Shown: positions 1 through 58,265 of the stretch, one piece after another | Position numbering within the stretch: position 1 is the first letter of the stretch | How the letters are laid out: the number at the start of each line of letters is the position of its first letter | NCBI RefSeq assembly: GCF_002114285.1 | Contig: NZ_NEDJ01000014.1 | Coordinates: forward strand, 1-58,265 | Direction: 5' to 3' | DNA from: Halorubrum ezzemoulense DSM 17463 | GTDB taxonomy: Archaea; Halobacteriota; Halobacteria; Halobacteriales; Haloferacaceae | Length of the DNA: 58,265 nucleotides | Notes under the pieces: model-generated | Told to the model about the DNA's origin: nothing | Seen by the model: only the letters and a program-made list of their open reading frames with translations | Databases searched by the model: none | Made by a program: the position numbers and the translations under genes

Positions 1-110
1 GTGGATAAGGGACGGACGTAAGCACCGCAGGAGCGAGTGAAACGAGCGACGAGGAGCGCAGAGAGCGTCTGCCCGCCTCACGGCTGGGGCTTCGGAGGCG
101 TTCGCCGCCG
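1..110 (-). repeat. Dispersed GC-rich intergenic repeat, copy A
   Basis: Read on the minus strand, this gap downstream of scpA contains CGCCTCCGAAGCCCCAGCCG (82-101) followed by a GAGGCGGGCAG-type tract and a CTCCTCGTCGCTCG stretch. It resembles the GC-rich tracts at 8918-9080, 28209-28260 and 45570-45780. No convincing reading frame belongs here; the long frame that crosses it is a shadow of scpA. The similarity was seen by eye, and the boundaries are approximate because the window begins here. Confidence 0.4.
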
Positions 111-177
111 ATTGGCGGGCAGCTATTCACTACAGAACGGCGACATCACTGGGGACGGTTCCCTCCCTAGAAACGTA

Positions 178-1164
178 TTAGTCCGCGATCGCTTCCGACT
201 CGGCGGTCATCGCAGACGGGTCCTTCACCCAGAGATCGCCGAACAGGTCGTCCTGCTGGAGGCGGACCGAGCCGCGGTGGGCCATGAACAGCAGCGCGAG
301 GTACGTCATGAACGGGCGGCCGCCGGCGCTCTCGATCTCCGCGAACAGCACTTCCGTGCGCCCGCGGTCGAAGTGCGTCCGAAGGACGCTGTCGATCTCC
401 CCGATCACCTCCTCGATGTCCTCGTCGTGGGTGCGGTCGGTCGCCTCGCCCGCGGTCGGCTCGCCGTCCTGCCGGAACTCGTCGCCGGCGCGGTAGTCGA
501 GCGTCTGCGTGCCGCGGGCGTGGCCGTGCGGCGACTCCGAGGTGTCGTACTCCCGGGAGTCCTTCCACCACGAGCCGCGCTCGGCCTCGCGCAGCTCCCG
601 CACGAGCTCGTCGAGCGTCTCCGGCGACCCGCGAGTGTTCTTCCGGTCGAGCCGGCGGTCGATCTCGGCCTCCAGCTTGTCGACCGGGTCGAACCCGTCG
701 GCGGCCGGGTCGGGCGCGCCGCCCTCCATCGCGACCTCCCACGGCTCTGGCTCCGGCTCCTCGTCCTCGTCGTCGTCCGCCAGCATGCCGTCGCTTTTCA
801 TCCGGAGGAGGACGCTGGCGTAGAACAGCGCCCGGCCGGTCGTTCGGAGGTCCGTCTCGTCGAGCTTCTCCAAGAAGGCGTCCGTCACTTGGACGATGTC
901 GATGTCCCACGGTTCGATCTCGCCCTCCTCGGCGAGCTGGACGAGGAGCTCGACTGGCTCGACCTCGTCGTCGTCGGTCTCGTCCGGCGGTGCGACATCG
1001 GGCACGTCCGACGGTGAGACGTCGGGCACGTCCAAATCGGGCGCGCCGGTCGACTCCGCCTCGTCTCCGGACGCGTCGTCCGTGAACGGGGCCGCGCCGT
1101 CGCGGTCGCTCGTCAGGTCGAGGTCCGGGACGCCGCCGGCGGCCCCGTCGCCCTTCTCAGTCAT
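178..1164 (-). CDS. scpA: Segregation and condensation protein A (ScpA, kleisin)
   Basis: Kleisin subunit that bridges the heads of the SMC dimer in the chromosome condensation complex. The first ~70 residues are a disordered Asp/Pro/Ser-rich extension. The ScpA family begins at VEPVELLVQLAEEGEIEPWDIDI-like sequence and continues with the helical LDETDLRTTGRALFYASVLL segment, which contacts the SMC head. The C-terminal winged helix ends near GSVRLQQDDLFGDLWV. The ATG at 1164 is chosen because GGAGG lies 9 bases upstream; a GTG at 1170 sits too close to it. The gene overlaps the end of smc by a few bases, so the two are surely co-translated. Length (328 residues) is usual for haloarchaea. No scpB follows within the window. 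Confidence 0.93.
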   Translation of the reverse strand: MTEKGDGAAGGVPDLDLTSDRDGAAPFTDDASGDEAESTGAPDLDVPDVSPSDVPDVAPPDETDDDEVEPVELLVQLAEEGEIEPWDIDIVQVTDAFLEKLDETDLRTTGRALFYASVLLRMKSDGMLADDDEDEEPEPEPWEVAMEGGAPDPAADGFDPVDKLEAEIDRRLDRKNTRGSPETLDELVRELREAERGSWWKDSREYDTSESPHGHARGTQTLDYRAGDEFRQDGEPTAGEATDRTHDEDIEEVIGEIDSVLRTHFDRGRTEVLFAEIESAGGRPFMTYLALLFMAHRGSVRLQQDDLFGDLWVKDPSAMTAESEAIAD

Positions 1165-4100
1165 CCGCACTCACCTCCTCGTCGGCGTCGTCGCCGAACT
1201 GCATCCCGGTCACCGCCGAGAGGTTGTCGCCCTGCATCGTGACGCCGATGGCGCGGTCTGAGCGCTCCAACAGCGCCGCGCGGTGGCCGACGACGACGAA
1301 CTGCGCCTCCTCGGCCAGCTCCTCTATCATCTCGCCGACGCGCTCGGCGTTGACGGCGTCGAGGAAGGCGTCGATCTCGTCGAGCGCGTAGAACGGCGCG
1401 GGGTTGTGGCGCTGAACGGCGAAGATGAAGGACAGGGCGGTGAGCGACTTCTCCCCGCCGCTCATCGCATCGAGCCGCTGGACCGGCTTGTCCGCGGGCT
1501 GGGCCTTCATCGTCAGCCCCTCCTCGAACGGGTCCTCGGGGTTCTCCAAGACGAGCTCCCCCGTCCCGGCCGAGAGGCGCGCGAAGATGTCCTCGAAGTG
1601 GTCGTTGATCGACTCGAACGTCTCCATGAACGTCTCCTTCTTCGCCGCCTCGTACCCCTCGATGCGTTCCTCGATGGCGTCGCGCTCCTCGACGAGCACG
1701 TCCCGGCGCTCCCGGAGCTCGTCGAGCGCGGCCTCGACCTCCTCGTACTCGTCGATCGCGAGCATGTTCACCGGCTCTAACGCCTCCATCTCGGTCTCCA
1801 GCTCCTCGATCCGCGACTCGACCTCGTCGAGGTCGGGGATCTCGTCGGCCTCGTAGGCGCCGACCTGCGACTCTAACTCGTCGATCTCCCACTCCAAGCG
1901 GTCGCGGCGGTCGGTGAGGTCCGACAGGTCCGACTCGGCCTCGGCGACGAGCGACCGCTGCTCGTCGCGCGCCTGCGTCGCCTCGCGGATCTCCTCGCGG
2001 AGTTCCTCGCGGTCGCTTTTCAGCGCCGAGAGCTCTTCTTCGAGGTCGGCGATCGCCTCCTTCTTCGCTTCGAGCTCCGCCTCCCTCTCCTCGATCGCCG
2101 CCTCGTGGTCGGCGATCGCCTCCTCGGCCTCCGCCTTCGCGTTTTGGGCCTCCTCGACGTCGTCGTGGAGGTCGTCGAGCGCGTCCTCGGCGTACCCCTT
2201 CTCTAACTCCAGTTCGTTGATCCGGCCGTCGAGCGAGCTCATGCGGTCGTCGAGGTCGCCGATCTCGGCGCGGATCTCGTCGGCGCGCTCGGAGAGCTCG
2301 GGGATCTTCGAGTCGGCGAGTTCGGCCTCGATCTCGTCGATCTCGGCCGCGAGCTCGTCGATCTCCGCGTCCGTCTCCGCCAGCTCCTCGTCTAACGCGG
2401 TCATTTCCGCGTCGACCGACTCGCGTTCCGCCTCCAGCTCCTCCAGTTCGGCCTCTAGCTCCTCGATCCGGGCTTCCGCCTCCGCGAGGTCGTCTTCTGC
2501 GCGCTCGACGTCCGCCTCCAGCGACCGGACGCGCTCGGCCGCGTCGGCCTTCCGGTCGCGCGCGTCCTCGATGTCGTCGTCGAGCGCGTCGATCTCGGAC
2601 TGGACCGACCGGCGCTCGTCTTCGAGTTCCGAGATCTCCGTCGCGAGCCGTTCGATCTTGCCGCCGCCGGACTTCGTGAACGAGTAGCGGGAGCCGCCGC
2701 CGGAGCCGCCGGTCATCGCGCCCGACTTCTCGACGAGGTCGCCGTCGAGGGTGACCATCCGGTAGTCGCCCATCAGATCGCGGGCGGTCGCCATGTCCTC
2801 GACGACGAGCGTCGAGCCGAGCACGTACGAGAAGATCGACTCGTACTCGGCGTCGTAGTCGACGAGGTTCCGCGCGAAATCGACGACGCCCGGCAGCGAG
2901 GGTTTCCGCGGCAGGCTCCGGTCGTCCATCTCCGTGACGGGGAGGAACGTCGCCCGCCCCGCGTTGCGCCGCTTGAGGTAGTCGATACAGGTCGAGCCGA
3001 CACCGTCGTCGTCGACGACGACGTTCGCCAGCCGCCCGCCGGCCGCGGTCTCGCAGGCTTCGGCGTAGTGGGCTTCGACAGAGGCGAGTTCGCCGACCGC
3101 GCCGTGGACGCCGTCGATGCCGCCGTTCTTCACCTCGGTGACCGCCCGGGGCCACGAGGCGTCGCCGCGCTGGTCGGCCGCCGCCTCCAGCTTGGCGTAC
3201 TCGTTCTGCTTCTCGCGGAGGGTGTCCTCGATCGCCTCGAGGCGCTCCTCTGCTTCCGCCTTCTCGGCGAACAGGTCGGCGACCGCGTCCTCGATGGTCG
3301 CCTGATTCTTCTCGGCCTTGTCGAGCTCCCCTTTCAGCTCGGAGATCCGCGCTTTGTGTTCCGGGAGCGACTCCCGGGCCTCCTCCAGCTCCTCGCGAGC
3401 CTCGCTCACCGCGTTCGAGCGGCGGCGGGCCTCGTCGAGCAGCCGGTCTTTCTCACGTTGCGTCTCGTTTTTTTCCTCGCGGAGCGACTCGATCGCCTCC
3501 TTCTTCTCCGACAGCTCGGCCTTCAGCTCGTCGAACTCGGTGTCGGCACCCTCGATCTCCGCCTCGACGTCGGCCAACTCGGAGCGCTTCGTCGCCAACT
3601 CCGATTTCACCGCCGCCTTCTCCACTTTCGTCTCGCGGATCTCGCCTTCCAACTCCTCGATTGTCTCCTCCTTGCGGTCGATCTGGACGAACGCCTGCCG
3701 GCGGTCGTTCTCGGCGGACTCGGCGCGCGACTCCGCCGACTCGATCCTGTCTTCCAGCCGCGAGATCCCGCCTTTGATCTCCTCGATCTCCGAGCGGATC
3801 TCGATCTGCTCGTCTTCGCCCTTCGTCTCGATCTCGTGGTTGAGGTCTTCGAGGTCCTCCTCCAGCCGGGTGAGCTTCCCCTGTCTGGCGTCGAGTTCCG
3901 CGCGGAGCTCACCGAGGTCCGCCTCGGCCTCGTCGATGTCGGCCTCGACGGTCGCGAGCGCGTCGCGCTTCTCCTCCAGCTCGGAGGCCTTGCGGAACCC
4001 GCGGTACTCCTCTAACTCGTCGCGGAGCTCCTGGTACTGGAGGGCGGTCTCGCGCTCGTCGGAGAGCCGGTCGAGCCGGTCCTCCTTCTCGCCGATCCGG

Positions 4101-4738
4101 AGGTCCGCCTCGCCGATGCGGTCCTCGACGGTGTCGAGCTCCTCGTAGGCGGCCTCCTTCTTTTCGTCGAACTCGGCGACGCCCGCGATCTCGTCGATTA
4201 TTCCCCGCCGCTGGTAGGGGGTCATGTTGATGATCTCGGTGACGTCACCCTGCATGACGACGTTGTACCCCTCCGGCGTCACGCCCGCGGCCGCGAGCAG
4301 ATCCTGAACGTCCGAGAGGTTCACCGAACGGCCGTTGAGGTAGTAGTACGAGTAGTAGTTGTCCTCGGTCTCCTTGACGCGCCGCTTGATCGTGATCTCG
4401 GAGACGTCGCCGACGTTCTCCGTGCCGGCCGCGGAGACGACCTGCGACCGGTCGAGGGTCCCGTCCTCGTTGGAGAGAACCACCGTCACCGAGGCCTCGT
4501 TCGGCCCGTCGGCGGCCTCGCCGTCGTCGTGGCCGGGGTTGTAGATGAGGTCGGTGAGCTTCTTGGCGCGGATCCCGCGAGTGCGGGCGAGGCCGAGCGC
4601 GAACAGCACGCCGTCGATGATGTTCGACTTCCCCGAGCCGTTCGGGCCGGTGACGACCGTGAAGTCCTCGTAGAAGGGGATCCTCGTCGTTCGCCCGAAG
4701 CTCTTGAACCCGTCCAGAACGACTTCAGTGATGTGCAT
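1157..4738 (-). CDS. smc: Chromosome segregation ATPase SMC
   Basis: Full-length 1193-residue SMC protein, which organises and condenses chromosomal DNA as a homodimer with ScpA. Visible parts in order: Walker A GPNGSGKS (residues 31-38); Q-loop region near VVMQGDVTEIINMTPYQRR; a long coiled coil rich in Glu; the hinge domain, ending in the conserved glycine patch KSGAMTGGSGGGSRYSF; a returning coiled coil; the ABC signature LDAMSGGEKSLTALSF; and Walker B FYALDEIDAFLD. It is the middle gene of a three-gene minus-strand operon, 18 bases after the coiled-coil gene and overlapping scpA. No truncation, intein or frame problem is visible. Confidence 0.97.
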   Translation of the reverse strand: MHITEVVLDGFKSFGRTTRIPFYEDFTVVTGPNGSGKSNIIDGVLFALGLARTRGIRAKKLTDLIYNPGHDDGEAADGPNEASVTVVLSNEDGTLDRSQVVSAAGTENVGDVSEITIKRRVKETEDNYYSYYYLNGRSVNLSDVQDLLAAAGVTPEGYNVVMQGDVTEIINMTPYQRRGIIDEIAGVAEFDEKKEAAYEELDTVEDRIGEADLRIGEKEDRLDRLSDERETALQYQELRDELEEYRGFRKASELEEKRDALATVEADIDEAEADLGELRAELDARQGKLTRLEEDLEDLNHEIETKGEDEQIEIRSEIEEIKGGISRLEDRIESAESRAESAENDRRQAFVQIDRKEETIEELEGEIRETKVEKAAVKSELATKRSELADVEAEIEGADTEFDELKAELSEKKEAIESLREEKNETQREKDRLLDEARRRSNAVSEAREELEEARESLPEHKARISELKGELDKAEKNQATIEDAVADLFAEKAEAEERLEAIEDTLREKQNEYAKLEAAADQRGDASWPRAVTEVKNGGIDGVHGAVGELASVEAHYAEACETAAGGRLANVVVDDDGVGSTCIDYLKRRNAGRATFLPVTEMDDRSLPRKPSLPGVVDFARNLVDYDAEYESIFSYVLGSTLVVEDMATARDLMGDYRMVTLDGDLVEKSGAMTGGSGGGSRYSFTKSGGGKIERLATEISELEDERRSVQSEIDALDDDIEDARDRKADAAERVRSLEADVERAEDDLAEAEARIEELEAELEELEAERESVDAEMTALDEELAETDAEIDELAAEIDEIEAELADSKIPELSERADEIRAEIGDLDDRMSSLDGRINELELEKGYAEDALDDLHDDVEEAQNAKAEAEEAIADHEAAIEEREAELEAKKEAIADLEEELSALKSDREELREEIREATQARDEQRSLVAEAESDLSDLTDRRDRLEWEIDELESQVGAYEADEIPDLDEVESRIEELETEMEALEPVNMLAIDEYEEVEAALDELRERRDVLVEERDAIEERIEGYEAAKKETFMETFESINDHFEDIFARLSAGTGELVLENPEDPFEEGLTMKAQPADKPVQRLDAMSGGEKSLTALSFIFAVQRHNPAPFYALDEIDAFLDAVNAERVGEMIEELAEEAQFVVVGHRAALLERSDRAIGVTMQGDNLSAVTGMQFGDDADEEVSADD

Positions 4739-4756
4739 GTGGTCGGAGGCGACCGG

Positions 4757-5239
4757 TTACGCGACGATGATGTCGTCGCCCTCGCTCGACTCGCCCTCGT
4801 CGTCCTCGGCGGGCTCCTCGGCCGCCGCGTCGGCGTCGGGCGTCGTCGCCGACTGCTCGGGCACGATGACGTCCTCACCGTCGCTCGCGGCGTCCGCGCT
4901 GGCCGCGTCCGCCCCGTCGGACGACTCCTCGACGGACTCGAAGACGTCGACGTGGTCGTCGGAGTGGGTCGTCCGCTCGCCGCCGGACGCCGAGTCGTCC
5001 CCGGCCTCCTCGGCCGCGGGGTCGTCTCCCGCCGAGCGATCGGCCGCGGGCTCGGCGTCGGACGCACTCGCCTCGGCGCCGGCCGCCGGGCCGGCGGCGT
5101 CGGCCTCGACCGCGACCGACCGCTCGTCTTCGAGCTGTCGGACGCGTTCCTTCATCTCGACGAGCTCCTCGGTGAGCCCGTTGACCGCCGCCTGTAGCTC
5201 CGCGACCTGCCGTTCGAGGTCCTCGACGCGGTTACTCAT
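4757..5239 (-). CDS. Small acidic coiled-coil protein upstream of smc
   Basis: About 160 residues. The first ~45 form a predicted coiled coil (NRVEDLERQVAELQAAVNG onward, with heptad Leu/Val). The remainder is Ala/Asp/Glu/Ser-rich and probably disordered, ending in DDIIVA. A similar gene precedes smc in other haloarchaea, as I recall, but its function is not known to me. The ATG at 5239 is preferred over the GTG at 5248 because a TATA box (TTTATA on the minus strand, 5267-5272) places the transcript start almost exactly at 5239-5242, so the gene would be leaderless. It is the first gene of the smc-scpA operon and could be an SMC-associated factor; that is context only. Confidence 0.75.
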   Translation of the reverse strand: MSNRVEDLERQVAELQAAVNGLTEELVEMKERVRQLEDERSVAVEADAAGPAAGAEASASDAEPAADRSAGDDPAAEEAGDDSASGGERTTHSDDHVDVFESVEESSDGADAASADAASDGEDVIVPEQSATTPDADAAAEEPAEDDEGESSEGDDIIVA

Positions 5240-5266
5240 TATATTCACGCATGCTCGCGCGACGCG

Positions 5267-5272
5267 TATAAA
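5267..5272 (-). promoter_or_regulatory. TATA box of the smc operon
   Basis: TTTATA on the minus strand is centred about 30 bases before the ATG at 5239, the spacing expected for a leaderless haloarchaeal gene. It faces away from cdrL, so the 5240-5417 gap is a divergent promoter region. Confidence 0.55.
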
Positions 5273-5391
5273 TCTGCGTCAGACACATGTGTGACCAAAT
5301 ACCACGATCGGGGGCGAACGCCGCGGCGTATCGACGTTCGGCCAAACATTTCGGATTCGGTAAACGTGTCAGACAACGGGGGAAGATACTT

Positions 5392-5408
5392 GTACCGACC
5401 GGCGGTAC
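5392..5408. promoter_or_regulatory. Inverted repeat just upstream of cdrL
   Basis: GTACCG (5392-5397) and CGGTAC (5403-5408) form a perfect inverted repeat with spacer ACCGG, 9 bases before the cdrL ATG and just after an AT-rich GATACTT. It would overlap the transcription start of cdrL, so it is a candidate operator. No binding evidence can be drawn from sequence alone. Confidence 0.4.
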
Positions 5409-5417
5409 GAGTCCGGT

Positions 5418-6056
5418 ATGAGCAAGATCACCTTCCGGGCGGACGACGACCTCGTCGACCGGCTGGAAGCGTGTGACGCCTCCAAGAGCGAGGTAATGCG
5501 GGAGGCGCTCCGGACGCACCTCGACGAGGTCGACGCGGAGGACGGCGCGTCCGACGCGTCCGACGCCGCGGCCGGGAGCGTCGACGACGCCCTCGCGGAC
5601 CGCGTCGACGAGCTGATCGCGGAGCGGCTCGACGCGGCGTTCGACGAGCGGCTCGGCTCGGCGGACGGCGCCGGTCTACCCGCGTACGCGCCCGGCGGCG
5701 CCGGCGGCGCCGGCGACGTCAACGTAAACGTCACGCTCGACGCGCCGTCAGCCGGGTCGAGCGAGCCGGCGGAGGCCGTCAGTGTGGCGCGTGAGACGGC
5801 CGAGGCGGCGGACTCGGGCGGACGTAAGACGGAGGATAGCGTCGGTGCCCGGAACCGTGAGGCGCAGACGGGCGAAAGTGCTTGCGGTGGCTGCGGCGAG
5901 GTCGTCCCGCGAGAGCACGTGTACTGCCCGAACTGCGGAGAAAAGCAGTCGCACAGAGCGTTCTGCGAGTGCGGTGACGAGATCCGGACGGACTGGGCGT
6001 TCTGCCCTGGCTGCGGTCGGCGGACCCCGGCCGCAGACGTATTGAAAGACAGGTAA
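5418..6056 (+). CDS. cdrL: CdrL-like RHH / double zinc-ribbon regulator
   Basis: A 212-residue protein. The N-terminal ribbon-helix-helix (residues 1-36, beginning MSKITFRADDDLVDRLEAC) is of CopG/Arc type and binds DNA as a dimer. It is followed by a helical acidic region, a Gly-rich linker (91-100), and two zinc ribbons at the C-terminus: Cys156/159/170/173 and Cys183/185/196/199. In Halobacterium salinarum the long RHH protein CdrL, with CdrS, controls the cdrS-ftsZ2 operon and cell division. The identity here rests on the RHH plus zinc-ribbon architecture and on its position immediately before cdrS-ftsZ2. It ends 214 bases before cdrS, leaving room for the separate promoter annotated below. 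Confidence 0.85.
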   Translation: MSKITFRADDDLVDRLEACDASKSEVMREALRTHLDEVDAEDGASDASDAAAGSVDDALADRVDELIAERLDAAFDERLGSADGAGLPAYAPGGAGGAGDVNVNVTLDAPSAGSSEPAEAVSVARETAEAADSGGRKTEDSVGARNREAQTGESACGGCGEVVPREHVYCPNCGEKQSHRAFCECGDEIRTDWAFCPGCGRRTPAADVLKDR

Positions 6057-6104
6057 CAGGTTGTAAGCGCTCAAATCCGTCGAAATCGACCGACTCAGCG
6101 GTCT

Positions 6105-6174
6105 GTCTTACAACGTCCGATAGTTTTATATTGGTAGCCTCGGTGATTTGAGTTGCGTAAGACGGTCGTCTTAC
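6105..6174 (+). promoter_or_regulatory. cdrS-ftsZ2 promoter with GTCTTAC/GTAAGAC operators
   Basis: A TATA element (TTTTATAT, 6124-6131) predicts a transcript start near 6150-6156. GTCTTAC at 6105-6111 lies on its upstream side. A perfect inverted repeat, GTAAGAC (6157-6163), GGTC, GTCTTAC (6168-6174), sits at the predicted start. This is the layout of a repressor operator. The RHH proteins CdrL and CdrS encoded on either side are the obvious candidates to bind it, which is inference. Confidence 0.65.
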
Positions 6175-6224
6175 AACGGGCGTCCGGCTCGGGGCACGGC
6201 CCCCTGCCCGGGCGGCTCCGGACT

Positions 6225-6258
6225 GTAAGACACACGCGTCGCGTGTTCGCCGTCTTAC
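6225..6258 (+). promoter_or_regulatory. Second GTAAGAC/GTCTTAC pair and hairpin in the cdrS leader
   Basis: GTAAGAC (6225-6231) and GTCTTAC (6252-6258) flank an inner inverted repeat, ACACGCG (6232-6238), T, CGCGTGT (6240-6246). The block lies 12 bases before the cdrS ATG, in the transcribed leader. It could be a second operator or an RNA hairpin that limits translation of cdrS-ftsZ2. The half-sites are identical to those at the upstream promoter. Confidence 0.55.
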
Positions 6259-6270
6259 CGGGGGAATACA

Positions 6271-6450
6271 ATGGAGCGTGTGACACTACGAATCCCGAAA
6301 CAGCAGATCGACGAGGTCGAACAGATGGTGGAAACGGGCGAGTTCCCGAACCGGAGCGAGGCGATCCGGTCGGCCGTCCGAGACATGTTGAACGAACAGG
6401 ACGGCGAGCGCGACGAGCGCGGCCGCAACCGCAGCTGGGCGAAGGTGTAA
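6271..6450 (+). CDS. cdrS: CdrS, short RHH cell-division regulator
   Basis: A 59-residue protein starting [20 protein letters not shown] and ending NRSWAKV. It is almost entirely a ribbon-helix-helix domain: the strand residues VTLRIP contact DNA, and the helices include [16 protein letters not shown] short basic tail follows. In Halobacterium and Haloferax CdrS is a transcription factor that activates or tunes ftsZ2 and cell division. It ends only 4 bases before the ftsZ2 ATG, so the two are one operon. The gene is below the usual size cut-off and would be easy to miss; it was read directly from the sequence. Confidence 0.93.
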
Positions 6451-6454
6451 ACTG

Positions 6455-7705
6455 ATGCAAGATCTCGTTCAGGACGCCCTCGACAACGCGGAAGCGGAGA
6501 AACGCGACATGGACGTCGACATGGACGACGACGAGTTCGGGGACCCCCGGATCGTCATCGTCGGTGCCGGCGGCGCCGGGAACAACACGGTCAACCGGCT
6601 GTACAACATCGGCGTCGACGGCGCCGACACCGTCGCCATCAACACGGACAAACAGCACCTCAAGATGATCGAGGCCGACACCAAGATCCTCGTGGGCAAG
6701 TCGCTCACGCAGGGGCTCGGTGCCGGCGGCGACCCCAAGATGGGCGAGCGCGCCACGGAGATGGCGCAGGGGACGATCAAAGAGGTGCTCGGCGACGCGG
6801 ACCTCGTCTTCGTCACCGCCGGCATGGGCGGCGGCACGGGCACCGGCGCGGCGCCCGTCGTCTCGAAGATCGCCAAAGAGCAGGGCGCCATCGTCGTCGG
6901 GATGGTGTCGACCCCGTTCAACGTCGAGCGCGCCCGCACGGTGAAAGCCGAAGAGGGGCTCGAAGACCTCCGGAACGAGGCCGACTCGATCATCGTCCTC
7001 GACAACAACCGCCTGCTCGATTACGTCCCGAACCTGCCGATCGGGAAGGCGTTCTCCGTGATGGACCAGATCATCGCGGAGACGGTGAAGGGGATCTCCG
7101 AGACGATCACCCAACCGAGCCTCATCAACCTCGACTACGCGGACATGTCGACGATCATGAACCAAGGCGGCGTCGCGGTCATGCTCGTCGGCGAGACGCA
7201 GGACAAGAACAAGACCCAAGAGGTGGTCAACGACGCGATGAACCACCCGCTGCTCGACGTCGACTACCGCGGCGCCTCCGGCGGGCTCGTCCACATCACT
7301 GGCGGCCCGGACCTCACGCTGAAGGAGGCCGAGGGAATCGCGAACAACATCACCGAGCGGCTGGAGGCGAGCGCCAACGTGATCTGGGGCGCACGCATCC
7401 AGGAGGAGTACAAGGGGAAGGTGCGCGTCATGGCGATCATGACGGGCGTCCAGAGCGCGCAGGTACTCGGCCCCTCCACCCAGAAGCAGGCCGACAAGTC
7501 ACGGGCGGCGGTCAACGCCGACGACCTCGGCGACTCGCGCTCCCGGGCCGCCGAGGCGAACGAGGCAGCAGGCGGTGCGGGCGGCGCAGGCGGCGCGGGC
7601 AACAGGGGCGAGCCGGCGGTCTCCGGCGGCACCGACCGCGGCTGGGAGTCCGACGGCGGCAGCGACCAGATCGAGAAGAACAACGGACTCGACGTCATCC
7701 GCTGA
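6455..7705 (+). CDS. ftsZ2: Cell division protein FtsZ2 (tubulin-like GTPase)
   Basis: A 416-residue tubulin/FtsZ GTPase that assembles at mid-cell and is needed for constriction in haloarchaea. Visible: an acidic N-terminal tail (1-28), nucleotide-binding VGAGGAGNN (36-44), the tubulin signature GGGTGTG (125-131), the T5 region [16 protein letters not shown], and the T7 synergy loop in [17 protein letters not shown]. The C-terminal tail is Ala/Gly-rich and ends in a short NNGLDVI peptide. The near-invariant core ([18 protein letters not shown] and [19 protein letters not shown]) matches FtsZ2 rather than FtsZ1. It is the second gene of the cdrS operon. Confidence 0.96.
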
Positions 7706-7723
7706 CCCTCGGTCGTCCGGGGA

Positions 7724-7743
7724 TCGACCGCGGTCGACTTTTT
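7724..7743 (+). terminator. Terminator-like palindrome and T-run after ftsZ2
   Basis: The 14-base perfect palindrome TCGACCGCGGTCGA (7724-7737) is followed by C and TTTTT (7739-7743). It lies 19 bases after the ftsZ2 stop, in the gap between the convergent genes ftsZ2 and ncsA. Oligo-T runs are the usual archaeal termination signal; the palindrome may or may not contribute. Confidence 0.5.
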
Positions 7744-7771
7744 CCGACGCGCCGGCGCGCGTCTTCCGCGC

Positions 7772-8764
7772 TCAGACGGCTTCGATCGATTCTAGCAGCC
7801 GGCACTTCCGACAGACGTCGCGACTCGTCTGCGAGCCGCAGCGCTCGCACTCGCGGAGGGCGGAGCTCTCGCCGTCGGCGTCGTCTCCCTTCTCGCCGTC
7901 CCCGCGGTAGGCGTCGGCCGCCAGCGCGGACAGTTCCTCGTAGCCGGCCATGATCGAGTGGCGCGCGCCGGGGTGGTTCTCCTCTAAGGCGTGGATCGTC
8001 GACTGGATCTCGCCGCGGTACGCCTCCTCGGCGTGGGGGCACTCCGCCATGTGCGTGGGGAGGTCGCGGACGTGGCAGTACAGCGCGATCTCCTTTTCGG
8101 GCACGTCGCGGAGCGGCTTGGCACGCGGGACGAACGCGTCGGTGTCCCCGCGCTCGTCGAAGGGCCCGAGCGAGGCGTCGAAGTGTTTCGCGACCTGCCG
8201 CACGTCGCCTTCGAGGAAGTTCATCATGGCGGTCTGCGCCTCGTCGTCGAGGTTGTGTCCGGTGAGAAGCTTGTCCGCGTCGAACTCGGCGGCGTAGTTC
8301 TCCAGCAGGTCGCGGCGGAACACGCCGCAGTACGCGCAGGCCGCCATATTCTCGGGGTCGTCTTCGACCACGTCGTCCATCCGCACGTCGAACTCCTCCT
8401 CGTAAGACACGAGTTCGTGGCGCATGGAGAGGTCGTCGGCCAGCTCCACGCAGGCGTCCACGCTCGCGTCGCGGTACCCCTCGATCCCCTCGTGGATCGT
8501 TAAGGCGAGCATCTCCACGCGGGGGTCCTTCCCGAACACGTCGTCCAGGATCGTCGTCAGGGCGACGCTGTCTTTCCCGCCGGAGAGGCCGATCACCCAG
8601 CGGTCGGGGTCGTCGGGGGTCGCGTCCGGGTCGAGGAGGCCATCCTCGCGGACCCGACGCTTCACGCGCTTCTCGACCGACTGCCGGAGGTGTTGGCCGC
8701 AGAGGTGCGCCCCGGAGTAGGCGGCGTGGTGGATCGCGTCGGCCCCGCACTTGTCGCACTCCAT
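7772..8764 (-). CDS. ncsA: tRNA 2-thiouridine synthase NcsA (TtuA/Ncs6 family)
   Basis: A 330-residue enzyme that adenylates and thiolates wobble uridine 34 of tRNAs, with the ubiquitin-like SAMP2 as sulfur carrier in haloarchaea. The N-terminal zinc finger uses Cys3/Cys6/Cys22/His25 (MECDKCG...LCGQH). The PP-loop SGGKDS spans 61-66. The central ACAYCGVFRR carries the catalytic/Fe-S cysteines. A C-terminal zinc ribbon (CERCG...CRKC) closes the protein. The start is MECDKC at 8764; the longer frame upstream runs into a repeat and is not conserved in character. It is convergent with ftsZ2. Confidence 0.92.
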   Translation of the reverse strand: MECDKCGADAIHHAAYSGAHLCGQHLRQSVEKRVKRRVREDGLLDPDATPDDPDRWVIGLSGGKDSVALTTILDDVFGKDPRVEMLALTIHEGIEGYRDASVDACVELADDLSMRHELVSYEEEFDVRMDDVVEDDPENMAACAYCGVFRRDLLENYAAEFDADKLLTGHNLDDEAQTAMMNFLEGDVRQVAKHFDASLGPFDERGDTDAFVPRAKPLRDVPEKEIALYCHVRDLPTHMAECPHAEEAYRGEIQSTIHALEENHPGARHSIMAGYEELSALAADAYRGDGEKGDDADGESSALRECERCGSQTSRDVCRKCRLLESIEAV

Positions 8765-8917
8765 CGGTGTCGGGTTGCGGTCGCGCGGGGATACCCGTTT
8801 CGGGCCAGCTACGCGAAGAGAGTAGTGAGACGGGGCGGCGGCGACGCCGGCGCAAACGATTCCGAGAGCCCGACCGTTCGCTCGGGAGTGGCGGAACACG
8901 GATTGGTCGAAACCGCC

Positions 8918-9080
8918 TCCGAGGCCCCAGCCGCGAGGCCCCGCACCTCACGCCTCCCCAGCCTCGTCGCCGGCTGCCAGAGGCGCGTCGCGCCTCGCTC
9001 CCGCTCACGCCCCGCGGGCGTTCGCGGCGTCCCTCGGGCGTGCTCCTCGCGGCCTGTCGGCCGCTCGCAGGCACTCGCCG
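8918..9080 (+). repeat. Dispersed GC-rich intergenic repeat, copy B
   Basis: In the 456-base gap between ncsA and the DUF4442 gene. It begins CGCCTCCGAGGCCCCAGCCG. It shares a 24-base identical stretch (8946-8969) and a 17-base identical stretch GCGTGCTCCTCGCGGCC (9038-9054) with copy D at 45661-45684 and 45724-45740. No coding sequence is supported here. It is probably a member of a genome-wide intergenic repeat family or the remains of a non-autonomous mobile element. Confidence 0.6.
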
Positions 9081-9117
9081 TTGAGATCCGCGTAAACGCG
9101 TGTTAGACGCCAGTGAT

Positions 9118-9136
9118 CCACGACTGAAGCCGTGGG
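9118..9136 (+). mobile_element. Possible IS200/IS605-type end remnant
   Basis: CCACG (9118-9122), loop ACTGAAGC, CGTGG (9131-9135), then GATTCCTCC. Hairpins of the type CACGACTxAAGTCGTGGGATTC mark ends of IS200/IS605/IS1341-like elements in haloarchaea. No tnpA or tnpB is nearby, so at most a solo end remains. The resemblance is from memory. Confidence 0.3.
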
Positions 9137-9220
9137 ATTCCTCCCTGTTCCTCTGTGAAACCCCGGACGCGTTGTCGCCGGTTCCGACACCGGTTTGTCG
9201 GCGGAACCCCCCGAATCGGC

Positions 9221-9739
9221 GTGACCGATTCCCCGACCGGGGCCGACCGCGATCCCGACCCGCGACCGCTTCGCGAGGACCCGCCGGCGGAGAGCCGCCG
9301 CCCCCGGCTCTGGCGGTACGGGTTCAACCTCCTGCCCGCGTACCGGGGGACCGGGGCGCGCGTCGACCACATCGCCGCCGGGTGGCGGTACGTCCGGATT
9401 CGGGTTCCGCTGAACTGGCGCACCCGGAACGCGGTCGGCACAATCTTTGGCGGCAGTATCTACGCCGCGATCGACCCGGTGTACATGATGATGCTCCGCC
9501 GCGTCCTCGGCGACGGGTTCACCGTGTGGGACAAGTCGGCGGCGCTGGAGTTCATCGAGCCGGGTCGCGACACGCTGTACGCGGAGTTCGAACTGCCGTC
9601 CAACGAAACCGAGGCGATCCGCGAGGAACTCGACCCGGGCGAGTCGACCGACCGCGAGTACCTCGTCTCGCTCGTCGACGAGGACGGGGGGGTCCACGCG
9701 GCCTGCGAGAAGACGCTGTACGTCCGCCGCGACGAGTGA
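9221..9739 (+). CDS. DUF4442 / hotdog thioesterase-like protein
   Basis: About 172 residues. The central part (RYGFNLLPAYRGTGARVDHI, then VPLNWRTRNAVGTIFGGSIY and AAIDPVYMMMLRRVLGDGFTV) matches the DUF4442 branch of the hotdog fold, relatives of acyl-CoA thioesterases. The substrate is unknown. The GTG at 9221 (VTDSPTGADRDP) is preferred over the ATG at 9155, since the 22 extra residues are Arg-rich and come from the repeat/IS-like region. It is monocistronic, convergent with the response regulator that follows. Confidence 0.75.
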   Translation: MTDSPTGADRDPDPRPLREDPPAESRRPRLWRYGFNLLPAYRGTGARVDHIAAGWRYVRIRVPLNWRTRNAVGTIFGGSIYAAIDPVYMMMLRRVLGDGFTVWDKSAALEFIEPGRDTLYAEFELPSNETEAIREELDPGESTDREYLVSLVDEDGGVHAACEKTLYVRRDE

Positions 9740-9769
9740 GGAGCCGTCGCGAGCCGGCGGCGGGTCGGC

Positions 9770-10528
9770 TCAGTCGTCGGCGGCGCGTCCGACGGCGTCG
9801 AGCGGCGACACCGAGATGACCAGCCGGTCGTCCGCGGTGGTGCTCACCATCTTCGACTCGGCGAACCGGCTGCCGTCCGCCCGGAGCCCCGTGCTCGTCC
9901 CGCTCCACCGCTCGCCGCCGGTCACGGCCGGGATGATGTGGGTGCGGATGTGCTCGACTTCGTCGGCGGGGTGGAGCCGCTGCCACGGCTCACCTTCGAG
10001 CTCCTCGGGGTCGTACCCGTACAGCTCGCCGTACTCCTCGCCGACGAACTCGAAGGTGCCGTCCGGTCCCACGGTACAGACGCCGTCGAGCGCGACGTCC
10101 GAGGGACGGCCGTCGTCGAAGCCGGCGTCGAGGCGCCCGCGCTCGCCCGCCTCGGCGCGTTTGACGCGGCGGAGCAGTGCGGTGTAACCGTCCGCACCGC
10201 CGTGTTTCGAGACGTAGTCGCTGACGCCTGCGCGGACCATCTCGGCCGCGATCTCGTCGGGACCGGTCGCCGAGAACAGCAGGAACGGGAGCTCCGGCTC
10301 GGCCTCGCGCGCCGCCGAGAGCAGTTCGACGCCGGTGAGGCCGGGCATGTCGTAGTCGCTGACGACGCAGTCGAACGACTCGCGCTCGACGCGGCGGAGC
10401 GCCTCGCGGGGGTCCGTCTCGGCCGCCGTCTCGCAGCCGAGGTCGTCGTCTCGTTCGAGGTGCGTCGCCACGAGCCGGGCCAGCCCCGGTTCGTCGTCGA
10501 CGCACAGGAGGCGAAACGTGTCCGTCAT
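9770..10528 (-). CDS. Response regulator with REC and PAS domains
   Basis: A 252-residue cytoplasmic protein. The receiver domain covers ~1-120: acidic pair in LLCVDDEPG, phospho-acceptor Asp in VVSDYDMPGLTG, Ser/Thr in LLFSATG, and Lys in YVSKHG. The PAS domain covers ~145-245 (FEFVGEEYGELYGYDPEEL, then WQRLHPADEVEHIR). There is no DNA-binding or histidine kinase domain, so it is probably a phosphorelay intermediate or a partner of a kinase elsewhere, as is common in haloarchaea. It starts ~80 bases from the next gene, transcribed the same way, and no adjacent kinase is visible. Confidence 0.85.
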   Translation of the reverse strand: MTDTFRLLCVDDEPGLARLVATHLERDDDLGCETAAETDPREALRRVERESFDCVVSDYDMPGLTGVELLSAAREAEPELPFLLFSATGPDEIAAEMVRAGVSDYVSKHGGADGYTALLRRVKRAEAGERGRLDAGFDDGRPSDVALDGVCTVGPDGTFEFVGEEYGELYGYDPEELEGEPWQRLHPADEVEHIRTHIIPAVTGGERWSGTSTGLRADGSRFAESKMVSTTADDRLVISVSPLDAVGRAADD

Positions 10529-10606
10529 TGCGAGTCCTCGGGGAGTGGCGTACTTATCCGTGACCGTTCGATATTCAGGGCTGAGAATCGCGGACGAGAC
10601 CGGTCG

Positions 10607-11560
10607 TTACGCGGTCGCGCCGGCGACGAGCGCCTCCTCGACCGTCTCGACGAAGCGGTCGGGGTGTTCGACGTGCGGGAGCAGCCGCGCGCGGTCGAAG
10701 ACGACGAGGCGCGCGTCGGCCGCGTCCGCGAGTTCGCGGCCGTCCGTCAGGGGGCTCACGGTCGCCTCTCGGCCCCAGACGATCGTCGGGGGCACGTCGA
10801 GGTCGGCGAGCGCGGCCGCGAGGTCGATCTCGCTGTTGAGCGTCCCGGAGACGAACGACGCGGGTGCGAAGCGCGCGTTCTCGACGTGGGTCGTGCGCCA
10901 CTCGTAGTCGGTCCACTCCGCGCTCGGGTTCGCCGGGTCGTCGTAGCCGTGGTCGGCGTTGAAGTACCGTATCGACGGCTTCGCCGTGATGGCGTTGAAC
11001 AGCGCCCGGCCGACGAGCGGCGCGCGGAGCAGTTCGCGGAGCCACCCCTTCGCCGGACTCGGCCCCGCGGTCGCGGTGGGACAGACGGCGAGGAAGCCGC
11101 TCAGCTCGACCCCGCCGTCCGCGTCGCCGTCGTCGACCGCGGCGGCCGCGTACGCCGCCGACAGCGAGGAGGCGACGACCGCGGGCTCGTCGAACTCGGC
11201 GAGGAAGTCGTGAACGAAGTCCTCGTACAGCGCCGCGGAGTACCGGAGCGGCGGCCGGTCGGAGCGGTCGTACCCCGGGAAGTCGGGCGCGACGACGTGG
11301 TACTCGTCGGCCAGGTCGTCGAACACCGCGCGCCACTCGCCGGAGGAACCGGCGGCGTTGATCCCGTGGAGCAACACGAGGTCGGGGTCGTCCGGATCGC
11401 CCGCCTCGGTGTACGCGACATCCATCCCGCGCCAGCGGAAGAGGCCGTCGTCGCCGTCGAGCGGGGGCTCCAGTTCGCCCTCGTAGCGGAGGCCGGTGTT
11501 GAGCGCGGCGAGCGCGCCGACGCCGAGGACGGCGCCGCCGAGGAGGTTCCTGAGCTTCAT
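10607..11560 (-). CDS. Alpha/beta hydrolase, membrane-anchored
   Basis: A 317-residue alpha/beta-hydrolase. An N-terminal hydrophobic segment (LLGGAVLGVGALAALNTGL) suggests membrane attachment. Fold markers: LVLLHGINAAGSSGEW (oxyanion hole HG), VVAPDFPGYDRSD, a nucleophile-elbow region VVASSLSAAYAA, and a terminal LLPHVEHPDRFVETVEEAL that should supply the catalytic His. The elbow reads SSLSA instead of GxSxG, a variant seen in haloarchaeal relatives. The late acid is probably in VFDRARLL. The substrate cannot be assigned. Confidence 0.8.
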   Translation of the reverse strand: MKLRNLLGGAVLGVGALAALNTGLRYEGELEPPLDGDDGLFRWRGMDVAYTEAGDPDDPDLVLLHGINAAGSSGEWRAVFDDLADEYHVVAPDFPGYDRSDRPPLRYSAALYEDFVHDFLAEFDEPAVVASSLSAAYAAAAVDDGDADGGVELSGFLAVCPTATAGPSPAKGWLRELLRAPLVGRALFNAITAKPSIRYFNADHGYDDPANPSAEWTDYEWRTTHVENARFAPASFVSGTLNSEIDLAAALADLDVPPTIVWGREATVSPLTDGRELADAADARLVVFDRARLLPHVEHPDRFVETVEEALVAGATA

Positions 11561-11650
11561 ACAAACTGTTGGTTCGCTGGCGACTTATACTCGTGGGACG
11601 CGGCGGAACGCCGCCCCTCGGAGCGGGCCGGGCGTTCGGGGAACCGCCCG

Positions 11651-12826
11651 TCAGTCGCCGGCGTCGCCGTCCGCGGCCTCGTCGACGCAGTCGGCGATCG
11701 GACCGACGATCGCCTCGGCGACCGCGTACGGGTCCGTCTCCCGGTCGCGGACGCGCTCCGCGAGCCGGTCGATCCCGCCGTGCCGTTCGATCTCGGCGGT
11801 CGCGAGCGACCCCACGGCCGCCCGCACGAGCGTGCGGATCTCCTCGGCGTACCGGCGCCGCTCCGTCGCCGCGATCCGACCGGACTCCCGGAGGTAGGCC
11901 GCGTGCGCGTCGAACGTCTCGATCAGCGCCGCCACGCCCTCGCCGGTGTTCGCGACGGTCTCTAACACGTCGGGCGTCCACGACCCGTCGGAATCGCCCG
12001 CGTGCGGATCGGACCCGCTGTGTCCGGACCCACCCGCGCGGTCGCCGTCGCCGTGATCGGACGACGAGCCCCCGGCGCCGGTCGGGGCCGTCGAGGTCGC
12101 GCCGTGGTGGCCGGCGTCGCGTCCGGTCGTACCGCCCTCGCGGCGGTGGACCATCTCCTCTAGCTCGGCGACGGTCCGCTGTGCGCCGTCCATGTCAGCC
12201 TTGTTGACGACGAACACGTCGCCGATCTCGAGGATGCCGGCCTTCAGCGTCTGGACGTCGTCGCCGGAGCCGGGCTGGACGAGCACCGCGACCGTGTCGG
12301 CCGTGCGGACCACGTCCACCTCGTTCTGTCCGGCGCCGACGGTCTCTAACACGACCAAGTCCTTCCCGAAGGCGTCGAGCGCCTTCACGGCGTCCGCGGT
12401 CGCCGTCGAGAGTCCCCCGAGCTGACCGCGCGCGCTCATCGACCGGAAGAACACGTCCATGTCGCCGACGTTCGACCCCATCCGGATACGGTCGCCGAGG
12501 ACGGCGCCGCCGGTGTACGGCGAAGAGGGGTCGACCGCGATCACGCCGACCGTGTCGCCGCGCTCGCGGTAGGCGGCGGCGAGCTTGTCGACGAGCGTCG
12601 ACTTCCCGGCGCCGGGTGAGCCCGTGATCCCGACCACGTCCGCGCCGCCGGTGTGCTCGTGGAGCGCGGAGACGATCGCCCGGTAGCCCGGCGTCCGGTT
12701 CTCGATCTTGGTGATCACGCGGGCGAGGGCGCGGTGGCTCCCCGCGAGGAGGTCCTCGACGAGCGCGGCGTCCGCCTCGGAGAGCGTCGGCGCGTCGGCG
12801 ACTGCGGATGCGTCCGGCCCGGCCAT
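11651..12826 (-). CDS. meaB: Methylmalonyl-CoA mutase-associated GTPase MeaB
   Basis: A G3E-family GTPase that gates B12 delivery to, and protects, methylmalonyl-CoA mutase. Walker A GSPGAGKST is at 69-77, the magnesium-binding switch is in VDPSSPYTGGAVLGDRIRM, the Walker B-like motif is in LVVLETVGAGQNEVD, and the base-recognition motif is NKAD (208-211). Residues ~230-282 are an unusual His/Gly/Ser/Asp-rich insertion inside the G domain (see findings). The ATG directly abuts the stop codon of the preceding mutase subunit gene, so they form one operon. Confidence 0.93.
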   Translation of the reverse strand: MAGPDASAVADAPTLSEADAALVEDLLAGSHRALARVITKIENRTPGYRAIVSALHEHTGGADVVGITGSPGAGKSTLVDKLAAAYRERGDTVGVIAVDPSSPYTGGAVLGDRIRMGSNVGDMDVFFRSMSARGQLGGLSTATADAVKALDAFGKDLVVLETVGAGQNEVDVVRTADTVAVLVQPGSGDDVQTLKAGILEIGDVFVVNKADMDGAQRTVAELEEMVHRREGGTTGRDAGHHGATSTAPTGAGGSSSDHGDGDRAGGSGHSGSDPHAGDSDGSWTPDVLETVANTGEGVAALIETFDAHAAYLRESGRIAATERRRYAEEIRTLVRAAVGSLATAEIERHGGIDRLAERVRDRETDPYAVAEAIVGPIADCVDEAADGDAGD

Positions 12827-13246
12827 CTACGCGCGCTCCGGAACGTTGTTCCGGATGAACTCGATCGTCTCCTCCATCGGCGTCCCGGGGCCGAACACCT
12901 CGGCGACGCCGAGCTCCTTCAGGTCGTCCTCGTCCTCGTCCGGAATGATCCCGCCGACGAGGACGAGGGTGTCGTCGAACGCGTCGTACTCCTCGAGCCC
13001 CTCGATCACCTTCGGGACCAAGGTGTTGTGCGCGCCCGAGAGAATCGAGATGCCGAGCACGTCCACGTCCTCCTGAACCGCCGCCTGAACGATGTCCTCG
13101 GGCGCCCGGTGGAGCCCGGAGTAGACGACCTCGAAGCCGGCGTCGCGGAACGCCCGCGCGATCACGTGTGCGCCCCGGTCGTGGCCGTCGAGCCCCACCT
13201 TCGCGACCAGACACCGGACGGCCCGCTCCTGCTGTTCGGCACTCAT
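12827..13246 (-). CDS. Methylmalonyl-CoA mutase B12-binding (C-terminal) subunit
   Basis: A 139-residue stand-alone cobalamin-binding domain. The signature DGHDRGAH (20-27) supplies the lower axial His ligand (His22) to cobalt. The Rossmann-like core continues through VYSGLHRAPEDIV, GISILSGAHNTL and LVGGIIPDED. With the separate large catalytic subunit, not in this window, it forms methylmalonyl-CoA mutase, which interconverts methylmalonyl- and succinyl-CoA. The gene immediately precedes meaB. Confidence 0.93.
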   Translation of the reverse strand: MSAEQQERAVRCLVAKVGLDGHDRGAHVIARAFRDAGFEVVYSGLHRAPEDIVQAAVQEDVDVLGISILSGAHNTLVPKVIEGLEEYDAFDDTLVLVGGIIPDEDEDDLKELGVAEVFGPGTPMEETIEFIRNNVPERA

Positions 13247-13371
13247 GCCCCATGGTGGGTCACGTGCCCGCTTGATTCTAACGGAAGATAGGGAAGGTCC
13301 GAGCGGGGGACCCCCTCCGATCCGGATCCGCCACCGACGCGTTGAACGCGCGGACGACCGTAGATCGTCTC

Positions 13372-14304
13372 GTGACCGACACCAACGACGGCGATTCCGC
13401 GACCGCCGCGAGCGACCGCGGAGGCGGCCTTCCGCCCGAAACGCGGATCGGCCGCGGGGCGCTCCGGGTCGCCGACCTCGACGAGGCGGTCGCGTTCTAC
13501 CGCGACGTGGTCGGGCTCTCCGTCCTCGACCGCAACGACGGGCGCGCGACGCTCGGGGCGGGAGGGGCCCCGCTGCTCGTGTTGGAACGCGACGCCGACG
13601 CGCCGGACCGAGAGCGGAGCGACGCCGGGCTCTTCCACACCGCGTTTCGTGTTCCCTCGCGGGCCGCGCTCGGCGAGGCGCTGGCGCGCGTCCGGGAGGG
13701 GTGGCGCCTCGACGGCGCCTCCGACCACCTCGTCAGCGAGGCGCTGTACCTCGACGACCCGGAGGGAAACGGGGTAGAGATATACCGCGATCGGCCGCGG
13801 GAGGAGTGGCCCCGCACCGGGAGCGGAACGGCGCGGATGGCGACCGAACCGCTCGATATCGAAGGAGTCGCCGAGGCCGCCGGCGACGGGAGCGACGGCG
13901 GCGGAGTCGGCTCCGCCGCCCTCGTCGATCGCGCTCCCGCCGACACCGATTTGGGTCACGTACACCTCGAAGTGACCTCGCTGTCGGCGTTCGAGGCGGT
14001 GTACGTCGACGGACTCGGCTTCGCGACGGGGATGAGCGGCCCTGACGTCCGGTTCGTCGCGGCCGGCGGCTACCACCACCACCTCGGCGCGAACACGTGG
14101 CGAGGGCGGACGACGCCGGCCGGCGGGCGCGGGCTGGCGTGGTTCGAGGTGGTCGTTCCGGACGTGGCCGCGCTGGACGCGGTCCGAACGCGGCTCGACG
14201 CGGTCGCGGCCGAGGGCGACGCCGAGTTTGCGGTCGCCGAGCGCGACGACGGGATCGTAGTCACCGACACCGACGGCATCGAGGTCCGCGTTCTGACTGA
14301 GTAG
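13372..14304 (+). CDS. VOC-superfamily protein with two vicinal-oxygen-chelate modules
   Basis: About 310 residues with two glyoxalase/bleomycin-resistance/extradiol dioxygenase units: module 1 begins GRGALRVADLDEAVAFYRDV and module 2 begins LGHVHLEVTSLSAFEAVYVD. Both have the usual beta-alpha-beta start, and YHHHLGANTW offers metal ligands. Layout and length resemble CatE-like catechol-2,3-dioxygenase family proteins, but the substrate is not certain. The GTG at 13372 (VTDTNDGDS) is preferred; the TTG at 13342 only adds an unconvincing leader. It is divergent from the mutase operon. Confidence 0.8.
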   Translation: MTDTNDGDSATAASDRGGGLPPETRIGRGALRVADLDEAVAFYRDVVGLSVLDRNDGRATLGAGGAPLLVLERDADAPDRERSDAGLFHTAFRVPSRAALGEALARVREGWRLDGASDHLVSEALYLDDPEGNGVEIYRDRPREEWPRTGSGTARMATEPLDIEGVAEAAGDGSDGGGVGSAALVDRAPADTDLGHVHLEVTSLSAFEAVYVDGLGFATGMSGPDVRFVAAGGYHHHLGANTWRGRTTPAGGRGLAWFEVVVPDVAALDAVRTRLDAVAAEGDAEFAVAERDDGIVVTDTDGIEVRVLTE

Positions 14305-14356
14305 TCGGTCCCGCGGGTCCGCTCAGTGGCCGGCCTCGGACCGGCTCACGAACCGC

Positions 14357-15427
14357 TCACCCGACGATCGTCCGGAGCGTCGACTCGGTCAGGAAGGCGG
14401 TGACCCCGAGCGCCTCGGTCGTCATCCACCCGAGGAACACCGCGTACATGGCGAGGAAGACGTACCCCTCCTCGGTCGATATCTCGAAGTCCGTCGCGGA
14501 CAGCACCACGACGACGAGCGTCGTGTAAAACAGGAACAAAAGCAGCGGGACGGAGGTGAGGAAGCCGATCGACACCCCGCCGGCGAGGATGACGCCGATC
14601 GGCAGCGCCGCGACGAGGTTGAACGTGTTCGTCCCGAAGACGTTCGCGACCGCCGCCCGCTTGTCGCCCGCCTGCCCCATCTTCACGCCGACGAGGAGGT
14701 CCGGGAACGAGCTCATCACCGAGAGCACGGTCACGGAGATCAGGAACGGCGGCGCGCCGAGCGCGTCGGCGACCTGAAGCGTCATGCCGATCATCGACTC
14801 GACGCCGACGAGCACGACGGCCAGCCCGCCCGCGAACAGGCCGAGCTGCTTCGGGACGTTCGTCGACTCGGCCCGTTTCCGATCCGACGCGCCGCTCTTG
14901 CCGCCGACGAGCAGGATGACGTACACGCCGTACAGTACCAACAGCCCGACGCCCATCTGCGGGGAGATCCGGGCGAGCTCCCGCCCGTCGGTCCCGAGGA
15001 CGCCCAAGGCGATCACGCCGAAGAGGGCGAGGACCGCGACGGTGTAGAAGATGGCGTCGCGGTAGACGATCCCCTGCGTCGTCGCCGTGTCGCCGCTCGT
15101 GATGGCGACCGCGGCCGGGATGACCAAGATGTTGAACACCGCCGTACCGATGAGCGCACCGGCGCCGACGCCGAACTCGCCGAGGACCAAGACGGAGATC
15201 ACGATGATCGCGAGCTCGGGGAACGACGTGGCGGCCGCGACGATCAGCCCGCCCTGTACCGCCTGCGAGACGCCAAAGTGGTCGCTGACCTTCGAGGTCG
15301 TGGACTCGACGACGTTCGCGCCCTTCCACGTCAGGAGGAACCCGATCACGCCGAGCGCGATCCAGACGACGAGCGGCTGGTCGCCGATGAGCTCGTAGAG
15401 TATCGTCACCGTGCGATCGGTACGCAC
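14357..15427 (-). CDS. Sodium/calcium exchanger family membrane protein
   Basis: A 356-residue CaCA-family cation antiporter with about ten membrane helices in two homologous halves. The alpha-repeat motifs are visible: ATSFPELAI with GTAVFNILVIPA in the first half, SSFPDLLVG with GTNTFNLVAALP in the second. A charged loop (GGKSGASDRKRAES) separates the halves. It would export Ca2+ or another cation in exchange for Na+ or K+. The first GTG (15427) is used; a GTG six codons later is equally possible. It is monocistronic. Confidence 0.88.
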   Translation of the reverse strand: MRTDRTVTILYELIGDQPLVVWIALGVIGFLLTWKGANVVESTTSKVSDHFGVSQAVQGGLIVAAATSFPELAIIVISVLVLGEFGVGAGALIGTAVFNILVIPAAVAITSGDTATTQGIVYRDAIFYTVAVLALFGVIALGVLGTDGRELARISPQMGVGLLVLYGVYVILLVGGKSGASDRKRAESTNVPKQLGLFAGGLAVVLVGVESMIGMTLQVADALGAPPFLISVTVLSVMSSFPDLLVGVKMGQAGDKRAAVANVFGTNTFNLVAALPIGVILAGGVSIGFLTSVPLLLFLFYTTLVVVVLSATDFEISTEEGYVFLAMYAVFLGWMTTEALGVTAFLTESTLRTIVG

Positions 15428-15564
15428 GGAGCCGATTAGTGATTCCGGAAGCGCTCGGGTGGTCCGGCCGTCGGTGCGTCAGTCCGCCGGACGGCGCCCG
15501 CCGCGCGCGGCGACCGCACCGCGTCGGCGGCCGTTCCGGATCCCCGGGCGAATTTCGAGGAACG

Positions 15565-16398
15565 TTATCCGAACTTGCCCGTGATGTAGTCCTCGACGCG
15601 CTGCGCTTCGGGGTCCTCGAAGATCTTCGCCGTGTCGTCGTACTCGACCAGCTCGCCGCCGGTGAGGAACACGGCCGTCCGGTCGGAGATCCGGGCCGCC
15701 TGCTGCATGTTGTGCGTGACGATGATGACCGTGTACTCCTCCGCGAGGTCGTCGATCAGGTCCTCTATCTTCGAGGCCGCGACGGGGTCCAACGCGGAGG
15801 TCGGCTCGTCCATCAGGATGACTTCCGGGTCGGGTGCGATGGCCCGGGCGATACAGAGGCGCTGCTGTTGCCCGCCGGAGAGTTCGAGGCCCGAGGAGTC
15901 CAGCTGGTCTTTCACCTCGTCCCACAGCGCGGCGCCCTTCAGCGACTCCTCGACGCGCTCGTCGATGTCGCCGTCGAACCCCTGGATCTTCAGCCCGTAC
16001 GCGACGTTGTCGCGGATCGACTTCGGGAACGGGTTCGGCTTCTGGAACACCATCCCGATCTTCCGGCGCAGGGCGACGGGGTCGACGTCGGCGTCGTACA
16101 CGTTTTTGCCGCCGAACTCCACGTCCCCCTCGACGCGGCAGATCTCGATCATGTCGTTCATCCGGTTAATACACCGGAGGAACGTCGACTTCCCGCAGCC
16201 CGAGGGGCCGATGAGCGCGGTGACGCGCTCTTCGGGGATCTCCATCGTCACGTCGTCGATGGCCTGCTCGTCGCCGTAGTAGACGTTCAGGTTCCGCGCC
16301 GCCACCGCGGTGCCCGCGGCGGGCGCCGCGCTGTCGTCGTTCGAGTCCGCCTGTACCTCCGTCGTGATGAGCGAGTCGTCTGATGTGGTGTTACTCAT
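15565..16398 (-). CDS. pstB: Phosphate ABC transporter ATP-binding protein PstB
   Basis: A 277-residue ATPase. Walker [10 protein letters not shown] follows VTALI, the Q-loop lies in [18 protein letters not shown], the signature is [15 protein letters not shown], and Walker B is [13 protein letters not shown] with the H-loop [15 protein letters not shown]. An acidic, low-complexity N-terminal extension (~35 residues) precedes the domain. It is the last gene of pstSCAB; its ATG begins one base after the pstA stop. Confidence 0.96.
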
Positions 16399-16399
16399 G

Positions 16400-18166
16400 T
16401 TAGCTCCCCCGTTCCGCGCGGTTCCGCAGCAGAATCGCCGTCCCGTTCATGCCGACGAGGATGAGAAGTAGCGTGATAACGCCTGCGGCGACGACGCCGT
16501 AACGGAAGTCGGCCTGCGGGAAGCCGGCCCACGTGTAGATCTGCATCGGCATGGCGCTGAACCGACTGAACAGGCTGTCCGGCGCCCTGAACACGGTCGT
16601 CGCCGCGCCGATCATGATCAGCGGCGCCGTCTCGCCGATCGCGCGGCCGAGCGCGAGGATCGTCCCGGTGAGGATGCCCGGCATCGCCTCGGGCAGCACC
16701 ACGTTCTTCGTCGTCTGCCAGCGCGTCGCGCCCATGGCGTCGGAGCCGCGCCGGAGGTCGTCCGGCACCGACCGGATCGCCTCCTGCGCGGAGATGATCG
16801 TGATCGGGAGGATGAGCAGCGACAGCGTCAGCGCCGCGGTCACCGCCGTCCCGATGCCGAGACCGAGGAGGTTCGCGAACAGTCCCAGCCCGAGGAGCCC
16901 GTAGACGACCGACGGCACCGCCGCGAGGTTCGCGATGTTGACCTGGAGGATCCGCGTCAGCGTCCCGAGCGGCCCGGTCCCCGGCGTGTATTCCTCCAGG
17001 AAGACGGACGTGCCGACCCCGAGCGCGAACGACAGCACGGCGACCAGCGCGATGATGATGACGGACCCGACGATGGCCGGATAGAGTCCGGCGTCCGACG
17101 GCGTCCGAGAGGGTGCCGCCGTGAGGAACGACCCGTCGAGCCACGGGTCGGGGGCCGGGAAGCCAAGTGCTCCGACGATCAGCGCGCCCAGGACCGCGCC
17201 CGCGGCGAGGAGCAGCGGGAGCCCGAGGCCGGCGAGACCCTCGCCGGCGTCGACGACGCGAGAGACGTACACCGCGGTCGGCACGCCGATCGAGACGAGC
17301 ACGAGGAGGACCGTCGGGGAGGGCAGCCCGGCGCCGGGCGCCAGGAACCCCCCGGCAGTCGCGGCGGCGAGCGGGACGCCGCCGACGGCGGCCGCGGCGA
17401 CGCGCCCCCGGCGGTCGGCGACGAGGAGCGCCCCCGCGACCGCGACCGGGACGGCGACCGTCCAGAGGTAGATGATCAGGTCCGACGGGTACGTCGGGAT
17501 CACCTCGCGGAGGAACACCGCGGCGACCAGTCCGCCGAGGCCGACCGGCGCCGCCGCGGTCCGCGCTCGGGGCGTCGACCGTCGCCGCCCGAACGCGTAC
17601 AGCCCGACGGCCGGGAGGACCCCGAGCGTGTACGCGAGGAACCACAGCAGCGGGTCGAACACGAGGAACAGCGTGCCGACCGCGAGCCCGACGGCGGCTC
17701 CGCCGACCAGCCGCCCGAGGAGTCCGAAGCCGACCGCGCCGACGCGGCCGCCGCTGCCGACGTACGCGAGGTACGCGGTGACCGGGGCCGCGACGACGAA
17801 GAGGTACGCGAGCTGCCAGTTGAGCCGCGGAATCGGCACGACGAGCGCCTCGATGGCGGTGAACAGCGCGGCGACGGCGACGAGGCCGCCGCCGAGCGCG
17901 CCGAGCGCGCGTCGGGTCACGGTCGGGTCGCTCGCGCTGTACAGGCAGAACGCGAGGAACGGGACGACGAGCGTGAGGAAGTACGTCAGCAGCCACTCCG
18001 GGCTCGCGTTCGCGAGATCGAAGGCGTCGATGGCGACGTACACGAGGAGCACGCCGAGCGCGACGAGGCCGAACACGCTCGCGCCCAGGGACAGGTACTC
18101 GAAGACGATTCCCCGGACTCGACTGACCTCGCCGAAGCCGTTCGCGTTCGCGTTGTCGGTCGCCAT
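16400..18166 (-). CDS. pstA: Phosphate ABC transporter permease PstA with long N-terminal membrane extension
   Basis: A 588-residue permease. The C-terminal ~250 residues are the normal PstA domain, with the EAA loop at [20 protein letters not shown] and [10 protein letters not shown]. The first ~330 residues add about eight to ten extra hydrophobic helices not present in bacterial PstA (about 300 residues in total). Similar long forms occur in other haloarchaea; the role of the extension is unknown. The start codon shares one base with the pstC stop (TGATG), indicating translational coupling. Confidence 0.92.
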
Positions 18167-19140
18167 CAGTACTCCTCCCGGTAGCGTTGCGCGATGATAT
18201 CACTGATCACGTTCATGACGAGCGTTACCGCGAACAGCGCGAGGCCGAGCGCGAACATGGAGTTGTACGGGAGCGTCCCGCCGGTGAGGTCGCCGCCGGT
18301 GATCTGGACCATCGCGACGGTGATGGTCATCCCGGACTCCAAGAGCACGTCGGCCGGGTTGACGAAGGGGATACCGAAGAGCGCCTCCCGGACCGCGGGC
18401 ATCCGCGCCTGCGCGCCCATGGCGACGACGACGATCATCGTCTCGCCGATAGCGCGGGAGACGGCGAGGATGTACGAGGAGGCGATCCCGGAGATCGACG
18501 CCGGGACGACGATGCCGGTCGACACCTCGAACTTGGTCGCGCCGAGCCCGTAGCCGGCCTGCCGCAGCTCGTCGGGCACGGCGCTCATGGCGTCCTCGGA
18601 GATCGACGACACCATCGGGATCGTCATGATCCCGACCATGATCGACGCGGACAGGGCGTTGAACGTGCTCATCTCCGGGAACAGCGTCGCCTTCAGCGCC
18701 GGAGTGACGTACACGAGCGCGAAGTACCCGTACACGACCGTCGGGATCCCCGCGAGGATCTCCAACAGCGGTTTCAGGATCGACCGGGCGTTCGGGGTCG
18801 CGTACTCGCTGAGGTAGATTGCCGTGAGCGTCCCGATCGGGATCGAGATGAACGCCGCGGTGATCGTCACCGTGATCGTCCCGATGAGAAGCGGGATGAT
18901 GCCGAACGCCTGCCCGCCGCCGGCCGGGTTCGGGCTCCAGTTGGTGCCGGTGAGGAACTCGGCGACCGAGATCGAGCGGAAGAACACCACCGCGTCCGAC
19001 AGGAGCGTGACGAAGATTGCGGCCGTGGTGAGCAGGGTTATCGCCGCACACGCCGCGAACAGGCCGCCGTAGGTTCCCTCTTTCAGTCGTGTGAGCCCGC
19101 CCCGCCGCGACAGGTCGGGACTCTCTGTGCTGTCAGTCAC
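18166..19140 (-). CDS. pstC: Phosphate ABC transporter permease PstC
   Basis: A 324-residue inner permease with six membrane helices. The EAA-type loop reads VPDELRQAGYGLGATKFEVS, followed by SRAIGETMIVVVAMG. The region ISVAEFLTGTNWSPNPAGGG is typical of PstC between helices 1 and 2. It pairs with PstA to form the phosphate channel, 56 bases after pstS in the same operon. Confidence 0.95.
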   Translation of the reverse strand: MTDSTESPDLSRRGGLTRLKEGTYGGLFAACAAITLLTTAAIFVTLLSDAVVFFRSISVAEFLTGTNWSPNPAGGGQAFGIIPLLIGTITVTITAAFISIPIGTLTAIYLSEYATPNARSILKPLLEILAGIPTVVYGYFALVYVTPALKATLFPEMSTFNALSASIMVGIMTIPMVSSISEDAMSAVPDELRQAGYGLGATKFEVSTGIVVPASISGIASSYILAVSRAIGETMIVVVAMGAQARMPAVREALFGIPFVNPADVLLESGMTITVAMVQITGGDLTGGTLPYNSMFALGLALFAVTLVMNVISDIIAQRYREEY

Positions 19141-19196
19141 GAACGGTGGGGTATCGAACGCTGTCGTAAATCAATACACCGGTTCATCGCGCCGGC

Positions 19197-20189
19197 TCAG
19201 CCCTGCGCCTGCTCGATCGCGTCTTCGAGCGTCTGCATCTGTTCCTCCTGCGTCTCCTCGGTGGCGGGCACGTAGCCGACGTCGTTGGCGACGAGCTCCT
19301 CGTTCGTCGTCTGTTCGACGAAGTAGCGGGCGAACTCGGCGATGTGCTCCTCGCCGAGCGACTCGATCGACGGGTAGGTGAAGAGGGGCCGCGAGAGCGG
19401 CGTGTACTCGCCCGACGAGGCGGTTTCGAGGCTCGGCTCGACCGGCCCGTCGCCGTCGTCGATGCCGAGGGCCTTCAGCTGGTCGGGGTTCTGGAAGTAG
19501 TACGCGAAGCCGAAGTAGCCGATCGCGTACGGGTCGCCGGAGACGCCCTGGGCGATCGTGTTGTCCTGCTCAGTCGCCTGATAGTCGCTGGTGTGGCCCT
19601 CCTCTTCGAGGATCGCCTCGATGAAGTAGTCGTACGTGCCGGAGGTGTCGGCGGCGCCGAAGCGGTTTATCTCCTCGTTCGGGAACTCATCGCGGACCTC
19701 GTCCCACGTCTGGACGGGGTCGGACTTCCAGATCTGGGCGAGCTCCTCGGTCGTGAGCGAGTCGATCCAGTCGGCGTCGGGGTTGACGACGACCGTGAGC
19801 GCGTCGGTCGCCGCGATCAGCTCGACGTACTCGACGCCGTTCTCCTCGCATAGCTCCTCCTCCTCGGGCTGGATCGGGCGGCTCGCGTTGTTGAAGTCGG
19901 TGTCGCCCGTACAGAAGAAGTTCGAGAATCCGCCGCCGGACCCCGTCGAGCTGATGTCGGGGTCGACGCCGGGGTGCTGCTCGGCGAAGTCCTCCATGAC
20001 CGCGCTCATCAGCGGGAACACCGTGCTCGAACCGGCGATGTTGATCGGACCGGAGAGCTCGTCGCCGCCCGAGCCGCCGTCTCCGCTCTGCGTACAGCCG
20101 GCGAGACCGAGCGCCCCGGCGCCGGCGATCGCCGCGAGCGATTTCCGCCGCGTGATTCCCGTTGCGTCCGCGTCGTGACTGGACTCCAT
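19197..20189 (-). CDS. pstS: Phosphate-binding lipoprotein PstS
   Basis: A 330-residue substrate-binding protein on the outer face of the membrane. The N-terminus carries a twin-arginine signal (TRRKSLAAIAGAGALGL) and lipobox LAGC, so it is Tat-exported and lipid-anchored. The phosphate-binding markers are GSSTVFPLMSAV, TGSGGGFSNFFCTGDTDF and AADTSGTYDYF. It is the first gene of the pstSCAB operon, which scavenges phosphate when it is scarce. Confidence 0.95.
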   Translation of the reverse strand: MESSHDADATGITRRKSLAAIAGAGALGLAGCTQSGDGGSGGDELSGPINIAGSSTVFPLMSAVMEDFAEQHPGVDPDISSTGSGGGFSNFFCTGDTDFNNASRPIQPEEEELCEENGVEYVELIAATDALTVVVNPDADWIDSLTTEELAQIWKSDPVQTWDEVRDEFPNEEINRFGAADTSGTYDYFIEAILEEEGHTSDYQATEQDNTIAQGVSGDPYAIGYFGFAYYFQNPDQLKALGIDDGDGPVEPSLETASSGEYTPLSRPLFTYPSIESLGEEHIAEFARYFVEQTTNEELVANDVGYVPATEETQEEQMQTLEDAIEQAQG

Positions 20190-20414
20190 TACGTGTGGGT
20201 GGACGAGTTCCGGTTAAGTAGTATGCTATGAACGGTACGTGGTGTCGCATACTCCCCAGTACGGCTATATGCTTCCACATATTCTATATAGTAGTATATA
20301 CTCCCGAAGAGCGACGGTCGGCGGGGAGAGACGGCGGCGCGCGGCTCCTCGGCGCCGGATCGGGGCGAAACCGGGACGTGGTTTTAAGTCCTCGTACCGG
20401 GAGAACCCGGACGA
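20190..20414 (-). promoter_or_regulatory. pst operon promoter region with repeated ATACTACT motifs
   Basis: Read on the minus strand, this AT-rich gap holds ATACTACT twice (complement of 20217-20224 and of 20290-20297), plus two related elements containing ATAC...C. The copy nearest the gene runs into ACTTAACC, about 28 bases before the pstS ATG and suitable as a TATA box. The distal copy is embedded in a TATATAC-rich block. Phosphate-dependent pst promoters are known in Halobacterium, so these repeats are candidate regulator sites. On the other strand GTTTTAAG (20381-20388) suits a leaderless start of the gene at 20415. Confidence 0.4.
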
Positions 20415-20711
20415 ATGACGCCTCCCACGACCGACGGGCCGCCGGCGCCGACGACCTCCCGGGAGGAGGCGTGGGTGGCTCACGCCGCGCTGCTCGACGC
20501 CGCGCGGAGCGCGACCGACGACGAGGCACCGTACCACCGCCCGATCGAGTCGTTAGAGCGGGGCGCGGCGCTCGACGACGAGGGCGTCGCCCTGCTCCGC
20601 GACGCGCTCGTCGACTACCTCGGCGACGCGCCGGTCCGCGACCGCGCCCCCGGGCGAGCGCTGTTGCGGCGCACGGACGAGGCGACGGACCGGCGGTCGC
20701 GGCGAGCGTAG
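20415..20711 (+). CDS. Small uncharacterised haloarchaeal protein
   Basis: A 98-residue protein that I do not recognise by function. It has an N-terminal Pro/Thr-rich leader, a helical middle (EEAWVAHAALLDAARSATDD) and a helix-turn region LDDEGVALLRDALVDYLG, ending in an Arg-rich tail. There are no membrane segments and no cysteines. GTTTTAAG at 20381-20388 lies ~30 bases upstream of the ATG, a good TATA box for a leaderless gene, which supports it being real. It is divergent from pstS. Confidence 0.6.
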   Translation: MTPPTTDGPPAPTTSREEAWVAHAALLDAARSATDDEAPYHRPIESLERGAALDDEGVALLRDALVDYLGDAPVRDRAPGRALLRRTDEATDRRSRRA

Positions 20712-20769
20712 GGACGGCGGTCGCGGCGAGCGTCTCGGTCCGGCGGCTCCGACGGACCGAGTCCCCACG

Positions 20770-22932
20770 CTACGATCCGACCTCCACCGCCTCGATCAGC
20801 AGCTCCGCCACGTCAACGATCTCGATCTGGTCCTCGAAGTCCCCCGTCTTCCGCCCGTCCTCGAACATCGTCGTACACATCGGACAGGCCACGACGAACT
20901 TCTCGATCGACGCCCCCGCGTCGGTGTCCTCGACGGCCTCACGGAGGCGCTCCTCGCTCGGCTTGACTTCCTCCTCGTGTTCGGTCCAGAGCCCGCCGCC
21001 GCCGCCGCCGCAGCAGAACGAGTCGTCCCGCGACCGGGGCATCTCGTGGAGGTCGGCGCCGGTCGCCCGGATGAGCTCGCGGGGCGCCTCGTACTCGTCG
21101 TTGTACCGGCCGAGGTGACAGGGGTCGTGGTAGGTGACGGTGTAGTCCAGCTCGTCGCCCGAGAGGCCGAGCCGGCCCGCCTCGACCAGCTCCTCGACCA
21201 CCTGCGTCCAGTGGAACACGTCGACCGCGCCCTCAGCGTTCCACGGCTCCTCGCGCTCGAACGGCATCATCGGGTCGTCCGCGAACTCCGCGAAGTCGAC
21301 CTCGGGGTACTCGTTTTTGATCGTGTTGTAGGAGTGCGGATCGGTACAGACGATGTTCTCGAACTCGCAGTCGGCGAACGTCTCGACGTGGTGGCCGGCG
21401 AGTTCGAGGTAGAGGAACTCCTCGCCGATCCGGCGGATGTCGTTGCCGTCCGTCTTCTCGTCGTCAAAGAGGATGCCGAACGACACGTCCGCCTCGTCGA
21501 AGAGGCGGGCGAGCGCACGCGCGACCTTCTTGTTCCGGTCGTCGAAGCTCGGGTAGTCGCCGACGTACCAGAGGTACTCCACCTCGGTCTCGCGGGCGTC
21601 CGGGACCTCGACGCCGTCGAGGTCGTCGGCCCAGTCGCCGCGGGTCGCCTGGGAGTCGCCGAAGGTGTTCCCCTTCTGCATCACGTCTTGGAACACGTCT
21701 TGGAGGTTCGAGTCGACCGCCCCCTCGTCGACGAGCTGGCGGTTCATTTTCGTGAAGGAGGTGAGGTGCTCGATGTCGACCGGGCAGGCGTCCATACACG
21801 CCATACAGGACATACAGGACTTCATCGACTCGGCGTCGATGACGCCGCCCTCGTCGGCGACGATGGGGACCGTGCCGCCGTCGGTCGCCGCGGGACCGCC
21901 TCCGCCGCCCGAGCCGGCCACCGGGTCGTCGCTCACCGACTCGCGGTACGACTTCAGATCGAGGATGACGTTCCGCGGGTCGAGGTTGCGCCCGACCGTG
22001 TCGGCGGGGCAGGCGTCGGTACACCGGCCGCACTTCGTACAGGCGTCGCCGTCCATCAGCTCCTTCCACGTGAAGTCGTCGAGCGACTCCGCGTTCGTGT
22101 GGTCGAGGTCCGCGGGGACGTTCGGGAGCCGCGCGCCCGCCTTCTCGTCGCGGGCGACGACGTTGGCGAACGACGAGATCATGTGGAACGGCTTCGCGTA
22201 GGGGATCCACGCCACGAACGCGAACGCCAGCAGCGAGTGGCTCCACCAGAGGACGCCGTATATCGCCTCGGCGCCCGCGGCCGTGAGCCCGGCCGACTCC
22301 AGCCCGGTCGCGAGCGCCATCCCGACGAAGCTCACCGTCTCGGTCGCCCGCCCCGGCTGGCCGACCATGCTCACGCCCTCGACGACGAAGCCGCCGACGC
22401 CGAGCAGGAACAGCGTCCACACGAACGCGTCGTCCTCGAAGGAGGTGTGTTTTCCCCAGAGCCGCCCCTCGCGCTGCCGGTAGCGGCGGTACGCGGCCAT
22501 GCCGACGCCGACGACGAACAGCAGGCCGAACGCGTCGACGGCGAACTGGTACGCGAGGTAGAAGTCGCCGACCCAGAAGGACTCGCCCGTGAGCGGACGG
22601 TAGAGGTCGATGTCGATCCCGAGGATGGTCGTCGCGACGAGCAGGACGAGGAACCCCCACAGCACGAACGTGTGCATCACGCCGGTGTAGAGGTCCCCGT
22701 CGAACTGGTTCTCGTTCGCGAGGACGGTCTTCGTCGCCCCGATCACCCGTCCGGGGAGGTCCGACAGCCGGTCTCGCGGGTCTTCGCTCCCGCGCGCGTA
22801 CGCCGCGAACCGCGCGTACACGCCGTACAGGAAGACGAGGATCGCGACGACGGCGAGCCAGTAGAACGCGGCCTTCCCCACCGGACCGATGGTCCAGAAG
22901 GTTTCGCGGGTGGCCGCCTGTAAGGGAGTCAT
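20770..22932 (-). CDS. Membrane-bound HdrD/GlpC-like Fe-S oxidoreductase
   Basis: A 720-residue fusion. The N-terminal ~250 residues hold five to six membrane helices resembling the NarI/DsrM cytochrome b fold, including THTFVLWGF-like and LLWWSHSLLAF histidines. Two 4Fe-4S motifs follow: CTKCGRCTDACPADTVG and CMSCMACMDACPVD, separated by a Gly-rich linker. The C-terminus carries two cysteine-rich CCG domains (YHDPCHLGRYNDEY with FCCGGGGGG, then VVACPMCTTMF). Such proteins move electrons between quinone/heme and a soluble partner, perhaps coupled to Etf or acyl-CoA oxidation; the exact donor is unknown. A TATA-like AAGTTTTAA (complement of 22958-22966) indicates a leaderless start. Confidence 0.85.
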   Translation of the reverse strand: MTPLQAATRETFWTIGPVGKAAFYWLAVVAILVFLYGVYARFAAYARGSEDPRDRLSDLPGRVIGATKTVLANENQFDGDLYTGVMHTFVLWGFLVLLVATTILGIDIDLYRPLTGESFWVGDFYLAYQFAVDAFGLLFVVGVGMAAYRRYRQREGRLWGKHTSFEDDAFVWTLFLLGVGGFVVEGVSMVGQPGRATETVSFVGMALATGLESAGLTAAGAEAIYGVLWWSHSLLAFAFVAWIPYAKPFHMISSFANVVARDEKAGARLPNVPADLDHTNAESLDDFTWKELMDGDACTKCGRCTDACPADTVGRNLDPRNVILDLKSYRESVSDDPVAGSGGGGGPAATDGGTVPIVADEGGVIDAESMKSCMSCMACMDACPVDIEHLTSFTKMNRQLVDEGAVDSNLQDVFQDVMQKGNTFGDSQATRGDWADDLDGVEVPDARETEVEYLWYVGDYPSFDDRNKKVARALARLFDEADVSFGILFDDEKTDGNDIRRIGEEFLYLELAGHHVETFADCEFENIVCTDPHSYNTIKNEYPEVDFAEFADDPMMPFEREEPWNAEGAVDVFHWTQVVEELVEAGRLGLSGDELDYTVTYHDPCHLGRYNDEYEAPRELIRATGADLHEMPRSRDDSFCCGGGGGGLWTEHEEEVKPSEERLREAVEDTDAGASIEKFVVACPMCTTMFEDGRKTGDFEDQIEIVDVAELLIEAVEVGS

Positions 22933-22957
22933 GATCGATCACCGGGATACGGCCGGG

Positions 22958-22966
22958 TTAAAACTT
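22958..22966 (-). promoter_or_regulatory. TATA box for the Fe-S oxidoreductase gene
   Basis: AAGTTTTAA on the minus strand is centred 30 bases before the ATG at 22932, the spacing of leaderless haloarchaeal transcripts. Confidence 0.5.
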
Positions 22967-23056
22967 GCCACAGCGCAGCGGCCGCCGCGCGGCGTTCGCG
23001 CGAATCGAAGGGCTCCCGCCGCGGGGGAGATCCCGGTCCGCGCAAGCGACGACGGC

Positions 23057-23770
23057 TCAGACGGCCCGAAACAGCGCCGCCGCCAGCAGCGCTCCCGCGA
23101 GCGCCAGCGCCGGCGCGTCGATCCGGGTGAGCGTCAGCCGCGGCAGCGTCGGGTTCCACGCGAAACAGCGGGCCGAGAGCGCCGTGGAGAGGCGGTCCGC
23201 GCGCCCCAGCGTCCGGGTCGCGCCCGCGACGGCGACGCGCTCGATCCGGTCGACGAGCGGGCGTTCGGTGCCGAGCCGGGCCGCCGACGCCTCCCTGACC
23301 GCCGTGATCTCCCGCCGGAGAACCGGGAGGAACCGGAAGACGAGCGAGACGCCGACGCCGAGGAACACGCCGGGGCGACCCGGGACGGTCCGCTGGATCG
23401 CCGCGCGCGACTCCCGGACCGTCGTGGTACGGACGTACGCCGCGCTGACGACGACGACGAGCAGCACGCGGTAGCTCGACAGCGCCGGGTAGACGGCCGC
23501 TCCCGGGTCTATCGCCGGCGGAGACAGCTCGATCGTCGCGACGAGCGGCGCGGCGACGAGGAAGGGGAGGATGACCCTGAACGAGCGGACGACGCCGGCG
23601 AGCGACAGCGACGCGAGCCGGGCGACCGCGAGCGCGAGGACGGACAGGACGGCGAGCCCGCGGGGGGTCGTGTACGCGAACGCCGCGGCGGCGAACGCGA
23701 CCTGAACGGCGATCTTCGCCCGGGGGTCGAGCCGGTGCGCGACAGTCGAGCCGGGGACGTAGCCGATCAT
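23057..23770 (-). CDS. bioN: Biotin ECF transporter T component (BioN-like)
   Basis: A 237-residue CbiQ/BioN-type transmembrane coupling protein with about five helices. The T-component signatures are visible as two Ala-Arg-Gly-like motifs in the cytoplasmic helices, SAARLGTERPL and LSTALSARCFAW. These dock the ATPase. It is the third gene after bioY and the ATPase gene, overlapping the ATPase by 4 bases, so it powers BioY-mediated uptake. Confidence 0.85.
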   Translation of the reverse strand: MIGYVPGSTVAHRLDPRAKIAVQVAFAAAAFAYTTPRGLAVLSVLALAVARLASLSLAGVVRSFRVILPFLVAAPLVATIELSPPAIDPGAAVYPALSSYRVLLVVVVSAAYVRTTTVRESRAAIQRTVPGRPGVFLGVGVSLVFRFLPVLRREITAVREASAARLGTERPLVDRIERVAVAGATRTLGRADRLSTALSARCFAWNPTLPRLTLTRIDAPALALAGALLAAALFRAV

Positions 23771-24501
23771 CGCGTGTCGGACTCGCCCTCGAGGCGCTCG
23801 CTCGCCGGGACGTGGACGTCGAGCGCGGGGAGTTCGGCGCGCGCCGCCTCGGGCGGGGCGTCCAACGCGATCGACCCGTCGGCGAGCGCGATCACCCGGT
23901 CACACCGGTCGATCAGGCCGCGCAGGTCGTGAGTGACGACGACGATCCCCGTTCCGTCGGCCGAGAGCGACGCGAGGTGAGACAGCAGCGAGCGACGGGC
24001 GGGCTCGTCGAGCCCCGAGAACGGCTCGTCGAGGACGAGGTGGTCCGGCGCCATCGCCAGCGCGCCGGCGACCGCGACACGGGCCTTCTCGCCGCCGGAG
24101 AGCGCGTCGATCCGCTCGTCGCCCCGCCCGGCGAGGTTGACCGCGTCGAGGGCGGTCGCCACGCGTCGGTCGATCTCGTCGTGGGACAGACCGAGGTTCT
24201 CGGGGCCGAACGCCACGTCGGCCGCGATCGTCGCGGCGACGAAGCTGTCCGCCGGGCGTTGGAACACCATCCCGACCGCCGTCCGCGCCGCGACGAGGTC
24301 CGCCTCGGCCGGGACGCCGTTGACCCGGACCTCTCCCTCGGTGGGCGAGAGCAGGCCGTTGAAGTGACGGACGAGCGTCGTCTTGCCGGAGCCGTTCGGG
24401 CCGGTGACGAGGAGGAACTCGCCGTCGTCGACGGAGAGCGAGACCGAGTCGAGCGCGACCGCCCCGTCGAACGCGTGCGTGAGGTCGCTGACGGCGATCA
24501 C
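23767..24501 (-). CDS. bioM: Biotin ECF transporter ATPase (BioM-like A component)
   Basis: A 244-residue CbiO/BioM family ATPase. Walker A GPNGSGKTT, Q-loop GMVFQRPADSFVAATIAADV, signature LSGGEKARVAVAGALA, Walker B HLVLDEPFSGLD and H-loop VVVTHDLRGLIDRCD are all present. The Q-loop helix region (DSFVAATIAADVAFGPENLG) is typical of ECF ATPases. It lies between bioY (6-base gap) and bioN (4-base overlap). Confidence 0.9.
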   Translation of the reverse strand: MIAVSDLTHAFDGAVALDSVSLSVDDGEFLLVTGPNGSGKTTLVRHFNGLLSPTEGEVRVNGVPAEADLVAARTAVGMVFQRPADSFVAATIAADVAFGPENLGLSHDEIDRRVATALDAVNLAGRGDERIDALSGGEKARVAVAGALAMAPDHLVLDEPFSGLDEPARRSLLSHLASLSADGTGIVVVTHDLRGLIDRCDRVIALADGSIALDAPPEAARAELPALDVHVPASERLEGESDTR

Positions 24502-24507
24502 GCCGGG

Positions 24508-25107
24508 TCAGGCAGCCGCGATCGCGTCGTTCTTGACGATGCCGACGGCGGCGGCGATCTTGACCGCCTCGACGGGGACGAAGGCGAGCGAAGAGACAAG
24601 GAACGCCTGCCACAGCGACGCGTACCACGGGTCGTACTGTATCACCGCAAAGCCGACCGTGCCGAACCCGTAGATGATCGCGGTCCCGGCGACCATCGCT
24701 CCCACGAGGACCGGCGTCGGGACCGCGTCGACCTCGGAGAGGCTCGTCCCGCGGTGGGCGACGAGCCCGATCACTCCCGCGGCGAAGGGGTACGACCAGA
24801 GGAACCCGAGCGTCGGGCTGGCGATCAGGTAGCTGATCCCCGCGGTGCCGCCGGAGAAGACCGGCGCGCCGACCGCGCCGGCGGCGAGGTACAGGACCAT
24901 CGAGAGCGACCCCCACACCGGGCCGAGCATGATCCCCGCGAGGAACACGCCGAGGACCTGGAGCGTGATCGGTACCCCTGCCGAGAGCGGGTTCGGGAAG
25001 GAGACGTACGCGAACGCCCCGACGAGCGCCGCGAACAGCGCGGCGCGAGCGAGGTTCGTCGCCGCCTCGTCGCCGACGAGATCGACGGACTCCGTGTTCG
25101 TTGCCAT
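24508..25107 (-). CDS. bioY: Biotin transporter substrate-binding protein BioY
   Basis: A 199-residue membrane S component with six helices. The BioY pattern is clear: PITLQVLGVFLAGIMLGPVWG, LYLAAGAVGAPVFSGG and SPTLGFLWSYPFAAGVIG. It binds biotin at high affinity and is energised by the adjacent BioM/BioN pair. Translation starts at 25107, and a perfect inverted repeat of BirA-box type lies 11-45 bases upstream, indicating biotin-dependent repression. Confidence 0.93.
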   Translation of the reverse strand: MATNTESVDLVGDEAATNLARAALFAALVGAFAYVSFPNPLSAGVPITLQVLGVFLAGIMLGPVWGSLSMVLYLAAGAVGAPVFSGGTAGISYLIASPTLGFLWSYPFAAGVIGLVAHRGTSLSEVDAVPTPVLVGAMVAGTAIIYGFGTVGFAVIQYDPWYASLWQAFLVSSLAFVPVEAVKIAAAVGIVKNDAIAAA

Positions 25108-25118
25108 GACTCAACGGA

Positions 25119-25152
25119 CTCGTAAACCCACTTCAACGTAGCGGTTTACGAG
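25119..25152. promoter_or_regulatory. BirA-type biotin operator upstream of bioYMN
   Basis: CTCGTAAACC (25119-25128) and GGTTTACGAG (25143-25152) are perfect 10-base inverted arms separated by 14 bases. The bacterial BirA box is TTGTAAACC, 14-16 bases, GGTTTACAA, so both core and spacing match. It lies at the bioY promoter and would block transcription when biotin is plentiful. Confidence 0.78.
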
Positions 25153-25261
25153 CTCTGGGCGGGCGGGCAGCGCAGCCGGACGTCGAGTCGAGCACTTCGG
25201 GACTCTCTCGATAATCTCTGAATAATAACGTTCATCCCTACCCGGCGTCCACGACGCGAGT

Positions 25262-25489
25262 ATGCCGAAGATAAGCGTCGAGAGCCCGGCGGAGCTGCTC
25301 GCCGACCTCGACGACCACGTGGGCGACGACGAGAAGTTCGTGAACCGCAGCGACGCGGTGCGCGCGTCGATCCGGAAGACCCTCGACCTGCTCGACGAGA
25401 TCGACGCCCGCCACGACCGGCTCGACGACGACCCGGCGACGGCGGCGGGGTTGGAGGGGAGCGAGTCAACGGAGGAGACCGATGAGTAG
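25262..25489 (+). CDS. Small RHH (CopG-like) protein
   Basis: A 75-residue protein. Its N-terminal ~50 residues fit a ribbon-helix-helix: strand PKISVESP, helix 1 AELLADLDDHVGD, helix 2 NRSDAVRASIRKTLDLL. It ends in an acidic tail. Probably a DNA-binding dimer. A TATA-like AATAATAA (25219-25226) precedes it. Its stop overlaps the start of the YhhQ gene by 8 bases, so the two are translationally coupled and it may regulate the transporter operon. Confidence 0.8.
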   Translation: MPKISVESPAELLADLDDHVGDDEKFVNRSDAVRASIRKTLDLLDEIDARHDRLDDDPATAAGLEGSESTEETDE

Positions 25490-26201
25490 TCGGACGGCGG
25501 CCGGCGGGAACGGGCCCTTCCGGACCGACCCGCTGGACCGGACGGCGGTCGCGGCGGTGGCGCTTATCACGCTGTTCACGGTCGCGCTCGGGACCGCGCA
25601 GCTCACCGCAGCGAAGGTGCTCGCGCTGCCGCTCCCGTTCGCGCTGCCGGTGGTCGGCGCGGAGATCCTGCTGCCCGGCGCCGCGCTCGCGTACGCGCTC
25701 ACGTTCCTCGCCTCCGACTGCTACGCGGAGCTGTACGGCCGGCGCGCGACGCAGGTGGTCGTCAACGTCGCGTTCCTCGCGAACTTCCTCGTGTTAGCGC
25801 TGGTGTGGTCGACGCTCGCGGCGCCCGGTGTCGACCCCGAGGTGTCCGCCGCCTTCCAGGCGGCGCTCGGACCGGCGGCGAACATCGTCGCGGGCAGCCT
25901 GCTGGCGTACGTCGTGAGCCAGAACTGGGACGTGTTCGTGTTCCACGCGATCCGCGACCGCACGGGCGAGGGAATGCTGTGGCTCCGCAACATCGGCTCG
26001 ACCGCCACGAGCCAAGCGATAGACACCGCCATCTTCGTCGGCGTCGCCTTCTACGCCGCCCCGCTCTTGCTCGGGGTCGGGCCGGTGTTCGACCCGCCGG
26101 CGCTGCTCGCGCTCGGACTGGGTCAGTACCTGCTGAAGCTCGCGATCGCCGTCCTCGACACGCCGGTCGTCTACCTGATCGTCGGCGCGGTCCGAGACTG
26201 A
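25482..26201 (+). CDS. Queuosine/archaeosine precursor transporter (YhhQ/VUT family)
   Basis: A 239-residue membrane protein with about six helices. The family motif TFLASDCYAELYGRRATQVVV and the later IGSTATSQAIDTAIFVGVAF are diagnostic of YhhQ (COG1738), which imports 7-deazaguanine precursors such as preQ0. In archaea the precursor serves archaeosine formation in tRNA. It overlaps the upstream RHH gene. Confidence 0.88.
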   Translation: MSSRTAAGGNGPFRTDPLDRTAVAAVALITLFTVALGTAQLTAAKVLALPLPFALPVVGAEILLPGAALAYALTFLASDCYAELYGRRATQVVVNVAFLANFLVLALVWSTLAAPGVDPEVSAAFQAALGPAANIVAGSLLAYVVSQNWDVFVFHAIRDRTGEGMLWLRNIGSTATSQAIDTAIFVGVAFYAAPLLLGVGPVFDPPALLALGLGQYLLKLAIAVLDTPVVYLIVGAVRD

Positions 26202-26254
26202 CTGCTTTCGACGGCGTTCGACCGCGTTTCGTCGCTTTTCGCCTCGCTCGCTGC

Positions 26255-27313
26255 TCAAGCGACCGCCAGCGCCCGCGCCGGGCGGTCGGGGAGATCGACC
26301 GGGACCTGCTCGAAGGAGTCGCCGGCGTCGCGGGTCACGAAAAGCCCGCGGTTCGAGAGCGCCCAGATCTCGCCGCCGGACCGCCCGGCCGCGAGGACCG
26401 CTCGATACGTCCCCTCCCCGGTCGGAACGCCGCGGTCGTCGAGGCGCTCGAACGCGCCCGCGTCGCCCGTCGCCCCCGTCCCCTCGTCCTCCTCTTCCCC
26501 GCCGCGACGGTAGCGGTACAGGTGCGCCTCGCCGCGGCGGTGGGCGGCCGTCGCGCCCCGGGCCGCGCTGACCACGGCGGTGTCCGGGTCCCCGGGGTCG
26601 ACCGCGAGCCCCCAGACGTAGCCGTGGTCGAGGCCGGCGTCGCGGACGCGCCACGAGTCGCCGCGGTCGTCGCTCTCGGCGAAGCCGTCGCCGGCGGCGG
26701 CGTAGACACGGTCGGGGGCGTCCGGGTGCGTCGCCATCGCGTGGGTGTCGCGGCGCGACCCCGGCGGGCGGTCGGTCCACGTCGCGCCGCCGTCGGCCGT
26801 CACGGCGAGCGCACCCGCCTCGATCCCGAGGAGCCAGCGGTCCGGATCGGCGGGACAGGGTTCGATCCACCGGACGTGGTGCGTGTCGGGTCGCGGCGGG
26901 AACGACCACTCGGACGCCGAGGGGAGGTCGGTCAGCCCGCCGACCAGTGCCGCCGTCTCGCCGCCGTCGACGGAGCGGTACGCGCGCGAGGGCTCCGTGC
27001 CGATCCAGACGACCGAGGGGTCGTGCGGGCTCGTCGCGACCGCGGTGACCGCGTCCGGGCCGGACCCCTCGGGACCGAGCGTCGACGCGGCCGCGCCCGC
27101 GAACCGCTCGCCGCCGTCGACGGAGCGGAACAGCCCCGCGTCGAAGGTCCCGGCGAGGACGCGCGGACCGCGGGTTCCGGCTCCCGCCGCGCCGTCGCCG
27201 GGGTCCGCGACGGAGAGACAGTCGACGCGCTGGCCGGAGAGGCGAGTCTCGACCGCGCCGGTCGCGGGGTCGACGATCCGGAGCCCGTCGTCGTACGCCG
27301 CGTAGACGCGCAT
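26255..27313 (-). CDS. Asp-box (BNR) repeat beta-propeller protein
   Basis: About 352 residues starting MRVYAAYDDGLRIVDPATG. Asp-box repeats (S/T-x-D-x-G-x-x-W/F) recur: SVDGGERF, SVDGGETAA, TADGGATW, SDDRGDSW and TRDAGDSF, indicating a five- to seven-bladed propeller like sortilin/sialidase-type domains. There is no signal peptide or membrane helix, so it is probably cytoplasmic. Function unknown. The longer frame upstream of 27313 lacks support. Confidence 0.8.
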   Translation of the reverse strand: MRVYAAYDDGLRIVDPATGAVETRLSGQRVDCLSVADPGDGAAGAGTRGPRVLAGTFDAGLFRSVDGGERFAGAAASTLGPEGSGPDAVTAVATSPHDPSVVWIGTEPSRAYRSVDGGETAALVGGLTDLPSASEWSFPPRPDTHHVRWIEPCPADPDRWLLGIEAGALAVTADGGATWTDRPPGSRRDTHAMATHPDAPDRVYAAAGDGFAESDDRGDSWRVRDAGLDHGYVWGLAVDPGDPDTAVVSAARGATAAHRRGEAHLYRYRRGGEEEDEGTGATGDAGAFERLDDRGVPTGEGTYRAVLAAGRSGGEIWALSNRGLFVTRDAGDSFEQVPVDLPDRPARALAVA

Positions 27314-27477
27314 GGTTCGACGTTCGCCGGGAGGGCTCAAAAGCGTACGCCAGTCGCCGAGAGGAACGAGTCGCCTAGGGAGGGCGAGAGTCGTCGTCGG
27401 AACCGGGCGCTGGCGCGCCGCGAACCGGGTCCGCGAGCGCAAGAGACTTACCGCCGCCACCCGTGTGAACTGTACGC

Positions 27478-28209
27478 ATGGATCTTCGCGTTCAGGGGGA
27501 CGTTCCTCCCGACCCGTTTCTCGGCGCCGCGGACCTCTTCGAAACCGAGCGCTCCGTGGAGGCGCCGGTCCGCGTCATGGTCCGCGAGGACCCCGACGAG
27601 CGGACGTGGGCCGGCCACTACGACGACCACCACGTCCTGAACGTCTCCCGGCGGGCCGCCACGAGCGCGATGGCGCGCGAACTGGCGATCCACGAGCTCG
27701 CGCACATGGCCCGGTACGAGGAGGGACACCCCTCGCACCTTCAGTCCACGGAGGAGGCGTTGTACCTCGGTCTCTCCGGTGAGAAGGTCGAGCGCCGCAA
27801 GCTCGCGCACTGCTACCAGATCGCGAACCACATGAAAGACATCTACGCCGACGACATCACGCTCGCGGTGGCGCCCGCGAACAAGCTCCTCGGCTTCCTC
27901 GAATCGACGCTGGCGGCCGCGGTCGCGGACCGCCCCGACGTGTCTCGTACCGGTTCACCGCCGGTGACGGCGGGCGCCGACCCGGAGATCACCGCCGTCA
28001 ACGCCGCGTTCGCGCTCGCCCTCGTGGAGCGACACGACATCGCTGGTCCTGACCACCGCATCTACGACCTCGCGCGCGCGGCCGGCAGCGACACCGACGC
28101 CGTCGACGTGGACGCGTTCAAAGCACGGTTCCTCAACCTCGGTCACGACCCCTCGAAGAGCGACTACCGGAAGGCGCTCGTCGCGGCCGCCCGCGCGTAC
28201 GCCGTTTGA
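27478..28209 (+). CDS. DUF5781-like protein with HExxH metalloprotease motif
   Basis: A 243-residue protein. The motif HELAH (in AIHELAHMARYEEGHPSH) is a zinc-protease-type HExxH, with His and Glu nearby that could be a third ligand. The N-terminus (MDLRVQGDVPPDPFLGAADLF) and the long helical C-terminus match the archaeal DUF5781 family as I recall it. No signal peptide is present, so it would act inside the cell. Proteolysis has not been demonstrated for the family to my knowledge. A TATA-like GACTTACC lies ~30 bases upstream. Confidence 0.7.
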   Translation: MDLRVQGDVPPDPFLGAADLFETERSVEAPVRVMVREDPDERTWAGHYDDHHVLNVSRRAATSAMARELAIHELAHMARYEEGHPSHLQSTEEALYLGLSGEKVERRKLAHCYQIANHMKDIYADDITLAVAPANKLLGFLESTLAAAVADRPDVSRTGSPPVTAGADPEITAVNAAFALALVERHDIAGPDHRIYDLARAAGSDTDAVDVDAFKARFLNLGHDPSKSDYRKALVAAARAYAV

Positions 28210-28262
28210 AAGCCGGGGAGGCGTGGGGCTGTGGTGCGGCAGGAGGTTTGGCGGTGGTCTTC
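28209..28262 (-). repeat. Dispersed GC-rich intergenic repeat, copy C (short)
   Basis: On the minus strand the sequence reads CCGCACCACAGCCCCACGCC followed by TCCCCGGCTTTC, related to the CACGCCTCCCC core of copies B and D. It fills the gap right after the HExxH gene. The remaining 120 bases up to the CNNM gene show no gene. Confidence 0.4.
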
Positions 28263-28382
28263 GCCGCTTCGGTGATGGCTGTTTATAAGTGAACGGCTGG
28301 GTCTTCTGACGTTCGTACTGACAATCGCGGTCAGCTACCCACAGACAATCGCATCGAACTCCGAAGATGTCGTAGTCCGCGA

Positions 28383-29807
28383 CTATTCCGCGTCGTTCCG
28401 AGCGGGCCCGCCCTCGCCGTCCGTCTCCGCCGCCTCGGTCTCGTCGGTCAAGTCGGTGGCCTCGACCGGGGCGCTCGAGTCCGCCGCCCCCGCGTCGCCG
28501 TCGAGGACCGTCACGCGCGCGGACATGATGCGGGTGTTGTCGACGCGCTCGATACGGATCCGGATCTCGTCGAACTCGATCTCTTCGCCCTCCTCGACGA
28601 GGCGCCCGGCGCGGTTGAACACGAAGCCCGCGAGCGTCTCGAACTCCTCGCCCTCCGGGAGGTCGATCCCGAGGATCTCGTTGACCTCGTCGATGTTCAC
28701 CTCGCCCTGGACGACCGCGACGTTGTCGTCGACGAACTCCACCGGCGCCTCCTCGTCGCCCTCGAGGATCTCGCCGACGATCTCCTCGACCATGTCCTCT
28801 AAGGTGATGATCCCCTCCGTGGTGCCGAACTCGTCGATGACCGTCACCATCTGGAGGCGGTTCTCCTGCATCTCCGCGAGCAGCTCGTCCGCGTTCTTCG
28901 ACTCCGGGACGTGGAGCGTGGGCTTGACGACGCGCTCGAGAGAGGGCTGGCCCTCGGAGTAGCGCAGTTCGCGGACCAGATCGCGCACCGTCACCACGCC
29001 GATGATGTTGTCGAGGTTCCCCTCGTAGACGGGGACGCGCTCGTGGTCGGCCTGGATACACGTCTCGATCGCCTCCTCGACGGAGTCCTCCTTCGCGACC
29101 GCGGTGACGTCGAGCCGCGGCGTCATCACCTCCTTGGCGATGGTGTTGTTGAACCGGAAGATGCGGTCGAGCATCTCCCGCTCCTCCTCCTCGATGACGC
29201 CCTCGCGCTCGCCCGTCTCGATGATGTCCTGGATCTCGTCGCGGGTGACGTACGTCGACTCGATGGCCGCCGAGCCGCCGATGACGCTGTTGACGCCCTT
29301 GACGATGTAGTCGAAGAGGACGACGAGCGGGTAGAGGGCGTACTCGGAGGCCTTCAGCGGGCGGGCGATCCGCAGCGCCCACGACTCGGTGTTCTCGACG
29401 GCGTACGACTTGGGTGCGCTCTCGCCGAAGATCAGCACGAGCGTCGTGATCCCGAAGGTCGTCGCCAGCACCGACTGCCCCCGCGAGAGGTAGATCCCGA
29501 ACAGCGCGGTGGCGATGGAGGTCATCGCCACGTTGACGATGTTGTTCCCGACGAGGATCGTCACCAGCAGGCGGTGGGGGTTCTGTTTCATGTCGCGGAT
29601 CGTCTTCGCCCCCGTCACCCCCTCGTCGACGAGGCTATCGATGCGGTGTTGCTGCAGCGAGAACATCGCGATCTCGGACGAGGAAAAGAACGCCGAGAGC
29701 CCGATGAGAAGCATAATCGCAACGACACCGAGGGCGGTCACGACCTCTTGACCCGGCATCGGTATCTGGAGGACATCGACCACCGGCGCACTAGACGACA
29801 AGCCCAT
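28383..29807 (-). CDS. CNNM/CorC-type transporter with CBS pair
   Basis: A 474-residue membrane protein. The CNNM (DUF21) transmembrane domain spans ~20-200 with LSAFFSSSEIAMFSLQQHRI, LVGNNIVNVAMTSIAT and IFGESAPKSYAV. Two CBS domains follow (EVMTPRLDVTAVAKEDSV to NIIGVVTVRDLVREL, and HVPESKNADELLAEM to TEGIITLEDMVEEIVGEI). A C-terminal CorC/HlyC domain begins VVQGEVNIDEVNEIL. A low-complexity acidic tail ends the protein. The family exports Mg2+/Co2+ or uses Na+ exchange; nucleotide binding to the CBS pair controls it. It is monocistronic. Confidence 0.92.
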   Translation of the reverse strand: MGLSSSAPVVDVLQIPMPGQEVVTALGVVAIMLLIGLSAFFSSSEIAMFSLQQHRIDSLVDEGVTGAKTIRDMKQNPHRLLVTILVGNNIVNVAMTSIATALFGIYLSRGQSVLATTFGITTLVLIFGESAPKSYAVENTESWALRIARPLKASEYALYPLVVLFDYIVKGVNSVIGGSAAIESTYVTRDEIQDIIETGEREGVIEEEEREMLDRIFRFNNTIAKEVMTPRLDVTAVAKEDSVEEAIETCIQADHERVPVYEGNLDNIIGVVTVRDLVRELRYSEGQPSLERVVKPTLHVPESKNADELLAEMQENRLQMVTVIDEFGTTEGIITLEDMVEEIVGEILEGDEEAPVEFVDDNVAVVQGEVNIDEVNEILGIDLPEGEEFETLAGFVFNRAGRLVEEGEEIEFDEIRIRIERVDNTRIMSARVTVLDGDAGAADSSAPVEATDLTDETEAAETDGEGGPARNDAE

Positions 29808-30017
29808 GTTCGTTTGTCATCCGTCGGCCCGCGATTAAAGCGTTCCCTTCGACTAACCCGGAAGCGACCCGACCGCCGCGGAAACGGTCGCCGTGCCGCG
29901 CACCCGAGCGCGCCCACCGGTGCGCGCGGTGCCCCGAATCGTCGCCGACTCGGATCCGCCGACACCGAGGGTGCCGCTGCCGACACGATTACCCGTCTCG
30001 CGGGCGAATCGCGAGGC

Positions 30018-30314
30018 ATGACCGAGCCACAGATCACCCTGTACCGGCTCCAAGCGTGTCCGTACTGCGAGCGCGTGGTCCGGACGCTGAACGAACTCGA
30101 CGTGGCGTACCGCTCCCGATACGTCGAGCCGATGCACTCGGAGCGCAACGTCGTCAAGCGCGTCTCCGGCGCGCGGAGCGTCCCGGCGATCGTCGACCAC
30201 GAGACGGGCGTGACGATGTCCGAGAGCGCGAACATCGTCGAGTACCTCCGCGGCACGTACGGCGACGCGGCGGCCGACGGCGGCCGCGCGGTCGACGCCG
30301 AGGGAGGTGCCTGA
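30018..30314 (+). CDS. Glutaredoxin-like thiol oxidoreductase
   Basis: A 98-residue thioredoxin-fold protein. The redox motif CPYC (Cys14, Cys17) lies in LYRLQACPYCERVVRTLNEL, with the cis-Pro segment ARSVPAIVDHETG and the GSH-site-like SESANIVEYLRGTYG. It belongs to the glutaredoxin/GST-N group. Haloarchaea use gamma-glutamylcysteine rather than glutathione, so the reductant may be bis-gamma-glutamylcystine. It is directly followed (1 base) by the peroxiredoxin-like gene and probably works with it. Confidence 0.85.
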   Translation: MTEPQITLYRLQACPYCERVVRTLNELDVAYRSRYVEPMHSERNVVKRVSGARSVPAIVDHETGVTMSESANIVEYLRGTYGDAAADGGRAVDAEGGA

Positions 30315-30315
30315 G

Positions 30316-30825
30316 ATGCCCGACTTCGACGTCGTCTCTCTCCCGGAGCCCGACCATGTCGACGAGGGCGACGCGGCGCCCGACTTCACCCGCCCGCTCG
30401 TGAACGGCGAGTACTGGGAGGACCGCTCGCTCGCCGACGTCGTCGACGGGCCGACGCTCCTCCTCTTCCACCCGATGGACGGCGCGTTTCAGGGGACGTA
30501 CCTCTACAACACGGTCGACGACCACGGGTGGAGCGACGAGGTCGACGTCCTCGGCGTCTCGATCTCGACGCCGTACGCCCACAAGCGCCTGCTCGCCGAC
30601 AGCGGCGACGGCGTTCGCATCTTCTCTGACCCGGGCGCGGGCGTGATCGAGGAGTACGGCCTCGCGCACGACATCGACGGCATGACGGGGGTCACGGAGA
30701 GTCGTCCCGCCGTCTTCCTCCTCGACGCCGACCGAACCGTCGAGTACGCGTGGGTCGCGGGCGAACACCCCGCATTCCCCGACGCCGAGGCGATCGACGA
30801 CGCGGTCGCGAACCTCGTCGACTGA
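30316..30825 (+). CDS. Peroxiredoxin-fold protein without cysteines
   Basis: A 169-residue AhpC/TSA-like protein. The fold markers are AAPDFTRPLVNGE, TLLLFHPMDGAFQGTYL, VLGVSISTPYAHKRLL and the strand GVTESRPAVFLLDADRTVEYAWVA. In true peroxiredoxins the segment FxPxxFTxVC carries the peroxidatic Cys; here FHPMDGAFQG (51-60) has Gly at that place, and there is no cysteine anywhere in the protein. It therefore cannot be a thiol peroxidase by itself. The ATG at 30316 has GGGAGGTG (30302-30309) 6 bases upstream, which decides the start. It is co-transcribed with the glutaredoxin. Confidence 0.82.
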   Translation: MPDFDVVSLPEPDHVDEGDAAPDFTRPLVNGEYWEDRSLADVVDGPTLLLFHPMDGAFQGTYLYNTVDDHGWSDEVDVLGVSISTPYAHKRLLADSGDGVRIFSDPGAGVIEEYGLAHDIDGMTGVTESRPAVFLLDADRTVEYAWVAGEHPAFPDAEAIDDAVANLVD

Positions 30826-30926
30826 TACCCTCGCGCTCCGCGGCCGCGTCGTCTCCCGGCGGGCGTCGGTGGGGGCGGCAACGTCCACTCGTCACGCTTT
30901 TTCAACTCGGCACCGAATAGCCGCAC

Positions 30927-31556
30927 GTGACCGCCGATACGAGCGACGACGGACCGGACCGATCCGACGAGCTGCGCGCGGCGGCCGCCGCCGTCGACCG
31001 CGGCGACCTCGTCGTCTACCCGACCGAGACGGTGTACGGGCTCGGCGCGGACGCGCTCGATCCCGACGCCGTCGAGCGCGTCTTCGACCTGAAGGGCCGC
31101 GACCGGTCGAATCCGCTCTCGCTCGGCGTCGCGAGCGTCGACGACGCCCTCCGCCACACCCGCCCGACGGAGCGGGCGGTGGCGTTCGCCCGGGCGTTCC
31201 TCCCGGGGCCGGTGACCGTCGTCGTCGAGCGCGGCGACGGCGTGCCGGACGCGCTCACCGCCGGCCGCGACCGCGTCGGGATCCGCGTGCCGGACCACGA
31301 CCTCGCGCGGGCGCTCATGGCCGAGACCGGTCCCCTCACGGCGACGAGCGCCAACGTCTCCGGGACCGGCAGCGTCACCGACCTCGGCGACCTCGACGAC
31401 CGGGTCCGCGACGGGGTCGCCGCCGTGATCGACGGCGGCGAGACGCCCGGCACCGAGAGCACGGTCGTCGACCCCGAGGCGGGGACGATCCACCGCCGCG
31501 GGGCGATGGCGGGCGCCATCGAGGCGTGGCTGGCGGACCCGCCGGTAGACGGGTAG
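30927..31556 (+). CDS. L-threonylcarbamoyladenylate synthase (Sua5/YrdC/TsaC)
   Basis: A 209-residue YrdC-domain enzyme that makes threonylcarbamoyl-AMP from Thr, bicarbonate and ATP, the first step of the t6A37 tRNA modification. The motifs are VYPTETVYGLGADA, KGRDRSNPLSLGV, LPGPVTVVVE, GIRVPDH and TATSANVSG. Sequence after ~180 is a short tail, so it lacks the C-terminal Sua5 domain and is the TsaC-like short form. It starts at a GTG 27 bases after AT-rich CGCTTTTTCAA, a plausible promoter. Confidence 0.93.
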   Translation: MTADTSDDGPDRSDELRAAAAAVDRGDLVVYPTETVYGLGADALDPDAVERVFDLKGRDRSNPLSLGVASVDDALRHTRPTERAVAFARAFLPGPVTVVVERGDGVPDALTAGRDRVGIRVPDHDLARALMAETGPLTATSANVSGTGSVTDLGDLDDRVRDGVAAVIDGGETPGTESTVVDPEAGTIHRRGAMAGAIEAWLADPPVDG

Positions 31557-31583
31557 AAGCGCCGGCGAGAAGCGGTCGGCGCG

Positions 31584-31850
31584 TTAGACGGAGAGGTCGC
31601 CCTTCGCCTTGATCACGTCGAGGTCCCCGGCGTCGACCGTCTCGACGTCGAGCCAGTGGGGGACGTACTCGCGTTTGTCGTAGGCGTCGCGCTCGTCCTC
31701 GGTGCCGACGGTACACCATAGCTGGGGCTCGTCCGGGCCGTGCCAGCCCCCCTGGACGTTGATGCCGAAACAGACCAGCTCCTCGCCGTCGTGCTCGATC
31801 ACCGCGTCCTTCCGGATGTCGGGGTCGCCGCGGATGATGAGGTGTTTCAT
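31584..31850 (-). CDS. HAH_0734-family small protein
   Basis: An 88-residue conserved haloarchaeal protein beginning MKHLIIRGDPDIRKDAVIEH. The family name is from memory, and no function is known to me. It has a mixed alpha/beta composition with Trp-rich PQLWCTV and VPHWLDVETV, no membrane helices and no metal motif. The next gene on the minus strand ends 87 bases upstream. Confidence 0.75.
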   Translation of the reverse strand: MKHLIIRGDPDIRKDAVIEHDGEELVCFGINVQGGWHGPDEPQLWCTVGTEDERDAYDKREYVPHWLDVETVDAGDLDVIKAKGDLSV

Positions 31851-31937
31851 GTGCCGGCGTTTGCGTGTTCCGGGCTTAATCGCTTCGATACCGCGAATCG
31901 ACGGGCGTCGGGGCGCGACCGCGAACGTCGATTCCGA

Positions 31938-33758
31938 TCAGCCGGAGTAGTAGTACTCGCCGTCGCGCTTCTGCTGGCTGTCGAGCTGTGAGCCCGGCTT
32001 ATTGATCCGGGGGCGTCCGGTGCGCTCGTCGCGGCGGAAGGTGATCTCGAGGTCGGCGAGGAACTCGTTCATGCCGTCGCGCATGTCCTGCGGCGGCGCC
32101 GCGCGGCCGCGCTCGGCCGGCTCGCCGTCGAACACCATCAGCCGGTCGGCCAGCAGGTCGATCATGTAGATGTCGTGGTCGATCACCATCACCGTCGCGT
32201 CGTGGTTCTCGGCGTACCGGCGGATCGCCGTCGTCGCCCGGACGCGCTGCTCCACGTCGAGGTGGGCCGAGGGCTCGTCGAGCAGGTAGAGATCGGCGTC
32301 GTCGGAGAGACAGGCCGCGATGGCGACGCGCTGACGTTCCCCGCCAGAGAGATCCGAGAGGTTCTGCTCCATCACGCGCTCCAACTGGAGGGGCTGGGCG
32401 ATCTCGGTGTTCCAGTAGGAGGAGCCGAACTCGTCGGTGATCGACGAGAGGAACGCGTCGACCCGCATGTGCTGGTCGATGTCGATGTACTGCGGCTTGT
32501 AGGAGATGTCGAGCGCGAAGTCGAGCTCGCCCTCGTCGGGCTCCAAGTCACCCGTGAACAGCTGCGCGAGCGTGGACTTCCCGATCCCGTTCGGGCCGAC
32601 GACGCCCAACACCTCGGAGCGGTTGATCTCGCCGCCCTCGACGCGGAGCTCGAACTCGCCGTCGCCGTACGACTTCCGCAGGTCCGGGTACTCGATCAGC
32701 GTCTCGCTCCGTGAGGCGACCCGCGGCGCGTGCTCCTCGAAGGTGATCGCCGACGGGCGGATCCGCATGTTCTCGTTGTCGAGGTACCCCTTCAGGTACT
32801 CGTTGATCCCCTTCCGCACCGACTTCGGGTCGGTGATGACCCCGTACGCGCCGGGCTCCCCGTACGCGACGTGGAGGGTGTCGGCGAGGAGGTCGAGGAT
32901 GGCGAGGTCGTGTTCGACGACGAGCATCGACCGGTCGGCCGCGTCGTCGTCGGCGAGCTCGCGGATGAGCCGGGCGACGATCATCCGCTGGCCGATGTCG
33001 AGGTACGGCGTGATCTCGTCGAGGAAGTAGAAGTCGGCGTCACGTGCGAGGCACGCCGCGATGGCGACGCGCTGGAGCTCGCCGCCCGAGATGGAGTCGA
33101 TGTCCTGGTCCATCACCGGGCGGATGTTGAGGCGGTCGACGAGATCGTCGAGCGCGCCGCGCTCGTCGGTCCGCTCCAGGAGTTCGCGGGTGTTCCCGTC
33201 GAACTGGTTCGGGATCTGGTCGACGTACTGCGGCTTGCGCGCGACCGTCACGTCGCCGTCGCGGAGCGATTCGAGGTAGCTCTGGATCCCGGTGCCGCGG
33301 AAGCGGTCGAGGACGCGCTCCCAGTCGCCGTCGGCGGCGTGGTCGCCGAGGTTCGGGACCATCTCGCCGGCGAGCGCGTGGACGGCCGTGGACTTCCCGA
33401 TCCCGTTCGGACCGAGGATACCGGTGACGCTGCCCGGCTCCGGCGTGGGGAGGCCGTACAGCGAGAAGGCGTTGTCGCCGTAGCGGTGGACCGGGTCGTC
33501 GTCGAGTTCGGAGGGGAGGTTGATGATCTCGATGGCGTCGAACGGGCAGGAGTTGACGCAGATGCCGCACGTCTCGCCGAGACAGATTTCCTCGGAGATG
33601 TGGATCTGGTCCGGATCGCCTTCTTCGGCGTCCTCGCCGCGCTCCGTGATACACTCCTTGCCCGTCCGGTTGGGCGGGCAGTCCTTCATACACTCGTAGT
33701 TACAGCGGTCGGGCTGACACCGGTCGAGGTCCACGACCGCGATACTGTCGTCCGCCAT
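31938..33758 (-). CDS. Ribosome-recycling ATPase ABCE1 (Rli1)
   Basis: A 606-residue twin-ATPase that splits ribosomes after termination together with aPelota or aRF1. The N-terminus carries two 4Fe-4S clusters (CNYECMKDCP and CLGETCGICVNSCPFDAI). Two nucleotide-binding domains follow, with Walker A motifs GPNGIGKST in both, signatures SGGELQRVAIAACL and LSGGERQRVAIAACL, and Walker B YFLDEITPYLD and YLLDEPSAHLD. A hinge ends the protein. It begins two bases after the upstream EMC6-like gene, so the two are transcribed together. Confidence 0.96.
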   Translation of the reverse strand: MADDSIAVVDLDRCQPDRCNYECMKDCPPNRTGKECITERGEDAEEGDPDQIHISEEICLGETCGICVNSCPFDAIEIINLPSELDDDPVHRYGDNAFSLYGLPTPEPGSVTGILGPNGIGKSTAVHALAGEMVPNLGDHAADGDWERVLDRFRGTGIQSYLESLRDGDVTVARKPQYVDQIPNQFDGNTRELLERTDERGALDDLVDRLNIRPVMDQDIDSISGGELQRVAIAACLARDADFYFLDEITPYLDIGQRMIVARLIRELADDDAADRSMLVVEHDLAILDLLADTLHVAYGEPGAYGVITDPKSVRKGINEYLKGYLDNENMRIRPSAITFEEHAPRVASRSETLIEYPDLRKSYGDGEFELRVEGGEINRSEVLGVVGPNGIGKSTLAQLFTGDLEPDEGELDFALDISYKPQYIDIDQHMRVDAFLSSITDEFGSSYWNTEIAQPLQLERVMEQNLSDLSGGERQRVAIAACLSDDADLYLLDEPSAHLDVEQRVRATTAIRRYAENHDATVMVIDHDIYMIDLLADRLMVFDGEPAERGRAAPPQDMRDGMNEFLADLEITFRRDERTGRPRINKPGSQLDSQQKRDGEYYYSG

Positions 33759-33759
33759 C

Positions 33760-34068
33760 TCAGACCCCCAGTTCGACGCCGGACGTCAGGAGGACGGTGT
33801 AGCTGATGAACCAGAGGGTGAACGTGAGAAACGCGATGTAGAGGTTGTCTTTGACGCCGAAGTCCCCGACGCCGACCGCTTTAAATATCGGGTACTGCGC
33901 GATGACGAACGCCCCGAGCACGAACACCGCGGTCGTGCTCGCGGCGGAGGCCGGATCGGTGCCGACGTAGACGGCCGAAACGACGCCGGCGGCGATCCCG
34001 GCGAGACAGCAGATGGTCGTGACGACCACGCCGCGCGCGTGGTCGGAGAGGCCCGAGTCGTCGCTCAT
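33760..34068 (-). CDS. EMC6-like membrane protein
   Basis: A 102-residue protein with three membrane helices (ARGVVVTTICCLAGIAAGVV, TTAVFVLGAFVIAQYPIF, and FLTFTLWFISYTVLLTSG). This matches the archaeal EMC6-like family, related to the eukaryotic membrane insertase subunit. It is upstream of ABCE1 in the same operon, giving a suggestive but unproven link between translation and membrane insertion. Confidence 0.75.
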   Translation of the reverse strand: MSDDSGLSDHARGVVVTTICCLAGIAAGVVSAVYVGTDPASAASTTAVFVLGAFVIAQYPIFKAVGVGDFGVKDNLYIAFLTFTLWFISYTVLLTSGVELGV

Positions 34069-34208
34069 GCCTTCGGATCCGCGAGCGCCCGTGAAAAGCC
34101 GTTCGTTCCCGCCGCCGGCCGCGACCGCGACGGGAGTACCGCGGGGACATCCGCCGGGTCGGTCCGGCGCGCGTCGCCCCGGCCGAGGCGCGCGCGAGCC
34201 GAATCGCT

Positions 34209-34308
34209 GACTGACTGGTCAGTCCGGCGGGGAGAAATAGGGCCATATTGCCGGTTTGTACCGCGAAAAGCGGCGCATATCTCCGGTATACGGCGGTTCA
34301 GCGGCAAT
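34209..34308. promoter_or_regulatory. Nested inverted repeats between EMC6-like gene and winged-helix gene
   Basis: Within the 284-base divergent gap: a 16-base palindrome GACTGAC, TG, GTCAGTC (34209-34224); a hairpin CCGC, GAAAA, GCGG (34261-34273); and distant matching arms ATTGCCG (34247-34253) and CGGCAAT (34302-34308). These suggest operators or structured leader DNA for the two divergent genes, the plus-strand one being a regulator that may control itself. Confidence 0.35.
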
Positions 34309-34318
34309 GCTCCATCAA

Positions 34319-34327
34319 CATTTATGA
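34319..34327 (+). promoter_or_regulatory. TATA box of winged-helix gene
   Basis: CATTTATGA is centred 29 bases before the ATG at 34353, supporting a leaderless transcript and that start codon. Confidence 0.5.
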
Positions 34328-34352
34328 GCGTGTGCGGTTTCGAATCGTAACG

Positions 34353-34634
34353 ATGGAAGGAACTCAAACGGAGGGCCTCGACGACCTCCCGCCGAGCGCC
34401 AAACTCGTCTTCAAGGTGCTCGAGTACAACGGACCGTTGACCCAGAAGGGGATCGTCCAAGAGTCGATGCTGTCGGCCCGCACCGTCCGGTACGCGCTCG
34501 AACGGCTCGAGGGGATCGGCGTCGTCGACGAGGACGTCTACTTCGCGGACGCCAGGCAGAACCTCTACAAGCTCACGGAGCCGGCTCAGGAGTTCACCGC
34601 CGACGAGAACGAGGCCTCCTGTACGGCCGACTGA
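34353..34634 (+). CDS. Winged-helix MarR/TrmB-like DNA-binding protein
   Basis: A 93-residue protein: acidic leader (1-14) then a winged helix, with helix 1 PPSAKLVFKVLEYNG, helices 2-3 TQKGIVQESMLSARTVRYALERL and wing VVDEDVYFADARQNLYKLT. The family is widespread in haloarchaea. The ATG at 34353 is preferred over longer frames. The gene is expected to be leaderless. Target genes are unknown. Confidence 0.85.
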   Translation: MEGTQTEGLDDLPPSAKLVFKVLEYNGPLTQKGIVQESMLSARTVRYALERLEGIGVVDEDVYFADARQNLYKLTEPAQEFTADENEASCTAD

Positions 34635-34699
34635 CGGGATCTTCCGATCGTCGGTGCGGTTCCGATCGCCCCCCTTCTCGCGGCGGCCCGATGCGGTCC

Positions 34700-35002
34700 C
34701 TATGACTCCGGACGCTCCGCGCCACGTGCGCCGCTGACGGCGGTCGCGATCGTGAGGACGACCGCGACCGACAGCGCCGAGGTCGCCGCCAGCACGAACG
34801 CCAGCAGGAGGAACCAGACGTCCGGTCCGAAAAGCGGGTACTCGCGCGTGTCGATCACGGGGCCGAGCAGTTCGAGGGTCCTGACGAGGTACAGCAGGAC
34901 CGCGAGCAGCGCGCCAGCCGCCGCCCCCACTCGGACGTTGCGGTAGAACGACAGCGACTCAAGGAGAACCAGCATCGGGGGCTTCGAACTGTCCTCGCTC
35001 AC
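34700..35002 (-). CDS. Small haloarchaeal membrane protein
   Basis: A 100-residue protein starting at a GTG (VSEDSSKPPMLVLLESLSFY). It has two clear membrane helices (VGAAAGALLAVLLYLVRTLELL and FLLLAFVLAATSALSVAVVLTI) joined by DTREYPLFGPDVW. Function unknown. The long frame upstream of 35002 is only a shadow of the dehydrogenase on the other strand. Confidence 0.7.
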   Translation of the reverse strand: MSEDSSKPPMLVLLESLSFYRNVRVGAAAGALLAVLLYLVRTLELLGPVIDTREYPLFGPDVWFLLLAFVLAATSALSVAVVLTIATAVSGARGAERPES

Positions 35003-35218
35003 GGGTAGCCGTACGGTCGGCGGCCGCAAAGAGTCATCGGAACGCGACCGAGGCCCCCGGAAGCGGGGGGCGACGAGGCCGATTCGAAGCGGACGGGCGG
35101 CCCGTTGACCGAGCCTCGACGACACGGGGAGAGGATATCCTACACGATCGAAACGGACGTATGAAGGCCTGACAGCGTCAGTGACAGTCGTAAAGTGGAT
35201 CGGCGGGAGAGGAGGCGT

Positions 35219-36193
35219 ATGGCCAAACTGGTGCTGTCCGCGTTCCCGATGATAGACCCGGAGACGTACCGCGAGGTGCTCGCGGACGCGGTCGACGAGC
35301 CGGTCGAGATCGAAGTCGCGGAGCTGGGCTCGACCGAGCGGCTGATCGACGCGATCTCGGGGGCCGACGCTGTCGTCACCGACATCAACACGCCCGTCAC
35401 GGAGGCGGCGCTCGACGCCACGGACCTCGACGTCGTGGTCCGGTCGGCGGTCGGCGTCGACAACATCGACGTGGAGGCGGCCGCGGAGCGCGGCGTCACC
35501 GTCACCCGCGTCCCGGACTACTGTACCGACGAGGTCGCGACGCACTCGGTGACGCTGCTCCTCGCGTGCCTACGGTCGCTGAAGCCGTACGACGACGCCG
35601 TCGCGGGCGGCGGGTGGAGCTGGGAGGCCGGCGCGCCGATCCGGCGCGTGAGCGCGTCGACCATCGGGCTGCTCTCGTTCGGGCCGATCGCGCAGCGCGC
35701 CGCCGAGCAGCTCTCCGGGTTCGACGCGGACCTCGTCGCGTACGACCCGTTCGTCGGTGCCGACGAGATGGCCGCGTACGGCGTCGAGGAGGTCGATTTC
35801 GAGGCGCTGTTCGACCGGGCCGACCACGTCGGCGTCTACGCCCCCCTGACGGACGCGACCCGGGGAATCGTCGACGCTGACGCGCTGGCGCGCCTCGACG
35901 CGGACTCGGTCGTCGTCAACGTGAGTCGCGGTCCGGTCGTCGACGCCGACGCGCTGCTCGACGCCCTGGAGGCGGACGAGATCAAGGCCGCCGGCCTCGA
36001 CGTGCTCGCCGAGGAACCGCCGGAGGACGACCCGCTCGTCGGGCGCGACGACACGGTCGTCACGCCGCACGCGGCGTGGTACAGCGAGGAGGCGAAGGAC
36101 GACCGCAACCGGAGCGGCGCGGCGGACGTGGCGGCGGTCCTCAACGGCGAGACGCCGGCCGGCCGGGTCGACCCCGACGCGGACTGGCTGTAG
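35219..36193 (+). CDS. CtBP-like D-2-hydroxyacid dehydrogenase
   Basis: A 324-residue NAD-dependent oxidoreductase. The cofactor fold begins TIGLLSFGPIAQRAAEQL (GxxSFGxIA variant of the GxGxxG loop). Catalytic Arg is in VVNVSRGPVVD, Glu in DVLAEEPPEDDPL, and His in VVTPHAAWYSEEA. The sequence resembles C-terminal-binding-protein-type dehydrogenases, substrate unknown. GGAGG immediately upstream of the ATG at 35219 decides the start over a GTG 24 bases earlier. Confidence 0.88.
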   Translation: MAKLVLSAFPMIDPETYREVLADAVDEPVEIEVAELGSTERLIDAISGADAVVTDINTPVTEAALDATDLDVVVRSAVGVDNIDVEAAAERGVTVTRVPDYCTDEVATHSVTLLLACLRSLKPYDDAVAGGGWSWEAGAPIRRVSASTIGLLSFGPIAQRAAEQLSGFDADLVAYDPFVGADEMAAYGVEEVDFEALFDRADHVGVYAPLTDATRGIVDADALARLDADSVVVNVSRGPVVDADALLDALEADEIKAAGLDVLAEEPPEDDPLVGRDDTVVTPHAAWYSEEAKDDRNRSGAADVAAVLNGETPAGRVDPDADWL

Positions 36194-36224
36194 TTCGGCG
36201 CCGTCGACGGCGCAGGTGCTCCGT

Positions 36225-37022
36225 CTACAGGCGGTCGAGGGCGTCGAAGTCGTCGTCGTCCGAGTCGCCCGCGTCGTCGAGAGCCGGCGAGTCGCTCCCG
36301 CCGTCGCCGTCGGGGTAGTTCGCGTCGAGCCCCGCAGCCAAGCCGACCCCGAGGTCGTAGGTGTCGCGGACCGTCTGCGCGAGGACGCCGTCGCGGTCGA
36401 AGACGACGTAGACGGCGACGAACTCGTACTCCGCGGGGCGCAGCACGAACACCTCCCGCGGGTCGTCGTCGTCCCGCGAGTCGTTCACCCGCGCGACGAG
36501 CGGTTCGATCGGGAGCCGCCCGGTTCGGACCTCCTCGAAGGTGTCGCTGCCGGGCGCATCGGCGAAGAGGTAGAGCGCGCCGTTCGGATCGCCGTCGTTT
36601 GACCGGGTCGTGATCGAGCCGACGGGCTCGCCGTCCGCGCGGATCTGTCGCCACGTCTCGACGGCCGCCTCGAACATCCCCTCCACGTCGTCGGCGAAGC
36701 GGAACCGGGTCTCGCGGACGACCTCGACCTCGCGGAATCGCGCGGAGCCGTCGGTCCACGCCAGCGTCGCGTCGACGACGAAGCCGGGACGGAGCGCGTC
36801 GACGGCGTCCGCGAGGTCGCCGTCGTATCCCTCGGCGGTGGCGTACAGCGGGTCGTACCGGTCCGCGGCGTCGGGGTCCGTCGGATCGACCGGCTCGTCG
36901 GCGAGTTCGACGAGGACGAACTCCTCGGCGTCGTCGACGCCGCTCCGAGCCGCGTCGTCGTTGATGTCCGGCCGCTGGCGCCGGTCGTGGACGCGGAACC
37001 GGCCGCTCGTCGTCGGGTTCAT
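36225..37022 (-). CDS. DUF6663-like uncharacterised haloarchaeal protein
   Basis: A 265-residue soluble acidic protein beginning MNPTTSGRFRVHDRRQRPDI. It contains no signal peptide, membrane helix or metal motif. The beta-rich middle contains VVDATLAWTDGSARFREVEV and GSITTRSNDGDPNGALYLFA; the C-terminus is Asp-rich and disordered. The family name is from memory and no function is known. Divergent from the methyltransferase gene. Confidence 0.65.
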   Translation of the reverse strand: MNPTTSGRFRVHDRRQRPDINDDAARSGVDDAEEFVLVELADEPVDPTDPDAADRYDPLYATAEGYDGDLADAVDALRPGFVVDATLAWTDGSARFREVEVVRETRFRFADDVEGMFEAAVETWRQIRADGEPVGSITTRSNDGDPNGALYLFADAPGSDTFEEVRTGRLPIEPLVARVNDSRDDDDPREVFVLRPAEYEFVAVYVVFDRDGVLAQTVRDTYDLGVGLAAGLDANYPDGDGGSDSPALDDAGDSDDDDFDALDRL

Positions 37023-37136
37023 GCCCGAGAGAACGGGTGGCGGGCGGAAAAGACGGTCGGAAGCGGGCGCCGAAACCGGCGTCGGCCGACCGCGGATCCG
37101 TGTCGTTATGGGGCGGGCGGCCCAATGAACCGGTAA

Positions 37137-37826
37137 ATGGGGATCCTCGAGGACAAGTCGAACGCCCGGCTCTTCTACAAGTACCTCTCGAAGGTGTACG
37201 ACCAGATCAACCGCTTCAACTGGAACGAGGAGATGCGCGCCGAGGCGCTCTCGTGGCTGGAGTTCGGCGACGACCCGACGGTGCTCGACGTCGGCTGCGG
37301 CACCGGGTTCGGCACCGAGGGACTGTTAGAGCACGCCGACGACGTCCACGGCCTCGACCAGAGCGTCCACCAGATGGAGAAGGCGTTCGAGAAGTTCGGG
37401 AAACACGACCGCGTCGACTTCTATCGCGGCGACGCCGAGCGGCTCCCGTTCCGCGACGACGCGTTCGACGTGGTCTGGTCGTCCGGTTCGATCGAGTACT
37501 GGCCGAATCCCGTCGAGGGGCTCCGCGAGCTCCGCCGCGTCGCGAAGCCCGGCGGACAGGTGCTCGTCGTCGGTCCGGACTACCCGAACAACCCGATCCT
37601 CCAGCGAGTGGCCGACGCGATCATGCTGTTCTACGACGCCGACGAGGCCGACCGGATGTTCGAGGCCGCCGGCTACGAGGAGTACGAACACCACATCCAG
37701 CAGGCGACGCCACAGAGTCCGCGAGCGATCACGACCGTCGCTCGCGTTCCCGGCGGCGACGGAACGGACGACGGGTCGGGTTCGACCGCCGCCAACGCGG
37801 AACCCTCGGCGCCCGACGCCGAGTGA
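37137..37826 (+). CDS. SAM methyltransferase, MPBQ-type (possible quinone methyltransferase)
   Basis: A 229-residue class I methyltransferase. Motif I is VLDVGCGTGFG, motif II is around DFYRGDAERLPFRDDAFDVV, and motif III is in RRVAKPGGQVLVVGP. The N-terminus (LFYKYLSKVYDQINRFNWNEEMR) resembles 2-methyl-6-phytyl-benzoquinone and related quinone methyltransferases, so a role in (methyl)menaquinone is plausible but unproved. A low-complexity tail follows residue ~200. Confidence 0.82.
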   Translation: MGILEDKSNARLFYKYLSKVYDQINRFNWNEEMRAEALSWLEFGDDPTVLDVGCGTGFGTEGLLEHADDVHGLDQSVHQMEKAFEKFGKHDRVDFYRGDAERLPFRDDAFDVVWSSGSIEYWPNPVEGLRELRRVAKPGGQVLVVGPDYPNNPILQRVADAIMLFYDADEADRMFEAAGYEEYEHHIQQATPQSPRAITTVARVPGGDGTDDGSGSTAANAEPSAPDAE

Positions 37827-37853
37827 GAGCGCGGTTCCCGCGTCGCGCTCGCT

Positions 37854-38330
37854 TCAGCCCGCTTCGACGGACGCCTCCAGCGACGCGACCGGCTGCCCGT
37901 CGGCCGTGATGTCGACGGTGACCGTCCGGTCGGGTTCGAGCGTCGGATCGTTGGTGTCCGCGACGCGGAACGTCGCCGTCTCCCCGACGCGCAGCGTGTC
38001 GTCGCCGGCGGCGTTGAACGGACCGGTCGGCCCGGGGTGAAACCCGGCGGCCGAAAAGAACGGGAGCGGCGGCTGTTCGTCGAGCGGTTCGCCGTCGATG
38101 CTGACGCGGATCGTCACGGCCGAGACGTCGATCGGGTCGCCGCCGCGGTGATCGATCGCGATCCGATCGTCGGTCGCCGACAGGGACAGCACCGCCGACG
38201 GCGGCACCCTCGCGCTGGGACCGTCGAGCGCGGCGGCCGCGACGCCGCCGGCCAGCACGACCGTGATCGCGATGAGCAGCACGCCCGCGACGGGCGCCAT
38301 TCCCCGGCGGCGACGAGCGGCTGGTGGCAC
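37854..38330 (-). CDS. Archaeal type IV pilin-like protein
   Basis: A 158-residue secreted pilin-like protein. It begins with a GTG and has a short basic leader MPPAARRRRG, then the hydrophobic H-domain MAPVAGVLLIAITVVLAGGV typical of haloarchaeal pilins, cut by PibD after RRG. The rest is a small beta-rich domain (AVLSLSATDDRIAIDHRGGD). Such pilins form adhesion filaments or minor subunits. It is alone, with no pilB/pilC nearby. Confidence 0.85.
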   Translation of the reverse strand: MPPAARRRRGMAPVAGVLLIAITVVLAGGVAAAALDGPSARVPPSAVLSLSATDDRIAIDHRGGDPIDVSAVTIRVSIDGEPLDEQPPLPFFSAAGFHPGPTGPFNAAGDDTLRVGETATFRVADTNDPTLEPDRTVTVDITADGQPVASLEASVEAG

Positions 38331-38444
38331 GGCGGTCCTGCGGCGGTTCCGTACAAAAGGGTCGGCCCGGGCGGCGGCGAGCGGGGGCGGAAACGCGGGC
38401 CGGAACGGGCGGTCCGGACCGGCGGAGACGACCCGGCCGACCGG

Positions 38445-39821
38445 TCACTCGTCGCCGACCGGCCTCGGGGTCGTCAGGGGTTCGATGTCGTCGAGAACGA
38501 CGACGTACGGCTCGTCGACGACCGTGATCCGGTACGGCTCGGCGGGCGAGAGCGTCCGAACGACGCCGGCCCCGTCGGTGGTGCCGATCGCCCGACTGTC
38601 TCCCCCGCCGACGGACTTCGTGACGGTGACATCGGGAACCGGTTCGCCCGTCTCGTCGTCGAGGACGGTGACGGTCACCGGGCCGCCGGGGTAGGTCCGC
38701 TCGACGGTGACGTTGAACCCGTCGCCGGAGGCGGTGACCGGTTCGCTGTCGGGGAACGCCGTCAGGCCGACCCGCTGGTGTTCGACGAACACCTGTTCCG
38801 TCCCGCCGCTGACGAACGTCTGGAGGGTGCCGAACTCGTGCGGGATCGTGATACGCTGGACCGAGCCCGCGCCGAACGCGTCGGGCTGGCGGAGCGCGGC
38901 CGTCTCAGGGTAGGCCGCCTCGGTCATCTCGATGGCCGCGTCGTTCGAGATGTCGCTGCCGCCGCGGTCCCAGCGGCCCGTGCGGAAGACCTCGCGGACG
39001 TACTCGTCCTCGACGACGGTCGCGAGCACGACGGCGCCCTGGCTCGACGCGACGTAGATGTCGCTCGGGGCGGACTGCCCGCGGGCAATGGCGAGGGCGC
39101 GGTCGCGGACCGGCCCCTCGTACACCTGTAGCGCCACCTGAAGCTCGTCGAGCCGACCGGGAGAGCTGAAGTCCTCCGTCGCGTCGGCGAGCGCGTCGAT
39201 CGCGTCGAGCCGCTCGTCGTACTCCTTAGCGGTCGCCGCCACACGGACGAGTTCGTCGAGCAGTTCGCGGTCGGTGATCTCGCCGTCGGCGTGCGAGCTG
39301 AAGGCCTCCGACTGGCGGCTGTACAGCGCCACCTCGGCGCGCTCGACGCGGTTGATCTCCGCGAGGATCTGCTGTTGGCGCTCGACGTTCGTCTCGGTGC
39401 GCTCGATCCGGTCGACGACGGCCGCCGTCTCGAAGGCGGCGTCGGCGTCGGCGGTCGCGAACCCGAGCGACGATCCGAGGTCGGGGCCCCGGGTGGACGT
39501 GCTGACGCGCGTCGCCGCGCCCGACGGCGTCGAGAGCGTCCGGAGCGTGAGGTTCGCCGTTTCGATCTGCGGCGCGAGTTGGCTGGGGGTCGACGGGGAA
39601 TCCGCCGAGGAGGCGAGATCGACGGACCGTGACGGGGATGTGGAGGGCGAGACGGGATCAACGGACTGCGCCGGGCCGGAAGGCGGGACGGAGGCGGCGG
39701 GCCGCGCCGGCTCTGAGGCGGGCGAAGCGCCGTCGGAGGCGGCGACGCCGGGGCCGGCGACGCCGGCGACCGGCGCCACGAGCAGCAGGACCGCGACCGC
39801 GGCGATCGGGAGGGCTCTCAT
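38445..39821 (-). CDS. Secreted haloarchaeal protein of DUF7096 type
   Basis: A 458-residue exported protein starting MRALPIAAVAVLLLVAPVAG, a Sec signal peptide. A Ser/Pro/Ala-rich linker follows, then a helical region (VDRIERTETNVERQQQILAE and further) and a C-terminal beta-sandwich-like domain (EPVTASGDGFNVTVERTYPG, VPDVTVTKSVGGGD). No membrane helix or lipobox is visible after the signal. It is divergent from the membrane winged-helix gene at 40008, a pairing I recall in other haloarchaea, so the two may act together. Function unknown. Confidence 0.72.
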   Translation of the reverse strand: MRALPIAAVAVLLLVAPVAGVAGPGVAASDGASPASEPARPAASVPPSGPAQSVDPVSPSTSPSRSVDLASSADSPSTPSQLAPQIETANLTLRTLSTPSGAATRVSTSTRGPDLGSSLGFATADADAAFETAAVVDRIERTETNVERQQQILAEINRVERAEVALYSRQSEAFSSHADGEITDRELLDELVRVAATAKEYDERLDAIDALADATEDFSSPGRLDELQVALQVYEGPVRDRALAIARGQSAPSDIYVASSQGAVVLATVVEDEYVREVFRTGRWDRGGSDISNDAAIEMTEAAYPETAALRQPDAFGAGSVQRITIPHEFGTLQTFVSGGTEQVFVEHQRVGLTAFPDSEPVTASGDGFNVTVERTYPGGPVTVTVLDDETGEPVPDVTVTKSVGGGDSRAIGTTDGAGVVRTLSPAEPYRITVVDEPYVVVLDDIEPLTTPRPVGDE

Positions 39822-40007
39822 CGTCTGCTGGTTCGCCCCGCGATACAAAAAATCCACCCACTGCGGTCGGTCACCGGCGCCGTGCGGGTCGGTGTCGCGG
39901 TCGACGGCGCGTCCGGCCGCGGACGTGAGTGGGAGTTCGACCGCGTTTCCCGTCGAAAAACAGCGTATGGAAAGCGTTTTGCCCGGCGCGCGAGTGGCCG
40001 GAGACGT

Positions 40008-41288
40008 ATGCGGAACCCCGCCTTGCGCGCGTTCTTGGTCGCGATCGTCGCGCTCGCGTTGCTCGCGAGCGCCGGCGGCGCGGTCACCGGCGCGACGACG
40101 GCCCCCTCTCCCCTCGACGCGGAGGTCGCCCCGAACCACGCCGGGCCGCTCGACGGCTCGACCGACGTTCGGGGGTCTCTCGGCGGGGAATCAGCGGTTC
40201 GCCAACAGACCGACGACGCGATCACCTCGCCGTCGACGACCCGTATCCGACTCGCGTTGAACCCGGACCGGAGCGCCGACTGGACCGTCGCGGTGCGGTA
40301 CTCGCTGGCCGACGAGAACGAGACCGACGTGTTCCGCACGGCCGGCGAGCGCTTCCGCGGCGGCGAGATCGGGCCGAACGCCGCGCTGTTCGAGGGATTC
40401 CGTCGGGAGGCGAGCCGCACCGTCGACCGGTCGATGTCTATCGAGGGCGTCGAGCGGGAGGTCGAGGTGTACGAGGACCCGAGCGAGTTCGACGTCGCCA
40501 CCGAAGACGCCGTCGCCGTCGGTGAGTTCCGCCTGCGGTTCACCTGGACCGAGTTCCTCGCACAGGACGGCGAGAGCCTGATCCTCGGGGACGCGCTGAC
40601 GACGCCGGGCAACGAGACGTGGCTGCGTAGCCTCGAGGCGAGCCAGACCCTGGAGGTGGCGACGCCGGAGGGGTACGCCGTCACCGGAACGCCGAGCACC
40701 GCCGTGACGCAGCTCTCCGACGGCGACGTGATAATCGAGGGCCCCCAGACGTTCGAGAGCGGCGACCCGGTACGGATCGTGTACGAGCCCGCCGGGGCGG
40801 GCGCTCCGTGGGGAATGCTGGCGGCCGCGATACTGCTCGGGGCCACGCTCATCGCCGGCAGCGTCGTCGGGTACCGCCGGATCACCGCCGAGGAGGACGT
40901 CTCGGACGAGTCAGCCGCGACCTCCGAGACCGCGGACCCCGGCGGCGCCGACCGGAAGCCGATCGGTGCCGGCGACGGCGGTCCGGAAGACGACGGTTCG
41001 GGGGACGACCCCGACGATTCCGTCGGAAAGGGGGAGGACGGCGACGACGGGCCGGACCTCTCGCTGCTCTCGGACGAGGAACGCGTCGAGCGGCTCCTCG
41101 ACGAGAACGGCGGCCGGATGCGGCAGGCAGACATCGTCGCCGAGACCGGGTGGTCGGACGCGAAGGTCTCGCAGCTGCTCTCGGCGATGGCCGACGAGGG
41201 GCGCGTCGAGAAGCTCCGACTCGGCCGCGAGAACCTCATTTCGCTGCCCGACGGCGAGGACGAGACGGGCGGCGACGGCGAGGAGTAG
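40008..41288 (+). CDS. Membrane-anchored winged-helix sensor/regulator
   Basis: A 426-residue protein. Signal peptide 1-28 (FLVAIVALALLASAGGAV); an extracytoplasmic beta-rich domain ~70-262; one membrane helix ~266-288 (APWGMLAAAILLGATLIAGS); an acidic low-complexity linker ~293-350; and a C-terminal winged helix ~355-420 (EERVERLLDENGGRMRQADI, SDAKVSQLLSAMADEGRVEK). This is a one-component transmembrane design: the outside domain senses something, the inside domain binds DNA. It is divergent from the secreted-protein gene. Confidence 0.82.
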   Translation: MRNPALRAFLVAIVALALLASAGGAVTGATTAPSPLDAEVAPNHAGPLDGSTDVRGSLGGESAVRQQTDDAITSPSTTRIRLALNPDRSADWTVAVRYSLADENETDVFRTAGERFRGGEIGPNAALFEGFRREASRTVDRSMSIEGVEREVEVYEDPSEFDVATEDAVAVGEFRLRFTWTEFLAQDGESLILGDALTTPGNETWLRSLEASQTLEVATPEGYAVTGTPSTAVTQLSDGDVIIEGPQTFESGDPVRIVYEPAGAGAPWGMLAAAILLGATLIAGSVVGYRRITAEEDVSDESAATSETADPGGADRKPIGAGDGGPEDDGSGDDPDDSVGKGEDGDDGPDLSLLSDEERVERLLDENGGRMRQADIVAETGWSDAKVSQLLSAMADEGRVEKLRLGRENLISLPDGEDETGGDGEE

Positions 41289-41435
41289 GCGGAAGCGGCG
41301 GCGACAGCGAGGAGACAGCGACGGCGGCGACAGCGCCCGTTCGAGCGCCGAGCGCTGACCCGCGGAAGCGGAAACCGCCGGTCCGTCCTCGCCCGTTCCG
41401 AAAACCATTACAGGGCGAGCGACCGAGTAACGATC

Positions 41436-42224
41436 ATGAAGGTTCTGGTGACCGTCAAGGAGGTCGCGGAGGCGGACGACGACTTCGCGATCGAGGGGAC
41501 CGACATCGCCGAGTCCGATCTCGAGTACGATCTCAACGAGTGGGACGACTACGCCGTCGAGGCGGCGGTCCAGCTGGCCGAGGCCGGGATCGCGGACGAG
41601 GTCGTGACCGTCACCGTCGGGCCGGAGCGCTCGGAGGAGACAATCCGGATGGCGCTCGCGAAGGGCGCCGACCGCGCGGTCCGCGTCTGGGACGACGCGC
41701 TGGACGGCGGGTTCGCCGACGTCGCCTCGAAGGTCGAGCTGTTCGAGGCGGTCGTCGCGGAGGAGGAGCCGGACCTGATCCTCGGGGGGGTCCAGGCGGC
41801 CGACACCGGGTTCGGCGCGACCGGCGTCGCGCTCGCGGAGCGGATCGGCTTCGAGCACGCCGCGGTCGTCAACGACCTCGACGTCGACGCGGACGCGGGG
41901 GTGGCCCACGTCCACCGCGAGCTGGAGGGCGGGGTCGAGGAGCTGACCGACGTCGACCTCCCGGCGGTGTTGACCGTCCAGACCGGGCTCAACGAGCCGC
42001 GGTACGCGAGCCTCCGCGGGATCCGGCAGGCACAGCGGAAGGAGATAGCGGTGAAGGCGCTGTCCGACCTCGGGCTGACGGCCGAGGACGTCGAGAGCGC
42101 GCTGACGCTCACCTCGATGTACGAGCCGGAGAGCGAGTCGGACGCGGAGATCATCGAGGGGGACGCCGGGGAGTCCGCGGGTCGCCTTGCCGAGGTCCTC
42201 CGTGACAAGGGGGTGAGCGCGTAA
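41436..42224 (+). CDS. etfB: Electron transfer flavoprotein beta subunit
   Basis: A 262-residue EtfB. The pattern MKVLVTVKEVAEADDDFAIE, the AMP/FAD-binding YDLNEWDDYAVEAAVQL, VVTVTVGPERSEETIRMALAKGADRAVRV, and LILGGVQAADTGFGATG are typical. It pairs with EtfA to pass electrons from acyl-CoA dehydrogenases to a membrane oxidoreductase. The stop and the etfA ATG share one base. Confidence 0.95.
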   Translation: MKVLVTVKEVAEADDDFAIEGTDIAESDLEYDLNEWDDYAVEAAVQLAEAGIADEVVTVTVGPERSEETIRMALAKGADRAVRVWDDALDGGFADVASKVELFEAVVAEEEPDLILGGVQAADTGFGATGVALAERIGFEHAAVVNDLDVDADAGVAHVHRELEGGVEELTDVDLPAVLTVQTGLNEPRYASLRGIRQAQRKEIAVKALSDLGLTAEDVESALTLTSMYEPESESDAEIIEGDAGESAGRLAEVLRDKGVSA

Positions 42225-43168
42225 TGAGCGTGCTCGTCGCCGCCGAACACCGCCGGGGAGAGCTCCGCGACGTCTCGTACGAGGCGATCACCGCCGGCCG
42301 AGAGCTCGCCGACGCGCGGGGAGTCGACCTCCACGTGGCGGTCGTCGCGGGCGACGTCGACGCCTTCGCGGAGGAGCTGAACCGCGAGGGGGTCGACGCG
42401 ATCCACGCCGTCGCCGACGGCGAGGAGTTCGACCACAACGCCTACCGAGCGGCGGCCTCGACGCTGGCCGACCGCGTCGACGCCGGGGCGGTGGTGATGC
42501 CGAACTCCGTCAACGGGCTCGACTACGCGCCCGCCCTCGCCGAGAGCCTCGGCGTCCCGCTGGTGACCGACGCGGTCGGGATCGAGTACGACGACGGGCT
42601 CACCGTCACCCGCGAGATGTACGGCTCGAAGGTCGAGACGACGGTCGACGTCGAGGGCGACTGGTTCGTCCTCACGGTCCGGGGCGGCGAGTGGCCGCCC
42701 GCGGAGGGCGTCGGAGACGCGACGGTCGAGACGGCCGACATCGACCTCCCCGAGTCGGGAGCCCGCGTCACCGGCTTCGAGGAGGTCGGCGGCGGCGACG
42801 TCGACATCGCGGACGCCGACGTGCTCGTCTCGGTCGGCCGCGGCATCGAGGAGGAGGAGAACATCGAGCTCATCGAGGACCTCGCGGACGCGCTCGGCGC
42901 GACGCTGTCCGCCTCTCGACCGATCGTCGACAACGGTTGGCTGCCGAAGAACCGGCAGGTCGGACAGAGCGGGAAGGTCGTCACGCCGGACGTGTACATC
43001 GCGGTCGGCATCTCCGGCGCGGTCCAGCACGTCGCCGGCATGAAGGGGTCGGACACGATCGTCGCGATCAACACCGACCCGAACGCGCCGATATTCGACA
43101 TCGCCGACTACGGGATCGTCGGCGACCTCTTCGACGTGGTGCCCGAACTCATCGACGAGTTCGCGTAG
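42224..43168 (+). CDS. etfA: Electron transfer flavoprotein alpha subunit
   Basis: A 314-residue EtfA. The C-terminal FAD domain is unmistakable: VSVGRGIEEEENIELIEDLA, SRPIVDNGWLPKNRQVGQSG and YIAVGISGAVQHVAGMKGSD, with the terminal NTDPNAPIFDIADYGIVGDL. Together with EtfB it forms the flavin heterodimer. It is translationally coupled to etfB. Confidence 0.95.
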   Translation: MSVLVAAEHRRGELRDVSYEAITAGRELADARGVDLHVAVVAGDVDAFAEELNREGVDAIHAVADGEEFDHNAYRAAASTLADRVDAGAVVMPNSVNGLDYAPALAESLGVPLVTDAVGIEYDDGLTVTREMYGSKVETTVDVEGDWFVLTVRGGEWPPAEGVGDATVETADIDLPESGARVTGFEEVGGGDVDIADADVLVSVGRGIEEEENIELIEDLADALGATLSASRPIVDNGWLPKNRQVGQSGKVVTPDVYIAVGISGAVQHVAGMKGSDTIVAINTDPNAPIFDIADYGIVGDLFDVVPELIDEFA

Positions 43169-43249
43169 GCGGACCCCGGAGCCGGCGGCAACGCTCTTGT
43201 ATCGCGGCGGAGTACCGAACGTTCTGACGGCGTTCGCCGTCTCGTCACG

Positions 43250-44173
43250 ATGATCCCGATCCGCACCAGCGTTCCGACCGTCGACGAAGCGGAGGCGCTG
43301 CTCGCCGGAGTCCGACGGACAGTCGACATCGAGGCGGACGGCGCGGCCGCGGCCCTAGCCAATGAGGAGCCGGATCTGGGCCTCCTCGAGATCGTCTCGG
43401 GCCCGTTCGCGTCCGTCGCCGATGTCGACGAGCGGCTGGCGCGGACCGAGTCGTACCTCCACGAGCGCGGCGACCGGCGCGCGGTGTTTCTCACGGTGTA
43501 CAGCCGGATGACGGCGACCGTCCGGACCGCGATCGACGACGGCGCGTTCGTCGACCCGGAGTGGGCCGCGTCGTACCTCGTCGCCTTCGCGGAGCGCTAC
43601 CGCCGGGCGCTGGCGGCGTTCGAGCGCCGCGCGTTCGAGTCGCTCCCGCGACCGTGGCTGATCGCCTTCACCGCTGCGGTCCGCGGCGAGTCGCTCGTCG
43701 CGCAGGACGCCCTGCTCGCGATCAACGCGCACATCACCTACGACCTCACGTACACGCTCGGTGAGGTCGAAATCGACCCGGACCGCGATGTCAAGCGCGA
43801 GGACCACGACCGCATAAACGCGATCCTCGCCCGGCTCGTCCAGACCGTACAGGATGTCCTCGTCGAGGCGTACGCTGCGGTCGGGATCGCCGGGGTCGGC
43901 CGGCTGCTCGATCCCCTCGACGACCGGTTGGCCCTGCTCGGCCTGAAGGGCGCTCGGGAGTTCGCCTGGCGGAACGCCGTGTTACGCGCCGACCTCCCGG
44001 CGTGGCTCGGGGAGCGATACGTCGACTGGCGCGCCGAGACCGTCGCGACTGGCGCCGCGGCGGCCGTCCTCGCGCCGGATGTAGACGCCGACGCGACGGG
44101 GCGCCTGCGAGAGGCGGAGGACGGCGGCGACGCGGCGAGCGCGTTCCGCGAGGCGGTCCGACGGCGGATGTAG
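43250..44173 (+). CDS. DUF5995-like protein
   Basis: A 307-residue mostly helical soluble protein. The core reads HERGDRRAVFLTVYSRMTAT, then LLAINAHITYDLTYTLGEV, matching the DUF5995 family, which has no known enzyme activity to my knowledge. His residues in NAHITYDL could bind a metal. The C-terminus is low complexity. Followed closely (17 bases) by a small membrane protein gene. Confidence 0.72.
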   Translation: MIPIRTSVPTVDEAEALLAGVRRTVDIEADGAAAALANEEPDLGLLEIVSGPFASVADVDERLARTESYLHERGDRRAVFLTVYSRMTATVRTAIDDGAFVDPEWAASYLVAFAERYRRALAAFERRAFESLPRPWLIAFTAAVRGESLVAQDALLAINAHITYDLTYTLGEVEIDPDRDVKREDHDRINAILARLVQTVQDVLVEAYAAVGIAGVGRLLDPLDDRLALLGLKGAREFAWRNAVLRADLPAWLGERYVDWRAETVATGAAAAVLAPDVDADATGRLREAEDGGDAASAFREAVRRRM

Positions 44174-44190
44174 CGACGAGAGAAACACTG

Positions 44191-44472
44191 ATGACGGTCC
44201 TCGCGGATATGACGACTATGCCACATATCCGGGGGACGGTCCACGGCGTCGCCGCGATGGTGACCCTCGTCGTCGGGTCGATGCTGACGGACGCGATCCG
44301 CGAGGAGTACGAGCTGTTCGCGCAGATCGCGGCGACGACGACGCACCTGCTCATCGACGTCGCGGAACTGCCGGTGTCGCGAGAGATCGCGGCGGTGGTC
44401 GTCCCCGTCGGCGTGCTGATGGGAGTCTGGGTGTTCGCGTACGAGCTCCAGCGGCTGATGCGGGCGAAGTGA
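44191..44472 (+). CDS. Small two-helix membrane protein
   Basis: A 93-residue protein (or 84 if the ATG at 44218 is used). Two hydrophobic segments ([18 protein letters not shown] and [20 protein letters not shown]) flank a more polar region. Function unknown. It lies between the DUF5995 gene and rfcS, same strand, with short gaps. Confidence 0.6.
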
Positions 44473-44521
44473 GAGCCCGGTCTCGGTTCGTTTATCACCC
44501 CGCCGACCCTCGGATCGGGCA

Positions 44522-45505
44522 ATGAGCGAGGCCGACGAGCAGCCGGCTGCGACCGCGACGGGCCGGGAGATCTGGATCGAGAAGTACCGGCCGCAGACGC
44601 TCGACGACATCCACGGGCAATCGGAGATCGTCGAGCGGCTCCAGAGCTACATCGCGCAGGACGACGTGCCGCACCTGCTCTTCTCGGGGCCCGCGGGCGT
44701 CGGGAAGACGACCGCGGCCACCGCCATCGCCCGCGAGATCTACGGCGAGGACAACTGGCGCGGCAACTTCATCGAACTGAACGCCTCCGACCAACGCGGC
44801 ATCGACGTCGTCCGCGACCGGATCAAGGGGTTCGCGCGCTCGTCGTTCGGCGGCGACTTCCGGATCGTGTTCCTCGACGAGTCCGACAGCCTTACAGATG
44901 ATGCACAGGCGGCGCTCCGCCGCACGATGGAGCAGTTCTCCGACAACACCCGGTTCATCCTCTCGTGTAACTACTCGTCGAAGATCATCGACCCGATCCA
45001 GTCGCGCTGCGCCGTCTTCCGGTTCTCGCCGCTGTCGGACGAGGCGGTCGGCGGGATGGTCCGCGAGATCGCGTCCGCGGAGTCGATCGAGGTGACCGAC
45101 GCCGGAGTCGACGCCTTGGTGTACGCGGCCGACGGCGACATGCGCCGCGCGATCAACTCGCTTCAGGCGGCGGCGACGACGGGCGACGTGGTCGACGAGG
45201 AGGCGGTGTACGCGATCACGGCGACCGCCCGCCCGGAGGAGATCGAGTCGATGGTGACCGACGCGCTGGAGGGCGACTTCGCTCGCGCGCGCTCGACGCT
45301 CGACACGCTGCTCACGGAGACGGGGATGGCCGGCGGCGACGTGATCGACCAGCTCCACCGCTCAGTCTGGGAGTTCGACCTGAACGAACGCGAGGCGGTG
45401 CGGCTCATGGAGCGCATCGGCGAGGCCGACTACCGGATCGCCGAGGGCGCCAACGAACAGGTCCAGTTGGAGTCGCTGCTCGCGGCGCTCTCGCTGGACG
45501 AGTAG
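44522..45505 (+). CDS. rfcS: Replication factor C small subunit
   Basis: A 327-residue clamp-loader AAA+ subunit that opens PCNA at primer ends. Walker [10 protein letters not shown], Walker [14 protein letters not shown], sensor 1 and arginine finger region [20 protein letters not shown], and the C-terminal collar are present. The Walker B is DESD rather than DEAD. No intein interrupts the gene, although this locus often carries one in haloarchaea. Confidence 0.95.
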
Positions 45506-45569
45506 CGATAGACCGGTTTCGAGTCTCCGGGCGCTTGTTTATCCGGTACTGACGACCCAGCGACGGCGA

Positions 45570-45780
45570 ACACTTCCAAAGCCCAGCCGCTCGGTTACAT
45601 GTCGTTGAGTCCGGGGCGACGACGGACACCCCCGAAGCCCCGCCCCGCACGGCAACCGCGCCTCACGCCTCCCCAGCCTCGTCGGTCGCCCTCCGCGCTG
45701 CTCCGGGCGACCGGCTCCCTCGCGCGTGCTCCTCGCGGCCGCCTTCGGCTGCCACTCGGAGGCACGCACCACCGTGGCGA
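45570..45780 (+). repeat. Dispersed GC-rich intergenic repeat, copy D
   Basis: Fills most of the 312-base gap between rfcS and the phosphodiesterase gene. It contains CTTCCAAAGCCCAGCCGCTC and the stretches at 45661-45684 and 45724-45740 that are identical to copy B (8946-8969, 9038-9054). No gene is supported within it. Confidence 0.6.
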
Positions 45781-45786
45781 GCGCGC

Positions 45787-45794
45787 TTTTTAAC
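45787..45794 (+). promoter_or_regulatory. TATA box of phosphodiesterase gene
   Basis: TTTTTAAC is centred about 28 bases before the ATG at 45818, supporting a leaderless start. Confidence 0.45.
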
Positions 45795-45817
45795 TCACGC
45801 CGGCGCGGACTCCCGGT

Positions 45818-46351
45818 ATGCTCGTCGTCGTCTCCGACACGCACGCACGCGAGGAGTCGAGGCTTCAGGGGCGGACCGCGGAGGCGGTCCGCGAGGCGGA
45901 TCTGGTGATCCACGCGGGCGACTTCTACCGCGAGCCGGTCTTAGACGCTTTTCAGTCGACCACCGCCGCCCTCCGGGCGGTCTACGGCAACAACGACGAC
46001 GCCGCGATCCGCGACCGCGTCCCGGAGGTTCGGACCGTCGAATACGCGGGGGTCAGGTTCGCGGTCACGCACCGACACCGCAGCGGCGACACGGGGCTCG
46101 TCATGCTCGGTCGCGGCCGCGACGCCGACGCCGTGATCTGCGGCCACAGCCACCGGCCGCGGTTCGACGACTCAGGCGGGCTCCCGATACTGAATCCGGG
46201 CAGCCACGCCCAACCGCGCGGGAACCGGCCGGCGCACGCGGAATTGCGTCCGGTGGACGACGGGGCCGGAGACGGTCTGGACGGGCGACTGGTGACGCCG
46301 GACGGGGAGGAGTTCGAGACGTTCCGGATCGGGGCCGAGAGCCGCGAGTAA
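45818..46351 (+). CDS. YfcE-family metallophosphoesterase
   Basis: A 177-residue calcineurin-like phosphoesterase. Metal ligands are in MLVVVSDTHA (D-x-H), VIHAGDFY (GD), VYGNNDD (GNxD) and VICGHSHRPRF (GHSH). The family hydrolyses phosphodiesters; the real substrate is unknown. The start is leaderless. Confidence 0.9.
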   Translation: MLVVVSDTHAREESRLQGRTAEAVREADLVIHAGDFYREPVLDAFQSTTAALRAVYGNNDDAAIRDRVPEVRTVEYAGVRFAVTHRHRSGDTGLVMLGRGRDADAVICGHSHRPRFDDSGGLPILNPGSHAQPRGNRPAHAELRPVDDGAGDGLDGRLVTPDGEEFETFRIGAESRE

Positions 46352-46730
46352 GGGAGCGAATCACGAGAAGCGGATCGGGCTCGCCGTCGCGTCGGCAGAG
46401 ACCGATCGCGACGCCCCGCTGACGGCCGGGCCGGCCGACGGTCGTGTCAGCGGTGGAGGACCCGGATCGACGCGGATGTGGGCGCCGGCTGTCGGTCGCT
46501 GGTCGGCCGGGGAGGGGGATACCGGACTGGGTAGGGAGCGGGTGCGAGTCCGACCAGCCGGCGGTCGGCCGGCGGGTTCGAGCGTGAGGGCCGAAGCGGG
46601 GGGTCGCGATTACACGTAGTCGGGGTATCGACATATACGTGGCTGAGGGACAAAAACGCGTTTTAGTTACCGGGATCCGATCGCCTGAACGCGTCGGAAT
46701 CGTCCGGGTCACGCGACCGTTCGGCTCGAA
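46352..46730. other. Intergenic region without recognised feature
   Basis: About 380 bases of GC-rich sequence between the phosphodiesterase and the small membrane gene. I looked for tRNA, RNase P RNA and SRP RNA signatures and small leaderless genes and saw none. The TATA box that follows belongs to the next gene. Confidence 0.5.
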
Positions 46731-46740
46731 ACTTATAACC
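46731..46740 (+). promoter_or_regulatory. TATA box for the small membrane gene-PiT operon
   Basis: ACTTATAACC is centred 28 bases before the ATG at 46763, the spacing of a leaderless transcript. Confidence 0.6.
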
Positions 46741-46762
46741 GCGTGCCGACGGATTCAGGCGT

Positions 46763-46891
46763 ATGCTCCCGGTCCAACCGCTGTTCGTACTCCTGTTGGT
46801 GGGTCTTCTCGGGCTGTTCTTCTTCGGGTTCCTCCTCGTCCGGCGCACGGTGGCGGGGCTGAACGAGGGGTACAACGACGGGCGACGCTGA
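46763..46891 (+). CDS. 42-residue membrane peptide upstream of PiT permease
   Basis: A tiny protein, MLPVQPLFVLLLVGLLGLFF followed by FGFLLVRRTVAGLNEGYNDG and RR. One strong membrane helix precedes a basic, glycine-containing tail. It is below normal gene-size cut-offs; the TATA box at 46731 and the TGATG junction with the next gene (one shared base) support that it is translated. It may be an accessory subunit or regulator of the phosphate permease; that is context inference. Confidence 0.75.
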   Translation: MLPVQPLFVLLLVGLLGLFFFGFLLVRRTVAGLNEGYNDGRR

Positions 46892-48066
46892 TGGTCGTCG
46901 CCACCGCCGCGACCCTCCTCGTCGCCGCCGCCGCCAGCCTCTTTATGGCGTGGTCGATCGGCGCGGGGTCGTCGGGCTCGACCCCGTTCGCGCCCGCGGT
47001 CGGGGCGAACGCGATCTCCGTGATGCGGGCCGGGCTCGTCGTCGGCGTCCTCGGGCTCCTCGGCGCGATCCTCCAGGGCGCGAACGTGACCGAGGCGGTC
47101 GGCACCGAACTGATCGGCGGGGTGACGCTCACCGCCGTGGCGGCCATCGTCGCGCTCGTCACGGCCGCCGCGCTGGTCGCGGTCGGCGTGTTCGCCGGCT
47201 ACCCGATCGCGACGGCGTTCACCGTCACCGGTGCGGTCGTCGGCGTCGGCCTCGCGCTCGGCGGCGACCCGGCGTGGCCGAAGTACGCCGAGATCGCGAC
47301 GCTGTGGGTGCTCACGCCGTTCGTCGGCGGCGGCGTCGCCTACGGCGTCGCGCGCATGCTCATCGGCGAGTCGCTGCCCGAGCGACCGCTCACGGCCGCG
47401 CTCGCCGGCGTCGTCGGCGCGATCCTCGCGAACGTCGGGTTCGCGCTGCTCGGTCCCGCCGGCCAGCAGGCGTCGGTGGCGAGCGTCCTCGGGGCGGGGC
47501 TGGGCGGCAGCGGCGCGGGTCCCGCCGCGGTGAGCGTCGCGATCGCCGCGCTCGTTTCGGTCGCCGTGTACGCGGACCTCGGCCGCGACCGCGAGGGGGC
47601 ACAGCGGCGGTTTCTGCTCGCGATGGGCGGGCTCGTCGCGTTCTCGGCCGGCGGGTCGCAGGTCGGCCTCGCGATCGGCCCGCTCGTCCCGATCTTCAGC
47701 GAGGTCGGCGTCCCGCTGTGGGCGCTACTCGTCGGCGGCGGCGTGGGGCTGTTGGCCGGGTCGTGGACCGGCGCGCCGCGGATGATCAAGGCGCTCGCGC
47801 AGGACTACGCCTCGATGGGGCCGCGACGGTCGATATCGGCGCTCATCCCGTCGTTCGCGATCGCGCAGACCGCCGTCGCCTTCGGGATCCCCGTCTCGTT
47901 CAACGAGATCATCGTCTCGGCGATCGTCGGTGCGGGCTACGCCGCGGGCGACGCCGGCGTGAGCCGGAAGAAGATGGGGTACACGGTCCTCGCGTGGATC
48001 GGGTCGCTCGTCGGCGCGTTCGTGCTCGGGTTCGGCCTCTACTCGGCGGTCGACTTCGTCGCGTGA
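46891..48066 (+). CDS. PiT-family inorganic phosphate permease
   Basis: A 391-residue membrane protein with about ten helices. The duplicated PiT signature survives as FAPAVGANAISVMRAGLVVG and VPVSFNEIIVSAIVGAGYA (N-terminal and C-terminal halves). A cytoplasmic loop divides the halves (DLGRDREGAQRRFL). It imports phosphate, probably with Na+ or H+, and complements the high-affinity Pst system at 15.6-20.2 kb. The ATG shares its A with the stop of the 42-residue gene. Confidence 0.85.
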   Translation: MVVATAATLLVAAAASLFMAWSIGAGSSGSTPFAPAVGANAISVMRAGLVVGVLGLLGAILQGANVTEAVGTELIGGVTLTAVAAIVALVTAAALVAVGVFAGYPIATAFTVTGAVVGVGLALGGDPAWPKYAEIATLWVLTPFVGGGVAYGVARMLIGESLPERPLTAALAGVVGAILANVGFALLGPAGQQASVASVLGAGLGGSGAGPAAVSVAIAALVSVAVYADLGRDREGAQRRFLLAMGGLVAFSAGGSQVGLAIGPLVPIFSEVGVPLWALLVGGGVGLLAGSWTGAPRMIKALAQDYASMGPRRSISALIPSFAIAQTAVAFGIPVSFNEIIVSAIVGAGYAAGDAGVSRKKMGYTVLAWIGSLVGAFVLGFGLYSAVDFVA

Positions 48067-48091
48067 CGGGCGGCGACGCTCCGCTTCACCC

Positions 48092-49249
48092 TCAGGCGCG
48101 TCCCTCGGGGTACGTCGGCAGCCGCGCGGACCGCGCGCTCCCGTCGACGAACGGGAGGTCGACGGCGGTGGCCGGACTCTCCTCGCCGTCGACGCGGACG
48201 GCGACCTCGCCGAGGGCGGCGTCGAACCCGACGAGCGCCAGCGCGACTGGCACGTCCGTCGCGGGGCCGACGGCCGCCCGCGTCACCTCGCCGATCGCCT
48301 CGTCACCGTCGAAGACGGCCGCACCGGACGCGGGGAGCGCGGCGTCGATCCCCTGCGGGTCCGCGTTCGGGTCGACGCCGTCGACCGCCTCGGCGACGCC
48401 GTCGAGTTCGAGGCCGACGAGCCGTCGGCTCGGTCGCCCCTGATTCTCCACGCGCGAGACGACCTCCTGCCCGACGTAACACCCCTTCTCGAAGTCGAGC
48501 GCGTTCCGGAGGCCGAGGACGTTCGGGACCGTGCCCGCCAGTTCGTACTCGAAGAGGGGCGTTCCGGCCTCCGTCGCGAGCGCGTCCCACGTTCGGTACC
48601 CGAACGGCGCGGCGTTGAGCCCGCGGTTGATCAGGGTGTCGAACACGTCGCCCGCGTCGGCGGCGGCGCAGACGATCTCGTACCCCTCCTCGCCGAGCGG
48701 CGCGTCCGTCGCGATCACGGTGACGCCGGCGTCGACCATCGACCCGCGGACGAACGAGAGGGGCCCCTCCGGCGCGCCCGGTCCGCCGAGGACGGAGGCG
48801 ACCTTCTCGGTCGACTTCGGGCCGTGAACCCCGAACACGCCGAACTCGTCGGACACGTCGTCGATCGCGACGTCCTGAATGAACACGTTCTCCGCCCAGT
48901 CGGCGGCGACCGACTCGACCCGTTCCGGGGGGAGGAAGACGAGCAGCCGCTCGTCGGCGTTGTACACGTACATGTCCGTCTCGATCCCGCCTTGGGGATC
49001 GAGCAGGAGGGCGTACGTTCCCTCGCCGTCCTCGGCGGGGACGCGGTTCGAGACGGCGTTGTCCACGAACTCGACGCGGTCGCTCCCCCTGACGGCGAGG
49101 ACGCCGTACCCCATCTCGATCACGCCCGCGACGTTTCGGACCGCCTTGCCGACGCGGACGGGCTTCCCGTAGTGGTCGACGACCTCGCGACCGCCGCGGT
49201 CGCGGTACGCGGCGCCGTGCGCGTCGTGGGTACCGGAGACGAGCGTCAT
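48092..49249 (-). CDS. ygfZ: YgfZ/GcvT folate-binding protein
   Basis: A 385-residue aminomethyltransferase-fold protein. The diagnostic YgfZ motif KGCYVGQEVVSRV is present, unlike true GcvT. It has the HYGKPVRVGKAVRNVAGVIE start and barrel C-terminus. YgfZ-family proteins help assemble or repair iron-sulfur clusters with folate. The ATG at 49249 is used; frames extending upstream are unsupported. Confidence 0.85.
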   Translation of the reverse strand: MTLVSGTHDAHGAAYRDRGGREVVDHYGKPVRVGKAVRNVAGVIEMGYGVLAVRGSDRVEFVDNAVSNRVPAEDGEGTYALLLDPQGGIETDMYVYNADERLLVFLPPERVESVAADWAENVFIQDVAIDDVSDEFGVFGVHGPKSTEKVASVLGGPGAPEGPLSFVRGSMVDAGVTVIATDAPLGEEGYEIVCAAADAGDVFDTLINRGLNAAPFGYRTWDALATEAGTPLFEYELAGTVPNVLGLRNALDFEKGCYVGQEVVSRVENQGRPSRRLVGLELDGVAEAVDGVDPNADPQGIDAALPASGAAVFDGDEAIGEVTRAAVGPATDVPVALALVGFDAALGEVAVRVDGEESPATAVDLPFVDGSARSARLPTYPEGRA

Positions 49250-49296
49250 GGTCGAACGGTGGCGATCGAGGGGCAAAAGGCCGCCGTCTCCGACGG

Positions 49297-49596
49297 CTAC
49301 AGTCCGAGTCGGTCCCGGATCGCGTCGACGAGGCTCTCGGAGGGGTCGTCGTCGGGCGCCTCCGGGTCCGGAACGACCTTCTCGTGGGCGTACACCCGAA
49401 CGTGCTCCTCGGACTCGACGGTGATCAGCGAGTCCTCCTTCAGCGTCGAGAGGGCCTCCTCGACGGCGTCGATGTCTGCGTCGACGGCCGCGCGCAGTTC
49501 GAGGACGGTCATTCCCTCGTCGCCGCGGTCGACGAGCGCGTCGAGCAGCGCGACCTCGACGTCCGGCCGGTCGCGGTATTCCGGCTTTGCGGCCAT
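49297..49596 (-). CDS. DUF6432-like winged-helix-type protein
   Basis: A 99-residue protein beginning MAAKPEYRDRPDVEVALLDA. Helices VALLDALVDRGDEGMTVLEL and ADIDAVEEALSTLKEDSLIT look like a small winged helix, followed by an acidic segment. It resembles the haloarchaeal DUF6432 family (name from memory); function unknown. It lies downstream of archaemetzincin on the same strand. Confidence 0.75.
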   Translation of the reverse strand: MAAKPEYRDRPDVEVALLDALVDRGDEGMTVLELRAAVDADIDAVEEALSTLKEDSLITVESEEHVRVYAHEKVVPDPEAPDDDPSESLVDAIRDRLGL

Positions 49597-49706
49597 ACCC
49601 GTCCCTTGTGCGGGCCGGACTTTACGTCTACCGGCGATCGGAGAGGGATTGGCGACCGGAGAGATCGGGCGACAGATCGTCGGGAGGGTACGCCGGTCGC
49701 GCCGCG

Positions 49707-50228
49707 TCAGCGGACGATCCGCGAACAGGTGCCACAGAGGTTCTCCTCTTTCACGTCGACCTCGCGGACGGTCGGGGAAAACGACATCACGCACTTGCTG
49801 TTGTCGCAGTGCTCCAGGCCGAGAGTGTGACCGATCTCGTGGACGACCTCCTTGCGGACGCGGTCGCCAAACACGTCGACCGCGGGCTTGGTGGAGACGC
49901 CGCCGTCGGAGGAGGTGCGGAGGCGGTGCGTGGAGATAACGGAGCCGCTGCCGTTCAGGTACGCGAGGCCGAACACGTAGTTCCGGCGGCGGTAGTAGAG
50001 GTCCTCGGGCGTGATGCCGATGTTCTTCTCGCCGCCGCCGACCCGAGTGACCGTCTCGATGAGGTCCTCGGCGCGGTACTGGTCCCTATCTGCCTCGAAG
50101 GCGGAGTCGGGGATCGGCTGATCGTCGTGGACCGTCACGTCGCAGTCGTATACGGAACGCAGCGCACCGGAGGCCTCCCGTTTCACTCGGGGGGTGACCT
50201 CCCCGACCGGGACGATGTCCACGAGCAT
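49707..50228 (-). CDS. amzA: Archaemetzincin
   Basis: A 173-residue zinc metallopeptidase. The metzincin motif HEIGHTLGLEH occupies 130-140, and the four-cysteine cluster that typifies AMZ proteins follows: Cys141, Cys146, Cys165, Cys168. The MLVDIVPVGEVTPRVKREAS N-terminus also fits. Substrates are unknown. The MLVDIV start at 50228 is preferred; the upstream 54 residues overlap the divergent UPF0146 gene. Confidence 0.93.
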   Translation of the reverse strand: MLVDIVPVGEVTPRVKREASGALRSVYDCDVTVHDDQPIPDSAFEADRDQYRAEDLIETVTRVGGGEKNIGITPEDLYYRRRNYVFGLAYLNGSGSVISTHRLRTSSDGGVSTKPAVDVFGDRVRKEVVHEIGHTLGLEHCDNSKCVMSFSPTVREVDVKEENLCGTCSRIVR

Positions 50229-50267
50229 GGAACAGCTTTTGAACGCCGCGGTCATAAAGGCCGCGCC

Positions 50268-50768
50268 GTGGTACGACCACCCCCGTCGGAGCGGGCGCTT
50301 GTTGCCGCACTCGGGCGGTACGAACGATTGATCGAGGTCGGAGTCGGCCGCCGGCCGGGCGTCGCCCGTCCGCTCGCCGATCGGGGCCACGAGGCCGTCG
50401 CGATCGACATCGAAGTGAGCGAGGCGGCGCAGGACGCGGCGGCGGGGAGGCAGGCGCCGAGCGGGGGAACGCTCCGCGTCGTCGCCGCGGACGTGACGGC
50501 GCTCGCGGCCGACGACGAGCGGGCGGCGCAGAGCGCGCTTGGGATCGGCGCGAGCGACGAGACCGCCGGTGAGGCTCCGGACGCGCCCGGCGGCGTCGAC
50601 GCCGTGTACGCTCGGAACCTCCCGGCGGAGCTACAGCGGGCGACCGTCGCGCTCGCGGAGCGACTCGGCGCCGCCTGCCTGTTCACCACGCTCGGGTTCG
50701 AGGAGCCGGTCGTGGACGTCTCTCGGAAGTCGACGGAGTCGGGAACTGTCGTGTTCGTCGCGCGGTGA
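50268..50768 (+). CDS. UPF0146 family protein
   Basis: A 166-residue Rossmann-like protein. The pattern LIEVGVGRRPGVARPLADRG and AVAIDIEV resembles a degenerate methyltransferase fold, as in the UPF0146 family of archaea. The GTG at 50268 is the only suitable start in the 39-base space from divergent amzA. Function unknown. Confidence 0.8.
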   Translation: MVRPPPSERALVAALGRYERLIEVGVGRRPGVARPLADRGHEAVAIDIEVSEAAQDAAAGRQAPSGGTLRVVAADVTALAADDERAAQSALGIGASDETAGEAPDAPGGVDAVYARNLPAELQRATVALAERLGAACLFTTLGFEEPVVDVSRKSTESGTVVFVAR

Positions 50769-50864
50769 CGGAACGGACCGGCGACCGGGACGCCGCACGG
50801 CTCGAACCGGCGACGCCGACCGCGAACCCGAACGTTCATTCGGGCGCCAGTCGGGGGTACCCGT

Positions 50865-51728
50865 ATGCAGGTCGACGCAGTCGTCCTCGACATCGACGGG
50901 GTGTTGGTCGACGTGGCGGACTCCTACCGTCGGGCGATCCTCGAATCGGTCGACCGGGTCTGCGGCAAGCCGATCGACCCGGACGCGGTCCAGGCGTTCA
51001 AGGACGCCGGCGGGTTCAACAACGACTGGGAGCTGACCGACGCAGCGGCGTTGTTCGTGTTGGCCCGCCGCGAGGGGCTCCGGATGGACGTCGACGAGTT
51101 CACCGAGCGCGTCCGCGAGCTCGGGGGCGGGCTCGACGCCGCCAAGGAGGTCGTCGGCGACCTCCCGCGAGTCGCACAGGCCCGCGTCCGCGACCAGTGG
51201 GACCGGGACGCGCTCCGCGAGACGTTTCAGGCGCTGTACCTCGGCAGCAAGCTGTACCGCGAGTTAGAGGGTGGCGAGCCGCCGTTCGAGGCCGACGGGT
51301 ACATCCACGACGAGCCGACGCTCGTCGACCCCGAGACGATCGCCGACCTCACCGGGCGGTTCGACGTGGGCGTCCTCACCGGGCGGCCGGCGGCCGAGGC
51401 CGACATCGCCTTGGACCGCGTCGGCCTCGACGTGCCCGAGGACCGGCGGTTCACGATGGACGACTGGGAAGAGGGGAAGCCGCACCCGCGGGCGCTCGTC
51501 GAGCTCGCCGAGCGGTTCGGCGCCGGGCGGGTCGCGTTCGCGGGCGACACCCTCGACGACGTGCGGACCGCACGCAACGCCGACGAGTCTGACGAGACGC
51601 GCGTCTACTACGGGGTTGGCGTCCTCACCGGCGGGCTCACCGGCGAGGCGGGGCGCGAGAAGTTCGCCGGTAACGGCGCGGACGCCGTGGTCGAAGACGT
51701 GAACGAACTGGTTGGGCTACTGGAGTAG
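50865..51728 (+). CDS. HAD-superfamily hydrolase (TIGR01548 type)
   Basis: A 287-residue phosphatase-like protein. HAD motif I is [11 protein letters not shown] (catalytic Asp), motif II is GVLTGRP, motif III Lys is in [11 protein letters not shown], and motif IV is [16 protein letters not shown] helical cap lies between motifs I and II. The family is conserved in haloarchaea with an unknown phosphorylated substrate. It is the last clearly chromosomal gene before the integrated element. Confidence 0.88.
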
Positions 51729-51803
51729 TCGTCGTCGCGTCGGCTCGGGCACCGTGCGCCCCTCCCGCGTTAACCGCTCCGTGACGGATCTCGCCGGCGA
51801 TCG

Positions 51804-51822
51804 CGGATACCGCCGGTATCCG
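51804..51822. repeat. Perfect palindrome at the edge of the integrated element
   Basis: CGGATACC (51804-51811), GCC, GGTATCCG (51815-51822) are 8-base perfect arms, 76 bases after the HAD gene and ~200 bases before the integrase stop. It may be a terminator stem for the HAD gene or part of the attachment site. There is no T-run after it. The rest of the 51729-52016 gap shows no tRNA gene, though many haloarchaeal integrases use one. Confidence 0.4.
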
Positions 51823-52016
51823 GGACACGTCGGGTCCGGTGAGCGACGACCCCGCGAACGAGACCGCGACCGACGTGACGCTCCAGCAGGAGTAGACGGC
51901 CAGATACAGCGGGGAATCGGTGAAAAACCGGAATGGGCCTTGCCGGTACCCCACTCCGGAGCTTGCGCCGGCTCCCGATGGGCGACCAGCAACGTGATGA
52001 TGTGATTCTCGGTGGG

Positions 52017-53054
52017 TCATAGGCCGGGAAGGTGGTCGCGACGCTGCTCGGATTTCTCGCGCGCGCTCCGCCGGTCGTAATGCTCGTCGAGGATGGTGTT
52101 GCTCGCGTCGAGACGATCGGAGACGACGCGCCGGGGTACGTCCTCGCGCCGGTACGCGGTGACCCGTCCGCTCCGAACGTCGTGCGGGGACCGGGACGAG
52201 GGGCAGGTACTGGCCTTGACCATGTCCGTCGCCTCGCAGGTGTCCACATCGCGATCGTGGGGACACTCGGCACCGCGCCAACAGGGGCGGGTGATCCGAT
52301 AGAGAGTGTCCCGAATCGTCGAGATGGACGCGCGCCCGTACTGCGTCGCAACGAGGGGGTCGCGGCCGTAGTCGTCTTTCACGTCGTCGCGCGGACCGTC
52401 GATGTAGTCCTCCAGAACGCGGGAGACGTGCGGACTGATCGCGTTCCACCGCTCGCCCTTCTCCTTGTTTTTGAGAGGCGTATCGACCTCCGGGCGGTGA
52501 CGGAACTGGACGCCCGGCCGGTCTGTATCGAGGTCGAGGTCGCCCAAGTCGAGCGAGCGAACGGCGCCGGCCCGCGCGCCCGTGTGCCACATCAGGAGCA
52601 GCGTGACGTGTTCGCGGCTGGCGTAGTTGTAGCGGTTCAGGTACTCCAGAATATCACCGACGCGCTCGGGTTCGAGCGTCGTGTCGCTCACGTTTTGCCC
52701 GTTGCTGACCGTCGGGAGGGGAACGTCCTCGCGAAGTCCGCCGCGGACCGCGTCGATCTCTTCCGCGAATCGGAGGAACGAGCGAAGTGTCGCCAGCTGG
52801 CCGCGGAGGGTCACCGGGGCAATCGGGTCGCGACCGTCGCCGTTTCCTTCCCGTCTCCAGACGCGGTATCGATAGAGGTCACGACCGGTAAGCTCGTTCA
52901 GGTTCTCGATCCCTTCCTCGACACACCACTGCTGGAACGCTTCGAGCCGGTACCGGTGGCTTTCGAGCGTCCGCTCGCTCAATTCGTCGCGACGGGCTTC
53001 GAAGTACATCTCGACGCCCTCGCTCGGAGATAGGGGTTCGAGGTCGTCGCTCAT
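52017..53054 (-). CDS. Tyrosine recombinase/integrase
   Basis: A 345-residue site-specific recombinase. The SAM-like core-binding domain covers ~15-105. The catalytic domain has Arg161 in LLMWHTGARAGAVRSL, the beta-hairpin Lys in PLKNKEKGERW, His291 and Arg294 in SPHDVRSGRVTAYRREDVP, and nucleophile Tyr326 in ILDEHYDRRS. A cysteine-rich insertion (ITRPCWRGAECPHDRDVDTC, about residues 254-273) may bind zinc, as in other haloarchaeal integrases. The start overlaps the preceding zinc-finger gene by 4 bases (ATGA). It presumably integrates and excises the element. Confidence 0.92.
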   Translation of the reverse strand: MSDDLEPLSPSEGVEMYFEARRDELSERTLESHRYRLEAFQQWCVEEGIENLNELTGRDLYRYRVWRREGNGDGRDPIAPVTLRGQLATLRSFLRFAEEIDAVRGGLREDVPLPTVSNGQNVSDTTLEPERVGDILEYLNRYNYASREHVTLLLMWHTGARAGAVRSLDLGDLDLDTDRPGVQFRHRPEVDTPLKNKEKGERWNAISPHVSRVLEDYIDGPRDDVKDDYGRDPLVATQYGRASISTIRDTLYRITRPCWRGAECPHDRDVDTCEATDMVKASTCPSSRSPHDVRSGRVTAYRREDVPRRVVSDRLDASNTILDEHYDRRSAREKSEQRRDHLPGL

Positions 53055-53236
53055 TGCTTCCCTCCGTCATCGTCGAGGATGTTCGCGCACCGCTCGCAGA
53101 CGGGTTCGTCCCGATCGGCGTCGTACCCGTCGGCGTAGTTCTCGCAGTAGGAACAGGTGCCGTCGGAGTTTTCACTTAGCGTTACATCTGCCCGTCTGGG
53201 GCCTGTAAGCCCCGATATGGTTCCGTGCATTGGCAT
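53051..53236 (-). CDS. Small zinc-finger protein coupled to the integrase
   Basis: About 61 residues with CSYC...CERC spaced as in a zinc ribbon (SDGTCSYCENYADGYDADRD then EPVCERCANILDDDGG). The stop overlaps the integrase ATG, so they are translated together. It may be a recombination directionality factor or a regulator; neither is shown. The start is uncertain: ATG 53236, ATG 53230 or GTG 53248. The first hairpin (53199-53214) lies inside the frame. Confidence 0.6.
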   Translation of the reverse strand: MPMHGTISGLTGPRRADVTLSENSDGTCSYCENYADGYDADRDEPVCERCANILDDDGGKQ

Positions 53237-53274
53237 CACGGGAACCACCGTGGGGCCGCGCTGTAACGCGGCCC
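53199..53274. repeat. Hairpins sharing the loop CTGTAA
   Basis: GGGGC, CTGTAA, GCCCC (53199-53214) and GGGCCGCG, CTGTAA, CGCGGCCC (53253-53274) have the same six-base loop. Between them GGTTCC and GGAACC form another inverted pair (about 53218-53246). GTTACA/TGTAAC occurs nearby too (53182-53187). The second hairpin is followed by TTCTT and could be a terminator; the group could also be att or a regulatory site. Confidence 0.5.
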
Positions 53275-53369
53275 TTCTTCACTAACCGACCAGAGTCATC
53301 AGGAACCAGCTGATAGTCCCCGAGTAAACGGACAACAAGATACTACTTAATGCTTTTGCTGAATAGAAA

Positions 53370-53383
53370 TTACTAATTAGTAA
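53370..53383. promoter_or_regulatory. Palindromic operator upstream of the winged-helix repressor
   Basis: TTACTAATTAGTAA is a perfect 14-base palindrome, 46 bases before the ATG at 53429. It lies in the promoter of a phage-repressor-like gene and is a good candidate for autoregulation. It is also AT-rich enough to be part of the core promoter. Confidence 0.5.
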
Positions 53384-53428
53384 ATCCGTCTGCGATATCA
53401 CTATCAGTCAGGACGCTGTATTCCGGAT

Positions 53429-53779
53429 ATGAGCGAAGAAGACGACAAAAGTGGACGGCCGACAGCTCCAGAGGGATTCAAGCGGGTGACAGGGCCGGAG
53501 ATGCCTGATGAGCAAAAAGAGCTACTGGAGATCGCGCCACGAGACACAGACTGGATGACAGACCTTGACAATCAGATACTCTACGTATTGTTGACTGGAC
53601 TAACACTAACACCATCGGTAATAGCCGATAATTTGGATAAATCTAGACAAGCAGTTTCACAGAGGCTGAACGCTCTTCGAGCTGGAGGACTTGTAGAAAA
53701 AGAGGAACGAGGGAAGTACACGCTCACAAAGGAAGGATATGCGTATACACAGGTTGGAGATGTTAAAAGCAGCAAATGA
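53429..53779 (+). CDS. PhiH-repressor-like winged-helix regulator
   Basis: A 116-residue protein: disordered N-terminus (1-35), then a winged helix with helix WMTDLDNQILYVLLTGLTLT, recognition helix SRQAVSQRLNALRAGGLVEK and wing GKYTLTKEGYAY. This pattern is typical of haloarchaeal provirus regulators related to the phiH1 repressor. It is the only plus-strand gene in the element's cargo region. Low-GC codon use suggests it arrived with the element. Confidence 0.82.
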   Translation: MSEEDDKSGRPTAPEGFKRVTGPEMPDEQKELLEIAPRDTDWMTDLDNQILYVLLTGLTLTPSVIADNLDKSRQAVSQRLNALRAGGLVEKEERGKYTLTKEGYAYTQVGDVKSSK

Positions 53780-53819
53780 ATAATTCTGGAATATGTTATT
53801 GTAACTTAGTGGGACAAAA

Positions 53820-54068
53820 TTACTCGGTCCAAGGATAGGGTTCACCGCATTCGTGACAATAATTAGGGACATCTGTTGATGAGCCGACCGAGACTACTCC
53901 ATCAACATCGTAATTGCCTCTGATTTTTTCACCACATTCCTGACATTCAGTAATTGTTTCCGCACCACACTTCTCGCAGAAATTTTGGCGGAACTCAGGA
54001 GAGCTTGCGTAGCGATCCGTAATCTGGTGGCCATTAAGGCACACCTGCATGATGTCGTATTTGCCCAT
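53820..54068 (-). CDS. DUF2321-like zinc-ribbon protein
   Basis: An 82-residue protein starting MGKYDIMQVCLNGHQITDRY. CxxC pairs in FCEKCGAETITECQECGEKI and YCHECGEPYPW suggest two zinc ribbons. Similar short proteins (DUF2321) are known in bacteria, often longer. This one stops where the bacterial versions continue with membrane or unknown domains, and is followed at once by a membrane protein gene (25-base gap). AT-rich. Function unknown. Confidence 0.75.
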   Translation of the reverse strand: MGKYDIMQVCLNGHQITDRYASSPEFRQNFCEKCGAETITECQECGEKIRGNYDVDGVVSVGSSTDVPNYCHECGEPYPWTE

Positions 54069-54092
54069 ATACAATCTCAATCGTAGTTCCTC

Positions 54093-54842
54093 TTAATTAT
54101 TCTTCCAAGCGTCGATCTCTGCTAACTTCATATTCCGATGAATCTCAGTCTCTTCCTGGAATAAATTCTTCTCAGTAGGATTCCCAAACTCGTCAGCCGT
54201 TGTGAGGCTAATTTGAATATATATCTCATCTATACCCTTATTGCTAAGATGGGTTGTGATTTCTGAGAAACTACCTCTCATCGTGTCTTCGTCAGATTGT
54301 ACCTCAAACTGCGGACAACAAAATACATCTACATTTTTCTCATCTGGACCGATAATCTTTCCACCATCTTCAGAACCGGTTCTGGTTAATTGAGTTGATA
54401 CTGTTTGTCCAAGAGCTGAGCCAGAGACCTGCTTAAGCTGGGTAACAATGTATAATTCGACGATCGCGCCACCACCATAGTTTGATATGTTAAACTGACA
54501 GTCATCGTCTATAGTTTCGCGCTTGAGAATATCTAATAATGCCTTTTTTTCAGTTTGAAGGATTTCATGCTGACTCTGTTGTATCTCCGCTTGTTTATCT
54601 AAGATATCCTCCTGATTTTGCTGAACAGATGTGCGTTCTTCCTGTGTAGACCACATTTTGAGATACAAATACGCAAGAATTGCTGAGAGAAGAATTGATC
54701 CAACTGCACTAGTGAGATTCGTAACTTCAGCAAATTCTAAATTAGTTCGAAAAGTAAGTAGAATTACAATTGTTGGGATTCCTAAAGAGATCCCCACTCC
54801 GATTATAACTAGATGAATCGAATAGTCTCGGTCGGAACTCAT
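54093..54842 (-). CDS. Membrane/coiled-coil protein of the AT-rich cargo
   Basis: A 249-residue protein starting MSSDRDYSIHLVIIGVGISL. Two membrane helices (SIHLVIIGVGISLGIPTIVI and VGSILLSAILAYLYLKMW) are followed by a coiled coil rich in Gln/Glu (QNQEDILDKQAEIQQSQHEI) and then a beta-rich soluble domain containing FNISNYGGGAIVELYIVTQL. Not recognised. An inverted repeat ACATACA, TATG, TGTATGT (54863-54880) sits at the promoter. Low GC. Confidence 0.7.
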   Translation of the reverse strand: MSSDRDYSIHLVIIGVGISLGIPTIVILLTFRTNLEFAEVTNLTSAVGSILLSAILAYLYLKMWSTQEERTSVQQNQEDILDKQAEIQQSQHEILQTEKKALLDILKRETIDDDCQFNISNYGGGAIVELYIVTQLKQVSGSALGQTVSTQLTRTGSEDGGKIIGPDEKNVDVFCCPQFEVQSDEDTMRGSFSEITTHLSNKGIDEIYIQISLTTADEFGNPTEKNLFQEETEIHRNMKLAEIDAWKNN

Positions 54843-54862
54843 CGGGAAATCTATCTTATCTA

Positions 54863-54880
54863 ACATACATATGTGTATGT
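54863..54880. promoter_or_regulatory. Inverted repeat at the cargo gene promoter
   Basis: ACATACA (54863-54869), TATG, TGTATGT (54874-54880) is a perfect pair, 21-38 bases before the ATG at 54842, where the core promoter and start site should lie. It is a candidate operator for a cargo gene, perhaps for the winged-helix protein at 53429, though the sequence differs from the TTACTAATTAGTAA palindrome. Confidence 0.4.
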
Positions 54881-54986
54881 ATTTTATCATACAGTGTGGC
54901 AGTACAAACCTCTTTTAGCATTCGAGATAAGTCATTGACCGGCTGATTCATATAATCATGTGTCTGATAAAGCCTATTTTAGTCCA

Positions 54987-55733
54987 TTAGTCGGGGCTGT
55001 CATACGGACTCTGACCGCGTAACTTATCATATGCCACAACCGGGACGCTCAGAATTGAAGCAATCACGCCGACAGCAGCTGCTGTACGGATTGTTACGAT
55101 AAGTAGGTACAGAACTGCTATTGCTATAGGAGAGGGTTCCGAAAGAGAAAGTTCGTGAATAGTACTAACCTCCAAGCCAGAAAAATATTCCACAACGGCG
55201 AAGTGCGAACCTAGGGCAGAGACGAGACTCACAATAAATATCGCAGGGATACGGAACCACGGAGATCGAGGTAGAATCTTTCCGATTTTGAATATAAGTC
55301 GGAGGACAATGCCATATCCGGCGAAGAGGGCAGTCACGAGTACTAACATAAATATAACGGGTTCGAACCGAGTGACGAGATAAGAAATAGAGAGTATAAG
55401 CATGATATTAAAGAGTGTAAAAAATGCTAGAGGCAAGTTATCAAGTCGGTAGTGTGCGAGATGTAGATTGTGCCATGATCCAATCTCGGTCGCAAGTTGC
55501 TTATATACTAATAGAAGCGATAATATCGCCATTCCAAGAGCGGAGACAAAACCAGTTGTATAAATGAGTCCTGTATTAGTCCCCGTACCAAACTCTGGAG
55601 CGAATTGTGAGATATAGAGGGCGAGTGCCGCAAAAGCACCCATGACGAGGAGTAGCGCTGAGTGATCTTCGATAAAACTGGCAAGGTCGACCGAACGGGG
55701 GCCCGGATCACTAGAAGATTCTTTTTTGCTCAT
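54987..55733 (-). CDS. Six-helix membrane protein of the AT-rich cargo
   Basis: A 248-residue protein beginning MSKKESSSDPGPRSVDLASF. About six membrane helices are evident (ALLLVMGAFAALALYISQF, TGFVSALGMAILSLLLVY, FFTLFNIMLILSISYLV, FMLVLVTALFAGYGIVL, FRIPAIFIVSLVSALGSHF, and AIAVLYLLIVTIRTAAAVGV). No transporter motif was recognised. Low GC and no homologue that I recognise; it is transcribed toward the coiled-coil gene. Confidence 0.68.
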   Translation of the reverse strand: MSKKESSSDPGPRSVDLASFIEDHSALLLVMGAFAALALYISQFAPEFGTGTNTGLIYTTGFVSALGMAILSLLLVYKQLATEIGSWHNLHLAHYRLDNLPLAFFTLFNIMLILSISYLVTRFEPVIFMLVLVTALFAGYGIVLRLIFKIGKILPRSPWFRIPAIFIVSLVSALGSHFAVVEYFSGLEVSTIHELSLSEPSPIAIAVLYLLIVTIRTAAAVGVIASILSVPVVAYDKLRGQSPYDSPD

Positions 55734-55776
55734 TGACAGAATATATCCCCTACTAAAACCTATTATTTTCGGTATT

Positions 55777-57714
55777 TTAGGTTGAATTAGAATGAACCAT
55801 ACAAGGACGCGGTTCGTCTCTTTCCATCTGAGGGTTCGAGATATGGTAGTCTTCTACTGTTAATAGTCGATCCGCAACCTCAGGGCTAGTAACGCCCATC
55901 TGAAGGAGACTGGCTGCGATTGTTTCGGCGTTATGTGACGCGATTTTCGTTTGTTTGTTCCGGAATATTTCTCCTTGCGCGAGGTCGTTCCCGAGACGAG
56001 TATTCTCGATGAGGTTCTGGATGGGCAGTTCCAATTGAACCATATCAACACCGCCGCCGCCCGGTTCATGTTCATTGCCGTCAGCGTCGACAATCGCTTT
56101 CAGATCGTATCCAAACGCAGGGTCCGTCGATCGGCGGTCGAATGCCTCGGAATTAGGTTCGGTTTTGCCATCCAGTATCTCACCGACGAACTCCTTGTGT
56201 GACGGGTCGATGTTCAGATGCGCCAGTAGCGCCGGTAGGGACGTGCCCCTCCCGTGAACGTCAAAGTAGTCCTGAACGCGGTTGCGGATCAGGCTCTTTC
56301 GAGGAGACTCACCGTAAGACCAAGCGCGATCAGCACTCGGCCATCGCTCGGAGAGTGACCGGCCCGAGTCTGGTTCCGGCGGTGGTGTTGCGACGCCAGC
56401 TGCCCATCGAAGATCGTCGTCGAGCGCGCGTCTGGTTTCACGCGGCCCGTCGAGCTGGCCCTGGTCAACAGTCCACGGAGAGCCGCAGCAGGAGCAGACC
56501 ACATCGGCACCGCGACCGTCGTCCCATCGGACGCGCTCGCCGTGTGGATCCACCTGTCCGGACTCTTCGTTTTCCGCGCACTGTTCGCACCGATCAGCGC
56601 GAATGGCCTGATTAACGGTCTGCGAGCGAGTGGTCCGCTGACGGGCAGTCGACCAGTAGAGCGCGCCCCAAGCGATGTACTCGATCGGCTTGTCGAGCAG
56701 CGATTCGGTGTAGCCGCCCATGTACGCGGCCATGTACGAGCCGAGGTTTCCTACGTCGGCGTTCAGGGAGATACACCCGTCCTCTTCCCTCAGGTAGTCG
56801 TCGATCTCCGTGTAGTCGTGACCGGCGAATCCGGCCGGATCGCACTCTTCGACGTGTTTGTCGATGACGCGCTCGAACTCCGACCCGACCGAGTTGAGGT
56901 CAAGCGAAGTCGCGGCCGCGTCGAAGTAGACGCCGACGTGTAGGTGCGTATAGCAGGCGTTCAGACCGGACCGTTTGTCGTCGTCCGCGGCCGTGCCCAT
57001 CCCGTGCGGTTCGCCCTGGAGCCAGTAGCCCCAGTCATCGGACTCCAGCCCAAGATGGTACTCCATCGTGTTCCGGAGGGCGTCGCGGACGCCGCCGTAG
57101 CTGAACGCGTCGTGAATCGCGTCGAGATGGTCGACCGGAGAGAGCCGGTCACCAGACGGCACAGACGACGCCGTGAGCGTTAGCATCGCCGTCGCCGGGT
57201 CGTCCCACGCGGGAACAGCCTCACCACCCGTCGGGCGCTCGCCACCGCCCATCTGTCGCTGGAGCGCGCGGGCACGGGCATACTGTTTCCGGCTGTACTC
57301 TTCGCCCCACGCGTCGACGAGCGGCACGTCGAACTCGTCACCGGACTCGCGGTCAGCGAAGCGGGCGACAAGTCCCTCGTAGTCGACGTGCGACCGCAGG
57401 AACGCGTGAATCGCGTCGGTCCACGTCGCGGCGGTCCGTCGGTCGAGCGACCGCACCGAGAAGGCGTCTTCGAGCGGCTGTTCAGGCTCGACCCACTCCT
57501 CGGAGAACTCCGGGTCGGTGACGATGCGCCGGAGCTTCCGGCCATGGGTCACCGACAGAGGAAGATCAGCGAGGTCGGGGTACTGGGATGCGAACTCAGC
57601 GACCCTTTCGACAACGCGATCGTCGTCCTCCTGAAAAGAAGCGGTAGAGCCGTTTACAGAGTTAGTCTCCTTGGAAGGCCAAGACGCAGACCGGGGCGAA
57701 CTCTCGCTACTCAT
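55777..57714 (-). CDS. HUH-type rolling-circle replication initiator (Rep)
   Basis: A 645-residue replication protein. Motif 1 is LTLTAS (178-183). Motif 2 (HUH) is HLH in CYTHLHVGVYFD (His257, His259), the metal-binding pair. Motif 3 is YMAAY (Tyr327, Tyr331), the nicking tyrosine region. A zinc-ribbon-like cluster follows (Cys376, Cys379, Cys407, Cys409/410). The C-terminal ~220 residues have no familiar domain and may bind origin DNA. The ATG at 57714 overlaps the stop of the 55-residue gene. Such proteins are typical of haloarchaeal plasmids and viruses replicating by rolling circle. Confidence 0.82.
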   Translation of the reverse strand: MSSESSPRSASWPSKETNSVNGSTASFQEDDDRVVERVAEFASQYPDLADLPLSVTHGRKLRRIVTDPEFSEEWVEPEQPLEDAFSVRSLDRRTAATWTDAIHAFLRSHVDYEGLVARFADRESGDEFDVPLVDAWGEEYSRKQYARARALQRQMGGGERPTGGEAVPAWDDPATAMLTLTASSVPSGDRLSPVDHLDAIHDAFSYGGVRDALRNTMEYHLGLESDDWGYWLQGEPHGMGTAADDDKRSGLNACYTHLHVGVYFDAAATSLDLNSVGSEFERVIDKHVEECDPAGFAGHDYTEIDDYLREEDGCISLNADVGNLGSYMAAYMGGYTESLLDKPIEYIAWGALYWSTARQRTTRSQTVNQAIRADRCEQCAENEESGQVDPHGERVRWDDGRGADVVCSCCGSPWTVDQGQLDGPRETRRALDDDLRWAAGVATPPPEPDSGRSLSERWPSADRAWSYGESPRKSLIRNRVQDYFDVHGRGTSLPALLAHLNIDPSHKEFVGEILDGKTEPNSEAFDRRSTDPAFGYDLKAIVDADGNEHEPGGGGVDMVQLELPIQNLIENTRLGNDLAQGEIFRNKQTKIASHNAETIAASLLQMGVTSPEVADRLLTVEDYHISNPQMERDEPRPCMVHSNST

Positions 57715-57874
57715 CGCCAGACCTCCGGTGAGTCGCACCCGCACCGCCACTCGTTCGGCTCCCTCCGGTCGCCGTGCGCGGCCGGCGCCGTTCGGTCCGC
57801 GTCCGGCGGACCTCACGGACCACAAGGTCGCCGGCCGCTTGGAGAGACTGACGGGCGGGCGCGAAGCGACTCAT
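57707..57874 (-). CDS. 55-residue basic protein nested between zinc-ribbon gene and rep
   Basis: Reads MSRFAPARQSLQAAGDLVVR then EVRRTRTERRRPRTATGGSR and ends RRSGDE. Its ATG overlaps the stop of the upstream zinc-ribbon gene by 4 bases (ATGA), and its stop overlaps the rep start (ATGAGTAG). This exact fit between two genes is the main evidence for it. It is Arg-rich and could bind DNA or RNA near the origin, or simply couple rep translation. No homologue known to me. Confidence 0.6.
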   Translation of the reverse strand: MSRFAPARQSLQAAGDLVVREVRRTRTERRRPRTATGGSRTSGGAGATHRRSGDE

Positions 57875-58122
57875 TTGTCCACTTCGCTCCCCCCGTCGGC
57901 GACGAGGTCGGCGTCGAGGCAGTTTTCGAGCTGGGTCGTCCGGTGGGAAGGCTGCCGTCCGCCGAACCGTGGGAGCTCTCGATTCGGGCAGTCGACGTGA
58001 TGCCCGTACTCGGTAGTCCCGTCGGGCGACTCAGTACACCGAGCGCCGCAGCCGGGACACCAGAACTCCCCCGGTTTGTCCGTCCCGAGGGTTCCCCCAA
58101 CAGATTGGTCGGTGAGGCTCAC
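57871..58122 (-). CDS. Zinc-ribbon protein at the head of the rep operon
   Basis: An 83-residue protein starting at a GTG (VSLTDQSVGGTLGTDKPGEF). A CPGC...HHVDCP pattern suggests a zinc finger (FWCPGCGARCTESPDGTTEY, then GHHVDCPNREL). An acidic tail follows. It is the first of three overlapping genes ending in rep, suggesting a role in replication or its control. Confidence 0.6.
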   Translation of the reverse strand: MSLTDQSVGGTLGTDKPGEFWCPGCGARCTESPDGTTEYGHHVDCPNRELPRFGGRQPSHRTTQLENCLDADLVADGGSEVDK

Positions 58123-58151
58123 CGCAGATCACCCCCGTCGGGACGATCGCG

Positions 58152-58191
58152 GCCCGCCTGCCCACCCCGTAAAGGGGTAGGCAGGCAGGGC
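58152..58191. other. Long hairpin, candidate rolling-circle origin
   Basis: Arms GCCCGCCTGCCCACCCC (58152-58168) and GGGGTAGGCAGGCAGGGC (58174-58191) are complementary except for one bulged base and one wobble, with loop GTAAA. It lies 30 bases before the rep operon. Rolling-circle double-strand origins are usually hairpins next to rep with the nick in or near the loop. A second pair CACCTAC (58238-58244) and GTAGGTG (58257-58263) lies nearby, at the window edge. Confidence 0.5.
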
Positions 58192-58265
58192 AAAGCGAGA
58201 GCGTCGACGGTACTAATCGAACCACGGAACGGAGAAACACCTACATCGAAGGGTGGGTAGGTGCG

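Follow-up and report, generated by a model that had tools for sequence, protein, structure and literature searches.

A predicted BirA operator at the bioYMN biotin importer operon of Halorubrum ezzemoulense

Background

Conservation of the BirA signal across Eubacteria and Archaea was announced in 2002 by Rodionov, Mironov and Gelfand (Genome Res 12:1507, as cited in PMC3403918, PMC3199775 and PMC545781), and BirA has been proposed to be an ancestral transcription factor on the basis of such conservation (PMC3199775). The published consensus for the binding site is TTGTAAACC-[N14/15]-GGTTTACAA, and variants of the form GTCAACC/GGTTGAC are listed for Geobacter (PMC545781). The operator between bioA and bioB of E. 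coli, CTTGTAAACC-N16-GGTTTACAAG, is bound by a BirA dimer and controls genes for biotin synthesis from a bacterial promoter.

Operons with the gene content bioYMN are known from Corynebacterium glutamicum and from the haloarchaeon Natrialba magadii (Nmag_0886-0888). Passages of PMC3403918 present BioYMN as the uptake route of a biotin auxotroph, and in those passages the account of the N. magadii operon comes without a regulatory site. In a comparison of ten haloarchaea, a biotin-protein ligase and BioY were found in all but Halorhabdus utahensis (PMC3102087).

The window analyzed here is a 58,265-nucleotide stretch of the genome of Halorubrum ezzemoulense DSM 17463. A preliminary description of its sequence had proposed that an inverted repeat in front of bioYMN is a BirA operator of bacterial type.

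Results and discussion

The two arms, CTCGTAAACC and GGTTTACGAG, form a perfect 10-base inverted repeat separated by the 14-base spacer CACTTCAACGTAGC (Table 1). The core, GTAAACC-N14-GGTTTAC, is exact and matches the published BirA consensus in both sequence and geometry, as the preliminary description had stated; the bases outside the 7-base cores are TC/GA, not TT/AA. The repeat is upstream of a biotin transport gene, 12 bases from the start codon of bioY. The reading we favor, at a probability of about 92%, is that BirA, the biotin repressor and ligase, uses the repeat as its operator and would shut the bioYMN importer off when biotin is plentiful.

Table 1. Features of the bioYMN locus, in positions of the window
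Feature	Coordinates	Strand	Basis
Predicted BirA operator, CTCGTAAACC-N14-GGTTTACGAG	25119..25152	.	Sequence read directly; conservation at bioY
Left arm, CTCGTAAACC	25119..25128		Sequence read directly
Core half-site GTAAACC	25122..25128
Operator spacer, CACTTCAACGTAGC	25129..25142
Right arm, GGTTTACGAG	25143..25152		Sequence read directly
Core half-site GGTTTAC	25143..25149
CC of the sense-strand left half-site, -37/-36 from the bioY ATG	25143..25144	-	Column profiles; putative
TATA-like TTGAA in the operator spacer, -29..-25 from the bioY ATG	25132..25136	-	Putative core promoter of a predicted leaderless transcript
bioY, biotin-specific S component of ECF transporter, 199 aa (ATG at 25107)	24508..25107	-	Pfam BioY PF02632, E 8.1e-35
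bioM, ABC ATPase, 244 aa	23767..24501	-	Pfam ABC_tran, E 9.3e-28
bioN, CbiQ-type transmembrane component, 237 aa	23057..23770	-	Pfam CbiQ, E 7.4e-15
Divergent 75-aa ORF, ribbon-helix-helix-like by eye	25262..25489	+	Without Pfam match
Divergent Vut_1 family transporter, 239 aa	25482..26201	+	Pfam Vut_1, E 3.8e-48

The palindrome by itself is weak evidence. Chance alone would produce 0.20 pairs of perfect 10-bp arms at spacing 14 per window, and across spacings of 4 to 30 there are 18 perfect 10-bp repeats. The weight is borne instead by conservation and by agreement with the BirA consensus. Exact cores are expected 3.6 × 10-5 times per window and 0.0022 times per genome (iid estimate, 68% GC). 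The window contains a single match at up to three mismatches, which is the exact one, and the 3.6 Mb genome has no further exact core. A second operator in the genome was rejected: sites with up to three mismatches number 31, little above the 23 of the reversed control, and the next-best site, with two mismatches (L004, contig C95), falls between unrelated ORFs. Close to the latter, at L004:2012-2812, is a tandem repeat coding for many GFTLELLWALG-like units.

The regulator itself is present. The preliminary description had called for a search of the genome for a birA with an N-terminal helix-turn-helix, and exactly one was found (329 aa; G000:C111:55253-56239 = L001:1255-2244). The genome carries two genes of the BPL/LplA/LipB family, this one and a lipoyl-ligase-type protein. 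The BirA matches the Pfam families HTH_11 (E 3.5e-11), BPL (BPL_LplA_LipB, E 5.6e-15) and BPL_C (E 5.6e-13), and thus has the architecture of the group II, or regulatory, ligases, namely an N-terminal winged helix-turn-helix, a ligase domain and a C-terminal domain. In BLASTP it aligns with E. coli BirA over residues 8-311 (E 2e-26, 28% identity) and is collinear with it from the helix-turn-helix onward. The alignment retains SRAA..K...LR..G in the helix-turn-helix and GY in the wing, and the ligand loop GSRGRLDREW is aligned with the GRGRRGRKW region of the E. coli protein. By these domain and full-length alignments the assignment as BirA is settled.

The same gene is widespread among haloarchaea. 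BirA was found in 280 of 292 haloarchaeal genomes (in one, G002, at E 9e-4 only) and bioY in 277, and the 12 genomes that have no birA also have neither bioY nor an exact box. Among the matches listed, every alignment of approximately 150 BirA rows begins at query residue 1-3, and these rows therefore include the helix-turn-helix.

The operon behind the predicted operator is the genome's only one for biotin import. Its bioM and bioN genes overlap by 4 bases, and among named relatives Halorubrum californiense has the closest BioY (97%). Elsewhere in the genome, a single 630-aa frame holds a biotin carboxylase together with a biotin/lipoyl carrier domain. No recognizable bioB was found in the genome; the bioB model gave at best a partial match that, at E 2e-6, is far under the cut-off and was rejected. 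The assembly is a draft of 155 contigs (99.87% complete), so a bioB gene or a second site could have been missed. Because the biotin carboxylase and carrier are present and bioB is absent, the organism appears to be a biotin auxotroph that depends on bioYMN, as in the auxotroph described for this uptake route. The occurrence of a single operator is consistent with the absence of bioB.

To measure conservation of the box we used 88 haloarchaeal bioY upstream regions, selected through the BioY protein family without regard to the box. The box occurs in 83 of these regions at no more than 3 mismatches in 14 positions and in 75 at no more than 2, compared with 1 and 0 for the reversed pattern and 4 and 1 for shuffles, with the reservation that the genomes are related and the counts not independent. 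Nearly all of the bioY boxes have a spacing of 14, and most of their cores begin at position -42 or -43 relative to the start codon. An exact core is found in 78 of the 292 haloarchaeal genomes (the reversed control in 3), and 30 loci with an exact core comprise 25 at bioY and 4 at bioB, the remaining one being at neither gene. At L013 an exact core has N15 spacing; the genes near it are unrelated, and the match was attributed to chance.

Some loci depart from this pattern. Five of the 88 bioY upstream regions (L048, L049, L055, L057 and L062) are without a convincing BirA box; for some of them the start codon is perhaps wrong, and others may be regulated differently. In L053 and L158 (genus g32) the bioY box is farther upstream and resembles two direct GTAAACC repeats, not a clean palindrome.

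A second family of sites is found at bioB. In bioB loci chosen by protein family (L163-L192) the core is present with 0-2 mismatches at spacing 14, and it is positioned at -19..+9 in all but L163, where the alignment starts late. The right half-site, GGTTTAC, falls within GTG GTT TAC, the first three codons. Conservation of the bioB box is thus in part coding constraint, from which the left half-site is free. At L016-L018, L028 and L164-L192 a clear TATA box immediately precedes the operator, and the protein N-terminus MVY is coupled to the operator. One genome, G131 (L018/L168), has BirA and bioB without bioY, and its sole exact box is at bioB. Beyond the haloarchaeal class, other archaea of the phylum carry exact cores at bioY (L193, L205-L207) and at bioB (L194), and in L205 birA is directly upstream.

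Further GTAAACC/GGTTTAC pairs near bio genes, which the preliminary description had suggested looking for, therefore exist in relatives, at bioY and bioB, and in this genome the site is alone. Together with the helix-turn-helix of BirA, the boxes at bioY and bioB in relatives support the interpretation as a putative BirA operator. The label "bacterial-type" is too strong for a site in a haloarchaeon: the site is general in haloarchaea, extends to other archaeal classes, and belongs to a signal published for Archaea since 2002. On comparative grounds the locus is best described as part of an ordinary, conserved archaeal BirA regulon.

The repeat could instead serve a different regulator, such as the divergent 75-aa ribbon-helix-helix-like protein, acting on bioY, on the Vut_1 transporter (whose gene overlaps the 75-aa ORF by 8 bases) or on both. 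Small proteins of this type often regulate their neighbors, and the ORF adjoins the operator region and is divergent from bioY. It is kept beside bioY in Halorubrum loci only, however, whereas the box is found at bioY across haloarchaeal genera and also at bioB. The box fits the published BirA consensus, and its distance to the divergent ORF is approximately 110 bases, versus 12 to bioY. We rejected the ORF as the regulator because it is confined to Halorubrum loci, and we regard control by a factor other than BirA as highly improbable. The ORF is a Halorubrum neighbor that is dispensable for the box.

The BirA operator appears to be placed on the core promoter of bioY. The elements proposed for haloarchaeal promoters are a BRE of CGAAA and a TATA element of TTWT, and leaderless messages make up 72% of the protein-coding transcripts of Haloferax volcanii (PMC4983044). 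The profile of the bioY spacer in 60 non-redundant sites is approximately R A W R N N T T N A W, with TTNAW at -29..-25; this TATA-like element is weak in the present genome (TTGAA) and clearer as TTNAW in the alignment. Though the operator itself is symmetric, the sense orientation scored higher than the reverse in 55 of the 60 sites when each was left out. At bioB a clear CC..AA..WTTAT is found at -38..-26, just upstream of the operator. The CC of the bioY left half-site coincides with the conserved CC place of the bioB promoters (BRE region; column profiles), and the bioY TTNAW and bioB TATA fall on the same position grid. Matches to sigma-70-like elements were disregarded, since the sequence is archaeal.

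Because the two grids agree, we infer that transcription of both genes begins on the start codon or directly beside it, and that the operator overlies BRE and TATA at bioY and covers the start site at bioB, implying that one repressor would have two ways to block initiation, from the BRE and TATA elements of bioY and from the probable leaderless start of bioB. A more complete version of this idea, to which we give even odds, is that in haloarchaea one set of bases serves as both the operator and the archaeal core promoter. The half-site CC at bioY would be the CC of the BRE, and the TATA element would fill the spacer; at bioB the operator would be displaced by about 23 bases downstream, making its right half-site codons 1-3 of a leaderless message. 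The repressor would thus block assembly of the pre-initiation complex at one gene and loading or escape of the polymerase at the other.

The same geometry bears on the possibility that the repeat works as a hairpin in the leader RNA of bioY and not as a DNA operator. In favor of this is the perfect palindrome upstream of the start codon. The position of the TATA-like element within the repeat and the prevalence of leaderless transcripts in H. volcanii suggest, however, that the repeat is not transcribed. The bases of the half-sites are themselves conserved, beyond mere pairing, and a search of Rfam returned no family match. We consider an RNA element here to have a negligible chance of being correct.

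The mechanism that we propose for the BirA operator is modeled on E. coli BirA, from which its biotin logic is taken over. BirA would make biotinyl-5'-AMP and, as long as unbiotinylated carrier protein is present, would pass biotin to the carrier and stay off the DNA. Once the carrier is fully biotinylated, the BirA-biotinyl-AMP complex would dimerize, and its two winged helix-turn-helix domains would bind the GTAAACC and GGTTTAC half-sites. The bound dimer would exclude TFB and TBP, because the half-sites and spacer coincide with the BRE and TATA-like positions (-42..-15), and the probably leaderless bioYMN message would not be transcribed. Scarcity of biotin would free the promoter again. 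Binding by BirA, biotin dependence and the steric mechanism are thus all predictions, the steric step following from the geometry.

How far does this system differ from those described previously? It shares its half-sites, N14 spacing, bioY target and helix-turn-helix-bearing BirA with the BirA regulon of Bacteria and Archaea, and GTCAACC/GGTTGAC, the variant listed for Geobacter, is also frequent in haloarchaea. It is unlike that regulon in the base pair outside the core, which is C/G in haloarchaea (CGTAAACC...GGTTTACG, 82-85% of the 60 sites) and T/A in the consensus, and in the apparent fixation of the operator over archaeal BRE and TATA positions. In E. coli the arms are of the same type and the operator is likewise at a promoter, but the 7-base cores are separated by 16 bases rather than 14, and the genes controlled are not those of a transporter. 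In the literature searched, coverage of which was partial, we found no paper on an operator overlapping BRE/TATA or positioned at the bioB start, which is weak evidence of novelty. The discovery is modest, since the signal was announced for Archaea in 2002, and its main fresh detail is the predicted position of the operator on the core promoter of bioY. Across hundreds of genomes, archaea with eukaryote-like transcription machinery appear to combine a vitamin repressor of bacterial style with its operator in a fixed module. The predicted overlap of operator with BRE and TATA makes a compact, testable promoter, and the bioY promoter could serve as a biotin-repressible promoter in haloarchaeal genetics.

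A further possibility is that the operator is a relic: BirA formerly bound the repeat, and in this lineage it is now a ligase only, with bioYMN expressed constitutively. Some BirA proteins that bear a helix-turn-helix are without residues thought to be important for regulation (PMC3199775). In this genome, however, the helix-turn-helix is intact and the arms are perfect, including the outer 3 bases. The 34-bp site is 94-97% identical to those of other Halorubrum, versus 56-77% for the upstream DNA, and it has been retained despite an apparent exchange of the gene that follows it. We therefore think a relic very unlikely and prefer a working BirA operator.

The bioYMN operon (23057-25107) has a mosaic structure that is common to this genome and H. 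californiense. BioY and BioM of these two are only 64-71% identical to those of other Halorubrum, and BioN 57-63%, whereas the identities to Halalkalirubrum salinum are 81, 81 and 75% for BioY, BioM and BioN, respectively. The operator has the opposite affinity, with just 69% identity to that of Halalkalirubrum. The breakpoint is near 24990, at about codon 38 of bioY. Before this codon, DNA identity to Halorubrum is 84-98%; after it, identity is mostly 55-80% to Halorubrum and mostly 70-87% to Halalkalirubrum. The simplest reading of these values is that recombination swapped the body of the transporter, and that the native operator, promoter and N-terminus were probably retained.
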